49,438 nt of DNA from a virus. The notes below the pieces were generated by a model. It was not told the DNA's origin. It saw only the letters and a list, made by a program, of their open reading frames with translations, and searched no databases. Below are positions 1 through 49,438 of the stretch, one piece after another (position 1 is the first letter of the stretch; each line of letters starts with the position of its first letter). The stretch lies in the IMG/VR virus record IMGVR_UViG_3300028364_000049, positions 1-49,438 of that record; one strand, given 5' to 3'. The position numbers and the translations under genes were made by a program.

Positions 1-126
1 ATACGATATCATGGAAATAAATCTTAAATTTTAACAGTTAGAATTTGGTAGTTCAGTTAATTATTTGTATATTAGAGTATTGATAAAAAATGGGTTATGT
101 GAATATCCCGAAAATAAAGATTAATT

Positions 127-309
127 ATGAAAACTAGATTAAAATATTTGTTAATATCGATTGTATCCTTCATAGGAGCCATTGCCATTTCTTCATATCA
201 ACTAATTACAGATACACCATTTGATTCGGTATATTATTTACAAGTAGTTCTATTGGTTATAGGTTGGATATTCTTAATTAAAATGAAACCAATAAAATCG
301 ATAAAGTAA
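127..309 (+). CDS. small two-helix membrane protein
   Basis: A 60-residue protein of unknown function. Two hydrophobic stretches (about residues 7-26 and 39-52) with lysine-rich ends indicate a small inner-membrane protein with two transmembrane helices. The ATG follows an A-rich leader, as elsewhere in this window. It lies just upstream of an unknown gene and an RNA ligase. No motif gives a function. Confidence 0.6.
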   Translation: MKTRLKYLLISIVSFIGAIAISSYQLITDTPFDSVYYLQVVLLVIGWIFLIKMKPIKSIK

Positions 310-331
310 AAAAAGAAATAACACGTAGAAA

Positions 332-661
332 ATGAATGAACTATATGTAGAATCGATACACCGTAATGCAATACAGGGTGATACCTCTTTTACGGAAAAG
401 GGATTTTGGGGAAGTACTCCATCATACTCACAAGCGGAAGTCCGAAAGATTTGGTTCGATGGTATCAAATCAGGTATACGGACTGGGTTACATAAAGCCA
501 GTTTACCCAGCCAGAAAATAGAACTCACATCAAGTATAAAGAATAATAATCAACGTGAATTTATAGAGAAATTCTACGAATTATGTGAAAATCACAATTG
601 TGCGATAGTATTCCATCCAGAACATGGTATGGTTATATCGGATTTGAACAAAAATATATAG
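332..661 (+). CDS. hypothetical protein
   Basis: A 109-residue soluble protein that I do not recognise. It has one N-terminal segment rich in aromatic and polar residues and a C-terminal part that could form an alpha/beta unit (a helix around residues 74-87, then a hydrophobic strand around 90-95). It is separated from the RNA ligase by only 3 nt, so the two are probably co-transcribed. Confidence 0.65.
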   Translation: MNELYVESIHRNAIQGDTSFTEKGFWGSTPSYSQAEVRKIWFDGIKSGIRTGLHKASLPSQKIELTSSIKNNNQREFIEKFYELCENHNCAIVFHPEHGMVISDLNKNI

Positions 662-664
662 AAA

Positions 665-1750
665 ATGGAAAGAAAACTTGCAACATTAAGAATAGTATCA
701 AAGTTAGAACCAATTGAGGGAGCTGATAGGATTGAACTTGCAACCGTAGATGGTTGGAAAGTTGTAGTTGCAAAGGATGTAGGTCATAAAGTAGGTGATA
801 TGGTTGTTTATTGTGAAATAGATTCATTTCTGCCGATTAGACCAGAATATGAGTTTCTACGTAAAACCTCATTCAAAAAAATGGGGGATTTCGAAGGATT
901 CAGATTAAAAACTACAAAGTTCCGCGGCACAATCTCCAATGGATTGATATTACCATTGCATGCATTAGAGAATGATAATAAAATGAAAATCGGAGTTTCA
1001 AGACAACCACATGGTGATCAATTACAATTGGGGCCGTATGATGATGCATTTATAATAGAAGTGGGGGCTGATGTAACAGAGTTATTAGGTATCGTTAAAT
1101 ACGACCCACCGATGCCTGCATGCCTAAATGCGGTTGCAAAGGGGTATTTTCCTGGGTTCATCCCAAAAAGTGATGAAATCAGATGCCAAAATTTTACTGC
1201 ATCCGAATACGAATCATTGAGGGAAAAGGAATATTATGTTGCGGAAAAGTTGGATGGAAGTTCAGTAACCTTTTTCTTGCATGATAACGAATTCGGTGTA
1301 TGTTCACGAAATTTAGAATTAATAGAGGATGATACTAATTCAATTTGGAAAGTTGCAAGGGAACTGAAAATTGAAGAAAAATTAAGAGGATGTGGTATAC
1401 CCGGAATCATGATACAGGGTGAAATAATCGGTGAGGGAATCCAGAAAAATTCATATAAGATAAAGGGGCAGACTGTTAAGTTCTTCACCGCGTATAACAT
1501 TGGGAATCGTTCTCGTTATAAATTCAATAGATTTGAAGAAATTATCAGAGATTTGGGATTAGAAACTGTACCCATATTATCACAAAATATAAAATTACCT
1601 GATAATATTGAGGATTTGGTTAAAAGTGCAGACGGTAAATCAATATTGAATAAAAATACAAACCGTGAGGGATTGGTATATCGTAGTTTAGATGGTGAAA
1701 TTTCATTTAAATGCATAGGAAATGAATTTTTAATTAAAGAAACGGATTAA
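665..1750 (+). CDS. RNA ligase (DRB0094/Rnl5-like, with N-terminal OB-type domain)
   Basis: ATP-dependent RNA ligase that would join RNA ends through a lysine-AMP intermediate. The nucleotidyltransferase core carries motif I EKLDGSS with catalytic Lys195, motif III around QGEIIG (251-256), motif IV EGLVYR (335-340) and motif V SFKC (347-350). The roughly 180 residues before motif I resemble the OB-fold extension of the DRB0094-type ligases, which fits the 361-residue length. Phage RNA ligases usually repair tRNAs cut by host defence nucleases; a 2H phosphoesterase at 4408 could process ends for it. Function from motifs is secure; the exact substrate is inferred. Confidence 0.9.
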   Translation: MERKLATLRIVSKLEPIEGADRIELATVDGWKVVVAKDVGHKVGDMVVYCEIDSFLPIRPEYEFLRKTSFKKMGDFEGFRLKTTKFRGTISNGLILPLHALENDNKMKIGVSRQPHGDQLQLGPYDDAFIIEVGADVTELLGIVKYDPPMPACLNAVAKGYFPGFIPKSDEIRCQNFTASEYESLREKEYYVAEKLDGSSVTFFLHDNEFGVCSRNLELIEDDTNSIWKVARELKIEEKLRGCGIPGIMIQGEIIGEGIQKNSYKIKGQTVKFFTAYNIGNRSRYKFNRFEEIIRDLGLETVPILSQNIKLPDNIEDLVKSADGKSILNKNTNREGLVYRSLDGEISFKCIGNEFLIKETD

Positions 1751-1756
1751 ATTATG

Positions 1757-1913
1757 ATGGATACATACATTTATAACGACACACGTAGGTCCGTGGAAAA
1801 AAAAATGCAAGAAACTATATAAAAAAGGATTCTTCGATAGATTTTGGAATAAAGAAGTTGATCCTATAATGAAAATGAGGTTTAGTAAAATACAAGATTG
1901 GTTAAATGAGTAG
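1757..1913 (+). pseudogene. small gene interrupted at an A9 run (frameshift)
   Basis: An ATG (1757) opens a frame that reaches TAA at 1820-1822 after 21 codons. The next frame stays open to TAG at 1911-1913, where it overlaps the start of the following gene. The two frames meet at nine consecutive A residues (1797-1805). Removing one A would give one continuous protein of about 51 residues. It could be a real mutation, a homopolymer sequencing error or slippage during expression; the sequence alone does not decide. Confidence 0.5.
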
Positions 1914-2091
1914 AAGAGAAATAAAACTAACATATGAAAGAATGGGCCACGTAAGGGAAATGTTGGCTCGGTGCTTACATACTGGAACTACCGAATTCCT
2001 ATTACGTATATATGAAACCGGATGTTACACAAGTGATGATCGAAGCCGATTAAATATAATCGTGGAGAAATTTAATAAAGAGAATGATTAA
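1906..2091 (+). CDS. small helical protein of the IL.TGxY...LNxIR family
   Basis: A 61-residue protein whose second half reads LLRIYETGCY then RLNIIVEKF. It matches a pattern repeated in many small proteins of this window (33.4, 34.4, 39.2, 41.6-42.1 and 44.3 kb): two helices joined by a (T)GxY turn, then LNxI(R)xxY/F. Function unknown. It overlaps the end of the interrupted gene upstream and is 1 nt from the next small ORF. Confidence 0.65.
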   Translation: MSRREIKLTYERMGHVREMLARCLHTGTTEFLLRIYETGCYTSDDRSRLNIIVEKFNKEND

Positions 2092-2092
2092 G

Positions 2093-2188
2093 ATGGAAGA
2101 AGAAACTAAATTATTAATAGAACAATGTTATGTATTAGCAGAGGATTTCGAAGATTTTTATGGAATGATTAAAAACCTATTAAAATGA
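2093..2188 (+). CDS. very small acidic protein
   Basis: A 31-residue ORF (MEEETKLL...) starting 1 nt after the previous stop. It is acidic and predicted helical. Support comes only from tight packing in the gene string and an A-rich start context. Function unknown. Confidence 0.4.
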   Translation: MEEETKLLIEQCYVLAEDFEDFYGMIKNLLK

Positions 2189-2254
2189 GTAAACTTTAAC
2201 AAAAATTTAACAAAATATACACACTATATTTGGAACACCAACATATTTATATGT

Positions 2255-2911
2255 ATGGTAATATACAAGACAACAAATTTAATCAATGGCAAAATCTACG
2301 TTGGTAAGGATACAAAAAACAAACCAAGTTATATTGGTTCTGGAAAGATATTAAAACAGGCCATAAAAAAACACGGTAAAGAAAACTTTAAGAAAGAAAT
2401 ACTGGAATATTGTAATGATATGGTAGAATTGGAACAACGTGAGATATACTGGATATCCAAATTGAATTCAATATCCAATGGATACAATATAACAGAGGGA
2501 GGGACAGGTGGTGATACGTGGACTAATAATGATATATCTACACATTGGAATACCGGAAAGACTCCGTGGAACAAAGGTATTCCAATATCAGATGAAATGA
2601 AATCTCGGATCAGTGAAACTAAAAAAGGAAACTCAAAGTCCAATTCGGGATCATATAAAAAAGGCAAGGAAAATCGTCATTTCGGAAAAAAACAAAAAGA
2701 TAGTACTGTAAATAAACGTGTTAACACTAGAAGAAAAAATGGGTCGTATGTGGGTATAGGTATATTCAAACCAAAAGGAGTAAGACACATTACAGATAAT
2801 ATAGAATTCAATTCAATAAAAGAAGCAGCAGAACATTACGGTATCACTAGAGATAGAGTGGGATATAGTTGTAGAACAGAATGGAAAAATGGTAAATTCA
2901 GATTTATATGA
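2255..2911 (+). CDS. free-standing GIY-YIG homing endonuclease with NUMOD motifs
   Basis: A site-specific nuclease of the GIY-YIG type that would spread its own gene. The N-terminal catalytic module shows IYKTTN (3-8) and the YVG strand (15-17) of the family. The middle has repeated NUMOD3-like motifs around GKTPWNKG and RHFGKKQ. The C-terminus (about 180-218) looks like a NUMOD1/helix-turn-helix DNA-binding unit. It sits between a small ORF and a nuclease gene with a 4-nt overlap to the latter, and has its own AT-rich upstream region. Typical of mobile genes in large phages. Confidence 0.88.
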   Translation: MVIYKTTNLINGKIYVGKDTKNKPSYIGSGKILKQAIKKHGKENFKKEILEYCNDMVELEQREIYWISKLNSISNGYNITEGGTGGDTWTNNDISTHWNTGKTPWNKGIPISDEMKSRISETKKGNSKSNSGSYKKGKENRHFGKKQKDSTVNKRVNTRRKNGSYVGIGIFKPKGVRHITDNIEFNSIKEAAEHYGITRDRVGYSCRTEWKNGKFRFI

Positions 2912-3792
2912 TCGAAGAAATAAAAAAAAGAAATAAAGTAGTTAGTTTTTCACAATATACAATGTTTAGTTCTTGTAAGAAAAAATATAAGTTAAGGTAT
3001 ATTGATAAATTAGCTAAAGGTAGTGGTAATGTGCATAGTGTTTTCGGAACTGCTATACACGAAACTATACAAAGTTTCCTAAAGGTAATGTACGGTGAAA
3101 GTAAGAAAGCCGCTTTGAATATCAATCTGGATTCTTTATTGTATGAGAATTTAATAATAGCATTTCAAACCGACCAAAAAAAAATGGATGGTGCACTGCC
3201 GTGTACCAAGGAAGAACTTATAGAATTCTACGAGGACGGTCAAAATATACTACAGTATTTTACAGGTAAATTAAATAAGTTCTACCCGAAACAGGGATAT
3301 GAATTAGTTGCCATAGAATATAGAATCGAGGAAGAATTAAAACCTGGAGTTATATTCTGGGGATTCATAGATGTGGTATTACGTGATAATATTTCAGGCA
3401 AGATAATAGTAATCGATTTAAAAACATCCACCAAAGGCTGGGGTTCATATAAGAAGAACGATAAAATCGGTACATCACAAGTACTGTTATACAAAAAACT
3501 ATATTCTGAAAAGGAGGATATTCCACTTAATGATATAAGTGTGGAGTATCAGATTATGAAACGTAAGTTACCTCAAAATTCAGAATGGCCGATTCCAAGA
3601 ATTTCCAAGTTCGTACCCGCTAACGGAAAACCATCGGTAAACAAAGCATGGAATTCATTTATGGAATTCGTAGATTATGTATTCGATGGAGAAGGTAACT
3701 ACCGTACAGAAAATTTATTTGAAGCAAGCCCTTCCAAACTTTGTGATTGGTGTTTTTTCAAAACTTCTGGACATTGTGATTCATGGAGATAA
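2908..3792 (+). CDS. PD-(D/E)XK nuclease (RecB/Cas4-like) with probable Fe-S cluster
   Basis: A 294-residue exonuclease-type protein of the RecB/Cas4/AddB-C superfamily. Visible motifs are GTAIH (47-51), GFID with Asp155, the core DLKTS (Asp170, Lys172) and Gln191 in QVLLYKK. Cys23 near the N-terminus together with Cys279, Cys282 and Cys290 match the four cysteines that hold a 4Fe-4S cluster in Cas4 and AddB-type nucleases. It probably acts in phage recombination or end processing. It overlaps the homing endonuclease gene by 4 nt; homing genes often sit beside core DNA-metabolism genes. Confidence 0.88.
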   Translation: MIEEIKKRNKVVSFSQYTMFSSCKKKYKLRYIDKLAKGSGNVHSVFGTAIHETIQSFLKVMYGESKKAALNINLDSLLYENLIIAFQTDQKKMDGALPCTKEELIEFYEDGQNILQYFTGKLNKFYPKQGYELVAIEYRIEEELKPGVIFWGFIDVVLRDNISGKIIVIDLKTSTKGWGSYKKNDKIGTSQVLLYKKLYSEKEDIPLNDISVEYQIMKRKLPQNSEWPIPRISKFVPANGKPSVNKAWNSFMEFVDYVFDGEGNYRTENLFEASPSKLCDWCFFKTSGHCDSWR

Positions 3793-3810
3793 TCGATCAA
3801 ATAAAAATAT

Positions 3811-4113
3811 ATGGATATAATAGAACTAGAAAAAAAAAGAATGGAACGGTCATTAAAAACATTCCCCCATGCTACCCCACGTGGTTCATTGGAAAGGGCT
3901 AAAGAAGAGATTAAGGAAATTCAAGAATATATTGACAATGGGGTAAAAGACCCATATGAATATCTCGATGCAATTATGTGTATATTTGATGTCGCAGGCA
4001 GGATGGGTATTAGTGCCAGAGAAGTAATGATTGCGTATGAACTGAAACTCGATATCAACACAAAACGTACTTGGAACAGGAATCCAGACAACAGTTATTC
4101 CCACAAAAAATAA
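3811..4113 (+). CDS. MazG-like / DUF550 dNTP pyrophosphohydrolase
   Basis: A 100-residue all-helical protein. EE-KE (32-36) followed by EYLDA (50-54) match the EExxE...ExxD metal-binding motif of the MazG/DUF550 pyrophosphohydrolases. The C-terminal TKRTW resembles the conserved tail of DUF550 proteins. DUF550 members hydrolyse dATP/dGTP-type nucleotides. In phages with 2-aminoadenine DNA a related enzyme (MazZ) accompanies PurZ, but no PurZ is visible here, so a general nucleotide clean-up role is safer. Confidence 0.72.
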   Translation: MDIIELEKKRMERSLKTFPHATPRGSLERAKEEIKEIQEYIDNGVKDPYEYLDAIMCIFDVAGRMGISAREVMIAYELKLDINTKRTWNRNPDNSYSHKK

Positions 4114-4199
4114 ACTTCATAATTTATTTACGTTTTTCTAAAACGTATATATGTATATACGACCAATATATAAGTATATATTAATTATGAAAAAATGAC

Positions 4200-4400
4200 A
4201 TGGCAAAAACAGAAACAAAATTAACTTCTGTAAAGATTATTAAGGACATTTACAGTAGGTTTAAGAAATTATCTTTTGAAAGTAATTTGACATTACAAAA
4301 ACTAGTCAACCGCTCGTTGACAAAATATGTAGAAGATGAAACCTTCCGAGTAGAAATAAAGGAATATACGGAACTAGAAACTTCTGGTTCACAATTTTAA
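4200..4400 (+). CDS. ribbon-helix-helix DNA-binding protein
   Basis: A 66-residue protein with a short beta strand (TSVKIIKD), then two helices (about residues 17-28 and 32-44), ending in an acidic tail. This fits the Arc/MetJ-type ribbon-helix-helix fold, usually a dimeric repressor. An 87-nt AT-rich gap precedes it and may hold its promoter or operator. Similar RHH genes occur at 6181 and 47014. Confidence 0.65.
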   Translation: MAKTETKLTSVKIIKDIYSRFKKLSFESNLTLQKLVNRSLTKYVEDETFRVEIKEYTELETSGSQF

Positions 4401-4407
4401 AAAACAA

Positions 4408-4968
4408 ATGAAGTTACGTAATTTACTACCAAAATCCTTATTAAAAGAGGGTGTAAAACATAAGTTTGGATATATAGCGTTATTTTTCACATTTACCGAA
4501 ATGAAAAAAATACATTCGGTAATTGATTCTAATGATATATTCATAGATGATGATGATGATGATTCATTTGGATTAGAAACAGAACCGCATACAACTCTTT
4601 TATATGGGATACACGAGGAAGTTTCCGTGCAAGATGTAGAGGATATTCTAAATAAATACACATACTATACGTGTGAAGTAAGTAACCCATCATTATTTGA
4701 AAGTGATAAATACGATGTATTAAAATTTGATGTTACAGGAGACAACCTCCATGAAACAAACGGTGATTTAAAATCATTACCACATACATCAAGTTATCCG
4801 AAATACCATCCACACTTAACGATTGGATATGTAAATCCAGGTAAAGGAAAGAAATACGTAGATAAATTGAACAAAATTGGACAAAACTCATTTTGGTTAA
4901 CACCACAGTACGTTGTGTTTTCACGAGCAAACGGTAAAAAAACAAAAATTAAAATAAGAATAGATTGA
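4408..4968 (+). CDS. 2H phosphoesterase (2'-5' RNA ligase-like)
   Basis: A 186-residue protein of the 2H superfamily. The two signature HxT motifs are His61-Thr-Thr63 (EPHTTLLYG) and His136-Leu-Thr138 (HPHLTIGY). Such enzymes hydrolyse 2'-5' bonds, cyclic phosphates or anti-viral oligoadenylate-type signals. A run of aspartates (47-52) lies between. The N-terminus, MKLRNLLPKSLLKEG, resembles the leader peptides of the genes at 15143, 15436 and 19141 and may be a virion-packaging signal. Fold assignment is firm, substrate unknown. Confidence 0.83.
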   Translation: MKLRNLLPKSLLKEGVKHKFGYIALFFTFTEMKKIHSVIDSNDIFIDDDDDDSFGLETEPHTTLLYGIHEEVSVQDVEDILNKYTYYTCEVSNPSLFESDKYDVLKFDVTGDNLHETNGDLKSLPHTSSYPKYHPHLTIGYVNPGKGKKYVDKLNKIGQNSFWLTPQYVVFSRANGKKTKIKIRID

Positions 4969-4994
4969 TATGGCACTAAATAAAGTAAATTAAA

Positions 4995-5564
4995 ATGAAT
5001 AAAGACAATTTTGGTAGTAATGGTAAAAAATGTATTTTGTTGCTGAGTGATGATTTAAGAATGGCAAGTGGTATAGCTACGATGTCGAAGGAATTCGTAC
5101 TAGGTACACTTGATAAATATAACTGGGTTCAGTTGGGTGCAGCGATTGACCATCCCGACCAAGGGAAGGAGTTGGATATGAATGATGATGTTAGGAAATC
5201 AACAGGAATTAAGGATGCAGAACTTAGATTGATCCCATGGAGTGGATATGGTGATGCAAATATCCTACGCCAACTTATAATGAAATACAGACCAGATGCA
5301 ATACTACACTTTACTGATCCGAGGTATTTTTATTGGTTATACGAAATTGAGGCTGAAATTAGGGAGAACATTCCAATACTATACTATACTATTTGGGATA
5401 ATGTGGGAACACCGGAAACCGATTGGGCAGGTGATCCTGATTACAATTCAGAGTATTACTCATCATGTGATGGGTTATTCTGTATCTCCCGACAGACGTA
5501 TGGAATGGTTAATCGGGTAATATCAAAAAAATATGGAGATGAGTTAGAAATTGTTAATAACTAA
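4995..5564 (+). CDS. glycosyltransferase, N-terminal half (split gene)
   Basis: A 189-residue GT-B-type N-terminal domain. It opens with a Rossmann strand (CILLLSDD) followed by a Gly-containing loop (MASGIATMS), as in GT4-like enzymes, and continues through DAILHFTDPRYF and the inter-domain segment DGLFCISRQTYG. It stops at 5564, before the nucleotide-sugar-binding half, which resumes at 6321. The gap contains a homing endonuclease and an RHH gene. The halves would together make a normal enzyme of about 485 residues and may assemble as a split protein, as known for nrdA split by a homing gene in phage Aeh1. Confidence 0.8.
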   Translation: MNKDNFGSNGKKCILLLSDDLRMASGIATMSKEFVLGTLDKYNWVQLGAAIDHPDQGKELDMNDDVRKSTGIKDAELRLIPWSGYGDANILRQLIMKYRPDAILHFTDPRYFYWLYEIEAEIRENIPILYYTIWDNVGTPETDWAGDPDYNSEYYSSCDGLFCISRQTYGMVNRVISKKYGDELEIVNN

Positions 5565-5630
5565 TTGAACTTATTTGAATGTTTTTTAGGTTTTTTTGAT
5601 TGTTTTTTTGTTTTTCTTATATTCATATGT

Positions 5631-6188
5631 ATGAAGCATTATGTATATAGATTAGAAGATCCGATAACTAATGAATTTTACATTGGAAGTAGAAGCTGTA
5701 AATGTGATATAAAAGATGATCCTTATATGGGTAGCTATTATACTTGGAAGCCAGAAGACAAATCAATCTTGGTAAAAACAATATTAAAATCAAATTTTAG
5801 AAAACGAGAAACTTGCATAAAATACGAAGCTAAAATTATTAAAGAAAATATTGATACTAAATTAAACAGGAATTATCACATTCCGAAAGCTGGATTTCAT
5901 ACTATGGGAAAATCATGTAGTGATGAAACCCGTAAAAAGTTAAGTAATATAATATTAAATAATTTAGAAGAACACCGAGCACGGGTAAAAAAGTACCATG
6001 CTGATGTTAGAGGTGAAATGAACCCCTTTTACGGAAAACATCATACGGATAAAACTAAATTAAATCATAGTAAATTTATGAAATCACAACCATCTATTAA
6101 ATGTCCTTATTGTGATAAAGTTGGAGGGAATGGTATAATGCAACGTTGGCACTTTGATAATTGCAAATTAAAAAATAAAAATGACTAG
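5631..6188 (+). CDS. GIY-YIG homing endonuclease inserted in a glycosyltransferase gene
   Basis: A 185-residue endonuclease starting at ATG 5631 after a T-rich tract. HYVYRLEDP and FYIGSRS give the GIY-YIG core. GEMNPFYGKHH is a NUMOD3-like motif. The C-terminal CPYCDKVG...RWHFDNC is a compact Cys/His zinc finger common at the ends of phage GIY-YIG enzymes. It lies precisely between the two halves of the split glycosyltransferase. The ORFs fill almost the whole insert, leaving no room for a group I intron core. Confidence 0.87.
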   Translation: MKHYVYRLEDPITNEFYIGSRSCKCDIKDDPYMGSYYTWKPEDKSILVKTILKSNFRKRETCIKYEAKIIKENIDTKLNRNYHIPKAGFHTMGKSCSDETRKKLSNIILNNLEEHRARVKKYHADVRGEMNPFYGKHHTDKTKLNHSKFMKSQPSIKCPYCDKVGGNGIMQRWHFDNCKLKNKND

Positions 6189-6324
6189 ATACACAGTAAA
6201 TATAAAAGAAGAAGCATATTCAAAGATAAGGGAATATTGTAAAGAAAATGCATTAAAAATTAATGGTTGGGTAGAAAAAATACTAATGGATAAATTAGAT
6301 GAAATTAACAAGAAAACATTATGA
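6181..6324 (+). CDS. small ribbon-helix-helix protein accompanying the homing endonuclease
   Basis: A 47-residue protein with strand RYTVNIKEE followed by two helices ending in WVEKILMDKL, fitting an RHH/CopG-like fold. Its start overlaps the endonuclease stop by 8 nt, and its stop overlaps the ATG of the downstream glycosyltransferase half (ATGA). It is probably part of the inserted element and may control the endonuclease or couple translation into the second glycosyltransferase half. Confidence 0.6.
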   Translation: MTRYTVNIKEEAYSKIREYCKENALKINGWVEKILMDKLDEINKKTL

Positions 6325-7211
6325 AAAACCTAAAAGGAGAAAAATCCAATTGTGTAATAACGTATTGCCCACATGGTATTAATGATAAAATTTTCAAACC
6401 CGTCAACGTGGAAGATGAATTCAGACAATCGCTTTTCGGCCAGAAAAATTATAAATTCGTATTGTTTTGGATGAACAGAAACATAAAACGTAAACAACCC
6501 AGCGATGTAATATGGGCGTACAAAAAATTCGTGGATAGTATCCCCACAGAAAACCGTAAGGAAGTATGTTTAATAATGCATACGAATCCAATCGATACCA
6601 ATGGAACGGATCTAGTTGCGGTCAAGAAAAAGATTTGTCCTGATTACGAGGTTATCTTTTCAACAAATAGAATTGATCAATCTCAATTAAATAAACTTTA
6701 CAACATATCCGATGTTACGATAAATATCGCTGGTAACGAGGGATTTGGATTAACAACCGCAGAATCACTGATGGCTGGAACTCCGATAATCGTAAACGTT
6801 ACGGGAGGGTTACAGGATCAATGTGGTTTCCGAGTAGGTGGGAAAGAACTAACTACGGAAGATTACATTAAAATCGGATCACTACACGAGTACAAAAAGT
6901 GGGAGGATACGGTTACCCACGGTAAGTGGGTCAAACCCGTATGGCCACGAGTACAGACAATGGTAGGATCAGTATCGACCCCATATATTATAGATGATAA
7001 AGTGAATGTGGATGATGTCACGGATGCAATTAAGTACTGGTACGATATGACAAAAATGGAACGTACCGAATGTGGTACATCCGGTAGGGAATGGATGAAT
7101 AAGAAAAATGGGTTGAATTTAAAGACCATGTGTGATACTATGACCAATGGTATTGAGGCGGCACTTAAAAACTTCAAGCCCAAACCTAGATATAACCTTT
7201 ATAAAATTTAA
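6321..7211 (+). CDS. glycosyltransferase, C-terminal half (GT4-like)
   Basis: A 296-residue C-terminal GT-B domain. CPHGIN opens the domain and the donor-binding segment NIAGNEGFGLTTAESLMAGTP carries the glutamate-rich GT4 signature (EGFGLxxxE). The ATG overlaps the RHH gene stop. The start peptide KNLKGEKSN is the expected continuation of the first half ending at 5564, so one ancestral gene was interrupted. Likely substrate: a nucleotide sugar used to modify phage DNA or a virion or host surface component. Confidence 0.85.
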   Translation: MKNLKGEKSNCVITYCPHGINDKIFKPVNVEDEFRQSLFGQKNYKFVLFWMNRNIKRKQPSDVIWAYKKFVDSIPTENRKEVCLIMHTNPIDTNGTDLVAVKKKICPDYEVIFSTNRIDQSQLNKLYNISDVTINIAGNEGFGLTTAESLMAGTPIIVNVTGGLQDQCGFRVGGKELTTEDYIKIGSLHEYKKWEDTVTHGKWVKPVWPRVQTMVGSVSTPYIIDDKVNVDDVTDAIKYWYDMTKMERTECGTSGREWMNKKNGLNLKTMCDTMTNGIEAALKNFKPKPRYNLYKI

Positions 7212-7215
7212 TAAT

Positions 7216-7356
7216 ATGAAAATAAATAAGAGATATTTTTATGTTGGGATTATATCGATTATGATAATATATTCATGTAAGAAATCATATGATTTGATAT
7301 CCGAAGCGATTACAATAGAAGATTTAAAAAAAGAAAATATAACAGAAAATGAATAA
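7216..7356 (+). CDS. small lipoprotein or membrane-anchored peptide
   Basis: A 46-residue ORF. After a Lys/Arg-rich start it has a hydrophobic segment ending IIYSCKK, which resembles a lipobox with Cys16 or so as the lipidated residue. It then has an acidic tail. It overlaps the start of the next glycosyltransferase by 8 nt. Function unknown. Confidence 0.5.
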   Translation: MKINKRYFYVGIISIMIIYSCKKSYDLISEAITIEDLKKENITENE

Positions 7357-7874
7357 CAAACCATTACTAGTATTTCAAGCCCCGATTGCCACACGGTCGG
7401 GGTATGGGTGATCATTCAAGAGATTTATTAAGAAGTCTTTTTGAGATAGATAGATTCGATATAAAAGTAGTTCCGACAAAATGGGGGAATACACCACAAA
7501 ATCAATTAACCGATGATACCGAATTCGGTAGAATGATTTTAAATAATATTATAACTACATTGGATAGGAAACCCGAAGTGTTTATACAAGTCAGTGTTGC
7601 AAACGAATTTAAACCAGTTGGTGTTTTTAATATCGGTATTACTGCGGGGGTAGAGACAACTGCGGCTCCCAAGGATTTTATTGAGGGGTGTAATCGAATG
7701 GATCTGGTAATCGTTCCATCCGAATTCACAAAACGAACATTACAGAACACAGGATACAACCAAATAGATAAACGAACGGGTAAAACGGTATCGGTGTTAA
7801 AATTAGAAAAACCGATAGAAGTTCTCCATGAGGGATTAAATTTAGAAGTTTTCAATAAAATAGAATGGGTATAA
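7349..7874 (+). pseudogene. glycosyltransferase N-terminal domain with frameshift at GGG 7406-7408
   Basis: Starting from ATG 7349 the frame encodes MNNKPLLVFQAPIATRSGYG and then hits TGA at 7409-7411. The adjacent frame continues with GDHSRDLLRSLFE, exactly the expected GT-B continuation (SGYGDHSRDL), to TAA at 7872-7874. One extra G in the GGG run explains the break. The remaining domain (FNIGITAGVETT, LVIVPSEFTKRTL, VLHEGLN) is a typical GT4-like N-terminal domain. The C-terminal half follows in a third frame at 7876. Mutation, sequencing error or recoding are all possible. Confidence 0.75.
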
Positions 7875-7875
7875 T

Positions 7876-8652
7876 ATGAAAGTAAGTAAAAAAAATAGTG
7901 ATATATACCAACTATTAGATAATGATGGTATTCCCTCATGGAATTTTTTATTCGTAGGACATTGGCTACAAGGCAACGTTGGTGAGGACAGAAAGGATAT
8001 TGGTATGATGATAAAGACATTCTGCTCAATATTCAAGGATTACCCAAAGGAAAAACAGCCTGGAATTATCATGAAAACATCGACTGCAGGATTCTCGATG
8101 ATGGGCAGGGAGGATATTAGAATAAAGATAGATAATATCAAAAATCAATTTGGGGATAAGTGTCCACCAATATTCCTATTGTTCGGTGATTTGAGAGAAA
8201 GTGAAATGAACGAACTTTATAATCACCCCAAATGTAAAACAATGATTTCATTTACCAAGGGTGAGGGGTATGGTAGACCATTGCAAGAGTTCGCAATAAC
8301 AGGAAAACCAATAATAGTATCCAAGTGGAGTGGTCAAATGGATTTCCTACCAGAAGAAAATGTAGTATTCCTAGAGGGTGATGTAAAACCTGTCCATGAA
8401 TCCGCGGTAAATCAATTTTTACTAAAAGAATCAAGTTGGTTCACGGTAAATTACTCACAGGCAGCACAGAAGATGTACCATGTACATAAGAACTATGATG
8501 ATTATTTAAAAAAATCATCACCGTTAACCAAGTACACCGAGGATAATTTTTCATTATCTAAGATGACCGATAAGTTAAAATCCATATTAGAGAAAAATGT
8601 ACGGGCCACCGAGCACGTAGAATTAGTATTACCTAAAATTACTAAATTATGA
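7876..8652 (+). CDS. glycosyltransferase C-terminal domain (GT4-like)
   Basis: A 258-residue GT-B C-terminal domain. NFLFVGHWLQG opens it and SFTKGEGYGRPLQEFAITGKP is the donor-binding motif with the GT4 glutamate. GxMDFLP follows. It begins 1 nt after the stop of the frameshifted N-terminal half and in another frame, although related enzymes carry both halves in one chain. It can be translated on its own from ATG 7876, so the pair may act as a split enzyme, or the locus may be decaying. Confidence 0.8.
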   Translation: MKVSKKNSDIYQLLDNDGIPSWNFLFVGHWLQGNVGEDRKDIGMMIKTFCSIFKDYPKEKQPGIIMKTSTAGFSMMGREDIRIKIDNIKNQFGDKCPPIFLLFGDLRESEMNELYNHPKCKTMISFTKGEGYGRPLQEFAITGKPIIVSKWSGQMDFLPEENVVFLEGDVKPVHESAVNQFLLKESSWFTVNYSQAAQKMYHVHKNYDDYLKKSSPLTKYTEDNFSLSKMTDKLKSILEKNVRATEHVELVLPKITKL

Positions 8653-8864
8653 GTCAGTGGAGAAGATATAAACGCAAGAGTATAAGTGAAATGAGAACCT
8701 ATGAAGAGGGTGAGATATTGTCGGATAGAGTTTCCATATCTGCTTCTGATTTAGAAAATGGCAGCCCCAAAATTGGTGATATGATTGCTAGAAACCCCAT
8801 GAACCATGAAGATATGTGGTTGGTCGCTAAAGAATACTTTGATGATAATTTAGAACCAATATAA
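8649..8864 (+). CDS. hypothetical small protein
   Basis: A 71-residue soluble protein that I do not recognise. It overlaps the preceding glycosyltransferase stop by 4 nt and its own stop overlaps the next start by 1 nt, so it belongs to the same transcript. N-terminus basic, C-terminus acidic. Confidence 0.6.
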   Translation: MSQWRRYKRKSISEMRTYEEGEILSDRVSISASDLENGSPKIGDMIARNPMNHEDMWLVAKEYFDDNLEPI

Positions 8865-9391
8865 TGAGTTTCACAAATCAATATAGGCAAATTATGCAAC
8901 CAGAGGCCCGAGTTGCAAGGACTGCTATCAAACCTAGAAATGTATATCGCGTGAGCACGTATACGGGTAGCAAACCCATCACAAAAACGGGTGATGAATC
9001 TAGGTGGATTTTTGTAATTGGTGTAGTGGGTGATAAAATACACTGTATTAGGTTAAATGAAATAAAACCCTTAGATTTCACTAATTTTATAAACAAAATT
9101 CGTGATAAACGTACACCCATAACTGATGATAAACTTCTAAGTTTGTTCCTAAAGAAATTTAGTACGAATGGATCTGATTTATTTGAACAACATATAAAGG
9201 GTGATTCAAAAATATATCCAGGTGGAAAATCTGCATATAGAATCTATATGTTGGAGAAAATTAGATATGTATTTGAAATCAGATTCGAAACAGGTTATTT
9301 ACGTGAATTGTTCGGAGAAATAAATACACCAAATACATCACAACAGCAAAGAGTTGTACAGGAAAAAGAAATAGATGAAAAGGATGGATAA
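8864..9391 (+). CDS. hypothetical protein, possible SH3-like N-terminal domain
   Basis: A 175-residue protein of unknown function. The N-terminal half alternates short strands (VYRVSTYTG, RWIFVIGVVGDKIHCIRLNEIKPLDF), suggesting a small beta-barrel. The C-terminal half is helical and ends in a charged tail. It is embedded between a small gene and the NADAR gene, with overlaps at both ends. Confidence 0.6.
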   Translation: MSFTNQYRQIMQPEARVARTAIKPRNVYRVSTYTGSKPITKTGDESRWIFVIGVVGDKIHCIRLNEIKPLDFTNFINKIRDKRTPITDDKLLSLFLKKFSTNGSDLFEQHIKGDSKIYPGGKSAYRIYMLEKIRYVFEIRFETGYLRELFGEINTPNTSQQQRVVQEKEIDEKDG

Positions 9392-9815
9392 AATCGATAA
9401 GTTTAGGGGCGAGTATAATTGGTTAAGCAACTTCTATGATGTTAGGATTGAATTCGGTGAAAGGGTTTACAAATCAATAGAACACGCGTATCTAAGTGCT
9501 AAGTGTGATGATGAACAATGGAAACAATTATGTTCGGAAAACCAGCCCGCGGTAGAACTTAAAAAGATATCCAAGGGAATACCAATTGTAGCAAACTGGG
9601 AAGATCAGAAACTTAGTGTAATGAAGGTATTATTGGTAAAGAAATTCACACAAGAACCATTTAAATCCAAACTCATCAAAACATCGGGTAAGTATATAGA
9701 GGAAGGTAATACTTGGTATGATACCTTTTGGGGTGTCGATTTAAAATCAGGATTTGGAGAAAATCATTTAGGTAAAATTATAATGGATATCCGAGATATA
9801 ATATTAAAAAAATAA
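9375..9815 (+). CDS. NADAR (YbiA-like) N-glycosidase family protein
   Basis: A 146-residue NADAR-domain protein. FRGEYNWLSNFY, YKSIEHAYLSAK and TFWGVDLKSGFGENHLGKIIM are the conserved blocks of the family. Family members cleave N-glycosidic bonds; some remove ADP-ribose from guanine bases and others act in NAD or riboflavin side pathways. With the PRPP-synthetase-like and NAMPT genes at 26.4-30.4 kb it points to NAD/ADP-ribose countermeasures against host defence. That functional link is inference. ATG 9375 or 9384 could be the start. Confidence 0.86.
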   Translation: MKRMDKIDKFRGEYNWLSNFYDVRIEFGERVYKSIEHAYLSAKCDDEQWKQLCSENQPAVELKKISKGIPIVANWEDQKLSVMKVLLVKKFTQEPFKSKLIKTSGKYIEEGNTWYDTFWGVDLKSGFGENHLGKIIMDIRDIILKK

Positions 9816-9818
9816 ATT

Positions 9819-10562
9819 ATGACAATAAGTTATTGTATTACCGTGTGTAACGAGTTATTAGAAGTTACAAAACTGATAAATTTCTTACAACTACATATCA
9901 ATCCAGATGATGAAATCGTGGTACAATATGATGAAACCGCAGTTACATCGGAAGTACTTGCTTATCTAAATATAGCAGATAAAATGGAGGCAAGATTGAA
10001 AGTAGTCGGATTTCCATTGAATAAAGATTTTGCATCATTTAAGAACAATCTCACAAAACACTCAACCAAGGATTATATATTATCGATCGATGCCGATGAA
10101 ATTCCACACGAGAACTTGGTGGAACTATTGGGACAAGTACTGGATACAAATCCAGTTGATTTAGTTTTCGTACCAAGGATAAATACAGTCGATGGAATAA
10201 CCGAACACCATGTAAAAAAATATGGTTGGAAAATTACAAAGATAGAATCGGATACTCTAATACATGAAAAGGTAATTGATATTGATAGTGCGGAATATCA
10301 ATTACTGAAAAAATATGATTTGATAATCGAAGAAACCCATAGTGGATTGGTGAAATATTATAGACCCGTTAATCAATTTCCAGATTATCAAACAAGATTG
10401 TACAGGCGGACAGATGATATTGAGTGGCAAAACAAGGTGCATGAACGGATTACAGGATACAATAATTTTTCCAACTTCCCCGCAAAAGAAGAATGGTGTA
10501 TTTATCATCACAAGTCCATAGACAGGCAAATTGTTCAGAACAATTTTTATGAAACAATATGA
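9819..10562 (+). CDS. family 2 (GT-A) glycosyltransferase
   Basis: A 247-residue GT2 enzyme. It begins ISYCITVCNE, has the acidic nucleotide-sugar/metal motif SIDADEIPHE (DAD) in the middle, and later RLYRRTDDIEWQNKVHERI, the acceptor-side segment common to GT2 enzymes of the WaaE type. It probably transfers a sugar to a phage DNA base, virion protein or host glycan. Its end overlaps the next glycosyltransferase by 4 nt. Confidence 0.88.
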   Translation: MTISYCITVCNELLEVTKLINFLQLHINPDDEIVVQYDETAVTSEVLAYLNIADKMEARLKVVGFPLNKDFASFKNNLTKHSTKDYILSIDADEIPHENLVELLGQVLDTNPVDLVFVPRINTVDGITEHHVKKYGWKITKIESDTLIHEKVIDIDSAEYQLLKKYDLIIEETHSGLVKYYRPVNQFPDYQTRLYRRTDDIEWQNKVHERITGYNNFSNFPAKEEWCIYHHKSIDRQIVQNNFYETI

Positions 10563-11458
10563 AACGTAAGTTTACAGCAATATACGCACATGATGGTGAA
10601 GAATGGTCGACCCCATATTCAATAATTCAGGAATTTGAAGCAAGGGGGTGGGAAACGGAGATAGTAAGTATAGGTTCTAATAAAACGGGTAGATACAATG
10701 ATATTTCACTTCATGAGTGGATTCATTCAGATAAACAAACTGATATTGTAATGCTATTTGATTGGGGACGGTTCGATTCACCATTACTTGATAAGAATAA
10801 AAAGAATGCGTTTTGGGTACAGGAAAGTGGAGATGATCCACAAAACTTCGATAGGAACTTCCCCAAGTCCGACAGATTCCATGTAACCCTATCACCTGAT
10901 TTCGAATCGACGGAAGAATATAAGAAACGTGGCATCGATGCGTATTGGTTTAATCATTTTGCAGATACCAGAGTTCAATTTCCAATAAAAAGTGAAGTAG
11001 ATTACGTTGCATTAACAACGAGGGGAATCGGTGGTTCACAATTCTTGGATACCCTGACCAGACATGGGGATGGTGCGTTTGGTAATAGAAACGGATTAAA
11101 TTCCGAAGAACATACCAAATTCCTCAATTCAGGATTAATGGTTGTACAAAATTCAAGGTGGGGAGAAATTACCCGCAGAATATTTGAAGGAATGGCGTGT
11201 GGAAAATTGGTACTCACAGATAGATTATCGGATTCCAAGAAACTACAAGAACTATTCATAGAAGGTCAGGAAATTGTATTCTATGATGATATAATAGATT
11301 GTATCCATAAGATGAACCACTTTTCGGAACAAGATAAAGTACGTGAGGGTATCGCAAAAAAAGGAATGAAAAAAGTATTAGAAAATCACACACAGATTCA
11401 GAGAGTTGATTTTATTATACAAAAATATAATGAATTTTTAACAAAAATAAATGAATAA
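10559..11458 (+). CDS. GT-B glycosyltransferase (GT1/4-like)
   Basis: A 299-residue protein with a GT-B layout. The C-terminal donor domain contains GLMVVQNSRWGEITRRIFEG, then MACGKLVLTDRL and an EIVFYDDIIDCIHKM segment, typical of 'glycosyl transferase group 1_2' proteins. The N-terminal domain is divergent. It overlaps both neighbours, showing one operon for the whole 5-14 kb glycosylation island. Confidence 0.83.
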   Translation: MKRKFTAIYAHDGEEWSTPYSIIQEFEARGWETEIVSIGSNKTGRYNDISLHEWIHSDKQTDIVMLFDWGRFDSPLLDKNKKNAFWVQESGDDPQNFDRNFPKSDRFHVTLSPDFESTEEYKKRGIDAYWFNHFADTRVQFPIKSEVDYVALTTRGIGGSQFLDTLTRHGDGAFGNRNGLNSEEHTKFLNSGLMVVQNSRWGEITRRIFEGMACGKLVLTDRLSDSKKLQELFIEGQEIVFYDDIIDCIHKMNHFSEQDKVREGIAKKGMKKVLENHTQIQRVDFIIQKYNEFLTKINE

Positions 11459-12191
11459 ATTACCACTTTCAATTGGCATCCTTGCGTGGAATAGTGGTCA
11501 AACGTTGGTAAACACCCTCCAGACTTACTTTGATCGACGTATGCTACATTATGTAAATGATGTAACCATTTTGTTCCAATCGGTGAATGAACAAGATAAG
11601 GAAATCGCACGACATTTTAATATCCCATATATTGGGTGTGAATCAAACATTGGTATTGGCCAAGCATTTATCAAATTGACCGAGAACTCACAGACAGAAA
11701 ATGTAATGGTGTTGGAACATGATTGGAAGTTGATAGAGGATGAAACAATCACAATAGATAGATTAAATAGTGGTATAGAATTACTGAATAAAGGATTTTC
11801 GTGTGTTAAATATAGACACAGAAAACGTCCAGGCAAACCTTTATTTTCACAAATTCATGAGGGAAATGAATTGAATTATTATGATAGGGAGATAGAACAA
11901 AAATCCCCACATCTATTGGACTCCGTGCATTGGTGTAATCCGAATGAAAAGTTCCCCAATTATATTCAGAAGGAAGGTGAGTATTTTACAACTACTTCCC
12001 GTTGGGCAAATTGGACTAACAACCCGTGTATGTACAAGAAAGAATTTTATTTGGAAACAGTAACACCGTTCGCTGGTAACGGTATCGATCTAGAAGGTAA
12101 TATTGGTAAGTGGTGGGCAAAACAAGAGTATAAGGTCGCACATGGCAACGGGCTTTTTACTCACTTGGATGAGGGAAAATATGGAATATAA
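11451..12191 (+). CDS. GT-A-like glycosyltransferase
   Basis: A 246-residue protein starting PLSIGILAWNSGQTLVNTLQ, the usual opening of GT2-like enzymes. The acidic motif is VLEHDWKLI (EHD in place of DxD). NNPCMYKKEFYL near the C-terminus is a typical acceptor loop. Overlaps the previous gene by 8 nt. Substrate unknown. Confidence 0.72.
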   Translation: MNKLPLSIGILAWNSGQTLVNTLQTYFDRRMLHYVNDVTILFQSVNEQDKEIARHFNIPYIGCESNIGIGQAFIKLTENSQTENVMVLEHDWKLIEDETITIDRLNSGIELLNKGFSCVKYRHRKRPGKPLFSQIHEGNELNYYDREIEQKSPHLLDSVHWCNPNEKFPNYIQKEGEYFTTTSRWANWTNNPCMYKKEFYLETVTPFAGNGIDLEGNIGKWWAKQEYKVAHGNGLFTHLDEGKYGI

Positions 12192-12214
12192 AAAAGTAAA
12201 ACCAATAGATTAAA

Positions 12215-12991
12215 ATGAAAGATTTAATAATCTCAGCAATAGCAAACTATAGCAAAGAAAAAATCAAAATCTATGTTGAATCATTAGATAGAACTGGATT
12301 TTCGGGGGATAAGATAATGGTGTGTTACAATATACCACCTGATACCATTTCCTATCTAAAATCCTTTGGATGGGAGTGTTATGGTATGAAACTACAAGGT
12401 CATCCACATATGAGGCGATTACTTGATATGTGGTATATAATTCAGAACGATACTCGAAAATGGAATCATATAGTAACCACAGATGTCCGTGATGTAGCAT
12501 GGCAAACAAATCCATCAAATTGGTTAGAAAATTATTTGGAATCGGAAATTATAGTAGCATCCGAGAGTATACATAATGAAGATGAGCCTTGGGCGAAGAA
12601 AAATCTACACGAGGGATACGGCCCGATATTTTGGGATTATATAAAATCGAACACGGTAGCTTGTGTAGGTGTTTTAGCTGGTAAGGGTCAATCTATGAAA
12701 GATTTACTAATGATTAACTGGTTGATATCACAGGCAGGAGATACCCAACACTTTACAGACCAGAGTGCATTGAACTTAATACTTCATAATTCTCTAATAT
12801 CGGATAAGTTAAAACCAAATAGTGATTTTGCATTACAAGTGGATTCTTTAAAGAACCCTAATCGATTTGAAAAAACAGATGTTGTTATAAAAAACGATAT
12901 GGTAATGAATGGGGATAATCCATATGTACTCGTTCATCAATATGATAGATTACCGAACTTGAATAAAATGTTTACAGAAAAACATAAATAA
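12215..12991 (+). CDS. GT-A fold glycosyltransferase-like protein
   Basis: A 258-residue protein. VESLDRTGFSGDKIMVCY at the start and IVTTDVRDVAWQTNP around residue 90 (DVRD as the metal/nucleotide motif) resemble bacterial and phage glycosyltransferases of the galactosyltransferase-like type. It is followed directly (0 nt) by the next family member. Assignment is by fold motifs only. Confidence 0.68.
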   Translation: MKDLIISAIANYSKEKIKIYVESLDRTGFSGDKIMVCYNIPPDTISYLKSFGWECYGMKLQGHPHMRRLLDMWYIIQNDTRKWNHIVTTDVRDVAWQTNPSNWLENYLESEIIVASESIHNEDEPWAKKNLHEGYGPIFWDYIKSNTVACVGVLAGKGQSMKDLLMINWLISQAGDTQHFTDQSALNLILHNSLISDKLKPNSDFALQVDSLKNPNRFEKTDVVIKNDMVMNGDNPYVLVHQYDRLPNLNKMFTEKHK

Positions 12992-13882
12992 ATGAAAATA
13001 ATCATAACATCGTTTGTAATGCCACATGAGTTGGATGACTTGGAACGTGTTTTGATAGAGTTCAACAAATCATCAAAGTATGTAGATGGTAAGGATTATG
13101 GATTCAATATTTCCATGAACATTTCTGATTATTTAGTTGATTGGGATAATTCAATTGCACCACCAAAGTATTTCGAGGAAAAATTCTACAAACTTAAAAA
13201 ACTAACTGAATGGTGTGGTGATTCTACATTCCAAATTCGTGATGATATACGAGGTGCACTACAAGCAAAGAGATATGCACACATGGAAACTCCAAATGCT
13301 ACCCATTTTATATGGATGGACACGGATATTGTATTTGATGAAATGGCACTAGCATATATTGAAAACGGTATAAAATCAATAGAATCAAATGAAATATATA
13401 AGTACATCATAACACCTGAAATTGTTAGGTATTGGGATACTACTTGGGATTGTCTTGTCAATGAAAAATACATGGAAATGGAACTGGATTATTGTAAGAT
13501 ATGTAATCCATTCACGGATAGTGGTGTCAAGGGATCAGTGTCAGTCGAAAGTGTAAATAATAGAGTACATGGACAACCAAGATTTAAGTTCGGTGCGGGT
13601 TGGTTGACATTGATATCCAAACCGTTATTGGATAGAATACCGTTACCGGAATCCATGGGAGCATACGGCCCCGATGATACATTTTTGATGTGGGGTATGG
13701 AAAAGTTAAAATCCCAAGGAGAAAATATATTCCAGTTCAAACTTAAAAATTACATAGTTTGTGAGAATTTTAGGTACAGAAATCAATCAGAGTACGGGTA
13801 TCTAATAAAAAGGATAGACCGCAAGGATGAGTTTCTACAAATATCCAATGATGCAATCAATTCAGAAATACAAAAATTATAG
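12992..13882 (+). CDS. GT-A fold glycosyltransferase
   Basis: A 296-residue protein, last gene of the glycosylation island. FIWMDTDIVFDE (about residues 107-118) is a DxD motif and GPDDTFLMWGM in the C-terminal third is a typical acceptor-binding segment. The next gene begins 157 nt downstream after an AT-rich gap, so the glycosylation operon probably ends here. Confidence 0.78.
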   Translation: MKIIITSFVMPHELDDLERVLIEFNKSSKYVDGKDYGFNISMNISDYLVDWDNSIAPPKYFEEKFYKLKKLTEWCGDSTFQIRDDIRGALQAKRYAHMETPNATHFIWMDTDIVFDEMALAYIENGIKSIESNEIYKYIITPEIVRYWDTTWDCLVNEKYMEMELDYCKICNPFTDSGVKGSVSVESVNNRVHGQPRFKFGAGWLTLISKPLLDRIPLPESMGAYGPDDTFLMWGMEKLKSQGENIFQFKLKNYIVCENFRYRNQSEYGYLIKRIDRKDEFLQISNDAINSEIQKL

Positions 13883-13983
13883 TTTATGTAAATCCGATCA
13901 TAAATTAATAACATCCACCAATCACCTTTATTTATTATATATTCATATTTATATAGGTATAGTAGCATATACAGTTATAAAAT

Positions 13984-14003
13984 CTATTTTTTTTAAAAAA
14001 TAG
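13984..14003 (+). terminator. possible terminator (A/T-rich inverted repeat)
   Basis: CTATTTTTT and AAAAAATAG form a 9-bp inverted repeat with a 2-nt centre, in the 157-nt gap after the last glycosyltransferase. The stem is nearly all A-T, so termination strength is doubtful; its position at the end of the operon is the main support. Confidence 0.3.
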
Positions 14004-14039
14004 TAAATAATATTTTATGAAAATAAAGATGTATACATA

Positions 14040-14276
14040 ATGACGGATCTAGTAGTTTTTATTTTACCCTTTTTTACTGGATTAATTGGTATCGTAGTCG
14101 GACAATTTTTTAGAAAAAATAAAAAACCGATATCATGTAACATCAATTTAAATGAGTTAATAAAATCTATAGATTTATATAAACAATCAACAAATAAACT
14201 TCATAAAAAAACACTTAATCGTATAATTGAACTCGAATGTTTGAAACAATCCCCCAATATTGATGAACACGGATAA
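14040..14276 (+). CDS. small membrane protein with C-terminal helix
   Basis: A 78-residue protein with one N-terminal transmembrane segment (about residues 4-23) followed by a basic RKNKK patch and a long polar helix. It overlaps the next gene, which has the same layout, by 14 nt. The pair lies 1.5 kb before the endolysin, so holin- or spanin-like roles are possible but not shown. Confidence 0.6.
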   Translation: MTDLVVFILPFFTGLIGIVVGQFFRKNKKPISCNINLNELIKSIDLYKQSTNKLHKKTLNRIIELECLKQSPNIDEHG

Positions 14277-14649
14277 CCTACTATCACTTATGCCATATAT
14301 AGCACCCATAATCACTGCATTCGCGGGAATTCGTTGGGGTGGAGTTATATTGGATAAGTTAAACATAAAACAAAAACGGGGAGATGTCGAAAGTGATTCC
14401 CTACGAAACCTTAAAAGGAATCTTGAACTGTACCAGGAAATAGTTGATGATCTTAATCAAAAATACAAAGAAAGAATATTCGATTTCGAAGAGAACTTCA
14501 ATCAGAGTTTAATTAGATTGAAGTTGGAGTTGGAAGATTTACGTTCGGTAAACGATGGACTTCAACAAATAATTATAGAACAAAGGGCTCTAATAGTAAG
14601 ACAATCCAAGAGTATTAAATATTACGAAAGTAAGTGTAATCAAGAGTAA
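14263..14649 (+). CDS. membrane-anchored coiled-coil protein (spanin-like candidate)
   Basis: A 128-residue protein from ATG 14263. An N-terminal hydrophobic segment (about 7-28) precedes an extended charged coiled coil (about 35-115). This resembles an inner-membrane spanin (Rz type), and the amidase endolysin is nearby. No outer-membrane Rz1-like partner was identified, so the assignment is tentative. Confidence 0.5.
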   Translation: MNTDNLLSLMPYIAPIITAFAGIRWGGVILDKLNIKQKRGDVESDSLRNLKRNLELYQEIVDDLNQKYKERIFDFEENFNQSLIRLKLELEDLRSVNDGLQQIIIEQRALIVRQSKSIKYYESKCNQE

Positions 14650-14706
14650 TATTTACAAAATCAAAATTAAACTATATAGAATTAGTAAAATAGATTTAAT
14701 TTTTGT

Positions 14707-14714
14707 ATATTTGT
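14707..14714 (+). promoter_or_regulatory. Bacteroidota-type promoter -7 box
   Basis: TATATTTG, about 25 nt upstream of the ATG at 14739, matches the TAnnTTTG -7 element. The -33 element is weak here. It fits the gap after the spanin-like gene. Confidence 0.45.
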
Positions 14715-14738
14715 CAAAGTTAATAATTAGTTATAGAT

Positions 14739-15140
14739 ATGATATCACGTTCATTATTTTGCGAAAACAAAAAATTATTCGTATTTTCATCCGCAATGTT
14801 AAACGATATGAGTGATGTGTATAAAATGAAAGATACAACGAATAAATTAATCAAAATATCACATTCGACTGGAAAAGATATAATTTATATTCTATCGGAT
14901 GTAACGTTACAAAAATCAATTAATGAATATTTAAAAAATACTAAAATTAACAGTAATAAATTTAAAGTTGTAGATTTAAAGGATTTGTCAGTAATTAAAA
15001 AATCAGAATGGATTATATCAAAAATCGATGATGAAAAATATGATGATATTTATATAATTGATGAATCTGATAATAACATTAAATATTTTAAAAAAATATT
15101 ACGTAGTAGGAATGTTCGATATAATATAATTAATATTTAA
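14739..15140 (+). CDS. hypothetical protein
   Basis: A 133-residue alpha/beta protein of unknown function. Strands such as LFVFSSAML, DIIYILSD and DIYIIDESDNN alternate with helices, and DIYIIDESDNNIKYFKKIL looks like an HAD-like or P-loop-like acidic strand end. No catalytic set is complete enough for a call. It is followed after 2 nt by the next gene. Confidence 0.55.
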   Translation: MISRSLFCENKKLFVFSSAMLNDMSDVYKMKDTTNKLIKISHSTGKDIIYILSDVTLQKSINEYLKNTKINSNKFKVVDLKDLSVIKKSEWIISKIDDEKYDDIYIIDESDNNIKYFKKILRSRNVRYNIINI

Positions 15141-15142
15141 TT

Positions 15143-15418
15143 TTGATAACACTAAAAAATACATTAAAAGATGGAAACCTACCAAAATTCAGTTTTGCAT
15201 CAGATATAATTGATTATATTGAGAAAAAATCTCCGGAGTTTAATAAATACCTCGATAAGAACGCAAATTACGATGATGTACATTATTCGATTCCAATGAA
15301 ATTGGTAACTAAAAAATTTGGATGGGTTGAATTAGATATAGAGACAATGAATAATGATATTGAATCATATGAAGGTTGGATAGGTATTTACAACGGCCAC
15401 CTGCAAATTGGGAAATAA
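15143..15418 (+). CDS. hypothetical protein with MKLKxLLxEG-like leader
   Basis: A 91-residue protein that appears to start at TTG 15143 (no ATG is available), giving ITLKNTLKDG. This leader resembles those of the genes at 4408, 15436 and 19141. The rest is a small alpha/beta domain of unknown function. If the leader is a capsid-targeting peptide the protein could be packaged in the virion. Confidence 0.5.
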   Translation: MITLKNTLKDGNLPKFSFASDIIDYIEKKSPEFNKYLDKNANYDDVHYSIPMKLVTKKFGWVELDIETMNNDIESYEGWIGIYNGHLQIGK

Positions 15419-15435
15419 TCTTAATAAATACACGA

Positions 15436-15735
15436 ATGATAAAGCTAAAAAATATATTAAACGAGGGTAATGATTACAATGTTTACCATAACACATATTC
15501 ATCGGCAGTCCAATCCGCGGAGAAGTGGGCAATCAACAGAGGATATACGATTGATGAAGATGATTGGAGTAATCAAATTGCGTTTGGACCAAAGAAACCA
15601 TCTCCGGGTAAAACCAACAGAGCACAGATAGGGTTATTCAAGAATGGCAAACCACAACGGAAATCACTCAACATTCAGGTGTATAACATGGGTAAGACCA
15701 GTAATACATATGAATTAAATGCATACATAAATTAA
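15436..15735 (+). CDS. conserved phage protein with MKLKxILNEG leader
   Basis: A 99-residue protein; ATG 15436 is chosen because it gives the leader MIKLKNILNEG seen in other genes of this window. The body contains GYTIDEDDWSNQIAFGPKKP followed by a strand-rich C-terminus, a pattern I associate with uncharacterised phage proteins. It precedes the endolysin. The (I/L)xE site in ILNEG could be cut by a T4 gp21-type prohead protease. Confidence 0.65.
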   Translation: MIKLKNILNEGNDYNVYHNTYSSAVQSAEKWAINRGYTIDEDDWSNQIAFGPKKPSPGKTNRAQIGLFKNGKPQRKSLNIQVYNMGKTSNTYELNAYIN

Positions 15736-15802
15736 AGATATGAGTGAGTAATTCGAAAAATAAATAATTTAATATTTATTGATGAATTAACACCATAGTA
15801 TT

Positions 15803-16501
15803 ATGTTTTTTGAGTCGATATCCAACCTTAGAGATGAGAGGTCCACATTAACGAAACACACCACAAAGAAGTTTCCAACTCGTCCAATTTCCAGAATCAC
15901 AACCATTGTGATACACCATAGTTTGACTAAAAGTGGTACTGCAAAGGCATTTTCAAATTATCACGTTAAATCAAACGGATGGCCAGGGATCGGGTATCAT
16001 TTTGTAATCGAAAAAGATGGTGATGTAGTTTGGTGTAACGACCTAGGAACACGATCATATCACGTTGGTAACTCCAATATATTTTCTGTCGGAATTTGTG
16101 TGGTGGGTGATTTCAGAACACAAACACCTACCGAAGAACAAATAGAATCCCTATTAACATTATCAAAATCATTAATGGAAGATTTGAATATATCTTCTGA
16201 CTTCATAAAGGGACATTCTGAAATGAAGGGGTACACTTGGAAATCCTGCCCCGTAATAGATATGGATGATTTACGTGATAAAATAAAACAATATATCATT
16301 GGTGGTGAAATTCCGATAATCATCGAAAACCCCGGTGTACCCGAACTTCCCGATAATACAACATATATTGTAAAGAGAGGTGATACATTATGGAGAATCG
16401 CGGAGGATTATGCTAATTCAAGTGTGAGGGAGTTGTTATTGTTAAATCCAGGAATCAATCCACGTAGAGTTCCAGTTGGAACTGAACTAAAAATAAAATA
16501 G
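15803..16501 (+). CDS. endolysin: N-acetylmuramoyl-L-alanine amidase (Amidase_2) with C-terminal LysM
   Basis: A 232-residue peptidoglycan amidase that would cut the bond between muramic acid and L-alanine at lysis. The Amidase_2 domain shows IVIHHS (zinc His38 or 39), GIGYHFVI (63-69) and KGHSEMKGYTWKSCPV with His138 and Cys149 completing the zinc site. A linker of prolines leads to a LysM domain (about 187-232: YIVKRGDTLWRIAEDY...NPGINPRRV) that binds the glycan. No signal peptide, so a holin is needed for release. Confidence 0.93.
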   Translation: MFFESISNLRDERSTLTKHTTKKFPTRPISRITTIVIHHSLTKSGTAKAFSNYHVKSNGWPGIGYHFVIEKDGDVVWCNDLGTRSYHVGNSNIFSVGICVVGDFRTQTPTEEQIESLLTLSKSLMEDLNISSDFIKGHSEMKGYTWKSCPVIDMDDLRDKIKQYIIGGEIPIIIENPGVPELPDNTTYIVKRGDTLWRIAEDYANSSVRELLLLNPGINPRRVPVGTELKIK

Positions 16502-16502
16502 T

Positions 16503-16847
16503 ATGAACCCAAAGATAATATATTCGGATAATTTTTTAAACTCAATTTCATGGTTTGGGAAAATCCAAGGAATCGCACTATTTCCGTTTATTATATTACG
16601 AAAACAGCATATTGGTACTGTAAGGGGAGAACAGTTAATTAACCATGAAATCATACACTTTCAACAACAACTGGAAACATTGGTAGTACCCTATTATTTA
16701 ATATATGGTATAAATTTTCTAATTAATGTAATAAGGGGAGATGATACCCCATACCTAAATCTACTATCGGAACGAGAGGCATTTGAAAACGAAAAAAATT
16801 TAGATTATCTTAAAACCAGAAAAAGATATTCTTGGTTAAAAAACTAA
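16503..16847 (+). CDS. HExxH zinc-binding membrane-associated protein
   Basis: A 114-residue protein. NHEIIHFQQQLE carries HExxH with a downstream glutamine-rich helix, and the hydrophobic segments IALFPFIILR and VPYYLIYGINFLINVI suggest membrane association. This layout occurs in small uncharacterised Bacteroidota proteins. Activity as a peptidase is not established. It follows the endolysin by 1 nt. Confidence 0.55.
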   Translation: MNPKIIYSDNFLNSISWFGKIQGIALFPFIILRKQHIGTVRGEQLINHEIIHFQQQLETLVVPYYLIYGINFLINVIRGDDTPYLNLLSEREAFENEKNLDYLKTRKRYSWLKN

Positions 16848-16863
16848 ACAAACAATAAAGTTT

Positions 16864-17334
16864 ATGATTTACTACTTTACAGGATTACCGTTATCAGGAA
16901 AAACAACTCTTGGTAAAAAACTACACAACTTTTTAAAAACAGAAAAACGCAATTGGAGACAGAGTGTATTTCACATTGATGATGTCGATTTACTCGAAAT
17001 TACCAAGGATCCGGATTATGCAGAACGAGGTAGTATAAAAAGTGTAAGAGATATCCAAATTATTACCGAGTACCTTCACAATAATAATTGTGATGTCGTG
17101 GTAACGATGGTATCCCCACAACGGAGTTTGCGAGAAGATTTCAAAGACAAATTCGCTGACGGCGATTATCAGGAAATATTCCTATACAATAACGATATCC
17201 AAGATTCCAATTTCCATATAACTGAATACGAACGACCTGAAATAAACTTCATCGATATAGATACTACGAAGGATTCTACTGATAAATCATTTTCCAAACT
17301 GATAAATACTCTAAACAAATTGGGAAAATTGTAA
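16864..17334 (+). CDS. adenylylsulfate-kinase-like P-loop kinase
   Basis: A 156-residue P-loop protein. The Walker A is GLPLSGKTT (residues 7-15). FHIDDVDLLE and VVTMVSPQRSLREDFK resemble APS kinase segments (the D/R loop and the 'SP(Y/Q)R..R' motif). Whether it phosphorylates APS or another small molecule or nucleic-acid end is not clear from the sequence. Confidence 0.72.
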   Translation: MIYYFTGLPLSGKTTLGKKLHNFLKTEKRNWRQSVFHIDDVDLLEITKDPDYAERGSIKSVRDIQIITEYLHNNNCDVVVTMVSPQRSLREDFKDKFADGDYQEIFLYNNDIQDSNFHITEYERPEINFIDIDTTKDSTDKSFSKLINTLNKLGKL

Positions 17335-17366
17335 TATACTATACATATACATAAAGGTAGATTACT

Positions 17367-17921
17367 ATGGAAGAAGAAAACGATAAACCTATATTTGATC
17401 CAACACAGGATCTCTCCCTCGCACCAGCCAATAGAAGAAAGAGGGGAATGGGTGCACAGCCACTATTGGAAACCGAGATACTTGAAGTACAGAAAAAGGC
17501 ACGATCAGCGATGGAGGCCGCAAGATTACTCGGTGTATCATATAACACATACAGAAAATATGCAAAGGAATACGGTATATTTGAAAATGTAAAGAATCCA
17601 CATGGTATTGGAATCCGCAAGTCATATAATATAATAAGGGGTAAATATTCACTGGAAGATTTACTGAAAGGACAATATCCTGATTATCCCGTATATAAAT
17701 TAAAACAACGCATTCTATTGAATGGGTATATGTTGGAAAAATGTAATAGTTGTGGATTCGAGGAACGTAGGATTACCGATCACAAAGTTCCATTGGTACT
17801 TGATTTCTTGGATGGTAATAGAAAAAACCACAAATATGATAATCTAAGAATGCTTTGTCTAAACTGTTTTTATCTTGAAGTTGGAAACTTAACTGGATCT
17901 CAAAAGGATTACCACTATTAA
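17367..17921 (+). CDS. HNH-like zinc-finger DNA-binding protein with HTH
   Basis: A 184-residue protein. SAMEAARLLGVSYNTYRKYA (about 50-69) is a helix-turn-helix. The C-terminal part has CNSCGFEERRITDHKVPLVL, a DGNRKNH loop and NLRMLCLNCF: two Cys pairs flanking an HNH-type beta-beta-alpha fold, as in phage HNH/endonuclease VII relatives. The first catalytic His is present in TDH. It may be a nuclease or a DNA-binding regulator; a conserved helper in large phages fits both. Confidence 0.7.
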   Translation: MEEENDKPIFDPTQDLSLAPANRRKRGMGAQPLLETEILEVQKKARSAMEAARLLGVSYNTYRKYAKEYGIFENVKNPHGIGIRKSYNIIRGKYSLEDLLKGQYPDYPVYKLKQRILLNGYMLEKCNSCGFEERRITDHKVPLVLDFLDGNRKNHKYDNLRMLCLNCFYLEVGNLTGSQKDYHY

Positions 17922-17956
17922 TAATTGGTTTACATGATTACCATATACTTATAAAC

Positions 17957-18466
17957 ATGAAAACATCTGCAAAATACCTTACCACATTTTTCATAGTACT
18001 TTCAGTATTATCAGCAACTATTTTATGGTTGACCCGGGAATTCGATCTTTCCTCACAAAGTATGTTCGCGGATCAACCGAATGCAATCTGGTATATTCTA
18101 ATGCACGTGGGAATTATAATGTCATTCTTTATACTTAGTTCATCATTCCGCGGTACAATATATCAATTGGTATCATTTTCATCTATCGCTACATTGGCGT
18201 TTGATTTAATGGATTTCCGTTGGTTACATAACATAACAACTGCGATACTATTTATCATTGCTTGTATATGTTTGACATTATATAGCCCCAATAGAAAACT
18301 ATCATGGGTATTGGTCGGTATATCATCACTTGCATTCATATCCGGAATAATCGGGTTACTGGGATCCAGTGGTGTATTCTTGGGTGAAGTTATAGCTGAA
18401 TTCCTACTTTCAATCGGAATTTTACTAATAGTTTGGAAAAAAGATGAAATTAATTTGGTGGATTGA
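17957..18466 (+). CDS. polytopic membrane protein (DUF998-like)
   Basis: A 169-residue protein with about six hydrophobic helices, beginning FFIVLSVLSATILWLTREFD. The organisation resembles DUF998-type integral membrane proteins found in bacteria. Function unknown. Confidence 0.65.
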   Translation: MKTSAKYLTTFFIVLSVLSATILWLTREFDLSSQSMFADQPNAIWYILMHVGIIMSFFILSSSFRGTIYQLVSFSSIATLAFDLMDFRWLHNITTAILFIIACICLTLYSPNRKLSWVLVGISSLAFISGIIGLLGSSGVFLGEVIAEFLLSIGILLIVWKKDEINLVD

Positions 18467-18477
18467 AATATAATTCG

Positions 18478-18484
18478 TATATTG
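18478..18484 (+). promoter_or_regulatory. promoter -7 box before the DUF4494-like gene
   Basis: TTCGTATATTG about 35 nt upstream of ATG 18520, followed by the leader AAATAAATAAGTTATG. The same TTCGTATATTA plus AATAAATAAGNTATG pattern precedes genes at 26424, 28271 and others. Confidence 0.5.
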
Positions 18485-18519
18485 TAAATCAAATAATATA
18501 ATAATTAAATAAATAAGTT

Positions 18520-18732
18520 ATGATTAGTAATTTTTATGAGGTTTCAGTGGAAGAAGTTGTTGGTAGAACCAAAACAGGTAAGGAGAGAAAACAAAAGAGA
18601 ATCTATCTAGTAGATGCAGTTTCTGTCACGGATGCAGAAGTTAAAGTAGTTAAAGATTACGAGGCTGCAAAATCAATGATTGAATTTAGAATTGTTGTTG
18701 CAAAAGAAAGTAGAATCGTTTCTGTAATTTAA
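18520..18732 (+). CDS. DUF4494-like small phage protein
   Basis: A 70-residue protein with EVSVEEVVGRTKTGKERKQK, YLVDAVSVTDAEVKV and a C-terminal strand-rich segment. This matches my recollection of DUF4494, a family of Bacteroidota genomes and their phages. It supports a Bacteroidota host. Function unknown. The stop overlaps the next start by 1 nt. Confidence 0.68.
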   Translation: MISNFYEVSVEEVVGRTKTGKERKQKRIYLVDAVSVTDAEVKVVKDYEAAKSMIEFRIVVAKESRIVSVI

Positions 18733-18986
18733 TGACAACACGAGTAGAAGAAGTAAGTACCACGGTAGCACATCGATTCCCACCCGGGGATCGGTGGTCA
18801 CCCGTTGAAAATACAACCTTAATATTGGACTCACTTACAGATTTGTTGGAATACGTGTACCAAAAACATGGACACACTCAATTCTACATAGATGCAAAGG
18901 AAGGAACTGTTTATATAATAACATCAGCGACCAAGGAAATACCGCCCGAACCTGTAAAGGAGTGGTCGTTATACGGGGAAGGTTAG
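18732..18986 (+). CDS. hypothetical protein
   Basis: An 84-residue soluble protein, translationally coupled to the DUF4494-like gene. One helix (LILDSLTDLLEYVYQKHG) and strands (FYIDAKEGTVYIIT) suggest a compact alpha/beta domain. Not recognised. Confidence 0.55.
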   Translation: MTTRVEEVSTTVAHRFPPGDRWSPVENTTLILDSLTDLLEYVYQKHGHTQFYIDAKEGTVYIITSATKEIPPEPVKEWSLYGEG

Positions 18987-19042
18987 TATATTTTTTTTGT
19001 ACTTTCTTATATTTATATGTGTAAAAAGTTTGGTTCAGAGAT

Positions 19043-19132
19043 ATGATTATGGAAATATTATATTGGATATCGGTAATAACGGTAACTATTTACATTGGAT
19101 ACAAACTGTACCATATATTCACGGATAAATGA
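19043..19132 (+). CDS. single-helix membrane peptide
   Basis: A 29-residue ORF that is essentially one transmembrane helix (ILYWISVITVTIYIGYKLY). It overlaps the upstream ATG (19129) of the next gene. Support is position and hydrophobicity only. Confidence 0.4.
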   Translation: MIMEILYWISVITVTIYIGYKLYHIFTDK

Positions 19133-19140
19133 GAAATACA

Positions 19141-19962
19141 ATGAAATTGAAAAAATTAATTACAGAATCGGTTCTAATCGAATCCATTTATGGTATTGAT
19201 CGGGAATTAGATGATATCAAAAAACAATTAAAAGAACAAATAATAATCGAGGGAGTCGATGATCCCGGAATTCTTAAATGTGTATTCATGGCGGGAGGCC
19301 CAGGAAGTGGAAAATCATTCACCGCAATGGAAATTTTCGGCATCGATAAACAACTAAAATCATCATTTTCATCCACTGGATTAAAAAACGTAAATTCGGA
19401 CTCAGTGTTTGAATCCGAGTTAAAAAAGAACGGCATTAACCCAAACGATTTGGCCAAAATAGAAAAAGAAGATCCAGAACTTTGGGATAAAATTACAAAA
19501 AATCCCGGAGGTATCCGTGAGAAGGCCAAATCATTAACCAAAAAACAGAAGGCTTTTTATGAGGCAGGAAGGTTGGGTATGATAATAGATGGAACGGGTG
19601 ATAACTTTTCTAAAATTAAAAAACAAAAGATGGATGCGGAAAAACTAGGATATGACTGTTATATGGTATTTGTCAACACTTCACTGAAAGTTGCATTGGA
19701 ACGTAATAACAATAGGGACAGGGTATTGCCGGAGGAATTGGTAACTAAAATTTGGAAAGATGTTCAATCTAATTTGACATCATTCAAAGGATTATTCGGA
19801 GGTAATTTTGAGATAGTGGATAATACCACCTATAAACCAATCGCAGATTCCGTAACATCATCCGTTAACAAGTTTATATCAAGACCCGTATACAATTATA
19901 TTGGTAAACAATGGGTTGCCACTGCTCGAGCATTAAAAAACTCAAATTTAATCAAAAAATAA
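19141..19962 (+). CDS. zeta-toxin-like P-loop kinase with packaging-type leader
   Basis: A 273-residue kinase of the zeta-toxin/AAA_33 group. Walker A is GGPGSGKS (52-59). GLKNVNSDSVFESELKK follows as in zeta toxins, and IIDGTGDNFSKIKKQ carries the second acidic motif. ATG 19141 is preferred over 19129 because it yields MKLKKLITESVLIES, matching the leader of other genes here. Zeta toxins phosphorylate UDP-sugars; phage relatives of this size occur without an antitoxin. A role as an injected kinase is inferred from the leader. Confidence 0.78.
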   Translation: MKLKKLITESVLIESIYGIDRELDDIKKQLKEQIIIEGVDDPGILKCVFMAGGPGSGKSFTAMEIFGIDKQLKSSFSSTGLKNVNSDSVFESELKKNGINPNDLAKIEKEDPELWDKITKNPGGIREKAKSLTKKQKAFYEAGRLGMIIDGTGDNFSKIKKQKMDAEKLGYDCYMVFVNTSLKVALERNNNRDRVLPEELVTKIWKDVQSNLTSFKGLFGGNFEIVDNTTYKPIADSVTSSVNKFISRPVYNYIGKQWVATARALKNSNLIKK

Positions 19963-20001
19963 TTTTCCTATATTTAAGTACAATAACAAAAAACTTAATA
20001 A

Positions 20002-20160
20002 ATGGAAGATATATTGGATAATATTGCTAATATTACATCAATAATTGATGATGCAATTAATGATACAAACTGGGATTTGGTGCAGGATGCAAGAGATGAA
20101 CTAGATGAACTCTATAAAGAAATTGATAAAAATACCTACAAATTCGGTGATTACGATTGA
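20002..20160 (+). CDS. small acidic helical protein
   Basis: A 52-residue acidic protein (INDTNWDLVQDARDELDELY), predicted all helical. Overlaps the next ORF by 4 nt. Unknown function. Confidence 0.5.
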   Translation: MEDILDNIANITSIIDDAINDTNWDLVQDARDELDELYKEIDKNTYKFGDYD

Positions 20161-20318
20161 GTTATGTAGTAAAGTACCTACGTGAAAAAGATGATATAAA
20201 ACTGGAGTTAAAATCAAATTCAGATAATATCGGATACTATGCGAAATACAGTAGTTTTATTGGTCCAAGTGAATCAATCAAATACATTAAAAAGAAACTT
20301 AAAAATTTTAGAAAATAA
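20157..20318 (+). CDS. small basic protein (TTG start)
   Basis: A 53-residue ORF starting TTG at 20157, overlapping the previous stop. It ends in a lysine-rich helix and is immediately followed by a hairpin terminator, which supports it being the last gene of an operon. Confidence 0.5.
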   Translation: MSYVVKYLREKDDIKLELKSNSDNIGYYAKYSSFIGPSESIKYIKKKLKNFRK

Positions 20319-20352
20319 ATCGGTTATCCTTTGGATATTCCGATTTTTTTTT
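20318..20352 (+). terminator. Rho-independent terminator
   Basis: ATCGG...ATCC...GGAT...CCGAT forms an imperfect hairpin closed by a TTT loop and is followed by a run of T residues (20344-20352). It lies right after the stop at 20318. Confidence 0.75.
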
Positions 20353-20377
20353 GTACATTAGTGGAATAATCAAGGAC

Positions 20378-20497
20378 ATGGAAACAATAGAATTGGATTG
20401 TGAATTTTGTGATGGAGTTGGTTGGTTGGATAGATATACCGTGCCGGACGAATGTCATATATGTCAAGGTACAGGTAAAATAGAAACCGAAATATAA
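20378..20497 (+). CDS. DnaJ-type zinc-ribbon peptide
   Basis: A 39-residue peptide with two CxxCxG motifs, CEFCDGVGW and CHICQGTGK, as in one DnaJ zinc-finger module. Such tiny DnaJ-like zinc proteins are common in phages and could be chaperone mimics or RNA/protein binders. A second one is at 31083. Confidence 0.68.
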   Translation: METIELDCEFCDGVGWLDRYTVPDECHICQGTGKIETEI

Positions 20498-20543
20498 TAT
20501 AGGAACTGTAAAATCATTATGTGTTGAATTTTAACATATTAAA

Positions 20544-20575
20544 TTAGGAATTGTAAAAATGATTCCGTATATTTG
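20544..20575 (+). promoter_or_regulatory. promoter (TTAGG ... TATATTTG)
   Basis: An upstream TTTTAACATATTAAA stretch, a TTAGG -33 element (20544-20548) and TATATTTG at 20568-20575. This is the first of a family of similar promoters with a conserved TTTAACATATTAAATTAGGAA core that recurs at 23.2, 34.3, 37.6, 38.4, 39.5, 39.8, 42.2 and 45.3 kb. Confidence 0.7.
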
Positions 20576-20620
20576 ACAGTAGTAATGATTGAAAGAGTAA
20601 TAAACCTTAAAACAATTAAA

Positions 20621-20857
20621 ATGAAAAAATCAAGTTCTATCAAAGATATGGAAAGTATGATGAAAAGTATATTTTGTTATGGTAGCTTAACCAAAGAGGA
20701 TAGGTATTTACAATCATATCGAAAACAATTATCACCAGAGGAATTCAATAAAGTATTTGATGATTATTCAAAATATTTAAACGATAATTTCGATGTAAAG
20801 GGTAATGTATATACTGATCGTGATGGGTGTACTTACAATTCACTTGTACAAAAATAA
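20621..20857 (+). CDS. hypothetical small protein
   Basis: A 78-residue helical protein from ATG 20621; frames extending further upstream run into the promoter, so this start is preferred. The leader AACCTTAAAACAATTAAA resembles those of the genes at 23282 and 38464. Function unknown. Confidence 0.6.
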   Translation: MKKSSSIKDMESMMKSIFCYGSLTKEDRYLQSYRKQLSPEEFNKVFDDYSKYLNDNFDVKGNVYTDRDGCTYNSLVQK

Positions 20858-20904
20858 ACAAAATGGCAATAATTAAAAATAAACAAAATGGCAATAATTA
20901 AAAA
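20852..20904 (+). repeat. 25-bp tandem duplication of a start region
   Basis: AAATAAACAAAATGGCAATA... occurs twice (20852-20879 and 20877-20904) with a 25-nt period. The first copy contains ATGGCAATAATTAAA and then terminates after 12 codons. The second provides the real start of the gene at 20888. Confidence 0.85.
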
Positions 20905-21106
20905 AGGACAACGGGGCAAAAGAACAATTGATTTAACTGGACCAGAGGGAAACGCATATTTCCTGATGGGCACCGCAAACAACTGGGGTAAACAAATGGG
21001 ATTGGATACCGATAAACTTATTGAGGAAATGATGTCTGGTGATTATGAAAATTTAATCAAAGTGTTCGATGATAACTTCGGATCAATTTGTAATCTAGAA
21101 CGATAA
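20888..21106 (+). CDS. hypothetical small protein
   Basis: A 72-residue protein: basic N-terminus (KKGQRGKRTIDLTGPEGNAY) then a helical acidic C-terminus. The style (IDLTGPEGNAYxLMG) resembles short phage proteins of unknown role. Its start region is duplicated immediately upstream. Confidence 0.62.
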   Translation: MAIIKKGQRGKRTIDLTGPEGNAYFLMGTANNWGKQMGLDTDKLIEEMMSGDYENLIKVFDDNFGSICNLER

Positions 21107-21129
21107 TTAGTAAACTTTTACATTTTTCA

Positions 21130-21161
21130 TTTGGATATGTTAATTAAAATTCGTAAATTAG
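21130..21161 (+). promoter_or_regulatory. promoter (TTTGG-N19-TAAATTAG)
   Basis: TTTGG at 21130-21134 and TAAATTAG at 21154-21161, about 30 nt before the start of the vWA gene. Matches the Bacteroidota spacing. Confidence 0.65.
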
Positions 21162-21189
21162 TAGGGTAATAGTGATTAAATATAAAAAT

Positions 21190-23178
21190 ATGAATAAAAA
21201 ATCAAGTTCAAGTTTCTGGTCGAATAAATTCTTTGATGACATCGATGTTGATGGGGTTACGTTCGGTACCAGAAAATCGCCAAATGAATTATACAAGATG
21301 GCCGCTGCTAAGAGGGCAGTTTCAAACTTTGTTAATATCGTCACGAACGATGTTATATCAGTAAAATTTGAAAGTGAGAACAATTCGTACACAGATGGTA
21401 AAACGGTTGTTATCGGTTCTAATATATCTTCTCCTGATGATTTTGATGTTGCGGTTGGATTGGCTCTTCACGAGGGATCACACATTAAACTTTCTGACTT
21501 TGATCTTCTTAAAAAATTGGATTCGATCATACCACAGGAATGTTATGATTTGGGTGCAAACGTTGGATATATATCCTCCAAGGTACAACACATTATAAAG
21601 GATTTGTGGAACGTGATCGAAGATAGGAGAATTGATAATTATATCTATTCTATTTCTCCGGGTTATAGAGGTTACTATCAATCAATGTACAGTAAGTACT
21701 TTAATAACGAAGTTATCGATGAAGCATTGGTATCCGATACACATACAGATGAAACCCTTAACAGTTATATGTTCAGGATTATCAATCTCCATAACCCCAA
21801 AACTAGAGTTACCGCACTCAAACAACTTAGAGAGATTTACAGGTTAATCGGATTGGGCACCATCGATAGATTAAAAACAAGTAGTGATGCACTCGATGTC
21901 GCGATAGAGGTCTATAAATCGGTTATAAAGGCGTTAATGAATGAAAAATCCCAACCAGATAATAAAAAAGATAATGGAGATGGAGAACCCGAAATGGGTG
22001 AATCCCAAGATGGTGGTGATAAAGATGGTGGTGATAAAGATGGGAATCCCGAAACGAATGAATCCCAAGATGGTGGTGATTTCGATTATGAAGGTGGATT
22101 GGAAGTCAAAAAGTTTAATGAAAGTTTACGTGATGCACTAGAAGAAGCTATAAGGACACAACAAAAGTTCCTTGATGGTACGGTTGAAAAAGAACAACTT
22201 GATACCATTGATGAAAATCAACTTGATGCAATGGAGGAAGCTGGAATTGAACTCAACAACGTTGGTACTTCAATCGAACCCGAAGGTAATTATAATAATC
22301 AAGGGGTTACGTGTATAGTAATCAAGAAGCTGACTCAGGAGTTACTACAATCATCGGAATTCCCACTTACCATCAATTCAAATTATGGAGACACCAGACG
22401 GCCGTACCAAAGGGAAGTGGATGATGGAATTATGATTGGCACCAGATTAGGTAAAAAGCTGCAGGTACGTTCTGAATCAAGAAATACGGTTTTCAATAGA
22501 CAGAAAAATGGAAAAATAGATAAGAGGATGATTTCATCACTTGGTTATGGTAACGAAAGTGTATTTTACTATAATGAGTTAGACCAATTTAACAAGGCGA
22601 ATCTCCACTTCTCAATCGATGCAAGTGGATCGATGTCCGGACCCTCTTGGAGGAATACGATTACTAATGTGACTGCACTATGTAAGGCAGTTAATATGAT
22701 TCAAAACTTGGATATACAGGTGAGTATTAGAACGACGGGCGGTAATAATCTACCGTATATTATAATGGCATATGATTCACGAGTGGACAACTTTAGTAAG
22801 GTTAAGGAAATGTTCCCATGTTTCTCACCAGGTGGAACAACTCCAGAGGGGTTGTGTTTTGAGGCAATTGAAAGGAATTTTATCCCAAGTAGTAATACCA
22901 TGGATTCATATTTCGTTAACATTTCCGATGGTGAACCATACTATGGTGGTGAGGGATTCACATATTCAGGCCCGGCCGCACTAAAACACACTAGGGAACA
23001 AGTTAAGAAACTTCGTTCAAAGGGTATCAAGGTACTTTCATACTTTGTATCGGGATCACCGAGAACCGAACACACAAATTTCTCTACTATGTATGGTGAA
23101 TCGAGTAGATTTATTGATGTAACCAATGTGGGACAAATCACAAAGACTATGAACAATTTATTTTTATCGAAAAAGTAA
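21190..23178 (+). CDS. CobT-like protein: HExxH domain plus C-terminal vWA domain
   Basis: A 662-residue protein. The N-terminal domain has LHEGSHIK with HExxH at residues 94-98, as in the 'peptidase-like' part of vWA proteins. An acidic, repetitive linker follows (SQDGGDKDGGDKDG, around 275-300). The C-terminal vWA domain begins HFSIDASGSMSG, where Asp477-x-Ser-x-Ser is the MIDAS metal site, with the later SPGGTTPEGL and NISDGEP motifs also present. The next gene encodes the matching AAA+ ATPase. Such CobS/CobT-like pairs remodel a partner protein or insert metals; in phages the target is unknown. Confidence 0.85.
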   Translation: MNKKSSSSFWSNKFFDDIDVDGVTFGTRKSPNELYKMAAAKRAVSNFVNIVTNDVISVKFESENNSYTDGKTVVIGSNISSPDDFDVAVGLALHEGSHIKLSDFDLLKKLDSIIPQECYDLGANVGYISSKVQHIIKDLWNVIEDRRIDNYIYSISPGYRGYYQSMYSKYFNNEVIDEALVSDTHTDETLNSYMFRIINLHNPKTRVTALKQLREIYRLIGLGTIDRLKTSSDALDVAIEVYKSVIKALMNEKSQPDNKKDNGDGEPEMGESQDGGDKDGGDKDGNPETNESQDGGDFDYEGGLEVKKFNESLRDALEEAIRTQQKFLDGTVEKEQLDTIDENQLDAMEEAGIELNNVGTSIEPEGNYNNQGVTCIVIKKLTQELLQSSEFPLTINSNYGDTRRPYQREVDDGIMIGTRLGKKLQVRSESRNTVFNRQKNGKIDKRMISSLGYGNESVFYYNELDQFNKANLHFSIDASGSMSGPSWRNTITNVTALCKAVNMIQNLDIQVSIRTTGGNNLPYIIMAYDSRVDNFSKVKEMFPCFSPGGTTPEGLCFEAIERNFIPSSNTMDSYFVNISDGEPYYGGEGFTYSGPAALKHTREQVKKLRSKGIKVLSYFVSGSPRTEHTNFSTMYGESSRFIDVTNVGQITKTMNNLFLSKK

Positions 23179-23179
23179 A

Positions 23180-23257
23180 TTTTAACATATTAAATTAGTA
23201 ATTGTAAAATACAATTCGTATATTTATATAGTAATAATTAATGAGGGGCAATACCCC
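23180..23257 (+). promoter_or_regulatory. promoter and leader hairpin of the AAA+ gene
   Basis: TTTTAACATATTAAATTAGTAATTG-type core followed by TATATTTA (23219-23226). The leader then has GGGG (23245-23248) and CCCC (23254-23257) forming a small hairpin and AACCTTAAA before the ATG. The same GGGG/CCCC leader occurs before the gene at 38464. Confidence 0.65.
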
Positions 23258-23281
23258 GTTTAAACCTTAAACTTTAAAATT

Positions 23282-24310
23282 ATGAGCAAAAAGGATGTAA
23301 GTATGGAAGCATTTGATAATTTGGTAGTACCAATGAATAGTGAGGATGGCACCATTCAACGTGAAACACCCAAGACCCACGATGAAGTAAAGGATTTTAT
23401 CCACAACGGTTCAATTAGTTTAAAACCAAAAGAATTGGTAATGGCTGAACTCAAATGGAAATATCTTGTACGTTCGGCAGTTAGGGCAAAGAACATAATG
23501 ATGACTGGACCGAGTGGGTGTGGAAAAACATTAGCGGCACGTTCACTATGGAAGGCATTAGATCGTCCAAACTTTTATTTCAACTTGGGTGCAACACAAG
23601 ACCCAAGGGCTACATTGGTAGGTAATACCCAATTCGACAAGGAGCGAGGAACTTTCTTTTCCCAATCGGCATTTATCACAGCAATCAAAACTCCGGATTC
23701 TGTGATACTATTAGATGAACTTTCAAGAGCACACCCTGATGCTTGGAATATCTTAATGACCGTCCTTGATGAGGGGCAACGATATTTACGATTAGATGAA
23801 TCCCCAGGATCACCCATCGTAAACGTGGCCCCTGGTGTTACTTTTATAGCTACCGCTAACATTGGAAATGAATACACATCTACACGTGTTATCGATAGGG
23901 CGATGATGGATAGATTTGTTACCATTGAAATGGATGTTCTTGATAAGGAGCAAGAATATGATTTATTAAAGTATATGTACCCCGATGTTGATGAAAATGA
24001 CTTGAACGCTGTTGCTGAAATTGCATCACACACACGGACACAATCCAGTATCGATGGTGGTAGACTTACAGAAATGGTTTCTACACGATCATCGGTTGAA
24101 ATGTGTGGACTACTTTATGATGGATTTAATCTAGTAGAAGCAGCAGAGATTGCGATTCTACCGTTCTTTGATAATGATGGTGTAGATTCCGAACGGACGT
24201 ATGTTACTCAATATCTCCAAAAGTTCGTTAAGATGGGTGAAGAAGATAGGTTATTCGAGGAGAAGGATACGGATGTGGATGATATTCAATCGAAGATTCC
24301 TATATTTTAA
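23282..24310 (+). CDS. MoxR/CobS-like AAA+ ATPase
   Basis: A 342-residue AAA+ protein. Walker A GPSGCGKT (76-83), Walker B VILLDE (141-146), sensor-1-like FIATANIGNE, and an arginine-finger region RVIDRAMMDRF follow the MoxR/CobS pattern. It is expressed from its own promoter 100 nt after the CobT-like gene, and a hairpin terminator follows. The pair is expected to form an ATP-driven machine in which the vWA protein selects the substrate. Confidence 0.9.
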   Translation: MSKKDVSMEAFDNLVVPMNSEDGTIQRETPKTHDEVKDFIHNGSISLKPKELVMAELKWKYLVRSAVRAKNIMMTGPSGCGKTLAARSLWKALDRPNFYFNLGATQDPRATLVGNTQFDKERGTFFSQSAFITAIKTPDSVILLDELSRAHPDAWNILMTVLDEGQRYLRLDESPGSPIVNVAPGVTFIATANIGNEYTSTRVIDRAMMDRFVTIEMDVLDKEQEYDLLKYMYPDVDENDLNAVAEIASHTRTQSSIDGGRLTEMVSTRSSVEMCGLLYDGFNLVEAAEIAILPFFDNDGVDSERTYVTQYLQKFVKMGEEDRLFEEKDTDVDDIQSKIPIF

Positions 24311-24332
24311 GGTTGATTATTATTACACTAAG

Positions 24333-24357
24333 AATGGGGAATATTCCCCATTTTTTT
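24333..24357 (+). terminator. Rho-independent terminator
   Basis: AATGGGGAAT and ATTCCCCATT form a perfect 10-bp stem followed by seven Ts (24351-24357), 22 nt after the AAA+ gene stop. Confidence 0.85.
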
Positions 24358-24374
24358 AAATTAAAAATTTAAAT

Positions 24375-24614
24375 ATGGCAGATAATGTAATGACAGATGA
24401 TCGTAGACAGGCTGTTTTAGAACTCATAAAATGGTATTGGGATACGGTGGATAAAGGACAACATATAATTAATAAATCGGATTTTGAATTTCTATATGAT
24501 ATGTGGGAACATGGATTGAGTATATATAGTACCGATATACAAACAAGACTAAACATAATTCGTGAAATATACATTAATCATCACCCGGACAAAGATAAAT
24601 CATTCAAGATATGA
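24375..24614 (+). CDS. small helical protein (GxY/LNxIR family, divergent)
   Basis: A 79-residue protein. The second half, LYDMWEHGLSIYSTDIQTRL then NIIREIYINH, follows the pattern of the small-protein family described in the findings. Overlaps the next gene by 4 nt. Function unknown. Confidence 0.6.
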   Translation: MADNVMTDDRRQAVLELIKWYWDTVDKGQHIINKSDFEFLYDMWEHGLSIYSTDIQTRLNIIREIYINHHPDKDKSFKI

Positions 24615-24988
24615 CAGGAACGGATAAACCAGATTCATCGGAAAGTTCCGAAATCAAACTAGATAAATCTACAGATACGTTGACCGTTTACCTTGGTGAT
24701 GAACCAATAGTGCAATGGATACGTGGAATTGGTAAGGTGACAATGATGCATGAACTTCTACATGGGTGTGAGGTTATACTTAACGGTGGCATTGATAGTA
24801 AATTATGTGTAATATTAATAGGCGAGGTAAATCACAAATCGTTCAATTATTATATTTCAGTAAAGCTCAAATCCGTATCTGTTACCTTGGATAAAATAAT
24901 GGAATATGGATTGGAAAGTGAAGAATACGAGTTGTGTGCACGGGTCAAAAAATTGTATGAAATCATAAATGAACAACCACAGATATAA
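24611..24988 (+). CDS. hypothetical protein with UvrB/C-like C-terminal helices
   Basis: A 125-residue protein. The C-terminus, LESEEYELCARVKKLYEIIN, resembles the UVR motif (a helical hairpin of UvrB/UvrC and of some phage proteins). The central part is strand-rich. The HELLHG string is probably not a metal site on its own. Overlaps the next gene by 20 nt. Confidence 0.55.
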   Translation: MTGTDKPDSSESSEIKLDKSTDTLTVYLGDEPIVQWIRGIGKVTMMHELLHGCEVILNGGIDSKLCVILIGEVNHKSFNYYISVKLKSVSVTLDKIMEYGLESEEYELCARVKKLYEIINEQPQI

Positions 24989-25235
24989 ATTTGCAGTATT
25001 GGTTGATTCCAACGAGAGTTGGAGAAATTGGGTAGCCAAAAAGGTATACCGTAATAAACCTGCAAGCATCACAATGAATAGATTTACCTTACGTGATATC
25101 GAGTATATAAAAGTACTAACACCAGAATCTGTACGAGGGTTTAAGTTCGATGCAATCATAGAGGATTTTGGTGCGACCCAAAATCCAAATTACCACCAAA
25201 TAATTAATTCAATCCGAGTTTGCTTCCTCTATTAA
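24969..25235 (+). CDS. hypothetical protein
   Basis: An 88-residue alpha/beta protein (FAVLVDSNESWRNWVAKKVY ... FDAIIEDFG). The layout suggests a small Rossmann-like unit, but no family was recognised. Confidence 0.5.
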   Translation: MNNHRYKFAVLVDSNESWRNWVAKKVYRNKPASITMNRFTLRDIEYIKVLTPESVRGFKFDAIIEDFGATQNPNYHQIINSIRVCFLY

Positions 25236-25280
25236 TTATTTATATTTTATATTTATAGGTGAATACATAAAATAAATAAG

Positions 25281-25835
25281 ATGAGGGATAGTTTAAAGCG
25301 GACAATAGGAATCACAATTGGGGTTCTACTGTTAATTACAATTGGATATATATTACTGATACCATCCAAGGTGAAGTACTTTCAAACGATAGATATACCT
25401 CGAACAAGTGTAACCATAAACAAAACAAAAATATCATATCTGGATACCATCGTTCACGCTGGATTGAATATATTAGAGATAGATACAGTATTTGTGACTA
25501 TACGTAAAATATCGGCAACATCCAAAATTGAAGAACAGGAACTAGACATACTCGCACATATCATTGGAGATGGAAACTCCTTTATAATATTCATAACGGA
25601 AACCAAATCACGCTCGGAACATATCGATATAATCGCTCATGAACTTATCCACTTAAAACAGTACATAGACGGGGAATTAATATTGTTCGATGAACACGGT
25701 ATAATATACAAGTATGATGAGTGGGAAGATATTCGTAATATAAAATACGAAGATAGGTTATGGGAAATCGACGCATTCAGGAAAGGCCCCATATTGGCAG
25801 ATAAAATCAAAGATAAACTTTACATTAAAAAATAA
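25281..25835 (+). CDS. membrane-anchored zincin-like protein (HELIH)
   Basis: A 184-residue protein with an N-terminal transmembrane segment (about 10-27) and an extracytoplasmic domain containing IIAHELIHLKQ, a HExxH zinc motif followed by Lys-Gln as in Bacteroidota metallopeptidase-like proteins. It might modify cell-surface proteins; activity is unproven. Confidence 0.62.
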   Translation: MRDSLKRTIGITIGVLLLITIGYILLIPSKVKYFQTIDIPRTSVTINKTKISYLDTIVHAGLNILEIDTVFVTIRKISATSKIEEQELDILAHIIGDGNSFIIFITETKSRSEHIDIIAHELIHLKQYIDGELILFDEHGIIYKYDEWEDIRNIKYEDRLWEIDAFRKGPILADKIKDKLYIKK

Positions 25836-25840
25836 AAAAT

Positions 25841-25945
25841 ATGAAACAGTATAATGATGTTGAATTCGAAGATGGAATAGATGATTATCGTGACCACCCG
25901 AGCTACAACCAAGAGAATGGTGAAACAACATTAATAGAGGATTAA
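25841..25945 (+). CDS. very small acidic protein
   Basis: A 34-residue acidic ORF starting 5 nt after the zincin-like gene. Only its position and A-rich start context support it. Confidence 0.4.
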   Translation: MKQYNDVEFEDGIDDYRDHPSYNQENGETTLIED

Positions 25946-25977
25946 TTTGTTTATCCCGAATATTATCCGTATATTAG
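25946..25977 (+). promoter_or_regulatory. promoter (TTTG-N20-TATATTAG)
   Basis: TTTG at 25946-25949 and TATATTAG at 25970-25977, ideal Bacteroidota spacing, followed by the leader AAACAAATAAACAAAGTTATG. Confidence 0.72.
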
Positions 25978-25998
25978 GTTAAACAAATAAACAAAGTT

Positions 25999-26169
25999 AT
26001 GATAGATAAACAAAGTGTCCGTTCTCTAATAGAAGATAGTAAAAATCAAATTAAACAATGCCAGATGGCATTCCATGAATATTATGATGATCTCGACCAG
26101 AGGGAATCATTTTATAGTAAAATTAAATATTATGAATTTATGATCCAAAGATTACAGAGATTCTTATAA
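25999..26169 (+). CDS. small helical protein
   Basis: A 56-residue, probably coiled-coil protein (SLIEDSKNQIKQ ... KYYEFMIQRLQRFL). It lies directly behind a clear promoter. Unknown function. Confidence 0.55.
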   Translation: MIDKQSVRSLIEDSKNQIKQCQMAFHEYYDDLDQRESFYSKIKYYEFMIQRLQRFL

Positions 26170-26170
26170 A

Positions 26171-26296
26171 ATGAAATCAAAAAAACAAAAATATCCCAAA
26201 AAAATAAAATCCTTGGCTCAACTGGATAAATTAGAGGGATTACCATTTTCAGAAAAACGAATACCAAAAAAATTAAGGGATGGAAATGAGAGATGA
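26171..26296 (+). CDS. small lysine-rich protein
   Basis: A 41-residue, strongly basic protein (MKSKKQKYPKKIKSLAQ), starting 1 nt after the previous stop. Possibly nucleic-acid binding. Unknown family. Confidence 0.45.
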   Translation: MKSKKQKYPKKIKSLAQLDKLEGLPFSEKRIPKKLRDGNER

Positions 26297-26330
26297 TTTA
26301 AAATAAATATTTTATAAATCGGAGCGTAAA

Positions 26331-26361
26331 ACCCATCCCATCGCCTTTGGCGTGGGTGGGT
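26331..26361 (+). terminator. GC-rich hairpin, possible terminator or leader structure
   Basis: ACCCATCCCATCGCC pairs with GGCGTGGGTGGGT across a TTT loop, with two bulged T residues. It is the most GC-rich hairpin in this part of the window. No T run follows immediately. It lies 63 nt before the PRPP-synthetase-like gene and just before its promoter box. Confidence 0.55.
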
Positions 26362-26391
26362 AGTTCACTCATAGTTATAATATATTTTTCG

Positions 26392-26399
26392 TATATTAT
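26392..26399 (+). promoter_or_regulatory. promoter -7 box of the NAD module
   Basis: TTTTTCGTATATTAT followed by the leader ATAAATAAATAAGTTATG, the same arrangement as before 18520 and 28271. Confidence 0.55.
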
Positions 26400-26423
26400 C
26401 ATTATCGCATAAATAAATAAGTT

Positions 26424-27278
26424 ATGTATAAATTAAATAAATATCCGGATGGTACTTCATATATAAATACGACATCCACTAAACCGCTTACAATTAGAGT
26501 AAACACATATGAAGATTTGTGGAACTTGAATCAATATGTAGATGCGTTTATATCCGAACACGGTTTTAAACCTAATGTAAGACTTCCGAATCTCATAGAT
26601 GCACAGGCTGATCGAAGGTTTGACAGAGGAGAATCATACGGTTTAAAACTTGTATTAAAGTTCCTTAAATCACTCCCAGTAAAGGAATACATCATATTCC
26701 ATCCACATAACCAAGAGGTGGTTGAGATGTATTTGGATAATGTTATTATCCTCGATAATTCAGAATTCATTATGAACGTATTATGCCGTGGTGATTATGG
26801 TATTTGTAAGGAATTCTATTTTTCCGATTTGGAATTGAAAAACAATTTAATTTTAATGTCAGCTGATGCTGGTGGATACAAACCACTAATGAAACTTTGT
26901 GATAAAATAAAATGGAATGGGGAAACTTTCTCCGCATCCAAATCACGTTCATATGATAATGGTAAAACAAACATATCCCAAATAATAGATAGGGATGATT
27001 TCGGAGGCAAGAATATTCTTATCGTTGATGATATTTGTGTATTTGGTGGTACATTTAAAGGATTATCGAAGTTGTTAAAACAACGGAATTGTGGAAAATT
27101 ATATCTTGCGGTTTCACACATGACAATCGAAAACCATAAAGGTAGTGATACCATATTTGATTATTTTGATAAAGTATTTACTACAAATAGCAAGTTCGAA
27201 GATTATTACGTGGCCGATAGAAAGGGTCAACCAGCAAGACCTAAAAATTTAGAAGTAATAAAGATGTTCGATATATGA
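26424..27278 (+). CDS. ribose-phosphate pyrophosphokinase-like protein
   Basis: A 284-residue PRPP-synthetase-like enzyme. The PRPP-binding loop is ILIVDDICVFGGTFKGL, LILMSADAGGYKPLMKL matches the conserved 'D-x-G' segment, and DAQADRRFDRGESYGLKLVL lies near the ATP-binding region. Length is close to normal. In phage NAD-rebuilding pathways a Prs-like enzyme acts on ADP-ribose and hands the product to a NAMPT-like partner; a split NAMPT lies 1.5 kb downstream. Overlaps the next gene by 4 nt. Confidence 0.87.
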   Translation: MYKLNKYPDGTSYINTTSTKPLTIRVNTYEDLWNLNQYVDAFISEHGFKPNVRLPNLIDAQADRRFDRGESYGLKLVLKFLKSLPVKEYIIFHPHNQEVVEMYLDNVIILDNSEFIMNVLCRGDYGICKEFYFSDLELKNNLILMSADAGGYKPLMKLCDKIKWNGETFSASKSRSYDNGKTNISQIIDRDDFGGKNILIVDDICVFGGTFKGLSKLLKQRNCGKLYLAVSHMTIENHKGSDTIFDYFDKVFTTNSKFEDYYVADRKGQPARPKNLEVIKMFDI

Positions 27279-27919
27279 AAACAACAAACAGTAATATCAC
27301 AGATTTAACTGAAGCATTGAGGAAACACTTTGATGAAACCCCCGAAGAAAAACTCAAACAGGATTGGTCAGACGTAGAAAAATCTACAGAGGGAGTTGAT
27401 TCACCTCCAATAGATGAATTTATAGATTTCCACAAAAACATTCATGAAGAAAGAAAAAATATGAAAAAAGTTTATAAGGCACCGGAAATCTGGCCGAACA
27501 TTTATGACAAGACCCTAATATTCCTTGCGGGTGCAATAGATATGGGTAAAGCAAGAGATTGGCAAAAAGAAGTTACCGAGAAAATATTGGAGGGTGGTCA
27601 TAATGATGTAATTATCCTAAACCCACGTCGTGATGATTGGGATAGTTCATGGGAACAGACAATGGAAAACAAACAATTCAGGGAACAAGTAGAATGGGAA
27701 CTGAAAGGATTGGATGATGCGGATTTGGTAATATTGGTGTTGACCAAGGATTCAAAGGCACCTATTTCACTGTTGGAACTCGGATTAGAGGCAAAGAATA
27801 AAAAAGTGGTAGTTGTATGTGAAGATGGGTTTTACCGTAAAGGGAACGTAGAAATAGTATGTAACAAGTATGATATTCCCTTACATAATACATTGGAGGA
27901 ATTATATAAAAAATTATAG
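27275..27919 (+). CDS. nucleoside 2-deoxyribosyltransferase-fold protein with N-terminal extension
   Basis: A 214-residue protein in two parts. Residues 1-60 form a charged extension (ALRKHFDETPEEKLKQDWSD...) of a kind seen at the start of various Bacteroidota-phage proteins. The rest is a nucleoside 2-deoxyribosyltransferase-like domain: LIFLAGAIDMGKARDW, VIILNPRRDDWD, and LVILVLTKDSKAPISLLELG with the catalytic-type glutamate. It may process nucleotides or NAD-derived signals. It overlaps the PRPP-synthetase-like gene. Confidence 0.78.
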   Translation: MKTTNSNITDLTEALRKHFDETPEEKLKQDWSDVEKSTEGVDSPPIDEFIDFHKNIHEERKNMKKVYKAPEIWPNIYDKTLIFLAGAIDMGKARDWQKEVTEKILEGGHNDVIILNPRRDDWDSSWEQTMENKQFREQVEWELKGLDDADLVILVLTKDSKAPISLLELGLEAKNKKVVVVCEDGFYRKGNVEIVCNKYDIPLHNTLEELYKKL

Positions 27920-27941
27920 TATAAAAAAGATATCAGTTATA

Positions 27942-28178
27942 ATGTCAGGGTTACCACTAGTTGGTAAATCAACCTGGATCGAAGAAAACACGGATATGTT
28001 TAGTGATCACCAAATAGTATCATCGGATCAGTACAAACTAACTCATGATTTTAATTACCATCAAAAAATAAAACATGGAACAATCCCGGAAGATGACTTG
28101 AATCCACACACTAAAAAAGTTGCTGATAATCAGAATATACCTAAATACCAGGGCCGTTATACTTGGTCAAAAACATAA
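27942..28178 (+). pseudogene. truncated P-loop (polynucleotide-kinase-like) gene
   Basis: A 78-residue ORF with an intact Walker A, SGLPLVGKSTW, and QIVSSDQYKL. It then ends after an unusual low-complexity tail at 28178, far short of the 140-300 residues of related kinases, so I read it as a 5' remnant. The true ancestral start may have been the ATA-containing stretch just upstream (KKISVIMSGLP). Confidence 0.55.
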
Positions 28179-28244
28179 ATTATACTACCCTCTTATTATT
28201 AAAATATACTTAAAGAGTATTTAGGTTATATCATTTAATTTTCG

Positions 28245-28252
28245 TATATTAG
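28245..28252 (+). promoter_or_regulatory. promoter -7 box
   Basis: TTTTCGTATATTAG followed by AATAAATAAGATATG, about 20 nt before ATG 28271. Confidence 0.6.
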
Positions 28253-28270
28253 CGTTCTAATAAATAAGAT

Positions 28271-28738
28271 ATGAATATATTTGTATTGGATTCTGATTTA
28301 AAAAAGTGTGCGGCATATCACGTTGATAAACACGTAATAAAAATGATATTGGAGTACGGCCAATTATTGAGTACAACTGTACGGATGACAACTGAACATG
28401 ATATTGGTTATAAAATTACTCACAAAAATCATCCATGTACCGTATGGGCCCGCGAATCACTTAGTAATTGGAAATGGTTACGTGAGTTATCGGAGAAATT
28501 GAATGATGAATATAAATTTAGATACAATAAATCTGTTAATCATAAATCATATGATATGATTAAAACTTTACCACTACCGAATATTCCGGATATGGGATTA
28601 ACTCCATTTGCGATGGCAATGCCGACATATTGTAAATCAGAAAATCCAATAGATTCATATCGAAAATATTATAATATGGAAAAACAATCGATTCATACTT
28701 GGAAAAATAGAGAAACTCCAGAATGGATAATTAATTAA
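28271..28738 (+). CDS. conserved phage protein of unknown function
   Basis: A 155-residue protein with the strongly conserved look of a known phage family: MNIFVLDSDLKKCAAYHVDK, HVIKMILEYGQLL, NHPCTVWARESLSNWKWL, FRYNKS and GLTPFAMAMP. I recognise these blocks from many tailed phages but know no proven function. It sits inside the NAD module between the kinase fragment and NAMPT. Confidence 0.78.
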   Translation: MNIFVLDSDLKKCAAYHVDKHVIKMILEYGQLLSTTVRMTTEHDIGYKITHKNHPCTVWARESLSNWKWLRELSEKLNDEYKFRYNKSVNHKSYDMIKTLPLPNIPDMGLTPFAMAMPTYCKSENPIDSYRKYYNMEKQSIHTWKNRETPEWIIN

Positions 28739-28755
28739 TTAAAAATAAATAAGTT

Positions 28756-29604
28756 ATGTTTAAACCGAACAGTCTATTTCTATCCGATGGATACAAAGTC
28801 GGACACAAGAGAATGTTAGCAAAAAATACCGAATTTTTGTACGGCACATTAATACCACGTTCACTAAAACACGCCCCCAAAGGAGTTAATAAAATAGTAG
28901 TATTCGGTGAACAACTTGCAATGCAATGGTTGCATGATGAATTCCAAGAAAACTTTTTCAAATTAAGTGAAGAAGATGCATTGGATTTTTCGAATGATAT
29001 GTCGGAATACTTGATGTTACCATACGATGGTGAACATTTTAAGGAACTTCACAAATTAGGATACTTACCTATACGCGTAAAATCATTACCGGAGGGAATC
29101 GAAACTTTACCGAATATCCCACATATGACATTTATTAATACAGTTAGTGGATATGCTTGGTTAACATTATACTTAGAAACTATTATAAGTTCGTTAACTT
29201 GGAAGTCTTCCACTAGTGCAACCATTGCTTTACAATATAGACGAAATCTTACAGAGTGGATATTACAAACCGATTATGATAATATCTGGTTAGCAGACTA
29301 TCTTTGTCATGATTTTTCTGCAAGGGGAATGGATCCGTTTTCAATGGTCGCATCCGGTTTAGGTCATTCACTTTCACATAGAGGATCTGATACATTATCG
29401 GTAATCCCCGCGGCAAGGTATTTTTACGATGAACCAAAATTCAACGAAGATGGTTCACGTAGAGTTCCTATCAATTCAGTAAACGCATCCGAACATTCGG
29501 TATCGACTACTCGTATATTTGAAATTTTATCAAAATTAGAAATGGGGGATTACAATCATATTATAGAAAAATATAATAAATTTAAAAATAATAACAATGA
29601 ATAA
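28756..29604 (+). CDS. nicotinamide phosphoribosyltransferase, N-terminal part (split)
   Basis: A 282-residue protein covering the first half of NAMPT: SLFLSDGYKVGHKRMLAKNT (the substrate-side N-terminus), GTLIPRS, HDFSARGMD and ASEHSVSTTRIFE. It ends in an Asn-rich tail and stops at 29604. The second half begins at 29597 in another frame. NAMPT joins nicotinamide to PRPP to give NMN; phage versions restore NAD after host defence depletes it. Confidence 0.88.
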   Translation: MFKPNSLFLSDGYKVGHKRMLAKNTEFLYGTLIPRSLKHAPKGVNKIVVFGEQLAMQWLHDEFQENFFKLSEEDALDFSNDMSEYLMLPYDGEHFKELHKLGYLPIRVKSLPEGIETLPNIPHMTFINTVSGYAWLTLYLETIISSLTWKSSTSATIALQYRRNLTEWILQTDYDNIWLADYLCHDFSARGMDPFSMVASGLGHSLSHRGSDTLSVIPAARYFYDEPKFNEDGSRRVPINSVNASEHSVSTTRIFEILSKLEMGDYNHIIEKYNKFKNNNNE

Positions 29605-30379
29605 TAAATTGAGGCTTATTGCCGAATACCAGTTTTTTAAAGAAATGATTGAAGAATTCCCAGAAGGAATATTAAGTTTGGTGAGTGACACATTCGATCT
29701 TTTTACTGTAATAACTGAAATTGTACCTAGATTAAAAGATGAAATAATGGCTCGTGATGGAAAGTTGGTAATCAGACCCGATAGTGGTGATCCTGTAGAT
29801 ATTATATGTGGATTAAATAGTAATCCGACAGTAATAGAGTCCGAACTCTCCGGTGATATTTTTGTGGGTGTCGGAAGTGAGCCACCTGAATATAAAGGTG
29901 TAATCGAAATACTTTGGGATATCTTTGGTGGAACTACAAACGAACAAGGTTACAAGGTTTTAGATTCCCACATTGGTGCAATCTATGGTGATAGTATCAA
30001 CTTGGATAGACAAATCCAAATTTATGAGAGGTTGGAATCAAAGGGATTCGCTTGTACTAATATAGTATTGGGAATCGGTTCATTTACATATCAGTTCAAT
30101 ACAAGGGACACATTCGGATACGCAGTTAAAGGATCTTGGTTCGTTGCGGATGGTAAAGAGTATAATATCTACAAAGAACCCGCAACGGATGATGGTACTA
30201 AGACATCATTAAAAGGTAAAGTTCGAGTTGACGAGGTGGATGGTGAATATGTAGTAACGACGGAATGTTCCAATGAAGAAGAACAAAATGGATTACTACG
30301 GGTTATATATGAAAACGGCAAATTTTTCAATAGAACCACCCTGACCACAATCAGGGAACGTATAAATAAAATTTCATAA
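29597..30379 (+). CDS. nicotinamide phosphoribosyltransferase, C-terminal part (split)
   Basis: A 260-residue protein with the C-terminal NAMPT blocks: RLIAEYQFFKEMIEEFPEG, SLVSDTFDLF, ARDGKLVIRPDSGDPV (phosphate binding) and GVIEILWDIFGG. Its ATG overlaps the end of the first half by 8 nt in the +1 frame, favouring translational coupling. Together the halves (282 + 260) are slightly longer than a typical NAMPT, the excess lying at the junction. Either a working two-subunit enzyme or a frameshifted gene. Confidence 0.88.
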   Translation: MNNKLRLIAEYQFFKEMIEEFPEGILSLVSDTFDLFTVITEIVPRLKDEIMARDGKLVIRPDSGDPVDIICGLNSNPTVIESELSGDIFVGVGSEPPEYKGVIEILWDIFGGTTNEQGYKVLDSHIGAIYGDSINLDRQIQIYERLESKGFACTNIVLGIGSFTYQFNTRDTFGYAVKGSWFVADGKEYNIYKEPATDDGTKTSLKGKVRVDEVDGEYVVTTECSNEEEQNGLLRVIYENGKFFNRTTLTTIRERINKIS

Positions 30380-30454
30380 GTGGAAAATAAAGTCAAAATG
30401 TTTTATGATTCTTGGGAAATTGGTATTTCAATAAATCAGGTAACTCATAAGTAA
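30380..30454 (+). CDS. possible tiny ORF (GTG start)
   Basis: A 24-codon ORF (VKMFYDSWEIGISINQV) between NAMPT and the lipoprotein gene. It overlaps the NAMPT stop by 0-1 nt and fills the gap exactly, but nothing else supports it. Confidence 0.28.
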   Translation: MENKVKMFYDSWEIGISINQVTHK

Positions 30455-30455
30455 A

Positions 30456-31070
30456 ATGAAACGAATACTATTTATTATTTTATTGATTATAATGGGATCA
30501 TGTGATGATGAACATGATGATACACCCTTCTTGGGATGTGATTCGGTTCAACCTACAAAATTGGTGGTTAATGTATATCCCATGGATGGCGTATTACTGG
30601 ATTTGGGTAAACTGACACGTGAGGTAAATTGTGATTATTTCAACCATCATGGTATAAGTGTTCAATTCATATTGAGAAAAGGACAGAATCTCCCGGAAAG
30701 GTTCAGAAACGATTCTACTCTTTTTATCGTACCAAGAATCACGGATTCTTTTTCCGAATTGAATCTTTTTGTAATTCCCAATAGGTTCATGCGGTGGAAC
30801 TTAATTGGGTATGCATATCCAGTACTTGGGAATATGATGGTACGGGAATCCGCTATTTATTCAAACGCAGTACCACATGAGATAGGACACCTTTTGAACC
30901 TAAACCACGTAAAGGATTTTAATAACACGATGTACCGTGCAGGATTGGTGCCATCCAACCGAGCACCTAAAATTTTTGTTCATCAACAAATAGATACTAT
31001 GATACAGAGGATGAATCTAAATTTCGACAATAGATCAAGTAAAACGAATAATGTAATTATAATAAATTGA
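30456..31070 (+). CDS. lipoprotein metallopeptidase-like protein (HExxHxxNxxH)
   Basis: A 204-residue protein. The N-terminus RILFIILLIIMGSCDD is a lipoprotein signal with Cys16 or so as the lipid site. The catalytic-type motif VPHEIGHLLNLNHVKD is the extended HExxHxxxxxH zinc site of metzincins, and NTMYR downstream resembles the Met-turn. It could be an exported protease acting on the host envelope or on competing phages. Confidence 0.78.
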   Translation: MKRILFIILLIIMGSCDDEHDDTPFLGCDSVQPTKLVVNVYPMDGVLLDLGKLTREVNCDYFNHHGISVQFILRKGQNLPERFRNDSTLFIVPRITDSFSELNLFVIPNRFMRWNLIGYAYPVLGNMMVRESAIYSNAVPHEIGHLLNLNHVKDFNNTMYRAGLVPSNRAPKIFVHQQIDTMIQRMNLNFDNRSSKTNNVIIIN

Positions 31071-31082
31071 GATATAAACGAA

Positions 31083-31310
31083 ATGGAAGAAGTAAAAATT
31101 TGCAAAGATTGCAAGGGTATTGGAAAATTGAAATTCATCCACGCCGGCCGAGGAGGTGATTGGAGTTGGGGAAACTGTAGTATGTGTGATGGTACTGGAA
31201 AGGTATTGATTGTATATTATAGTAGGCAGTATCCATTTACAGTTAATATGGATGATGTCCAACGTATAGATGGTCCCATACATAAGTTATTGAGAAGTGT
31301 AGATAAATGA
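31083..31310 (+). CDS. DnaJ-type zinc-finger protein
   Basis: A 75-residue protein with CKDCKGIGKL and CSMCDGTGKV, a pair of CxxCxGxG motifs as in DnaJ. A glycine-rich loop separates them. The C-terminal 30 residues are unrelated. Possible chaperone-like or RNA-binding accessory. Confidence 0.7.
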   Translation: MEEVKICKDCKGIGKLKFIHAGRGGDWSWGNCSMCDGTGKVLIVYYSRQYPFTVNMDDVQRIDGPIHKLLRSVDK

Positions 31311-31380
31311 AACCCCAGTTGATGGTACAGGATATTGGTATAATACAATCAAATTTCAAAAAAATATTAACATAATTTTC

Positions 31381-31411
31381 TTGGTATTTCCGATAATAAT
31401 TCGTATATTAG
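31381..31411 (+). promoter_or_regulatory. promoter (TTGG-N19-TATATTAG)
   Basis: TTGG at 31381-31384 and TATATTAG at 31404-31411, about 27 nt before the next ATG (31438); an upstream TTAACATAATTTT stretch matches the promoter family. Confidence 0.68.
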
Positions 31412-31437
31412 TTAAGTAAGATAAACAGAATTAAATT

Positions 31438-31746
31438 ATGAAAGAGTGGATTTACATCGTATCGTGGACATTAATTAGTGTAACTTTCAATGATTGTCCA
31501 GAGTACAACCAGATACAAGATGAATTCGGAAGAACCAAATCCGTTCAGGATTGTTCCGGGAACACAAGTACTAAAAAAATATTCATAGATAGGGAGTTTG
31601 GTAATAATCGAAAAAAAGCAATGGAATTCTATGATAGAGCAATGAAACAAAAAAAAACATTAATACCGAATAATTTGATCGTTAACGATTATTTTATATT
31701 CTTGGAAATAGATAGTAGTAAACGAAGAATAAGAAAAAATAGATAA
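31438..31746 (+). CDS. possibly exported small protein
   Basis: A 102-residue protein. A short hydrophobic N-terminus (WIYIVSWTLISVTFN) may be a signal or anchor. The rest is charged with two cysteines. Not recognised. Confidence 0.55.
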   Translation: MKEWIYIVSWTLISVTFNDCPEYNQIQDEFGRTKSVQDCSGNTSTKKIFIDREFGNNRKKAMEFYDRAMKQKKTLIPNNLIVNDYFIFLEIDSSKRRIRKNR

Positions 31747-31747
31747 G

Positions 31748-31849
31748 ATGGGTGGTAATACAATAAAAGTAAATTGGCTACTGGTAACTCAAATACTATT
31801 TATGCTATTAATTATAGCTGTTATATCATTCATTCACATTAAATTATAA
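31748..31849 (+). CDS. single-helix membrane peptide
   Basis: A 33-residue ORF with one transmembrane helix (TQILFMLLIIAVISFIHIK), starting 1 nt after the previous stop. Function unknown. Confidence 0.45.
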   Translation: MGGNTIKVNWLLVTQILFMLLIIAVISFIHIKL

Positions 31850-31858
31850 AAAAATACA

Positions 31859-32227
31859 ATGATAAAAATATATCTGGCGATACCATATACAGGCATGGAA
31901 GATAGTGCATATGAACAGGCGAATCTAGCAACTCTTTTGTTGTTAAATTGTGGATACAATGTTATCAGTCCGATAACACACTGTCACCCATTAACTAAAA
32001 TTGATGGATATAATGTACCGGGAAATTGGGAATTTTGGAAAGAAATTGATTGCCAATATATAGATTGGGCCGATGAAATTTATGTACTGACACCAAAGGA
32101 GGGATTTGATAAAGTTTTAAATTCAACCGGAGTAAACGCAGAAATTGAATATGGTATAAAATCCGGTAAAACAGTAACTTATACTTCAATAGAAAAATTG
32201 AAGGAAATGTATATCGAATTAAAATAA
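31859..32227 (+). CDS. DUF1937/deoxyribosyltransferase-fold protein
   Basis: A 122-residue protein of the nucleoside 2-deoxyribosyltransferase-like superfamily, closest in look to DUF1937: IYLAIPYTGMEDSAYEQAN, VISPITHCHPLT, WADEIYVLTPKEGFDK and GVNAEIEYGIKSGK with the conserved glutamate. Phage members may salvage nucleotides or degrade nucleotide signals. Its last base is the first base of the next ORF. Confidence 0.8.
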   Translation: MIKIYLAIPYTGMEDSAYEQANLATLLLLNCGYNVISPITHCHPLTKIDGYNVPGNWEFWKEIDCQYIDWADEIYVLTPKEGFDKVLNSTGVNAEIEYGIKSGKTVTYTSIEKLKEMYIELK

Positions 32228-32394
32228 TGGGAAATATAAAAATTTGGATAATAGCTCCAAATTTATTTCAAATGTTCAAACAATCTGATTTCACTTTTAT
32301 TAAAATATTTGGGATATGGATTCGGTATAAAACTAAAGATAAAGATTGGTGGAAATCCAAACGAATAAAAATTAGATTATGGAACAGACGATAA
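32227..32394 (+). CDS. small basic protein
   Basis: A 55-residue basic protein rich in Trp, Ile and Lys. It overlaps the following gene by 16 nt. Unknown function. Confidence 0.45.
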   Translation: MGNIKIWIIAPNLFQMFKQSDFTFIKIFGIWIRYKTKDKDWWKSKRIKIRLWNRR

Positions 32395-32645
32395 CAAGAA
32401 CAAAGGGAGATGTAATAGTAGAAAATGTATCCATAGGTGATACCCATTATGAAGTTATCGGCCCCTTCGGTATCGAATGTGTTGTAGAAACTCAACCAAC
32501 AAAAGATGATGAGGGTAATTGGAGTTGGGAAAGTAGGAATGTAAAGACCGATGTATTGATAAATTATTTTGTACATAGGGATTACCCACAATACGGCCCC
32601 AATCTATATACAAATAAAGCATACAATGTAAATAGTTGGATATAG
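32379..32645 (+). CDS. hypothetical protein
   Basis: An 88-residue, strand-rich acidic protein (DVIVENVSIGDTHYEVIGP). Last gene before a promoter at 32663. Not recognised. Confidence 0.55.
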   Translation: MEQTITRTKGDVIVENVSIGDTHYEVIGPFGIECVVETQPTKDDEGNWSWESRNVKTDVLINYFVHRDYPQYGPNLYTNKAYNVNSWI

Positions 32646-32662
32646 GATTTTAACATTTTAAA

Positions 32663-32694
32663 TTTGTTTATTATAATTATTATCCGTACATTAG
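32663..32694 (+). promoter_or_regulatory. promoter (TTTG-N20-TACATTAG)
   Basis: TTTG 32663-32666 and TACATTAG 32687-32694, with an upstream TTTTAACATTTTAAA stretch. Confidence 0.7.
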
Positions 32695-32726
32695 TATAGC
32701 TGATAGAAAATAGATAAGTACAACAA

Positions 32727-33176
32727 ATGAAATTCGAACTAGGTAAAATGGTAGCGTACCATGCGGGTACAGGAAAATTCTACGATCCAGATGGACGTGT
32801 CTACCCATATGTAATCATAGATTCACTCAATCCATTGAAATTTATAAGTGATGATCGTAAATGTATTTGGGTAAATCGGAAGGATTTGTCTGATCTTGTC
32901 GACTATAATTTTGAGTATATGCGCTTATCATCCGAACAGAAATACTATTTGGAAAAATGTTATACATATCTATCGAAAAATACATACGGGAGTAACCCCC
33001 GGTCCGTAATTATAAATAATGATCACTGGGATACACGTATTCTGTGTGGAAAACTCAACGGTATACTATCAGAAAACCTATATCACACATCACAGAGCAA
33101 ATTGTTAAACGGAATGGCAGAATACTATTCAGATAAAATATTAGATGAAAAATTACGTAAAAGACATGGACACTAA
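32727..33176 (+). CDS. two-part small protein; C-terminal GxY/LN-family domain
   Basis: A 149-residue protein. Residues 1-65 form a strand-rich unit. Residues 67-145 (LSSEQKYYLEKCYTYLS ... KLLNGMAEYY) match the window's small helical family, which here is fused to another domain. Function unknown. Confidence 0.6.
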   Translation: MKFELGKMVAYHAGTGKFYDPDGRVYPYVIIDSLNPLKFISDDRKCIWVNRKDLSDLVDYNFEYMRLSSEQKYYLEKCYTYLSKNTYGSNPRSVIINNDHWDTRILCGKLNGILSENLYHTSQSKLLNGMAEYYSDKILDEKLRKRHGH

Positions 33177-33420
33177 AGATATAATTAATTTTATAGGTCA
33201 TACAACCGGATTTGATAATGATAGCGGATATATTTGGGGTATCAACCTTGATGGTAGTAATCACCCGATCGGAGAAGTGAGGGGATACGCTTCTATCCAA
33301 AAAATGTTCTCTTGTGGAAAGGGCAAGGTAAATTTTAAGGATGCCAATGCATTCCAAGATAGATTGGGTAAGTTCATATCCGATGCAATAAATGAAAAAA
33401 TGGATAATGAACGTGGTTAA
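33166..33420 (+). CDS. hypothetical protein
   Basis: An 84-residue protein; ATG 33166 overlaps the previous stop by 11 nt, and ATG 33145 is the alternative. Contains FDNDSGYIWGINLDGSNHP and a helical C-terminus. Not recognised. Confidence 0.5.
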   Translation: MDTKDIINFIGHTTGFDNDSGYIWGINLDGSNHPIGEVRGYASIQKMFSCGKGKVNFKDANAFQDRLGKFISDAINEKMDNERG

Positions 33421-33442
33421 GAATATTAGAAACGTAATATAA

Positions 33443-33595
33443 ATGAGTGATTATTTTTTTGTACGAACAATTCCAAATATTGGAAATCTTAGAAGCATGA
33501 TCGCGATCATGGAGACACGATTATATGTATTTGGAATAAATGAATTTTATGGATTATCAATTATAAAGGACAGGTATAATAGATATATGCACTAA
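33443..33595 (+). CDS. small helical protein, GxY/LN family candidate
   Basis: A 50-residue protein, SMIAIMETRLYVFGINEFYG then SIIKDRYNRYM, that follows the spacing of the family's C-terminal half. Unknown function. Confidence 0.45.
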   Translation: MSDYFFVRTIPNIGNLRSMIAIMETRLYVFGINEFYGLSIIKDRYNRYMH

Positions 33596-33614
33596 CTCCC
33601 ATAAATCAGCAAGT

Positions 33615-33830
33615 ATGAATTTATCGTGTATTCAACGGAAATTCCTATGTCAGTTATTAATGGAATATAGTAAGAATATCAACCTTCAACTACTGATATA
33701 TGAATCGGACATACATACAATCGTGAATACACTTTTATGTGGAGGATATAATCACACCGAGGAGACCATATTAAATGAAATACGTGAAACCGTAATGTGT
33801 ATGGAATATAAGAAATTTATAAAATTGTGA
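33615..33830 (+). CDS. small helical protein, GxY/LN family
   Basis: A 71-residue protein: CIQRKFLCQLLMEYS, then IHTIVNTLLCGGYNHTEETI and LNEIRETV. The IL-xGGY-x(7)-LNEIR core is a clear match to members at 41-44 kb. Confidence 0.6.
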   Translation: MNLSCIQRKFLCQLLMEYSKNINLQLLIYESDIHTIVNTLLCGGYNHTEETILNEIRETVMCMEYKKFIKL

Positions 33831-33858
33831 GTAAAGTTAAATCTTAAAAAATAATTTG

Positions 33859-34206
33859 ATGGCCAATGCAAAAAATCGATGTCATTTAATAGTAGGTACT
33901 CTACAGGATAATAATGAAATACCATCAATAGATAACCTCATAATATCAGCTGAATATTACAGGACTAATATTCATAGAAAATTGGGAGACACTATAATGG
34001 TCAATGGTGACCGAAAGGTAATAATTATACTTGGGTATGATAAGAAATCCATTATCGAAGAAATAAATAAATATATAAAGATGCAGAACGAATACATTTC
34101 GATCCAAAAAAATTACTATAGATCCCCCGTTGGCAAAAATCAATTAAGGGAACTTGAAGGTGTGTTACAAGATTTGGGTATCACAATAAAAAATCAGACC
34201 GATTAA
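33859..34206 (+). CDS. hypothetical protein
   Basis: A 115-residue protein with strands in the first half and two helices in the second (NKYIKMQNEYISIQKNYY; KNQLRELEGVLQDLG). Not recognised. A 212-nt gap with a promoter follows. Confidence 0.55.
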   Translation: MANAKNRCHLIVGTLQDNNEIPSIDNLIISAEYYRTNIHRKLGDTIMVNGDRKVIIILGYDKKSIIEEINKYIKMQNEYISIQKNYYRSPVGKNQLRELEGVLQDLGITIKNQTD

Positions 34207-34269
34207 AAATATCCAGCATCGGTATCAAAACAAATAATAGATTACCAAGGAAAAGGGGAACATAAGAAG

Positions 34270-34318
34270 AACTTTAACATATTAAATTAGGAATTCTAAA
34301 ATACGATTCGTACCTTAA
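34270..34318 (+). promoter_or_regulatory. promoter repeat (TTAGG ... TACCTTAA)
   Basis: A copy of the TTTAACATATTAAATTAGGAATT repeat ending in TACCTTAA at 34311-34318. It reads toward the gene at 34419 through a 100-nt leader. Confidence 0.6.
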
Positions 34319-34418
34319 CAAACCAATAATGGATAATATAAGACTATAATAAAATATAAACGGTATAAATAGAGATACCACAAATTCTGTATGGAATAAA
34401 AATTAACGAATCTATCAT

Positions 34419-34718
34419 ATGAACACATCATATCGACTACAACCGGAACAATTCGAATACCTACACGATATATTATCCTATATATCATCGGATAAGAACC
34501 GTTATACACTAAAAATGCCAGGGACCGAGATACGACAGTGCATCGATGTACTACATTCGATACTGGAAACAGGGACGTATGTTACACTCCAAAAACATTT
34601 CCTTAATAACGATATCAGAGATCTACATCTCCGTATCATAGAATTGAGTACAAAGGATACACCTGTAATTAAACCCTATATCCAATATAGCAAATCAAAT
34701 CCATTTGGATATTACTGA
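34419..34718 (+). CDS. small helical protein, GxY/LN family
   Basis: A 99-residue protein: LQPEQFEYLHDILSYIS, then IDVLHSILETGTYVTLQKHF and HLRIIELS. The ILETGTY core and preceding LxPEQ helix are the family signature. Last gene before a 0.9-kb non-coding region. Confidence 0.62.
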   Translation: MNTSYRLQPEQFEYLHDILSYISSDKNRYTLKMPGTEIRQCIDVLHSILETGTYVTLQKHFLNNDIRDLHLRIIELSTKDTPVIKPYIQYSKSNPFGYY

Positions 34719-35163
34719 TCCCGAAATATTCATTTTAAAGAAATGTCCGACATCGGTATCAAAACAAATAATAGCTCACTAAGGACAAAGAACAACAATA
34801 AGAACAATAAGAACAATAATACATTAGAGTAATATAATACACATACCTATAATACAATCAATAGGTCAAACAGTATAAGGAACATATATCAGGACTCCTT
34901 AAAATCCTTTAGGGACAGTGGTTATTGTGTTAAAAATGATATAAAAATCGGTACGGTGGGTAAAGTACTCAAACAATGAAAGTATGTAATAATACAAAAC
35001 CACCACATTGTGACACATTATGCCACTATGCCATAGTGGTACTACCACCACAATGTGACACTCTGGCCACTGGTCCGAAATGTATCGAGTTTGGATTGAT
35101 ATAAAAGTACGAATACATACGTCAATGTACCTACCTAGGATAACCTAGGTTGAACGAACTGTA

Positions 35164-35184
35164 CCCAACCCATACCCTACCCCC
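35164..35184 (-). other. G-quadruplex motif
   Basis: The + strand has CCC, CCC, CCC and CCCCC separated by 2-3 nt, so the - strand reads GGGGG-TA-GGG-TAT-GGG-TT-GGG, a textbook four-tract G4 in an otherwise AT-rich genome. Confidence 0.7.
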
Positions 35185-35241
35185 ACCTACACACATCTAC
35201 CCCTTAGAACCCTTTAAAATCGTTTTTAATATGTTAACATT

Positions 35242-35324
35242 ATGTTAAAGTTTTGTTAAAATTGAAATGTTAAAGTTTTGTTAAAATTATGTTAAAATTG
35301 ATATGTTAAAGTTTTGTTAAAATT
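35242..35324 (+). repeat. three iteron-like 22-bp repeats
   Basis: ATGTTAAAGTTTTGTTAAAA plus TT occurs at 35242-35263, 35267-35288 and 35303-35324, spaced irregularly and followed by the palindrome CGGATAATTATCCG and a TATCTTTG promoter box. Confidence 0.75.
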
Positions 35325-35377
35325 ATGATATATCGGATAATTATCCGTATCTTTGCATCGACTATCCGGTCCGAACT

Positions 35378-35417
35378 GTTAAAATATTCCCAACAGTACT
35401 GTTAAAATATTCCCAAC
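35378..35417 (+). repeat. two copies of GTTAAAATATTCCCAAC
   Basis: Exact 17-mers at 35378-35394 and 35401-35417. Two further exact copies lie at 36889-36905 and 36935-36951. In the first pair the flanks (ACTG...CAGT) make each unit an imperfect inverted repeat. Confidence 0.85.
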
Positions 35418-35630
35418 AGTACCAACATAGAAATATTAGTATGTCAAAATGAAAATACTTAAAAATAAAAATGGCTAATTAAACGGTGCTCAGTAGCATA
35501 TTTGAGCATAAACGATATTAAATATTTAAAATCGTGCCATGTGCGATAGCAAAAATATTTATTTTTGAAAAATTATATTGGTAGTATACCCTATCAAAAT
35601 GAAATTTCATAATATTTATATACAGATATC

Positions 35631-35750
35631 GGTTATGGTATGGTGTCGTTGTGACCTTATAGAACGAACTTAATTAATAATAAAAAACTTTGGATTATGA
35701 ATACAGATAATAAACAAGCAGAAACCAAGCAATGCACTATACCAAGTGTC
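35631..35750 (+). repeat. attC-like imperfect palindrome (isolated)
   Basis: Left arm GGTTATGGTATGGTGTCGTT (from 35631) pairs with right arm AATGCACTATACCAAGTGTC (to 35750). The site at 47171-47296 shares TATGGTGTCGT, AACTTAAT and GCACTATACCA as well as ATGTGC after the right arm, so the two are homologous. The TAAC end box is not conserved here, suggesting a decayed or atypical site. Confidence 0.6.
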
Positions 35751-35912
35751 ATGTGCAGTGTTTGTGAAGGACAGGGATGGACTATTGAAATAGAGGCTAA
35801 CTGTTGTGGTAATTATAGAGAATACGGATGCTGTGGCGTACCTGAGCCTATACAGGTGCAGGTTGAATGTAAATGCGATAAGGGTTGTGTACCAAATTGC
35901 ACATATCAATAG
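35751..35912 (+). CDS. cysteine-rich zinc-ribbon protein
   Basis: A 53-residue protein starting at the ATG directly after the attC-like right arm (an upstream ATG at 35697 would run through the arm). MCSVCEGQGW is a DnaJ-like CxxCxGxG, followed by NCCGNYREYGCCG and CKCDKGCVPNC, giving ten cysteines. Probably zinc-binding. It looks like a captured gene cassette. Confidence 0.6.
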   Translation: MCSVCEGQGWTIEIEANCCGNYREYGCCGVPEPIQVQVECKCDKGCVPNCTYQ

Positions 35913-35986
35913 TATATAAACATACACGATGGAGTAAGAATACTAATCGTGCACATAATAACCGTGCACGTAATAGATTATGGCAT

Positions 35987-36172
35987 ATGGTAATAATGGA
36001 AACTGATTATACCTACATTAGGGAATATCCTAGGTGTGATAAACCAAAGAAAGCGCCAAACCTGAATATGTACGAAGGGCCCATATCGTCGGTAAAGAAA
36101 GAGAAAGCAACAAAGGTAAACCGTACCAAACTCAGCTTCAGGGAAAAAGTACTACAACACCCTATCATGTAA
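35987..36172 (+). CDS. small basic protein
   Basis: A 61-residue basic protein (ATG 35987 or 35996) with a Pro/Lys-rich middle (RCDKPKKAPNLNMY). Upstream are two near-identical CGTGCACRTAATA units. Unknown function. Confidence 0.45.
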   Translation: MVIMETDYTYIREYPRCDKPKKAPNLNMYEGPISSVKKEKATKVNRTKLSFREKVLQHPIM

Positions 36173-36280
36173 TATCAGCAGAACTACGTAAGGAATTACT
36201 ATAACAAAACTTTAACACTTTTTATTTGGAAGTTATAATTATATTCCGTGTCTAATTAAAAAACGGTAATTTCTATATTT

Positions 36281-36472
36281 ATGGTAAACACCTTAACTAT
36301 GGATCCTAGGAAAGCAAAACAGATACTCGATAAGTACGATAAACCGATACCACCTGGAAAGGAACGTTCCAAGAAAGCGTTTACCAAGATGAACCAAAAG
36401 AAATTCAACGATGAACAACGTAGGTTGAAATTCGCTGAACTGTTCAAGAAGGCGAACGATGACGAAAGTTAA
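36281..36472 (+). CDS. small basic helical protein
   Basis: A 63-residue, Lys/Arg-rich helical protein (RKAKQILDKYDKPIPPGKER, then FNDEQRRLKFAELFKKA). Possibly nucleic-acid binding. Preceded by a TATTTGG-type promoter region at about 36210-36250 and followed by the 1.1-kb non-coding promoter region. Confidence 0.5.
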   Translation: MVNTLTMDPRKAKQILDKYDKPIPPGKERSKKAFTKMNQKKFNDEQRRLKFAELFKKANDDES

Positions 36473-36492
36473 CATTACTTTAACATTCAGTA

Positions 36493-36575
36493 TTTGGTTA
36501 TCACTAATATTATCCTTATCTTTATAACGAAGATCGGAAGGAAGGCCCGAAGGACGGAGAGTGCTATACCATTAA
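36493..36575 (+). ncRNA. putative short G-rich RNA, copy a
   Basis: Promoter TTTGG (36493-36497) and TATCTTTA (36517-36524), then a purine-rich segment with GGAAGGAAGGCCCGAAGGAC and GGAGAGTGC, ending in an A/T-rich tract with AAAATTTTAAC. Four related units follow at 36693 (+), 37222 (-), 37414 (-) and 37525 (-). Confidence 0.45.
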
Positions 36576-36604
36576 AATTTTAACAAAACTTTAACGTTTA
36601 CAGA

Positions 36605-36636
36605 TTTGGTTATTACAAAAATAATCCGTACCTTTG
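36605..36636 (+). promoter_or_regulatory. promoter (TTTGG-N19-TACCTTTG)
   Basis: TTTGG 36605-36609 and TACCTTTG 36629-36636, with the spacer TTATTACAAAAATAATCCG shared with the promoter at 36805 and nearly so with those at 37079 and 37276. Confidence 0.78.
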
Positions 36637-36692
36637 GATTACATGCCCACCGCAACTATCACAAAACTTTAACATTACTTTAACACTCCCGA

Positions 36693-36775
36693 TTTGGTAA
36701 TCACACATAATCTTCGTATCTTTATAGTGGAAACGAGGAGAGAGGACTTGAGGTGGGAGAGTGCGTTACACCTAA
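36693..36775 (+). ncRNA. putative short G-rich RNA, copy b
   Basis: Promoter TTTGG (36693-36697) and TATCTTTA (36717-36724), then TAGTGGAAACGAGGAG, GAGGACTTGAGGTGGG and AGAGTGC. It aligns with copy e on the other strand from the -7 box onward. Confidence 0.45.
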
Positions 36776-36804
36776 AATTTTAACATATCTTTAACTAGTA
36801 CGGA

Positions 36805-36836
36805 TTTGGTTATTACAAAAATAATCCGTATCTTTA
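36805..36836 (+). promoter_or_regulatory. promoter (TTTGG-N19-TATCTTTA)
   Basis: TTTGG 36805-36809 and TATCTTTA 36829-36836, reading into the inverted repeat at 36857-36913. Confidence 0.78.
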
Positions 36837-36856
36837 TGTTGGCGTCCCAGACTAAA

Positions 36857-36913
36857 TTTATAACGTTGGGAACAATACCCAATGTTCTGTTAAAATATTC
36901 CCAACGTTATAAA
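36857..36913 (+). repeat. 16-bp perfect inverted repeat
   Basis: TTTATAACGTTGGGAA (36857-36872) and TTCCCAACGTTATAAA (36898-36913) are exact reverse complements with a 25-nt spacer. The right half overlaps one copy of the GTTAAAATATTCCCAAC 17-mer. A strong hairpin or a protein-binding site. Confidence 0.85.
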
Positions 36914-37078
36914 CACCATAGATAAAATCTATATGTTAAAATATTCCCAACGTTATATGTGAGCCATTACCGCTCGGAGCCACCGTGTCCATTGGGTTCA
37001 CATGATACCGACAGGTACAAACGTTAAAATTATAATATGTTAAAGTTTACGTATTATAGATATTATCGATAACTAATA

Positions 37079-37134
37079 TTTGGCCGTTACAAAAATAATC
37101 CGTATCTTTGCGTTGATGCTCTTTTCCTTTTTAA
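37079..37134 (+). promoter_or_regulatory. promoter and start of a transcript facing copy c
   Basis: TTTGG 37079-37083, TATCTTTG 37103-37110, then GCGTTGATGCTCTTTTCC. The segment is repeated almost exactly at 37276-37331. The - strand promoter of copy c faces it 100 nt away, so the transcripts overlap antisense. Confidence 0.75.
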
Positions 37135-37139
37135 AAAAC

Positions 37140-37222
37140 AGAATATAAGGCACCCTCCCCCCTTACCGGCCTCCCACCCTATCTTCGTTATAAAGATACG
37201 GATAATTATCGGTACTACCAAA
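37140..37222 (-). ncRNA. putative short G-rich RNA, copy c (antisense)
   Basis: On the - strand: promoter TTTGG (37222-37218) and TATCTTTA (37198-37191), then TAACGAAGATAGGGTGGGAG, GCCGGTAAGGGGGGAGGG and TGCC. The G-rich core occupies 37150-37181. It would be complementary to the transcript from the promoter at 37079. Confidence 0.45.
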
Positions 37223-37275
37223 ACTTTAACACAAGTTTAACATATAATTTTTAACATAATTTTAACCGGTACGGA

Positions 37276-37331
37276 TTTGGTCGTTACAAAAATAATCCGT
37301 ATCTTTGCGTTGATGCTCTTTTCCTTTTTAA
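37276..37331 (+). promoter_or_regulatory. promoter and start of a transcript facing copy d
   Basis: TTTGG 37276-37280 and TATCTTTG 37300-37307, then GCGTTGATGCTCTTTTCC, a near-exact duplicate of 37079-37134, again facing a - strand unit. Confidence 0.75.
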
Positions 37332-37414
37332 ACGGGTATAGAGCACCCTGCCGGCTCCCGGCCTCACTCCGTGTTTCCACTACTAAGGTACGAATAATAT
37401 TCGTAATTTCCAAA
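37330..37414 (-). ncRNA. putative short G-rich RNA, copy d (antisense)
   Basis: On the - strand: TTTGG (37414-37410) and TACCTTAG (37390-37383), then TAGTGGAAACACGGAGTGAG and GCCGGGAGCCGGCAGGGTGC. GCCGGGAGCCGGC can fold as a strong short hairpin. Confidence 0.45.
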
Positions 37415-37440
37415 TAAGATATGTTAAAGTTATGTTAAAA

Positions 37441-37525
37441 ACTTGAGCGATGAGCACCCTCCCCCCTTCGGACCTCCCATCCCATTTCCACTATAAAGAT
37501 ACGACAAAATATTGGTACTACCAAG
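37441..37525 (-). ncRNA. putative short G-rich RNA, copy e
   Basis: On the - strand: TTGG (37524-37521) and TATCTTTA (37501-37494), then TAGTGGAAATGGGATGGGAG, GTCCGAAGGGGGGAGGG and TGCTC. No + strand promoter faces this copy. Confidence 0.45.
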
Positions 37526-37551
37526 ACTTTAACAAAACTTTAACATATCGG

Positions 37552-37611
37552 AACTTTAACAAAACTTTAACATATCGGATTAGGAACTGTAAAACCGATT
37601 CCATACTTTCG
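37552..37611 (+). promoter_or_regulatory. promoter repeat (TTAGG ... TACTTTCG)
   Basis: AACTTTAACA(AAACTTTAACA)TATCGGATTAGGAACTG-type promoter with TACTTTCG at 37604-37611, followed by the leader GGAATAGAAATTATG of the next gene. Confidence 0.65.
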
Positions 37612-37638
37612 TGGGTAATAAGAAAAGGAATAGAAATT

Positions 37639-37986
37639 ATGAAAACACAAAAACTTAACTTAGGAAAAAACTTTACGGCAATGGTCTCAATTATGGATCT
37701 ACAAAGATTAGGATGGGAATTTGACGTGGAAGATACATCGAAGGCGTTGAAAGTTAGTGAACAAGAAGCATGGGATTATTTAATTAAAAAATACGATGTT
37801 GAAATAACCGTAGATAAAAACGGGAGGACATTTTGGAACTATGTGGATACACGTAAATTGGAAATGGGAATTTTTGAGGGATCAGGAAAAGAACTTACCG
37901 GCGATGACGAGCAAACTATTAAAGATTTGCAACAACTATTCGAAGAAGGAAACCTTTGGGGTGAAAAAATAATAACTAAAAACTAG
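37639..37986 (+). CDS. hypothetical protein
   Basis: A 115-residue acidic protein from ATG 37639; an upstream in-frame extension would cover the promoter. Contains SKALKVSEQEAWDYLIKKYD and DDEQTIKDLQQLFEEG helices. Not recognised. Confidence 0.62.
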   Translation: MKTQKLNLGKNFTAMVSIMDLQRLGWEFDVEDTSKALKVSEQEAWDYLIKKYDVEITVDKNGRTFWNYVDTRKLEMGIFEGSGKELTGDDEQTIKDLQQLFEEGNLWGEKIITKN

Positions 37987-37991
37987 AAATT

Positions 37992-38102
37992 ATGATATCA
38001 GAACAAATTAACGTTAAGAGTTGGAACGAATTGCCAACAGTAACCAAGGCTGCAAAAGTCAAAACCTATGATGATGCTGGGAACTTATTGGTTACTACAT
38101 AA
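37992..38102 (+). CDS. very small protein
   Basis: A 36-residue ORF (INVKSWNELPTVTKAAKVKT) 5 nt after the previous stop, with the usual GAAATTATG start context. Confidence 0.45.
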   Translation: MISEQINVKSWNELPTVTKAAKVKTYDDAGNLLVTT

Positions 38103-38137
38103 CTAGGACATAAAATGACAACTAGAGAATAGAAATC

Positions 38138-38305
38138 ATGAAAATTATAATCGATTATTTCGAGTTTACGAAAACTTATGAACTATGGGATATTGAAAAA
38201 GATTGTAAATACCCTGCAAGAGAATTTAAAAGCTTAAAAGCCGCTGAAAACTTTTGTGAACGTAGCGAACTAACTTACAAATTTGGAATCAGTTGTGATG
38301 GTTAG
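38138..38305 (+). CDS. small hypothetical protein
   Basis: A 55-residue protein (IIDYFEFTKTYELWDIEKDC) with the leader GAATAGAAATCATG. Unknown function. Confidence 0.48.
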   Translation: MKIIIDYFEFTKTYELWDIEKDCKYPAREFKSLKAAENFCERSELTYKFGISCDG

Positions 38306-38359
38306 AACCGTGAGATGTTAAAGACATTGGTCCAATGAGTTTAACAATCGGATACAGTT

Positions 38360-38441
38360 AAACTTTAACATATAAAATTAGGAATTGATAATTAGATTTC
38401 GTACTTTAGTAAGGTAATGGAAAAAGAGGGGATAACACCCC
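38360..38441 (+). promoter_or_regulatory. promoter repeat and leader hairpin
   Basis: AACTTTAACATATAAAATTAGG repeat with TACTTTAG at 38402-38409, then GGGG (38428-38431) and CCCC (38438-38441), and AACCTTAAAA. The hairpin leader matches that at 23245-23257. Confidence 0.72.
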
Positions 38442-38463
38442 ATTAACCTTAAAATATAAAACT

Positions 38464-39051
38464 ATGAATACTAAAAAATTTAAATTTAACTTGATCGGCG
38501 AAGAATTTACATTACCTTCCAAGTATCTAAAAACAGAGAATTATAGGGGTGAACCTATTCCAAATCCTTTTATCGATTTGAACCACGTGGCCGCCGCATC
38601 GGTTATCAAACAATATATTAAGAAAAAATATCCAAAAGTAGTTGTTTCTTCAACTTCGGAATCATTCTCTATGGGTAACGCGGTTACTATCAATTTAAGT
38701 GATGAGATTGGAAACGGTGTTCCCTCACAAATTTATAATGATGTTCTTTCATTTTCAGGAATGTTCAAATACGGCCATTTCAATTCAATGGAAGATATTT
38801 ATGAAATGAACAGTAATGAATATACATCAGAAAAGGGAACGACGATAGAAATGGGTGTAAAATACGTTTCCGTCGTTAATAGTCCTTCTTTCGGTTCTGT
38901 TCCAGGTATTATTACTATGATTAGGGAGTACACAACTACCGATAAATATAGTGGTGGCAGGGTATCACTTGAAAAGGCTATCGAAACCATTAAGAGTTAT
39001 AGTATTTCCGATGTAAAGATAAACAAGGCTTTAACAATAATGAATTCATAA
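38464..39051 (+). CDS. LPD29-like domain protein
   Basis: A 195-residue protein. AASVIKQYIKKKYPKVVVSS followed by SESFSMGNAVTINLSD resembles LPD29, a small domain found in large polyvalent proteins of mobile elements and in phage proteins. The C-terminal part is helical. Function unknown. Confidence 0.6.
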   Translation: MNTKKFKFNLIGEEFTLPSKYLKTENYRGEPIPNPFIDLNHVAAASVIKQYIKKKYPKVVVSSTSESFSMGNAVTINLSDEIGNGVPSQIYNDVLSFSGMFKYGHFNSMEDIYEMNSNEYTSEKGTTIEMGVKYVSVVNSPSFGSVPGIITMIREYTTTDKYSGGRVSLEKAIETIKSYSISDVKINKALTIMNS

Positions 39052-39053
39052 CT

Positions 39054-39179
39054 ATGACACGAGCAGAACAGGATTTTCAAAGTATAATGACTCACGCAGC
39101 GACCGATATTGTTAAACAATTAAAGAGGATCGCGGATACCTTGGAATCACGGAGTGATGATTTTCCAGATAAGATATGA
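39054..39179 (+). CDS. small helical protein
   Basis: A 41-residue helical ORF (ATDIVKQLKRIADTLESRSD) 2 nt after the LPD29-like gene and overlapping the next start (ATGA). Unknown. Confidence 0.45.
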   Translation: MTRAEQDFQSIMTHAATDIVKQLKRIADTLESRSDDFPDKI

Positions 39180-39367
39180 TAATAGAAAAGTTTTCACCGA
39201 TTCATAAATTGGTAATGATAATGTTTACTTCTAGATGGTTCTTGGATACCTTGGACGAAACCGAAGTGAATTTATTAAGATCTGTGTATATTACGGATAG
39301 ATATAGAAGTAGACAGAGAAGAAAATTAAACGAAATCCGAAAAAAGTGGATTAGTTATATTCAATAA
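39176..39367 (+). CDS. small helical protein, GxY/LN family
   Basis: A 63-residue protein: WFLDTLDETEVNLLRSVYIT then RRKLNEIRKKWISYI. The LNEIRKxW core matches the family. Unknown function. Confidence 0.58.
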   Translation: MIIEKFSPIHKLVMIMFTSRWFLDTLDETEVNLLRSVYITDRYRSRQRRKLNEIRKKWISYIQ

Positions 39368-39379
39368 ATAATAATCGAT

Positions 39380-39457
39380 GTGAATAATAAAGATCCACCA
39401 TATTTTGGCCACAGTGAATATAATTATATTATAAAAATAAAACAAAATCTGGCATAA
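39380..39457 (+). CDS. possible tiny ORF (GTG start)
   Basis: A 25-residue ORF (NNKDPPYFGHSEYNYIIKIK) 12 nt after the previous stop and just before a terminator; support is positional only. Confidence 0.28.
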   Translation: MNNKDPPYFGHSEYNYIIKIKQNLA

Positions 39458-39482
39458 GATCCAATTCTGTTAATAACGATCA

Positions 39483-39526
39483 AAAATGTCACCCTATTTA
39501 TATTGAGTGACATTTTTATTTTAAGA
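39483..39526 (+). terminator. Rho-independent terminator
   Basis: AAAATGTCAC and GTGACATTTT form a 10-bp stem with a 14-nt loop followed by a T-rich tract (TTTATTTT), between two operons. Confidence 0.8.
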
Positions 39527-39583
39527 ACTTTAACATATTAAATTAGGAATTGATAATTAGATTTCGTACTTTAGTAAGGTAAT
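39526..39583 (+). promoter_or_regulatory. 58-bp promoter repeat, copy 1
   Basis: AACTTTAACATATTAAATTA through TACTTTAG (39567-39574) to AAGGTAAT. An identical copy is at 39815-39872 and a 1-2 base variant at 38360-38418. Confidence 0.8.
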
Positions 39584-39602
39584 ATTTAAAGAGATAGAAA
39601 TT

Positions 39603-39803
39603 ATGAAAACTCAAAAAGAAACGATCAAAGTAACTTCCAACCAAAGTAAGAGAACCTTTACGATCAGAAAATACATCGATGGTAAGTTCTTCGTAAAATA
39701 TAGGACCTTCCCAACCAGTCAAGATGATTTTGACACGGAAGAATACAACACCGAAAACGATTGGAAACAATTTTTGAAATCCGATAACTACTATAAGGTA
39801 TAG
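39603..39803 (+). CDS. small protein ending KSDNYYKV
   Basis: A 66-residue basic, strand-rich protein (KETIKVTSNQSKRTFTIRK). The last eight residues, KSDNYYKV, and the DNA encoding them recur at the end of the next gene, together with the following non-coding sequence. Confidence 0.6.
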   Translation: MKTQKETIKVTSNQSKRTFTIRKYIDGKFFVKYRTFPTSQDDFDTEEYNTENDWKQFLKSDNYYKV

Positions 39804-39814
39804 TACCAAATTTA

Positions 39815-39872
39815 AACTTTAACATATTAAATTAGGAATTGATAATTAGATTTCGTACTTTAGTAAGGTAAT
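39815..39872 (+). promoter_or_regulatory. 58-bp promoter repeat, copy 2
   Basis: Identical to 39526-39583, with TACTTTAG at 39856-39863, driving the gene at 39892. Confidence 0.8.
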
Positions 39873-39891
39873 AGAAAAAGAGATAGAAATT

Positions 39892-40098
39892 ATGACAGAT
39901 CAAGAAATGAATAACAAGGTAATAGAGAGATCAAAAGAACTTTTAACAATACCACAAGTTCAAAAAGAATACCAATCGAAAGAAAATGAAGCAGAAGCAA
40001 AAGATTGGATCTTACACCAGGCATTAATAACTCTTATGTATTCCCATGAAGAAAGAATGGAAATGGTAAAGAAATCCGATAACTACTATAAGGTATAG
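39892..40098 (+). CDS. small helical protein ending KSDNYYKV
   Basis: A 68-residue acidic helical protein (VIERSKELLTIPQVQKEYQS) unrelated to the previous one except for the shared C-terminal KSDNYYKV. Function unknown. Confidence 0.6.
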   Translation: MTDQEMNNKVIERSKELLTIPQVQKEYQSKENEAEAKDWILHQALITLMYSHEERMEMVKKSDNYYKV

Positions 40099-40134
40099 TA
40101 CCAAATTTAAACTTTAACCTATAAATTAAATAAT

Positions 40135-40296
40135 ATGACTATTTATTCTTTTTTTGGATTGAACGATAAAATTACAAATACCGAGGTCGCCTTGTTCTGG
40201 ACTTCCGTATTTTTAGCAACGGTATTCATAACGGGTACAATTTCACTAACGGTAGCTATCATAATGAAATTGGTAGATACATCATTATTATCATAG
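40135..40296 (+). CDS. single-helix membrane protein
   Basis: A 53-residue protein with one long hydrophobic helix (VALFWTSVFLATVFITGTIS onward to about residue 45). Unknown function. Confidence 0.5.
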   Translation: MTIYSFFGLNDKITNTEVALFWTSVFLATVFITGTISLTVAIIMKLVDTSLLS

Positions 40297-40297
40297 G

Positions 40298-40564
40298 ATG
40301 AAAACAAATAAAGATTCAGATCGTGTAAAAAATGAGTTCGAAATATATTTCGACGGCGGCTACGGATTCGGTCCAGTCGAAGATGGCCATCCGTGTACCT
40401 ACTCAATGGGGGTATGTAAATTGGAATACGATGAAAAGAAAAAAGTATTGATGGTACATTTAAGACGGCCGGGACTACTGATAGGTAAAGCTGGACGTAC
40501 CATAGACGGGCTAAAGAAGTTCCTCGAATGTGATGTCCGGATTACGGAGGTAAAGAAATTCTAA
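40298..40564 (+). CDS. KH-domain RNA-binding protein
   Basis: An 88-residue protein whose second half reads RRPGLLIGKAGRTIDGLKKF, with the GxxG loop Gly63-Lys-Ala-Gly66, and ends with a beta strand (DVRITEV). This is the KH fold of ribosomal protein S3, Era and KhpA type. The first half is acidic and aromatic. A phage KH protein may bind host or phage RNA; the target is unknown. It starts 1 nt after the previous stop. Confidence 0.72.
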   Translation: MKTNKDSDRVKNEFEIYFDGGYGFGPVEDGHPCTYSMGVCKLEYDEKKKVLMVHLRRPGLLIGKAGRTIDGLKKFLECDVRITEVKKF

Positions 40565-40577
40565 TAAAGTAAGGACA

Positions 40578-40853
40578 ATGAAAATGGATAACGGTACAAA
40601 TAAAAATAATAGCTCAATTACCAAATACCAAGGCGCAACCATACTAAGTATACCAAGCAAGAAGTACCCGGATATGGTACACATCATAAAGACAAGTAAA
40701 AAGCTGAACCGGTTCTTGAACAAAAAATACATCAGTATGGAAAAGGCCATGGTTACAATAGACCTGATCGATACCGATCGACTCATATCCACGAACAGGA
40801 TAAGAGCTACCCGTGATCTAGTGGACCTGGGATTATCGGACAATACATACTGA
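40578..40853 (+). CDS. hypothetical protein
   Basis: A 91-residue protein beginning with an Asn-rich stretch. The DNA around its start (ATAATAGCTCA) resembles the non-coding repeat at 34.75 kb. Unknown function. Confidence 0.52.
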   Translation: MKMDNGTNKNNSSITKYQGATILSIPSKKYPDMVHIIKTSKKLNRFLNKKYISMEKAMVTIDLIDTDRLISTNRIRATRDLVDLGLSDNTY

Positions 40854-40882
40854 TACATAACAATAAAATAAATTAAAATAGG

Positions 40883-41041
40883 ATGATGACACTAATAATA
40901 GTACTGTGGACTGTATTGACAATACTCATGACGATGCGAACGACGGATAAAAAAATGGGAAAGTTCGATGGAGTTATTTATATTATAATGTTCTTCTCGA
41001 TCGTATCCGTAGGCATGGTCGTGGATCTTTTCCTACTGTAG
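40883..41041 (+). CDS. two-helix membrane peptide
   Basis: A 52-residue protein with two hydrophobic helices (about 3-15 and 29-50) separated by a charged turn (RTTDKKMGKFDG). Unknown function; small holin-like topology but no other support. Confidence 0.5.
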   Translation: MMTLIIVLWTVLTILMTMRTTDKKMGKFDGVIYIIMFFSIVSVGMVVDLFLL

Positions 41042-41230
41042 GGAACATACATCTTGGCTAGATCCACGATGTAATAATATCGGGGAGGGGGGGGACTGGT
41101 TGTTTGTAACCAACAAAATAAAAATTGGAAGTGGCGTGGGTAATACCCGTTTATATGTGGGGGCTATTTTTTCACTCATCAGATCTTTTCTGTTAAATAA
41201 GTACACGGGAATGCTTTATGGTGAACCATA

Positions 41231-41315
41231 AGTCACTACACCGTCACTACACCGTCACTGTACAGTGCACTGTACCGTCACTGTACCGACACTGTACAGA
41301 TAGTACCGACAGTAC
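41231..41315 (+). repeat. degenerate 10-11 bp tandem repeat
   Basis: About seven units related to GTCACTACACC / GTCACTGTACC / GACACTGTACA. TGTACAGTGCACTGTAC in the middle is itself palindromic. Possible protein-binding array. Confidence 0.7.
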
Positions 41316-41529
41316 ATCTAGTACCTCGATACCGATTATCCCGATATGGGATTAAAATGAACTGTTATGAAAAAAGAAATGACACGGGTTCATATCCGAT
41401 ACGTTGGATGACACGTATCGGAATATTCTACCAAGTCTGACTATTGATATCGATTTATATGCATGGAGGGATGTACGGACGATTATGCGATTGAGGGAAT
41501 CATGGATTATGTATCACGGTTTGGAATAA

Positions 41530-41559
41530 AACTTTAACATATTAAATTAGTAAGGTAAT
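41530..41559 (+). repeat. internally deleted promoter repeat
   Basis: AACTTTAACATATTAAATTA-G joins directly to TAAGGTAAT, missing the 28 nt that contain the -33 to -7 region in intact copies. The deletion ends fall in TTAG present at both borders, so slippage or recombination between TTAG repeats is likely. Confidence 0.75.
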
Positions 41560-41569
41560 CGAAAATAAA

Positions 41570-41761
41570 ATGAAACTGAATCCGGAACAGGAAATATTTT
41601 TGCGGGAGGTAATATCCGTAGTGAGGGTCAAGAACTTCAAGGAACAAATTCTTGAAATATTAAACACCGGGGAATATAACTCACAACAAAAAAAGTGGAT
41701 AAACGCATGTAAGGTCGTTTGGTATAAAAAATTGAACCGTAAAATAACGGAATCACAATGA
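41570..41761 (+). CDS. GxY/LN-family small protein, tandem copy 1
   Basis: A 63-residue protein: MKLNPEQEIFL, IVEILNTGEY-like core (ILEILNTGEYNSQQKKWINA), then KVVWYKKLNRKITES. Nearly the same as the next copy at both ends, divergent in the middle. Overlaps the next gene by 4 nt. Unknown function. Confidence 0.68.
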   Translation: MKLNPEQEIFLREVISVVRVKNFKEQILEILNTGEYNSQQKKWINACKVVWYKKLNRKITESQ

Positions 41762-41949
41762 AACTGAATCCGGAACAAAGAATATTTTTGGTGAAAATAA
41801 AAAACGAAGTAAGTTACTTCCTAGGGCAGCACAGGATTACACATATTCTGCAGACCGGGGAATATAGTGTTTCCGATGCTTTATGGATAAACTCATGTAA
41901 GGTCGATTGGTATAAAAAATTGAACTGTAAAATAACGAAATCAGAATGA
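41758..41949 (+). CDS. GxY/LN-family small protein, tandem copy 2
   Basis: A 63-residue protein: MKLNPEQRIFLVKI, ILQTGEYSVSDALWINSCK, VDWYKKLNCKITKSE. The DNA at the start and end matches copy 1, showing recent duplication with diversification of the central part. Confidence 0.68.
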   Translation: MKLNPEQRIFLVKIKNEVSYFLGQHRITHILQTGEYSVSDALWINSCKVDWYKKLNCKITKSE

Positions 41950-42155
41950 AACTAACAAGGGAACAAAGAATATTTTTGGAGAAAATACAGCATGTAGTAC
42001 AGAACGAGTACGCACCGGTCCTCCGGGAAATTTTGTACACAGGGGAATATAACCATGAGCAGGCTGAATGGATAAACACATACGGAGAAATTTGGAGACA
42101 CGATCTACAGGCTTGGGATAATCCACCCGATCTATCGAATTCTAGGATTACTTAA
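41946..42155 (+). CDS. GxY/LN-family small protein, tandem copy 3
   Basis: A 69-residue protein: MKLTREQRIFLEKIQHVV, ILYTGEYNHEQAEWINTYGE and a different C-terminal tail. Overlaps copy 2 by 4 nt and is followed by a promoter repeat. Confidence 0.66.
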   Translation: MKLTREQRIFLEKIQHVVQNEYAPVLREILYTGEYNHEQAEWINTYGEIWRHDLQAWDNPPDLSNSRIT

Positions 42156-42210
42156 ACTTTAACATATTAAATTAGGAATTCTAGTATATTAGTACCTTAG
42201 TAGGATTAAT
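42155..42210 (+). promoter_or_regulatory. promoter repeat (TTAGG ... TACCTTAG)
   Basis: AACTTTAACATATTAAATTA-GG with TACCTTAG at 42193-42200 and the leader AATAATTATG. Confidence 0.7.
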
Positions 42211-42214
42211 AATT

Positions 42215-42448
42215 ATGGAAGTAAAAAAATCCCCGTATACGAAATCGACAAAAAAATAGATATGGCATTGGCACTACTACAACACCTAACCCGGACAGCT
42301 CCAGTCCGTCCAGAAATTGATCGTAAATCCATAACCGATAAAATCCATACTATCCCTCGAACAAGTGTTACTGAACGAACTACAAAAACATTACATTGTT
42401 GAGTTGGAGAAGTTACAGGCTGTACCGCGTTCCGGGAGGTGGGACTAG
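42215..42448 (+). pseudogene. GxY/LN-family-like gene broken by two frameshifts
   Basis: From ATG 42215 the frame closes after 14 codons at 42257-42259. The protein can be followed through two other frames: IPVYEIDKKIDMALALLQHL, then (after a second shift near 42340-42355) LSLEQVLLNELQKHYIVELE and a stop at 42446-42448. The first shift is at A7/T/C4 (around 42221-42232). The SLEQ and LNELQKHY pieces resemble the small helical family. It has its own promoter. Confidence 0.6.
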
Positions 42449-42478
42449 ATAAGTTTTTTAATATTAAATAAATACAAT

Positions 42479-42820
42479 ATGACGAACCCATGGATTCACA
42501 CGGTCGATGATGACATTAAAAAACTATTGAATGTACTCGACAGTATAATACGTCGCGACACTCGCTACATCCGCGGGCTGCATTCATCAAATTCGGCCGT
42601 ACGGAAATCGAACTCCGATTTTATCCATATGATTCTGAAAAGGGAAGTATATAGTTCAACTGAACGTGAATCCCTGAATCAGTTGAGGCTTGAATACTAC
42701 CACGAATTGCAACGCGTTTACGTAAACGCGTATGTGTTTACAGTAGCTGGAAAAAAACCCATGACCTATGATTGTGAATATAACCCACGATTACCATATG
42801 GATATTACGATGATTATTAG
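42479..42820 (+). CDS. GxY/LN-family protein with C-terminal extension
   Basis: A 113-residue protein: IHMILKREVYSSTERESLNQ then LRLEYYHELQ is the family core, followed by a 30-residue extension ending PYGYYDDY. Unknown function. Confidence 0.58.
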   Translation: MTNPWIHTVDDDIKKLLNVLDSIIRRDTRYIRGLHSSNSAVRKSNSDFIHMILKREVYSSTERESLNQLRLEYYHELQRVYVNAYVFTVAGKKPMTYDCEYNPRLPYGYYDDY

Positions 42821-42931
42821 ATGGATATGGAAATAATAAGATATATAATAAACGGTATCGGGATATATATCCTCGTAATGTGGGTAATCGAAATAGTAAA
42901 ATGGTGTATACGAAGGTTTCGCCGGTATTAA
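42821..42931 (+). CDS. single-helix membrane peptide
   Basis: A 36-residue ORF with a hydrophobic helix (YIINGIGIYILVMWVIEIVK) and an Arg-rich end. It abuts the previous stop. Confidence 0.45.
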   Translation: MDMEIIRYIINGIGIYILVMWVIEIVKWCIRRFRRY

Positions 42932-42949
42932 TTTAATAAAACAGAAATA

Positions 42950-43051
42950 ATGGATTGGAACGTATTCATCTGTATTCTTTTGAACTTTTTTTGTGGATGT
43001 ATATTGGGGTTCACATTGGGATATGCATATCGTGATGGTAAAAATGGATAA
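42950..43051 (+). CDS. single-helix membrane peptide
   Basis: A 33-residue ORF (FICILLNFFCGCILGFTLGY then AYRDGKNG), a pattern common among tiny phage membrane proteins. Overlaps the next start by 8 nt. Confidence 0.48.
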   Translation: MDWNVFICILLNFFCGCILGFTLGYAYRDGKNG

Positions 43052-43253
43052 CATAAAAAATTTAACGGATAAACAACGAAAGTATCTGAAAGCGGTCGCA
43101 TCCAATACGGGAACGGCCGGTGACAAGTTTTATTTGATGGGTAGGATCCATACGATAATCACATCCGGATACTACGATGGTAACGATTCCGAATGGTTGA
43201 ACCACCATCGGGATCACTTATCCAAGGGAACTGTATATGAGCAAAAAAGATAA
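43044..43253 (+). CDS. GxY/LN-family small protein
   Basis: A 69-residue protein from ATG 43044: NLTDKQRKYLKAVASN, IHTIITSGYYDGNDSEWLNH, HRDHLSKG. The SGYY-x(5)-WLNHHRDH core is a good match to the family. Confidence 0.62.
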   Translation: MDNIKNLTDKQRKYLKAVASNTGTAGDKFYLMGRIHTIITSGYYDGNDSEWLNHHRDHLSKGTVYEQKR

Positions 43254-43278
43254 TAATAAATTGTAACAGGGAATAATT

Positions 43279-43389
43279 ATGGAAGAAACATTTTTCAATC
43301 TGATTCAGGTCGGATTCGTAGTATTAAGTATCTTGGGCATTTCTATTATGGGCCATCCTGCTGGTACTATTATCGTTCCCGCGGGATAA
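43279..43389 (+). CDS. small membrane peptide
   Basis: A 36-residue hydrophobic ORF (VGFVVLSILGISIMGHPAGT), one transmembrane segment. Unknown. Confidence 0.42.
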   Translation: MEETFFNLIQVGFVVLSILGISIMGHPAGTIIVPAG

Positions 43390-43398
43390 TAAAAACCA

Positions 43399-43563
43399 AT
43401 GGAAGGACAATACGTTATCATAGATCTACGTACAATGGATCACATGAAGGATTTCGATGGTAACATCAAGTACTACGATACCGAGGATGCAGCTGTATAT
43501 GTATGCGGAATGTACGAGATGACGGATGTATGGATTCTACGGTTGATCCACAACATAGTATAA
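43399..43563 (+). CDS. small hypothetical protein
   Basis: A 54-residue protein (QYVIIDLRTMDHMKDFDGNI ... EDAAVYVCGMYEMTDVWIL) that looks like a compact alpha/beta unit, 9 nt after the previous stop. Confidence 0.5.
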   Translation: MEGQYVIIDLRTMDHMKDFDGNIKYYDTEDAAVYVCGMYEMTDVWILRLIHNIV

Positions 43564-43580
43564 CTAATTAATAATTAATA

Positions 43581-43844
43581 ATGGATAAAGAAAAAAGAGA
43601 TAAAATATTACGTGATGAGATCCGAGCAGTCAAGGAACTCGGCGAAAATTTAGGGTACGGACATCTTATGAGTATAGCATCCTCGTTATGGACAGAAGCT
43701 TTGAAGGAAAAGGGATACCCGACCGAAGGTGTTTTCGTCCCCACATGTCTGTCGTTCATCAAGGAACGCCACCGGGAGATGACTATTCGTAAATCGGAAC
43801 ACTATGGTTTAATATTAAGGAACTCGAAAATCGATGAAATATAA
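43581..43844 (+). CDS. conserved small phage protein
   Basis: An 87-residue helical protein with GYGHLMSIASSLWTEALKEK and GVFVPTCLSFIKER, blocks I associate with Bacteroidota-phage small proteins. Overlaps the next gene by 11 nt. Unknown function. Confidence 0.55.
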   Translation: MDKEKRDKILRDEIRAVKELGENLGYGHLMSIASSLWTEALKEKGYPTEGVFVPTCLSFIKERHREMTIRKSEHYGLILRNSKIDEI

Positions 43845-44121
43845 ATTACCGGTGGATTACGATAAGTTAGCCCAATGGCAGCGAAGGGAGGTACGTGAAC
43901 AGTACATCGTGGAACAGTCGGGGGAATGTCTGTACTGTGGAAATCCGTTGGAATCCGGTCCCAAGGAAGATGTACTATCGTTGCCTATAGATCTAAGATT
44001 GTTCCCACCGTTCTTCTTAAAGAACCCCATCCACCTACAACACTGTCATAGTAGTGGAATGACCGAGGGCGCAGTCCACGCGTACTGTAACGCTGTTCTA
44101 TGGCAGTACCACAACAGATGA
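43834..44121 (+). CDS. HNH/endonuclease VII-like protein
   Basis: A 95-residue protein. CLYCGNPLE gives the first zinc pair, PIHLQHCHSSGMTEGAVHAY resembles the HxHxTGxxxGxxC core of phage HNH nucleases, and YCNAVLWQY follows. The usual HHDH is HLQHCH here, so catalytic competence is uncertain. Last gene before a promoter region. Confidence 0.68.
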   Translation: MKYKLPVDYDKLAQWQRREVREQYIVEQSGECLYCGNPLESGPKEDVLSLPIDLRLFPPFFLKNPIHLQHCHSSGMTEGAVHAYCNAVLWQYHNR

Positions 44122-44163
44122 TAATATCGAACTATCAACGAAAAAGGCGGGTACAAAAAAAAT

Positions 44164-44179
44164 TTCTTGTTAACAAGAA
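44164..44179. repeat. 16-bp perfect palindrome
   Basis: TTCTTGTTAACAAGAA, a perfect palindrome in the 185-nt gap after the HNH-like gene; possible operator. Confidence 0.6.
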
Positions 44180-44256
44180 CAATAAAGTTAATGGATAAGA
44201 TCGATACACCGTTACACTCCTTATATAATCAAATAATAGATTTTAACATAATTCAC

Positions 44257-44287
44257 TTGGATATGTAGAATATTTTTTGTATCTTAG
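44257..44287 (+). promoter_or_regulatory. promoter (TTGG-N19-TATCTTAG)
   Basis: TTGG 44257-44260 and TATCTTAG 44280-44287 with upstream TTTTAACATAA, about 20 nt before ATG 44307. Confidence 0.7.
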
Positions 44288-44306
44288 TGGGGTAAAATGA
44301 AATATA

Positions 44307-44573
44307 ATGGATAACAGAATTCACCGGCCACATAAATTGAACTATGGACAGATCGATCTATTACTGTCGTTCGATCTGGAATCCGATTTCACGATAAATG
44401 TAATGACTACCGCACAAGTACAGCTCGTGGATATAATAATTACGGAAGCGAACTTATACCATGGTGGTGAGTATTGGATAAGTGATAATGAAAAAATGGT
44501 ACTGAACATCATACGTGACAAGTATATAAAGTGGATAGAATCCAATAACGTTTTGGATATGATAGATTTTTAA
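44307..44573 (+). CDS. GxY/LN-family small protein
   Basis: An 88-residue protein: LNYGQIDLLLSFDLES, IIITEANLYHGGEYWISDNE then LNIIRDKYIKWIE. GGEYWISDNE followed by LNIIRDKY is one of the clearest statements of the family core. Last gene of ordinary phage organisation before the cassette array. Confidence 0.65.
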   Translation: MDNRIHRPHKLNYGQIDLLLSFDLESDFTINVMTTAQVQLVDIIITEANLYHGGEYWISDNEKMVLNIIRDKYIKWIESNNVLDMIDF

Positions 44574-44592
44574 CGATTAAACAAAAGAAAGA

Positions 44593-44883
44593 ATGACAGA
44601 TTTTATTACAGTACAAAAATGGTATGCTGAAAAATGTGACAAAACAGTAGATGAACTTGATGATTACGATAATCATATATGTAAAGTGTCGCATGAATAT
44701 ACAACAGTGATAAATAGGTTTAATAAATTTGAAAATAAACTGGAAACACCTTATTTAGATGAAATGATAAATGAATTAGACGGTTATATTGGAAGTAGCG
44801 ACAATTATTTATCAAAAAAAGCAAATGAAAAACTAGCCGAATTAAAAGCGATAAAAAAAGCAATTATTGTTATACAGTGTTAA
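44593..44883 (+). CDS. hypothetical helical protein, first gene of the cassette array
   Basis: A 96-residue acidic helical protein (TTVINRFNKFENKLETPYLD; KKANEKLAELKAIKKAI). It is followed immediately by the first attC-like palindrome. Unknown function. Confidence 0.6.
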   Translation: MTDFITVQKWYAEKCDKTVDELDDYDNHICKVSHEYTTVINRFNKFENKLETPYLDEMINELDGYIGSSDNYLSKKANEKLAELKAIKKAIIVIQC

Positions 44884-45012
44884 CTAATGGCACGGTGAAT
44901 GGCAAAATAGATTTGTGCCAATGAAATATGTTCACGAATTGCAGAATTTATTTTTTGCGGTTACAAGTACTGAACTTGAAATTAAACAAGATGTTAGTGC
45001 TTGTAGTTAACG
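44879..45012 (+). repeat. attC-like site A
   Basis: Left end GTTAACTAATGGCAC overlaps the preceding stop codon; right end GTGCTTGTAGTTAACG. The outer TTAACTA/TAGTTAA boxes are complementary. The 90-nt interior includes a possible 29-codon ORF (44921-45010). Weaker internal pairing than sites C, I and K. Confidence 0.5.
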
Positions 45013-45044
45013 AATAGTAATAAGAACAGTAAAAAATACGGATT

Positions 45045-45281
45045 ATGATACACGAACTTAAAATTAAAAATGAATACTTATTGGCAGTGATTGACGGTAG
45101 CAAAACCTTTGAATTACGAAAGGATGACCGAGATTATAAAGTAGGAGACTATTTACACTTGCAAGGATATCACAATGGTAAATATAACCACCTTGAGACT
45201 GTTAAGGAAATAACCTACATATACAGAGGTGGTGAATATGGGCTCGAAAAAGGTTTTGCGATATTAGGACTTAAAATGTAG
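45045..45281 (+). CDS. DUF3850/ASCH-PUA-like protein
   Basis: A 78-residue protein: IHELKIKNEYLLAVIDGSKT, FELRKDDRDYKVGDYLHLQG and a terminal YGLEKGFAILGL. This is the DUF3850 type of the ASCH/PUA-like fold, thought to bind RNA or modified bases. Common in phages and mobile elements. Here it is a cassette gene. Confidence 0.8.
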   Translation: MIHELKIKNEYLLAVIDGSKTFELRKDDRDYKVGDYLHLQGYHNGKYNHLETVKEITYIYRGGEYGLEKGFAILGLKM

Positions 45282-45302
45282 TATTATTTATTGATTTTAT
45301 TA

Positions 45303-45377
45303 CGTGTTAGCATTAGTTAAACTTTAACATTTTATATTAGGAATTGTAAAATACAATTCATACTTTAGTAGGGTAAT
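45303..45377 (+). promoter_or_regulatory. half attC-like site fused to a phage promoter repeat
   Basis: CGTGTTAGCATTAGTTAAAC (right end of an attC-like site, also present at 45696-45715 apart from one base) runs into AACTTTAACATTTTATATTA-GG and TACTTTAG (45361-45368). A cassette junction has thus been joined to a promoter of the phage's own family. Confidence 0.65.
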
Positions 45378-45396
45378 AAGAAAAGATATAGAAATT

Positions 45397-45612
45397 ATGA
45401 TTAACGAAAAAACTTTATTAGAAACCGAAATTCAGCCATCTCTTTTAGGTGATGTTAGCATTAGTGCTTTAACGGAAATACTTAAAAGCGATTCAGTTTA
45501 TAGACTGCTTAGATATGGTGTTAAATCGCCATCAGGTAGTGGAATGGATGATTGTGAAGATGATTGTTATTATGAGCTATATAATCTTGTTTGTGAACTT
45601 CGCAAGCATTGA
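45397..45612 (+). CDS. hypothetical cassette protein
   Basis: A 71-residue acidic protein (LSDSVYRLLRYGV-like middle; CEDDCYYELYNLVCELRKH end) with the leader GATATAGAAATTATG from the phage promoter. Its TGA is part of the next attC-like site. Unknown function. Confidence 0.55.
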   Translation: MINEKTLLETEIQPSLLGDVSISALTEILKSDSVYRLLRYGVKSPSGSGMDDCEDDCYYELYNLVCELRKH

Positions 45613-45706
45613 TGCTAACGCATTGTGTATGGCAAGTAGCCGAAGCACTAAGATTGAATTAAAAACTGAATATTAATAGGCTATTTGCTATACACGTTGT
45701 TAGCAT
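45612..45706 (+). repeat. attC-like site C
   Basis: TGCTAAC + GCATT + GTGTATGGCAAGTAGCC on the left; on the right, GGCTATTTGCTATACAC + GTT + GTTAGCA. End boxes are perfectly complementary, inner arms match at 15 of 17 with both mismatches G-T, and the unpaired spacer differs in length (5 vs 3). Central loop about 37 nt. One of the best examples. Confidence 0.75.
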
Positions 45707-45724
45707 TAGTTAAACTTAACAAAA

Positions 45725-45961
45725 ATGGAAAACACAAAAGGATTAGCGACAGGTGACTTAGACTGCCAAGGAAATAAAATTTATTATGAAACAAGTAAAT
45801 TAAAATTACCTGACGGAACGATTGGTAAAATAATGTTTGATACAGGTCAATTAGCTGCCTACTTTGCTAAGTGGGAAGATGGAGGCTATATAGTAGAAAC
45901 TGATGGTATAAATAATCACAAATCATTTTATTTACGTGAATGTGAGGTTGTCACTAATTAA
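45725..45961 (+). CDS. hypothetical cassette protein
   Basis: A 78-residue strand-rich protein (TGDLDCQGNKIYYETSKLKL; DTGQLAAYFAKWEDGGYIVE). Bounded by attC-like sites on both sides. Unknown function. Confidence 0.55.
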   Translation: MENTKGLATGDLDCQGNKIYYETSKLKLPDGTIGKIMFDTGQLAAYFAKWEDGGYIVETDGINNHKSFYLRECEVVTN

Positions 45962-46050
45962 TGCTAACGGCAAAGTATATGGTTAGTGCACCTACCACAA
46001 ACTTTAAATTAAGCACCGACCTTCATTGGCGCATTAACTATATACAGTGC
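45961..46050 (+). repeat. attC-like site D (right box missing)
   Basis: TGCTAAC then GTATATGGTTAGTGC on the left; GCATTAACTATATAC on the right pairs with it (mismatches G-T). The expected GTTAGCA box is absent after the right arm, where TATATACTGAGCGG appears instead. Confidence 0.6.
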
Positions 46051-46089
46051 TATATACTGAGCGGATTAATTAACTAAAATTTTAATAAA

Positions 46090-46380
46090 ATGACAAAGCA
46101 AGAATTTAAGAACGAGTATTTAAAAAACGCTTTCTTTTGGGTAAATGAAGAAAACCATATTAAAATACAAGAAATAATGCAAGAGTTTGGCGTTAGATGT
46201 GTTACTGGAAGTGGATTTATAAAATGGCACGAAGGTTTCAAAAACCTATGTACGTTTCCGCCAAACGGTTTTACAGGACACGACTTTTACCAAAAAGTAG
46301 ATATGTGGATTCCAGATGCAAGATATGGTGAACCTAAAAATATAGAGCGTTTTTATAAAGATTATGAAGCACTATCGTAG
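46090..46380 (+). CDS. hypothetical cassette protein
   Basis: A 96-residue protein (FKNEYLKNAFFWVNEENHIK ... HEGFKNLCTFPPNGFTGHDF) rich in aromatic residues. Unknown family. TAG stop followed by CATTGTATATAACGG, the left end of the next site. Confidence 0.58.
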   Translation: MTKQEFKNEYLKNAFFWVNEENHIKIQEIMQEFGVRCVTGSGFIKWHEGFKNLCTFPPNGFTGHDFYQKVDMWIPDARYGEPKNIERFYKDYEALS

Positions 46381-46386
46381 CATTGT

Positions 46387-46478
46387 ATATAACGGTTGAG
46401 GATAAGAACAGTTGCCTTGTAAATACTACTCAATTAATCAGAAATGCTGATGGCAATTGCTTTTAGCCTTTGTTATAA
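46387..46478 (+). repeat. attC-like site E
   Basis: ATATAAC + GGTTG + AGGATAAGAACAGTTGCC on the left; GGCAATTGCTTTTAGCCT + TT + GTTATAA on the right. Six of seven end-box bases pair and the spacer is again 5 vs 2. Confidence 0.7.
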
Positions 46479-46490
46479 AACGTTTTTATT

Positions 46491-46661
46491 ATGGAACTTA
46501 CAGACAGAGAATTAGCCCTAAGATGGTGGAATAGAAAATCCATTCAAGAAAGTACTGAACTTGCAAAACAAGCAAAATTTCCAGTGGAAAATAGAGATTA
46601 TAATACATTGACAGGTAATGAAGTTGAATGGATTTGGCGTAACCAACCGTACAACTCTTAA
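46491..46661 (+). CDS. small cassette protein
   Basis: A 56-residue protein (MELTDRELALRWWNRKSIQE ... NEVEWIWRNQPYN). Amphipathic helices with several Trp. Unknown function. Follows site E by 12 nt. Confidence 0.55.
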   Translation: MELTDRELALRWWNRKSIQESTELAKQAKFPVENRDYNTLTGNEVEWIWRNQPYNS

Positions 46662-46664
46662 ATG

Positions 46665-46693
46665 TTTTATAACGCTGAGTATAAGAAGCGTTG
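46665..46693 (+). repeat. truncated attC-like site F
   Basis: TTTTATAACGCTGAGTATAA has the usual left end, but the element is cut short: AACGCT/AGCGTT forms a small hairpin and coding sequence of another gene begins at once. Confidence 0.5.
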
Positions 46694-46831
46694 AGAGGTA
46701 CGAACAATGGTTTTTATGGTCAAAGAATTTCTAAAGAGGAATTTGAAACGGTTTATAAGAGAAAAGTAAACTACTCTTTTGGAAAAGATAAAGCTTTAAA
46801 TATAGTAGAAAGATATAGTTATGATAATTGA
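46691..46831 (+). pseudogene. 5'-truncated gene fused to a partial attC-like site
   Basis: An open frame without ATG (only TTG 46691) encodes NNGFYGQRISKEEFETVYKR and continues to TGA at 46829-46831. Codon choice and composition look genuine, so this is probably the 3' remnant of a longer gene whose 5' end was lost in a cassette rearrangement. It overlaps the next ATG. Confidence 0.5.
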
Positions 46832-47027
46832 AATAAAATACAACAAAAACTATCAATGGTATGAGTTATGGCAACATTTCTTAAATAATCCAAAAGATAT
46901 ACTTTACCCAATAAATTATAGTAATAATATATGGCATTGCTATTCAAAAGATTTTTTGATTAAAATGGCAATAGAAAAATTTAAAATTAATTATTATCAA
47001 ATAAAATTTACAAATGGCAAAGACTAA
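46821..47027 (+). CDS. hypothetical protein, possibly paired with an RHH protein
   Basis: A 68-residue protein rich in Tyr, Trp and Asn (KYNKNYQWYELWQHFLNNPK). It overlaps the downstream RHH gene by 14 nt, an arrangement like toxin-antitoxin or autoregulated pairs often found in gene cassettes. Function unknown. Confidence 0.52.
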   Translation: MIIEIKYNKNYQWYELWQHFLNNPKDILYPINYSNNIWHCYSKDFLIKMAIEKFKINYYQIKFTNGKD

Positions 47028-47163
47028 AAAAGTAACGGTATCAATGACCGAAGAAACTAAACAGAAAGCACTTGATTTATCTGTTTTAGTGTTAGGAACT
47101 GAAAACATAAGCGGTTACATAAGCTACTTAATAAACAAAGCTCATTTAGAATCCGAAAAGTAG
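47014..47163 (+). CDS. ribbon-helix-helix protein
   Basis: A 49-residue protein: strand KKVTVSMTEETKQKALDLSV then GTENISGYISYLINKA, the CopG/RHH pattern. Overlaps the upstream gene by 14 nt; possible antitoxin-type regulator. Confidence 0.65.
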   Translation: MAKTKKVTVSMTEETKQKALDLSVLVLGTENISGYISYLINKAHLESEK

Positions 47164-47170
47164 TATTAAA

Positions 47171-47296
47171 GGTAACGGATGGTGGTATGGTGTCGTAGCG
47201 GATTAAATGCACGAACCTTTGAATAATAACAGAACTTAATAAACAAAATGAATGATTGATTTAAACGAAAAACCGCTATGCACTATACCACGTGTT
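47171..47296 (+). repeat. attC-like site G, right arm reaching into a coding frame
   Basis: GGTAAC + GGATG + GTGGTATGGTGTCGTAGCGG on the left; CCGCTATGCACTATACCAC + GTGTTATGTGC on the right. The right arm lies downstream of an ATG (47252) that is in frame with the methyltransferase, which suggests that ATG 47297, directly after the site, is the real start. Confidence 0.7.
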
Positions 47297-48073
47297 ATGT
47301 GCTGGGCGGTTGATAATCTAGAACTTCTTAAATCGCAACCTAACGAAAGCGTTGATTTAATTTATAGTGATATACTTTATGGAACAGGTAGAGATTTTGG
47401 TGAATACAAAGACTTGAAACCAAAACAAGATGTGATTGAAAGCCACTACCTACCAAGACTTATTGAAATGAAACGAGTACTAAAACAAAACGGTTCTATT
47501 TACTTACAAATGGACACGAGAATTAATCATTGGATGCGTATTTTGATGGATAAGGTTTTTGGGTATGATAACTTCCAAAATGAAATCGTATGGGCTTATA
47601 GAACGCAAGGATTTAGTAAAAGCAAATGGTCTGAAAAGCACGATGTAGTTTTATTTTACTCTAAAGGAAAATCGTTTACCTTTAATCTTGAAGATGTAAG
47701 AGAAAACGAAATTGGCGAAAGCACACAAAAGAGGTGGCATAAAGAGATAAAAGAGTTTGGAAAGATACCAACTAAAAAGAATGGTAAAACTTACTGGAAT
47801 AGCCCATACTCACCACCTCGTGATTGGATTGATATGAATGCTTTACCGCAAGCCCATACAGAACGAAATGGTTATCCTACCCAAAAACCGAAAGAGTTAA
47901 TTAAACGTTTTGTTTTGGCTTCAAGTAACGAAAATGATGTTGTAGCAGATTATTATTTAGGTAGTGGCACTACTGCCGAAGTTTGCAAAGAGTTAAATAG
48001 AAACTTTATTGGTTGCGATATAAACCCAAACGCTATTGAATTAACTAAAACTCGATTAAATGCAGTAACGTAG
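47297..48073 (+). CDS. beta-class DNA methyltransferase (divergent motif IV)
   Basis: A 258-residue N6-adenine/N4-cytosine-type methyltransferase with the beta order: motif IV first, SAM-binding motif I last. NEIVWAYRTQGFSKSKWSEK and YPTQKPKELIKRFVLAS are typical family blocks, and VADYYLGSGTTAEV is motif I, followed by FIGCDINPNAI. Motif IV reads SDILYG where active enzymes usually have DPPY. ATG 47297 is chosen because the longer form from 47252 runs through an attC-like arm. Probably an orphan methylase protecting phage DNA, if active. Confidence 0.82.
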   Translation: MCWAVDNLELLKSQPNESVDLIYSDILYGTGRDFGEYKDLKPKQDVIESHYLPRLIEMKRVLKQNGSIYLQMDTRINHWMRILMDKVFGYDNFQNEIVWAYRTQGFSKSKWSEKHDVVLFYSKGKSFTFNLEDVRENEIGESTQKRWHKEIKEFGKIPTKKNGKTYWNSPYSPPRDWIDMNALPQAHTERNGYPTQKPKELIKRFVLASSNENDVVADYYLGSGTTAEVCKELNRNFIGCDINPNAIELTKTRLNAVT

Positions 48074-48081
48074 CCTTGTAC

Positions 48082-48130
48082 ATAACGTTGAGTGTAACAC
48101 ATCGTTTTAATGTGTGTTACATATTGTTAC
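48082..48130 (+). repeat. attC-like site H (compact)
   Basis: ATAACGTTGAGTGTAACACAT, a 7-nt loop, and ATGTGTGTTACATATTGTTAC form a short hairpin of the same general design. Confidence 0.55.
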
Positions 48131-48166
48131 CTACTGTGGCGACTTAATAAACTAAAACTTTGATAA

Positions 48167-48406
48167 ATGACTGAATTAAATAAAAAGGCTATGGATATAA
48201 ACGATGAAATAGATATGCAAGACCTTAAACATAAGGTAAAAGAGTTGCAAGAAAAGAACGAAGAATTACAGGTTGAATTAGATATAACTAAAGAGCAATT
48301 AATTTTATCTGGTGATGTGAAACCGTTAAAGGAGGATGAAGAAAAATGCCCTTGTAAACAACCATTTAGCCAGACGTGGTGTGAAACACACGAAAGATGG
48401 ACTTAA
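48167..48406 (+). CDS. coiled-coil cassette protein with Cys cluster
   Basis: A 79-residue protein: a coiled coil (residues 14-46, LKHKVKELQEKNEELQVELD) and a C-terminal Cys/His cluster (KCPCKQPF...WCETHERW) that could bind zinc. Unknown function. Confidence 0.6.
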   Translation: MTELNKKAMDINDEIDMQDLKHKVKELQEKNEELQVELDITKEQLILSGDVKPLKEDEEKCPCKQPFSQTWCETHERWT

Positions 48407-48420
48407 CTTTTTTATGTTTT

Positions 48421-48516
48421 ACAACGTGTTTGAATATGGTGAGTAGCCGACACCTAAAACTTGGCTATGAAAAATGAATGTTTAATCGGCTATTCACTAT
48501 ATTTTGTGTTGTGTGT
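48421..48516 (+). repeat. attC-like site I
   Basis: ACAAC + GTGTTTGA + ATATGGTGAGTAGCCGA on the left; TCGGCTATTCACTATAT + TTTGT + GTTGT on the right. 15 of 17 arm bases match, both mismatches being G-T; loop about 35 nt. Confidence 0.75.
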
Positions 48517-48531
48517 CGTTAATTTAGGAAT

Positions 48532-48726
48532 ATGAAAAATACGACAGTAAAAGAATTAATTGAAATATTAAATGGAATGAACCCTGATGCAATAGTTTGT
48601 CATTTGGAATTAGAGAAAGATACAACTATTTACAGTTCATTTGAAATATGTAGACAATATGATAATGTTACCTATATAGATGATGATGGTGATGATGTTA
48701 AAGGTGATGTGGTAGCTATATACTAA
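48532..48726 (+). CDS. small acidic cassette protein
   Basis: A 64-residue acidic protein (TVKELIEILNGMNPDAIVCH ... YIDDDGDDVKGDVVAIY). The start 'TVKELIEILNGMNPDA' resembles small phage proteins with a ferredoxin-like or KTKEL helix; function unknown. Confidence 0.6.
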   Translation: MKNTTVKELIEILNGMNPDAIVCHLELEKDTTIYSSFEICRQYDNVTYIDDDGDDVKGDVVAIY

Positions 48727-48730
48727 TGGC

Positions 48731-48859
48731 ACACAACGTGTTGTGTATGATTTCGGGCGTAAATAAGTAGTGAATTTAATAGATAAAAACAAAATTATGA
48801 GTGAGCAAAAATTTAGTAAAAAAACAGAAAGTAAGCCTGAATTATATACATTGTTAGTC
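48731..48859 (+). repeat. attC-like site J, right arm in coding sequence
   Basis: ACACAACGTGTTGTGTATGA with GAATTATATACATTGTTAGTC as a weak right arm inside the next gene's frame. Also a compact ACACAAC/GTTGTGT hairpin at 48731-48746. Weaker than sites C, I and K. Confidence 0.45.
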
Positions 48860-49066
48860 ACACGTGCGAAAGTAAGAATGTGGCAAATTGATAGTGTGCT
48901 TACAGGAATAAGATATAGGATTGAGGTTAAAAAATGGTATGGATGGGTTCAGCCATCAATTTCTTATTCAGAGGATGGTCAGTTCTACAATAAATTAGAA
49001 GCTGAAAAATGGTTTAAATATTTAAGTGGCGAAAAAGATAAAAAGAAATTGATAGCGTGGGCGTAG
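48797..49066 (+). CDS. hypothetical cassette protein
   Basis: An 89-residue protein from ATG 48797 (alternatives: 48770, or 48878 just after the putative right arm). The region from MWQIDSVLTGIRYRIEVKKW onward has the look of the real domain (strand-rich, Trp-rich, KWYGWVQPSIS). Unknown function. Confidence 0.55.
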   Translation: MSEQKFSKKTESKPELYTLLVTRAKVRMWQIDSVLTGIRYRIEVKKWYGWVQPSISYSEDGQFYNKLEAEKWFKYLSGEKDKKKLIAWA

Positions 49067-49072
49067 CATTGT

Positions 49073-49203
49073 GCCTAACGGAATGAATAAGAATAGTAGC
49101 GATTAAAAACACAGAGTTATGAAAATTATACATTACTTATATTGGGCGAAAAACTTAGTTAATATGCTATGGTGGAAGCTATTATTTTTATTTGGTGTTA
49201 GGC
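49073..49203 (+). repeat. attC-like site K
   Basis: GCCTAAC + GGAATG + AATAAGAATAGTAGC on the left; GCTATTATTTTTATT + TGGT + GTTAGGC on the right. The end boxes match the integron R''/R' consensus (RYYYAAC and GTTRRRY) exactly; 13 of 15 arm bases pair with both mismatches G-T. The right half lies inside the reading frame starting at 49119. Confidence 0.78.
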
Positions 49204-49430
49204 GTAGTGCGTTGCCTATACCTAAAGGAATGTACTGTTATAACCCTGATATAGAAAAGAACAAAGCAAAGAAAGACTTTAGTACATATTATATAAACCC
49301 TTGCAAATATTACAAAACTTTAGGGCGTAGATATAATGGATGTAGTTACTTAGGAATAATTACTGATGATATGACCTTTGGTGACCAATGTAAAATGTGT
49401 GGCGAGAATTATGGTGATGAAGACGAATAG
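49119..49430 (+). CDS. Cys-containing cassette protein
   Basis: A 103-residue protein: hydrophobic N-terminus (LYWAKNLVNMLWWKLLFLFG), then LPIPKGMYCYNPD, INPCKYYKTLGRRYNGCSYL and DQCKMCGENYGDE, with four Cys suited to metal binding. The attC-like right arm covers codons 21-28, so translation may instead begin at ATG 49230, which is preceded by AAAGGA. TAG is followed by CATTACGC, the likely left end of the next site, at the window edge. Confidence 0.58.
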   Translation: MKIIHYLYWAKNLVNMLWWKLLFLFGVRRSALPIPKGMYCYNPDIEKNKAKKDFSTYYINPCKYYKTLGRRYNGCSYLGIITDDMTFGDQCKMCGENYGDEDE

Positions 49431-49438
49431 CATTACGC

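Follow-up and report, generated by a model that had tools for sequence, protein, structure and literature searches.

The array of small genes at the right-hand end of this viral DNA is probably part of a phage-encoded integron in which each cassette consists of an attC-type site and the gene or genes behind it. Integrons are the best-known bacterial system for gathering and reshuffling genes, and such gene-capture machinery has until now been seen mainly in bacteria. Related large phages of Bacteroidota carry a matching recombinase and docking site; therefore, such viruses seem to possess gene-capture machinery of their own. Here, we refer to the whole 49,438-nucleotide stretch that was analyzed as the window.

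We searched the whole window, on both strands and with filters off, with a covariance model (R1) whose input was 48 phage and chromosomal sites, none of them from the window. R1 detected eight attC-type sites (C, D, E, G, H, I, J, and K) between 45.6 and 49.2 kb with E-values of 1e-15 to 0.003; all matches were on the + strand, and the next-best match in the whole window had an E-value of 0.3. The original prediction, that imperfect palindromes in this region are attC-type recombination sites separating mobile cassettes on a phage genome, is supported by the R1 matches and by the cassette exchange described below, and the five sites it considered best (C, E, G, I, and K) were all recovered. 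Three further candidates, A (44.88 kb), B (45.30 kb), and F (46.67 kb), were not detected by R1; B is a right half only and F a left half only. Sites D, F, and H are imperfect. Hairpins of the form AACG...GTTR at or below -14 kcal/mol occurred three times in 44879-49438, compared to a mean of 0.01 in dinucleotide shuffles. A tRNA search of the window found none. The features are as follows.

35622-35756, +: decayed copy of site G and the start of a methyltransferase cassette, boxes TATCGG / TGTCAT (R1 E-value 4.8e-6; DNA match to 47270-47302)
45317-45400, +: promoter-like repeat of the phage itself, of the kind found upstream, here within the array region (the window has nine other copies)
45397-45612, +: gene for a 71 aa protein that shares 65% identity with a cassette protein from a recombinase-bearing phage (L363/L370)
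45616-45703, +: attC-type site C, TAACG...TGTTAG (R1 match 45611-45707, 43.5 bits, E-value 4.3e-7; duplex -16.5 kcal/mol)
45725-45961, +: cassette C gene, 78 aa (ORF; no significant family)
45965-46053, +: attC-type site D, mutated right box TGCTA (R1 match 45960-46057, E-value 6e-4)
46090-46380, +: cassette D gene, 96 aa (ORF; no significant family)
46390-46476, +: attC-type site E (R1 match 46385-46480, E-value 2.7e-7)
46492-46662, +: cassette E gene, 56 aa (from sequence)
46670-46705, +: remnant F, left box only, TAACGC (from sequence; no right arm, no R1 match)
46821-47166, +: two small genes, 68 aa and 48 aa, between remnant F and site G (from sequence, ORFs)
47173-47297, +: attC-type site G, top-ranked among those of the window (R1 match 47168-47302, 84.5 bits, E-value 9.7e-16)
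47297-48073, +: cassette G gene, N6/N4 DNA methyltransferase (Pfam PF01555, 1.9e-45)
48083-48130, +: attC-type site H, short (R1 match 48078-48134, E-value 0.003); its TAAC is the end of the methyltransferase cassette
48167-48406, +: cassette H gene, 79 aa, coiled-coil-like (ORF; family search)
48422-48512, +: attC-type site I, CAACG...TGTTG (R1 match 48417-48516, E-value 2.6e-6)
48532-48726, +: cassette I gene, 64 aa (ORF)
48734-48857, +: attC-type site J (R1 match 48729-48861, E-value 4.7e-7)
48797-49066, +: cassette J gene (from sequence, ORF)
49076-49201, +: attC-type site K (R1 match 49071-49205, E-value 3.6e-7)
49119-49430, +: cassette K gene, 103 aa (from sequence, ORF)

After the cassette K gene the contig ends in TAGCATTACGC, a sequence that usually leads up to the next TAAC, and the window stops inside the array. 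The start ATG of the cassette G gene sits inside the right box of site G (GTTATG). Only a handful of 85 phage cassette proteins have Pfam matches, mainly to DNA methyltransferases. By eye, the 48 aa protein near site G has the look of a ribbon-helix-helix protein.

The attC-type family has complementary AAC/GTT end boxes, an unpaired spacer, and a long imperfect stem. Its boxes are invariant (TAACG...TGTTA), and 19 of the 23 pairs in the site alignment show compensatory changes. Two details of the original prediction held: the left spacer is the longer one (mostly 4 to 5 nt, compared to 1 nt on the right), and the two strands fold with different stability through G-T pairing. When both strands were folded, the + strand was the better folder at all seven window sites long enough for the test (for example, -19.1 versus -15.1 for G, -16.5 versus -13.4 for C, and -16.3 versus -13.6 for I), although strand-bias counts lean toward the better-folding strand because the energy-based site finder favors it. 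The + strand folds better because of conserved G.T pairs, which are present in 47 of 48 and 44 of 48 sites in the alignment of sites from outside the window. Of the 48 sites, 12 carry an extra base at column 27, which belongs to the 5' half. The extrahelical bases that attC has in the 3' half of its active strand were not found among the 48, which conserve the G.T pairs instead. The window sites are attC-type but a separate kind from canonical attC: the type proposed originally stands, and membership in the canonical family does not, as R1 had no match on the array of a class 2 integron.

The unit of exchange is visible in a methyltransferase cassette common to the window and another contig (L044), with 96% DNA identity from the TAACG of site G to the TAACG of site H. 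The match ends at those boxes, and the L044 copy has other neighbors. Approximately 15 methyltransferase homologues end at 48086 +/- 3, the TAAC of site H, and the conserved cassette begins exactly at the TAAC of site G. Because the sites resemble one another, a raw tally of BLAST ends gives ambiguous breakpoints; in its place, we compared upstream and downstream site identity per cassette family. Mean identity of the site in front of homologous cassettes was 0.77, 0.74, 0.95, 0.93, and 0.81 per family, compared to 0.57, 0.61, 0.75, 0.64, and 0.54 for the next site in the same families (random, 0.59), in a boundary test that rests on few close cassette pairs from nine families. In the recombinase set, the test had only three pairs, of which one is close, and it agrees. 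Breakpoints fall on the TAAC box rather than being scattered across the similar arms, and the cassette boundary is the AAC/GTT box of the active strand. These homology breaks put the crossover at TAAC; therefore, a cassette is a site plus the gene behind it. Judged by these sequence comparisons, a site belongs with the gene behind it and not with the gene before it, with crossover at the left box, which corrects the earlier proposal that each site follows its own gene.

An IntI-like recombinase, also envisaged in the original prediction, was found in related phages and on Bacteroidota chromosomes but not in the window, which ends within the array and holds no attI; nor was a recombinase found in 25 relatives identified through NAMPT or in the near relative L091, all of which are fragments. 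In contigs of related phages, the longest of which reaches 362 kb, the array terminates in an attI-like TAAC|TATTATATATA followed by the gene for an IntI-like tyrosine recombinase, which shares its strand with the cassettes. Around 80 phage recombinase genes, there were 292 + and 2 - sites upstream and 13 sites downstream, and at least two upstream sites were present at 42 of the 44 loci having at least 8 kb upstream. An attI-like TAACTATTATATAT (three or fewer mismatches) was detected at 75 of 78 phage loci compared to 14 of 211 control stretches, and it is located 27 to 95 nt before the recombinase gene. Among the 40 closest pairs, identity of the attI region was 0.91 to the right of TAAC and 0.60 to the left. 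The putative primary site, attI, adjoins the recombinase gene in these phages. The idea of cassettes captured by a phage is right in placing them on a phage and understated in that related phages encode a recombinase and an attI-like site beside the array.

In a tree that included Bacteroidota XerC/D and left out archaeal XerA, the phage recombinases form one clade (21 of 22 rows, support 100/99), and this clade, IntI, and the chromosomal array recombinases group apart from XerC/D (100/98). A terminase is present on 14 of 25 recombinase-bearing phage contigs, which supports their being genuine phages. The extra segment specific to integron integrases is absent from the recombinases of the related phages, which lack approximately 42 residues including it: their TIGR02249 matches skip approximately positions 180-240 or 205-255, and the alignment sets 23 profile positions against 65 residues of IntI4 in 2A3V. 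Integron-integrase scores were 139 to 155 bits for phage and 179 to 222 bits for chromosomal recombinases, with a cutoff of 265. The top solved-structure match of the phage recombinase is XerA-type (NF040815; PDB 4A8E, 5HXY). No recombinase with >60% identity to the phage clade was found in the GenBank phage collection. The RNA ligase gene of the window has its nearest matches (57, 55, and 51%) on phages that carry the recombinase, and we infer that the window's own genome encodes a recombinase.

The original prediction had also pointed to Bacteroidota, and 111 of 198 sampled Bacteroidota genomes carry the same attC-type sites. Site presence tracks the recombinase (47 of 51 versus 35 of 97 genomes, p = 9e-12), and an attI-like ATATAAACGA|GTTRGCRG-like sequence lies directly behind the recombinase gene in most of eight chromosomal cases examined. 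The polarity of phage cassettes is inverted relative to chromosomal cassettes. Phage cassette genes follow their own site and point toward the recombinase, with 401 genes on the strand of the site and 10 against it (176:3 and 225:7); the chromosomal ratio is 18:134, and only there is a gene followed by its own attC and pointed away from the integrase. The ORFs of L344 spoke against a shared orientation of genes to sites in chromosomes and phages. Only 2 of 54 cassette families are common to the phage and chromosomal sets.

We consider it likely, if slightly less so than the reading of the window itself, that large phages of Bacteroidota have a class of complete integrons of their own, passed on by inheritance and made up of attI, an attC-type array, and a recombinase lacking the IntI-specific segment, with inverted cassettes and cassette pools nearly separate from those of their hosts, and that Bacteroidota chromosomes hold an overlooked sister class. 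In this integron-class reading, the pools are nearly separate because phage cassettes are inverted, and the chromosomal class has escaped notice because integron finders are restricted to canonical IntI and attC.

An unlikely alternative is that the window holds a passive CALIN, that is, a cassette stretch from a host or another phage, with the recombinase supplied by others and no machinery of its own. The absence of a recombinase from the window and from 20 of 25 array-bearing viral contigs is consistent with this, though these contigs are fragments. The same sites and related recombinases in Bacteroidota hosts fit it too, and so do the published phage CALINs without integrases (PMC9892861). 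However, plain capture from a host would retain host polarity, contrary to the ratios above, and the paucity of common cassette families and the recombinase adjoining the array in related phages also argue against it. Far less probable is that the hairpins function chiefly at the RNA level, in termination, at mRNA ends, or in translation control, and that their likeness to recombination sites is superficial. They are intergenic, and G.T (G.U) pairs give the better fold to the coding strand, which has the sequence of the RNA; yet an Rfam search of the array region gave no family matches, chromosomal copies are reversed with respect to the direction of transcription, cassette breakpoints coincide with the boxes, and site presence tracks the recombinase. 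Least probable is IS200/IS605-like single-strand transposition or homologous recombination between repeated hairpins, since, although the sites can form single-strand hairpins and genes could also be shuffled when similar sites recombine, family searches found no transposase among the array genes of the window, the breakpoints keep to the TAAC box, and the arrays are consistently flanked by a dedicated tyrosine recombinase and an attI-like site.

Under the phage-integron reading, an IntI/XerA-like tyrosine recombinase encoded by the phage would bind a site folded from the better-folding strand (here, the coding strand) and cut its left box at TAA|CG, and the cassette would move as site plus gene. 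The enzyme would join attC-type sites to TAACTATTATATATA, and new cassettes would enter at attI, which separates the last cassette from the recombinase gene. The recombinase gene has the same orientation as all the cassette genes; therefore, the array could be readable as one phage operon into the recombinase gene. Both recombinase action on attC-type sites and read-through expression are predictions from sequence.

These data suggest that a large-phage lineage carries its own version of the integron, holding small, mostly unknown genes. If true, this would explain quick swapping of accessory genes in such phages and would make the arrays places to seek anti-defense genes. The 111 site-bearing Bacteroidota genomes, compared to one complete integron found in Bacteroidetes proper in a survey of complete genomes (PMC9024848), suggest that a widespread integron class has gone unnoticed. 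The inverted cassettes turn the question of what fixes cassette gene direction into a direct comparison, and the phage sites and enzymes provide variants for testing recognition of folded sites.

The phage arrays resemble integrons (class 1/2 and Vibrio chromosomal) in several respects: cassettes form an array and are separated by imperfect palindromes that have an unpaired spacer and end in complementary AAC/GTT boxes, one strand crosses over at its AAC box, and tyrosine recombinase and attI sit at one end of the array, the side being the same when judged by the orientation of the sites. They differ in the shortened, below-cutoff recombinase, in having conserved G.T pairs and, in some sites, a 5'-half extra base where the active strand of integron sites usually has extrahelical bases in its 3' half, in the inverted cassette genes, and in that R1 is blind to the class 2 array. 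XerA acts on dif-like sites in chromosome resolution, whereas the phage recombinase gene is tied to cassette arrays and is separated from Bacteroidota XerC/D in the tree. A literature search on phage-encoded or viral integrons, with preprints and most subscription journals outside its scope, returned nothing beyond general reviews and the 2023 paper on CALINs. The CALINs of virulent phages (TJE1, P12002L, and PH101), for which no integrase was reported, are likewise attC-type phage arrays, often with DNA methyltransferase genes (PMC9892861); they differ in that Polaribacter phage P12002L, the Bacteroidota phage for which attC sites have been published, was checked as a relative and has no site of the window's family. 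In Riemerella anatipestifer, also of the Bacteroidota, a resistance gene is taken up independently of homology together with 27 bp before the gene and 140 bp behind it, and the 140 bp fold like attC; that study did not identify the recombinase (PMC13148043). By its description, this unit fits a chromosomal cassette of the window's family in size, and it differs from phage cassettes in having the chromosomal polarity, with the site behind the gene.

From 45.6 kb onward in the window, imperfect palindromes are interleaved with small genes. A covariance model built from 48 outside sites (36 phage and 12 chromosomal, proportions set by choice) recovered eight array sites plus a decayed copy at 35.6 kb, every one on the + strand (the strand carrying TAACG...TGTTA, here the coding strand), with no further match under E 0.3 across the whole 49 kb. 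When single-stranded DNA was folded, sites C, E, G, I, and K formed long stems with G.T pairs, the + strand was more stable than the other strand, and comparable hairpins were nearly missing from shuffled sequence. The covariance model and shuffles therefore bear out the palindrome array of the original prediction, except for sites A, B, and F, which they leave unsupported; the G-T mismatches and strand-unequal folding described there are also recovered. The decayed copy (35622-35912) is a second copy of the start of the methyltransferase (MTase) cassette, with mutated boxes, 11 kb 5' of the array.

The virus record (49,438 bases) is probably a fragment. Its 3' end lies inside the array, at TAGCATTACGC, the run-up usually seen before the next TAAC. 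Phage-type families in the window include RNA ligases, an exonuclease, an endolysin, a homing endonuclease, and a glycosyltransferase. Mis-assembly of the array is unlikely, because an upstream element that recurs in this phage's genome also has a copy (45317) in the array region. This element of approximately 80 nt, with the pattern AACTTTAACATATTAAATTAGGAATTG...TACTTTAGTAGGGTAATA, occurs ten times, several copies lying immediately 5' of a start codon, and probably serves as a native phage promoter or leader.

Window 20523, 21106, 23176, 34270, 37562, 38356, 39526, 39812, 42143, and 45317: copies of the ~80 nt element

The nicotinamide phosphoribosyltransferase (NAMPT) gene at 28756-30379 consists of two overlapping frames, compared to a single frame in 13 of 13 relatives checked; this reflects a frameshift, a genuinely split gene, or an error in sequencing.

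Across the wider family, site lengths cluster sharply at about 125, 119, 88, and 77 nt, and neighbouring sites share the same orientation in 350 of 367 cases. From left to right, a site comprises TAACG, an unpaired spacer of 3 to 6 nt, a stem of approximately 18 pairs, the loop, the opposite arm, a single unpaired base, and TGTTA. Compensatory double changes that keep the pair occur at 19 of 23 pairs. Two wobbles are conserved (G10.T143 in 47/48 sites and G30.T128 in 44/48), and both become A.C mismatches on the opposite strand. The site strand folds better in 284 of 295 phage sites, a count that partly reflects selection because the site finder chooses the better-folding strand; the conserved wobbles are independent of that choice. 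One site loop (contig L390, 2200-2337) contains a tRNA T-arm-like stretch (GGTTCGACTCC), possibly from a tRNA within a phage cassette.

The MTase cassette (47173-48087) is present in another contig, L044, at 96% identity with different neighbours, and the alignment spans the TAACG of site G, before the gene, to the TAACG of site H, after it. For about fifteen MTase homologues of lower similarity, the alignments likewise end at 48086 ± 3. Within cassette families in + orientation, the site preceding the gene is conserved together with the gene, and the similarity of the next site is barely above random. These results place the crossover in the left box and make site plus gene the mobile unit. 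They thus attach each palindrome to the gene after it, where the original prediction described each gene as followed by a palindrome. IntI acts on the bottom strand of attC, cutting 5'-AA|C; a left-box crossover agrees with this chemistry, the + strand here taking the bottom-strand role. The MTase start codon lies inside the right box (GTTATG).

A tyrosine recombinase gene stands at the array 3' end, on the same strand, in 5 of 25 long array-bearing viral contigs, and a search with those five recombinases yielded 80 phage loci. Upstream of the recombinase gene, these loci carry 292 sites on the + strand and 2 on the - strand, with 13 sites downstream. In phage contigs of 127 to 362 kb (G009, G032, G281, and G283), the majority of sites belong to a single array adjoining the recombinase gene; a terminase is present in 14 of 25 such phage contigs. 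Between the last cassette and the recombinase gene, TAACTATTATATAT was detected with three or fewer mismatches at 75 of 78 loci, compared to 14 of 211 controls. Close relatives have the sequence to the right of its TAAC in common, but not that to the left, and from its sequence this element, with its break at TAAC, matches the expectation for an attI.

The phage recombinases retain the conserved tyrosine-recombinase motifs, are approximately 42 residues short, with the IntI-specific segment among those absent, and score under the integron-integrase cut-off. A single clade unites them (21 of 22 rows; 100/99), and the tree separates this clade, IntI, and the chromosomal array enzymes from Bacteroidota XerC/XerD (100/98). 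No recombinase was found in the 25 fragmentary relatives identified through NAMPT or in the near relative L091, nor above 60% identity among GenBank phages. Recombinase-bearing phages carry the nearest copies of the window's RNA ligase, and 45397-45612 is a cassette in one of them.

The same site family occurs in 111 of 198 Bacteroidota genomes in an evenly drawn sample. Sites are present in 47 of 51 genomes with a related recombinase versus 35 of 97 others (Fisher p 9e-12). Long chromosomal arrays (e.g., G132 C1 114818-141937 and G006 C13) accompany a recombinase without the IntI-specific segment; in F. silvisoli, a long extension is fused to its N terminus (580 aa). Where the chromosomal recombinase gene falls inside the fetched stretch, it is usually upstream and points to the array, and in most of eight cases examined it is followed by a ATATAAACGA|GTTRGCRG-like sequence, which reads YAAC|TCGTTTATAT on the site strand and is near the phage attI-like sequence.

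In chromosomal cassettes, the gene comes first, then its site, which is also the classical integron arrangement. Taking the longest ATG frame in each cassette, phage genes run along the site strand (176:3 in recombinase contigs and 225:7 in other viral contigs) and chromosomal genes run opposite to it (134:18); other counts agree with both polarities. The phage inversion is plausibly due to an operon requiring all genes on one strand. Because only 2 of 54 cassette families have mixed membership, the phage and chromosomal pools seem mostly separate in this small sample. One chromosomal array (L464, near 11614) contains a phage-polarity cassette whose gene family is found elsewhere in phages, a possible phage-to-host transfer. 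Among 85 phage cassette proteins, a mere handful match Pfam: DNA methyltransferases, an RNA ligase, and an acetyltransferase. The methyltransferases suggest escape from restriction.

Clusters of attC sites without a nearby integrase (CALINs) have already been published in phages, and IntI1 recombines five of six phage attC sites tested (PMC9892861); the Polaribacter phage with a published CALIN contained no site of the present family. A large survey reported only one complete integron in Bacteroidetes proper (PMC9024848). A 2026 paper describes unexplained homology-independent resistance-gene uptake in Riemerella, with an attC-like 3' end on the gene (PMC13148043), which the chromosomal class of these sites could explain.

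Viewed from the sites, genes and intI diverge in classical integrons, whereas both systems here are tandem, with the recombinase first and genes after in Bacteroidota chromosomes, and genes first and the recombinase after in phages. The IntI-specific segment usual in integrons is missing from phage and chromosomal recombinases, the extrahelical bases are not in the half usual for attC, and the phages do not have the usual gene-then-site cassette. The attC-type boxes, the stem, and the crossover box are present, and a putative attI occurs in relatives of the window's phage; the system probably functions like an integron.
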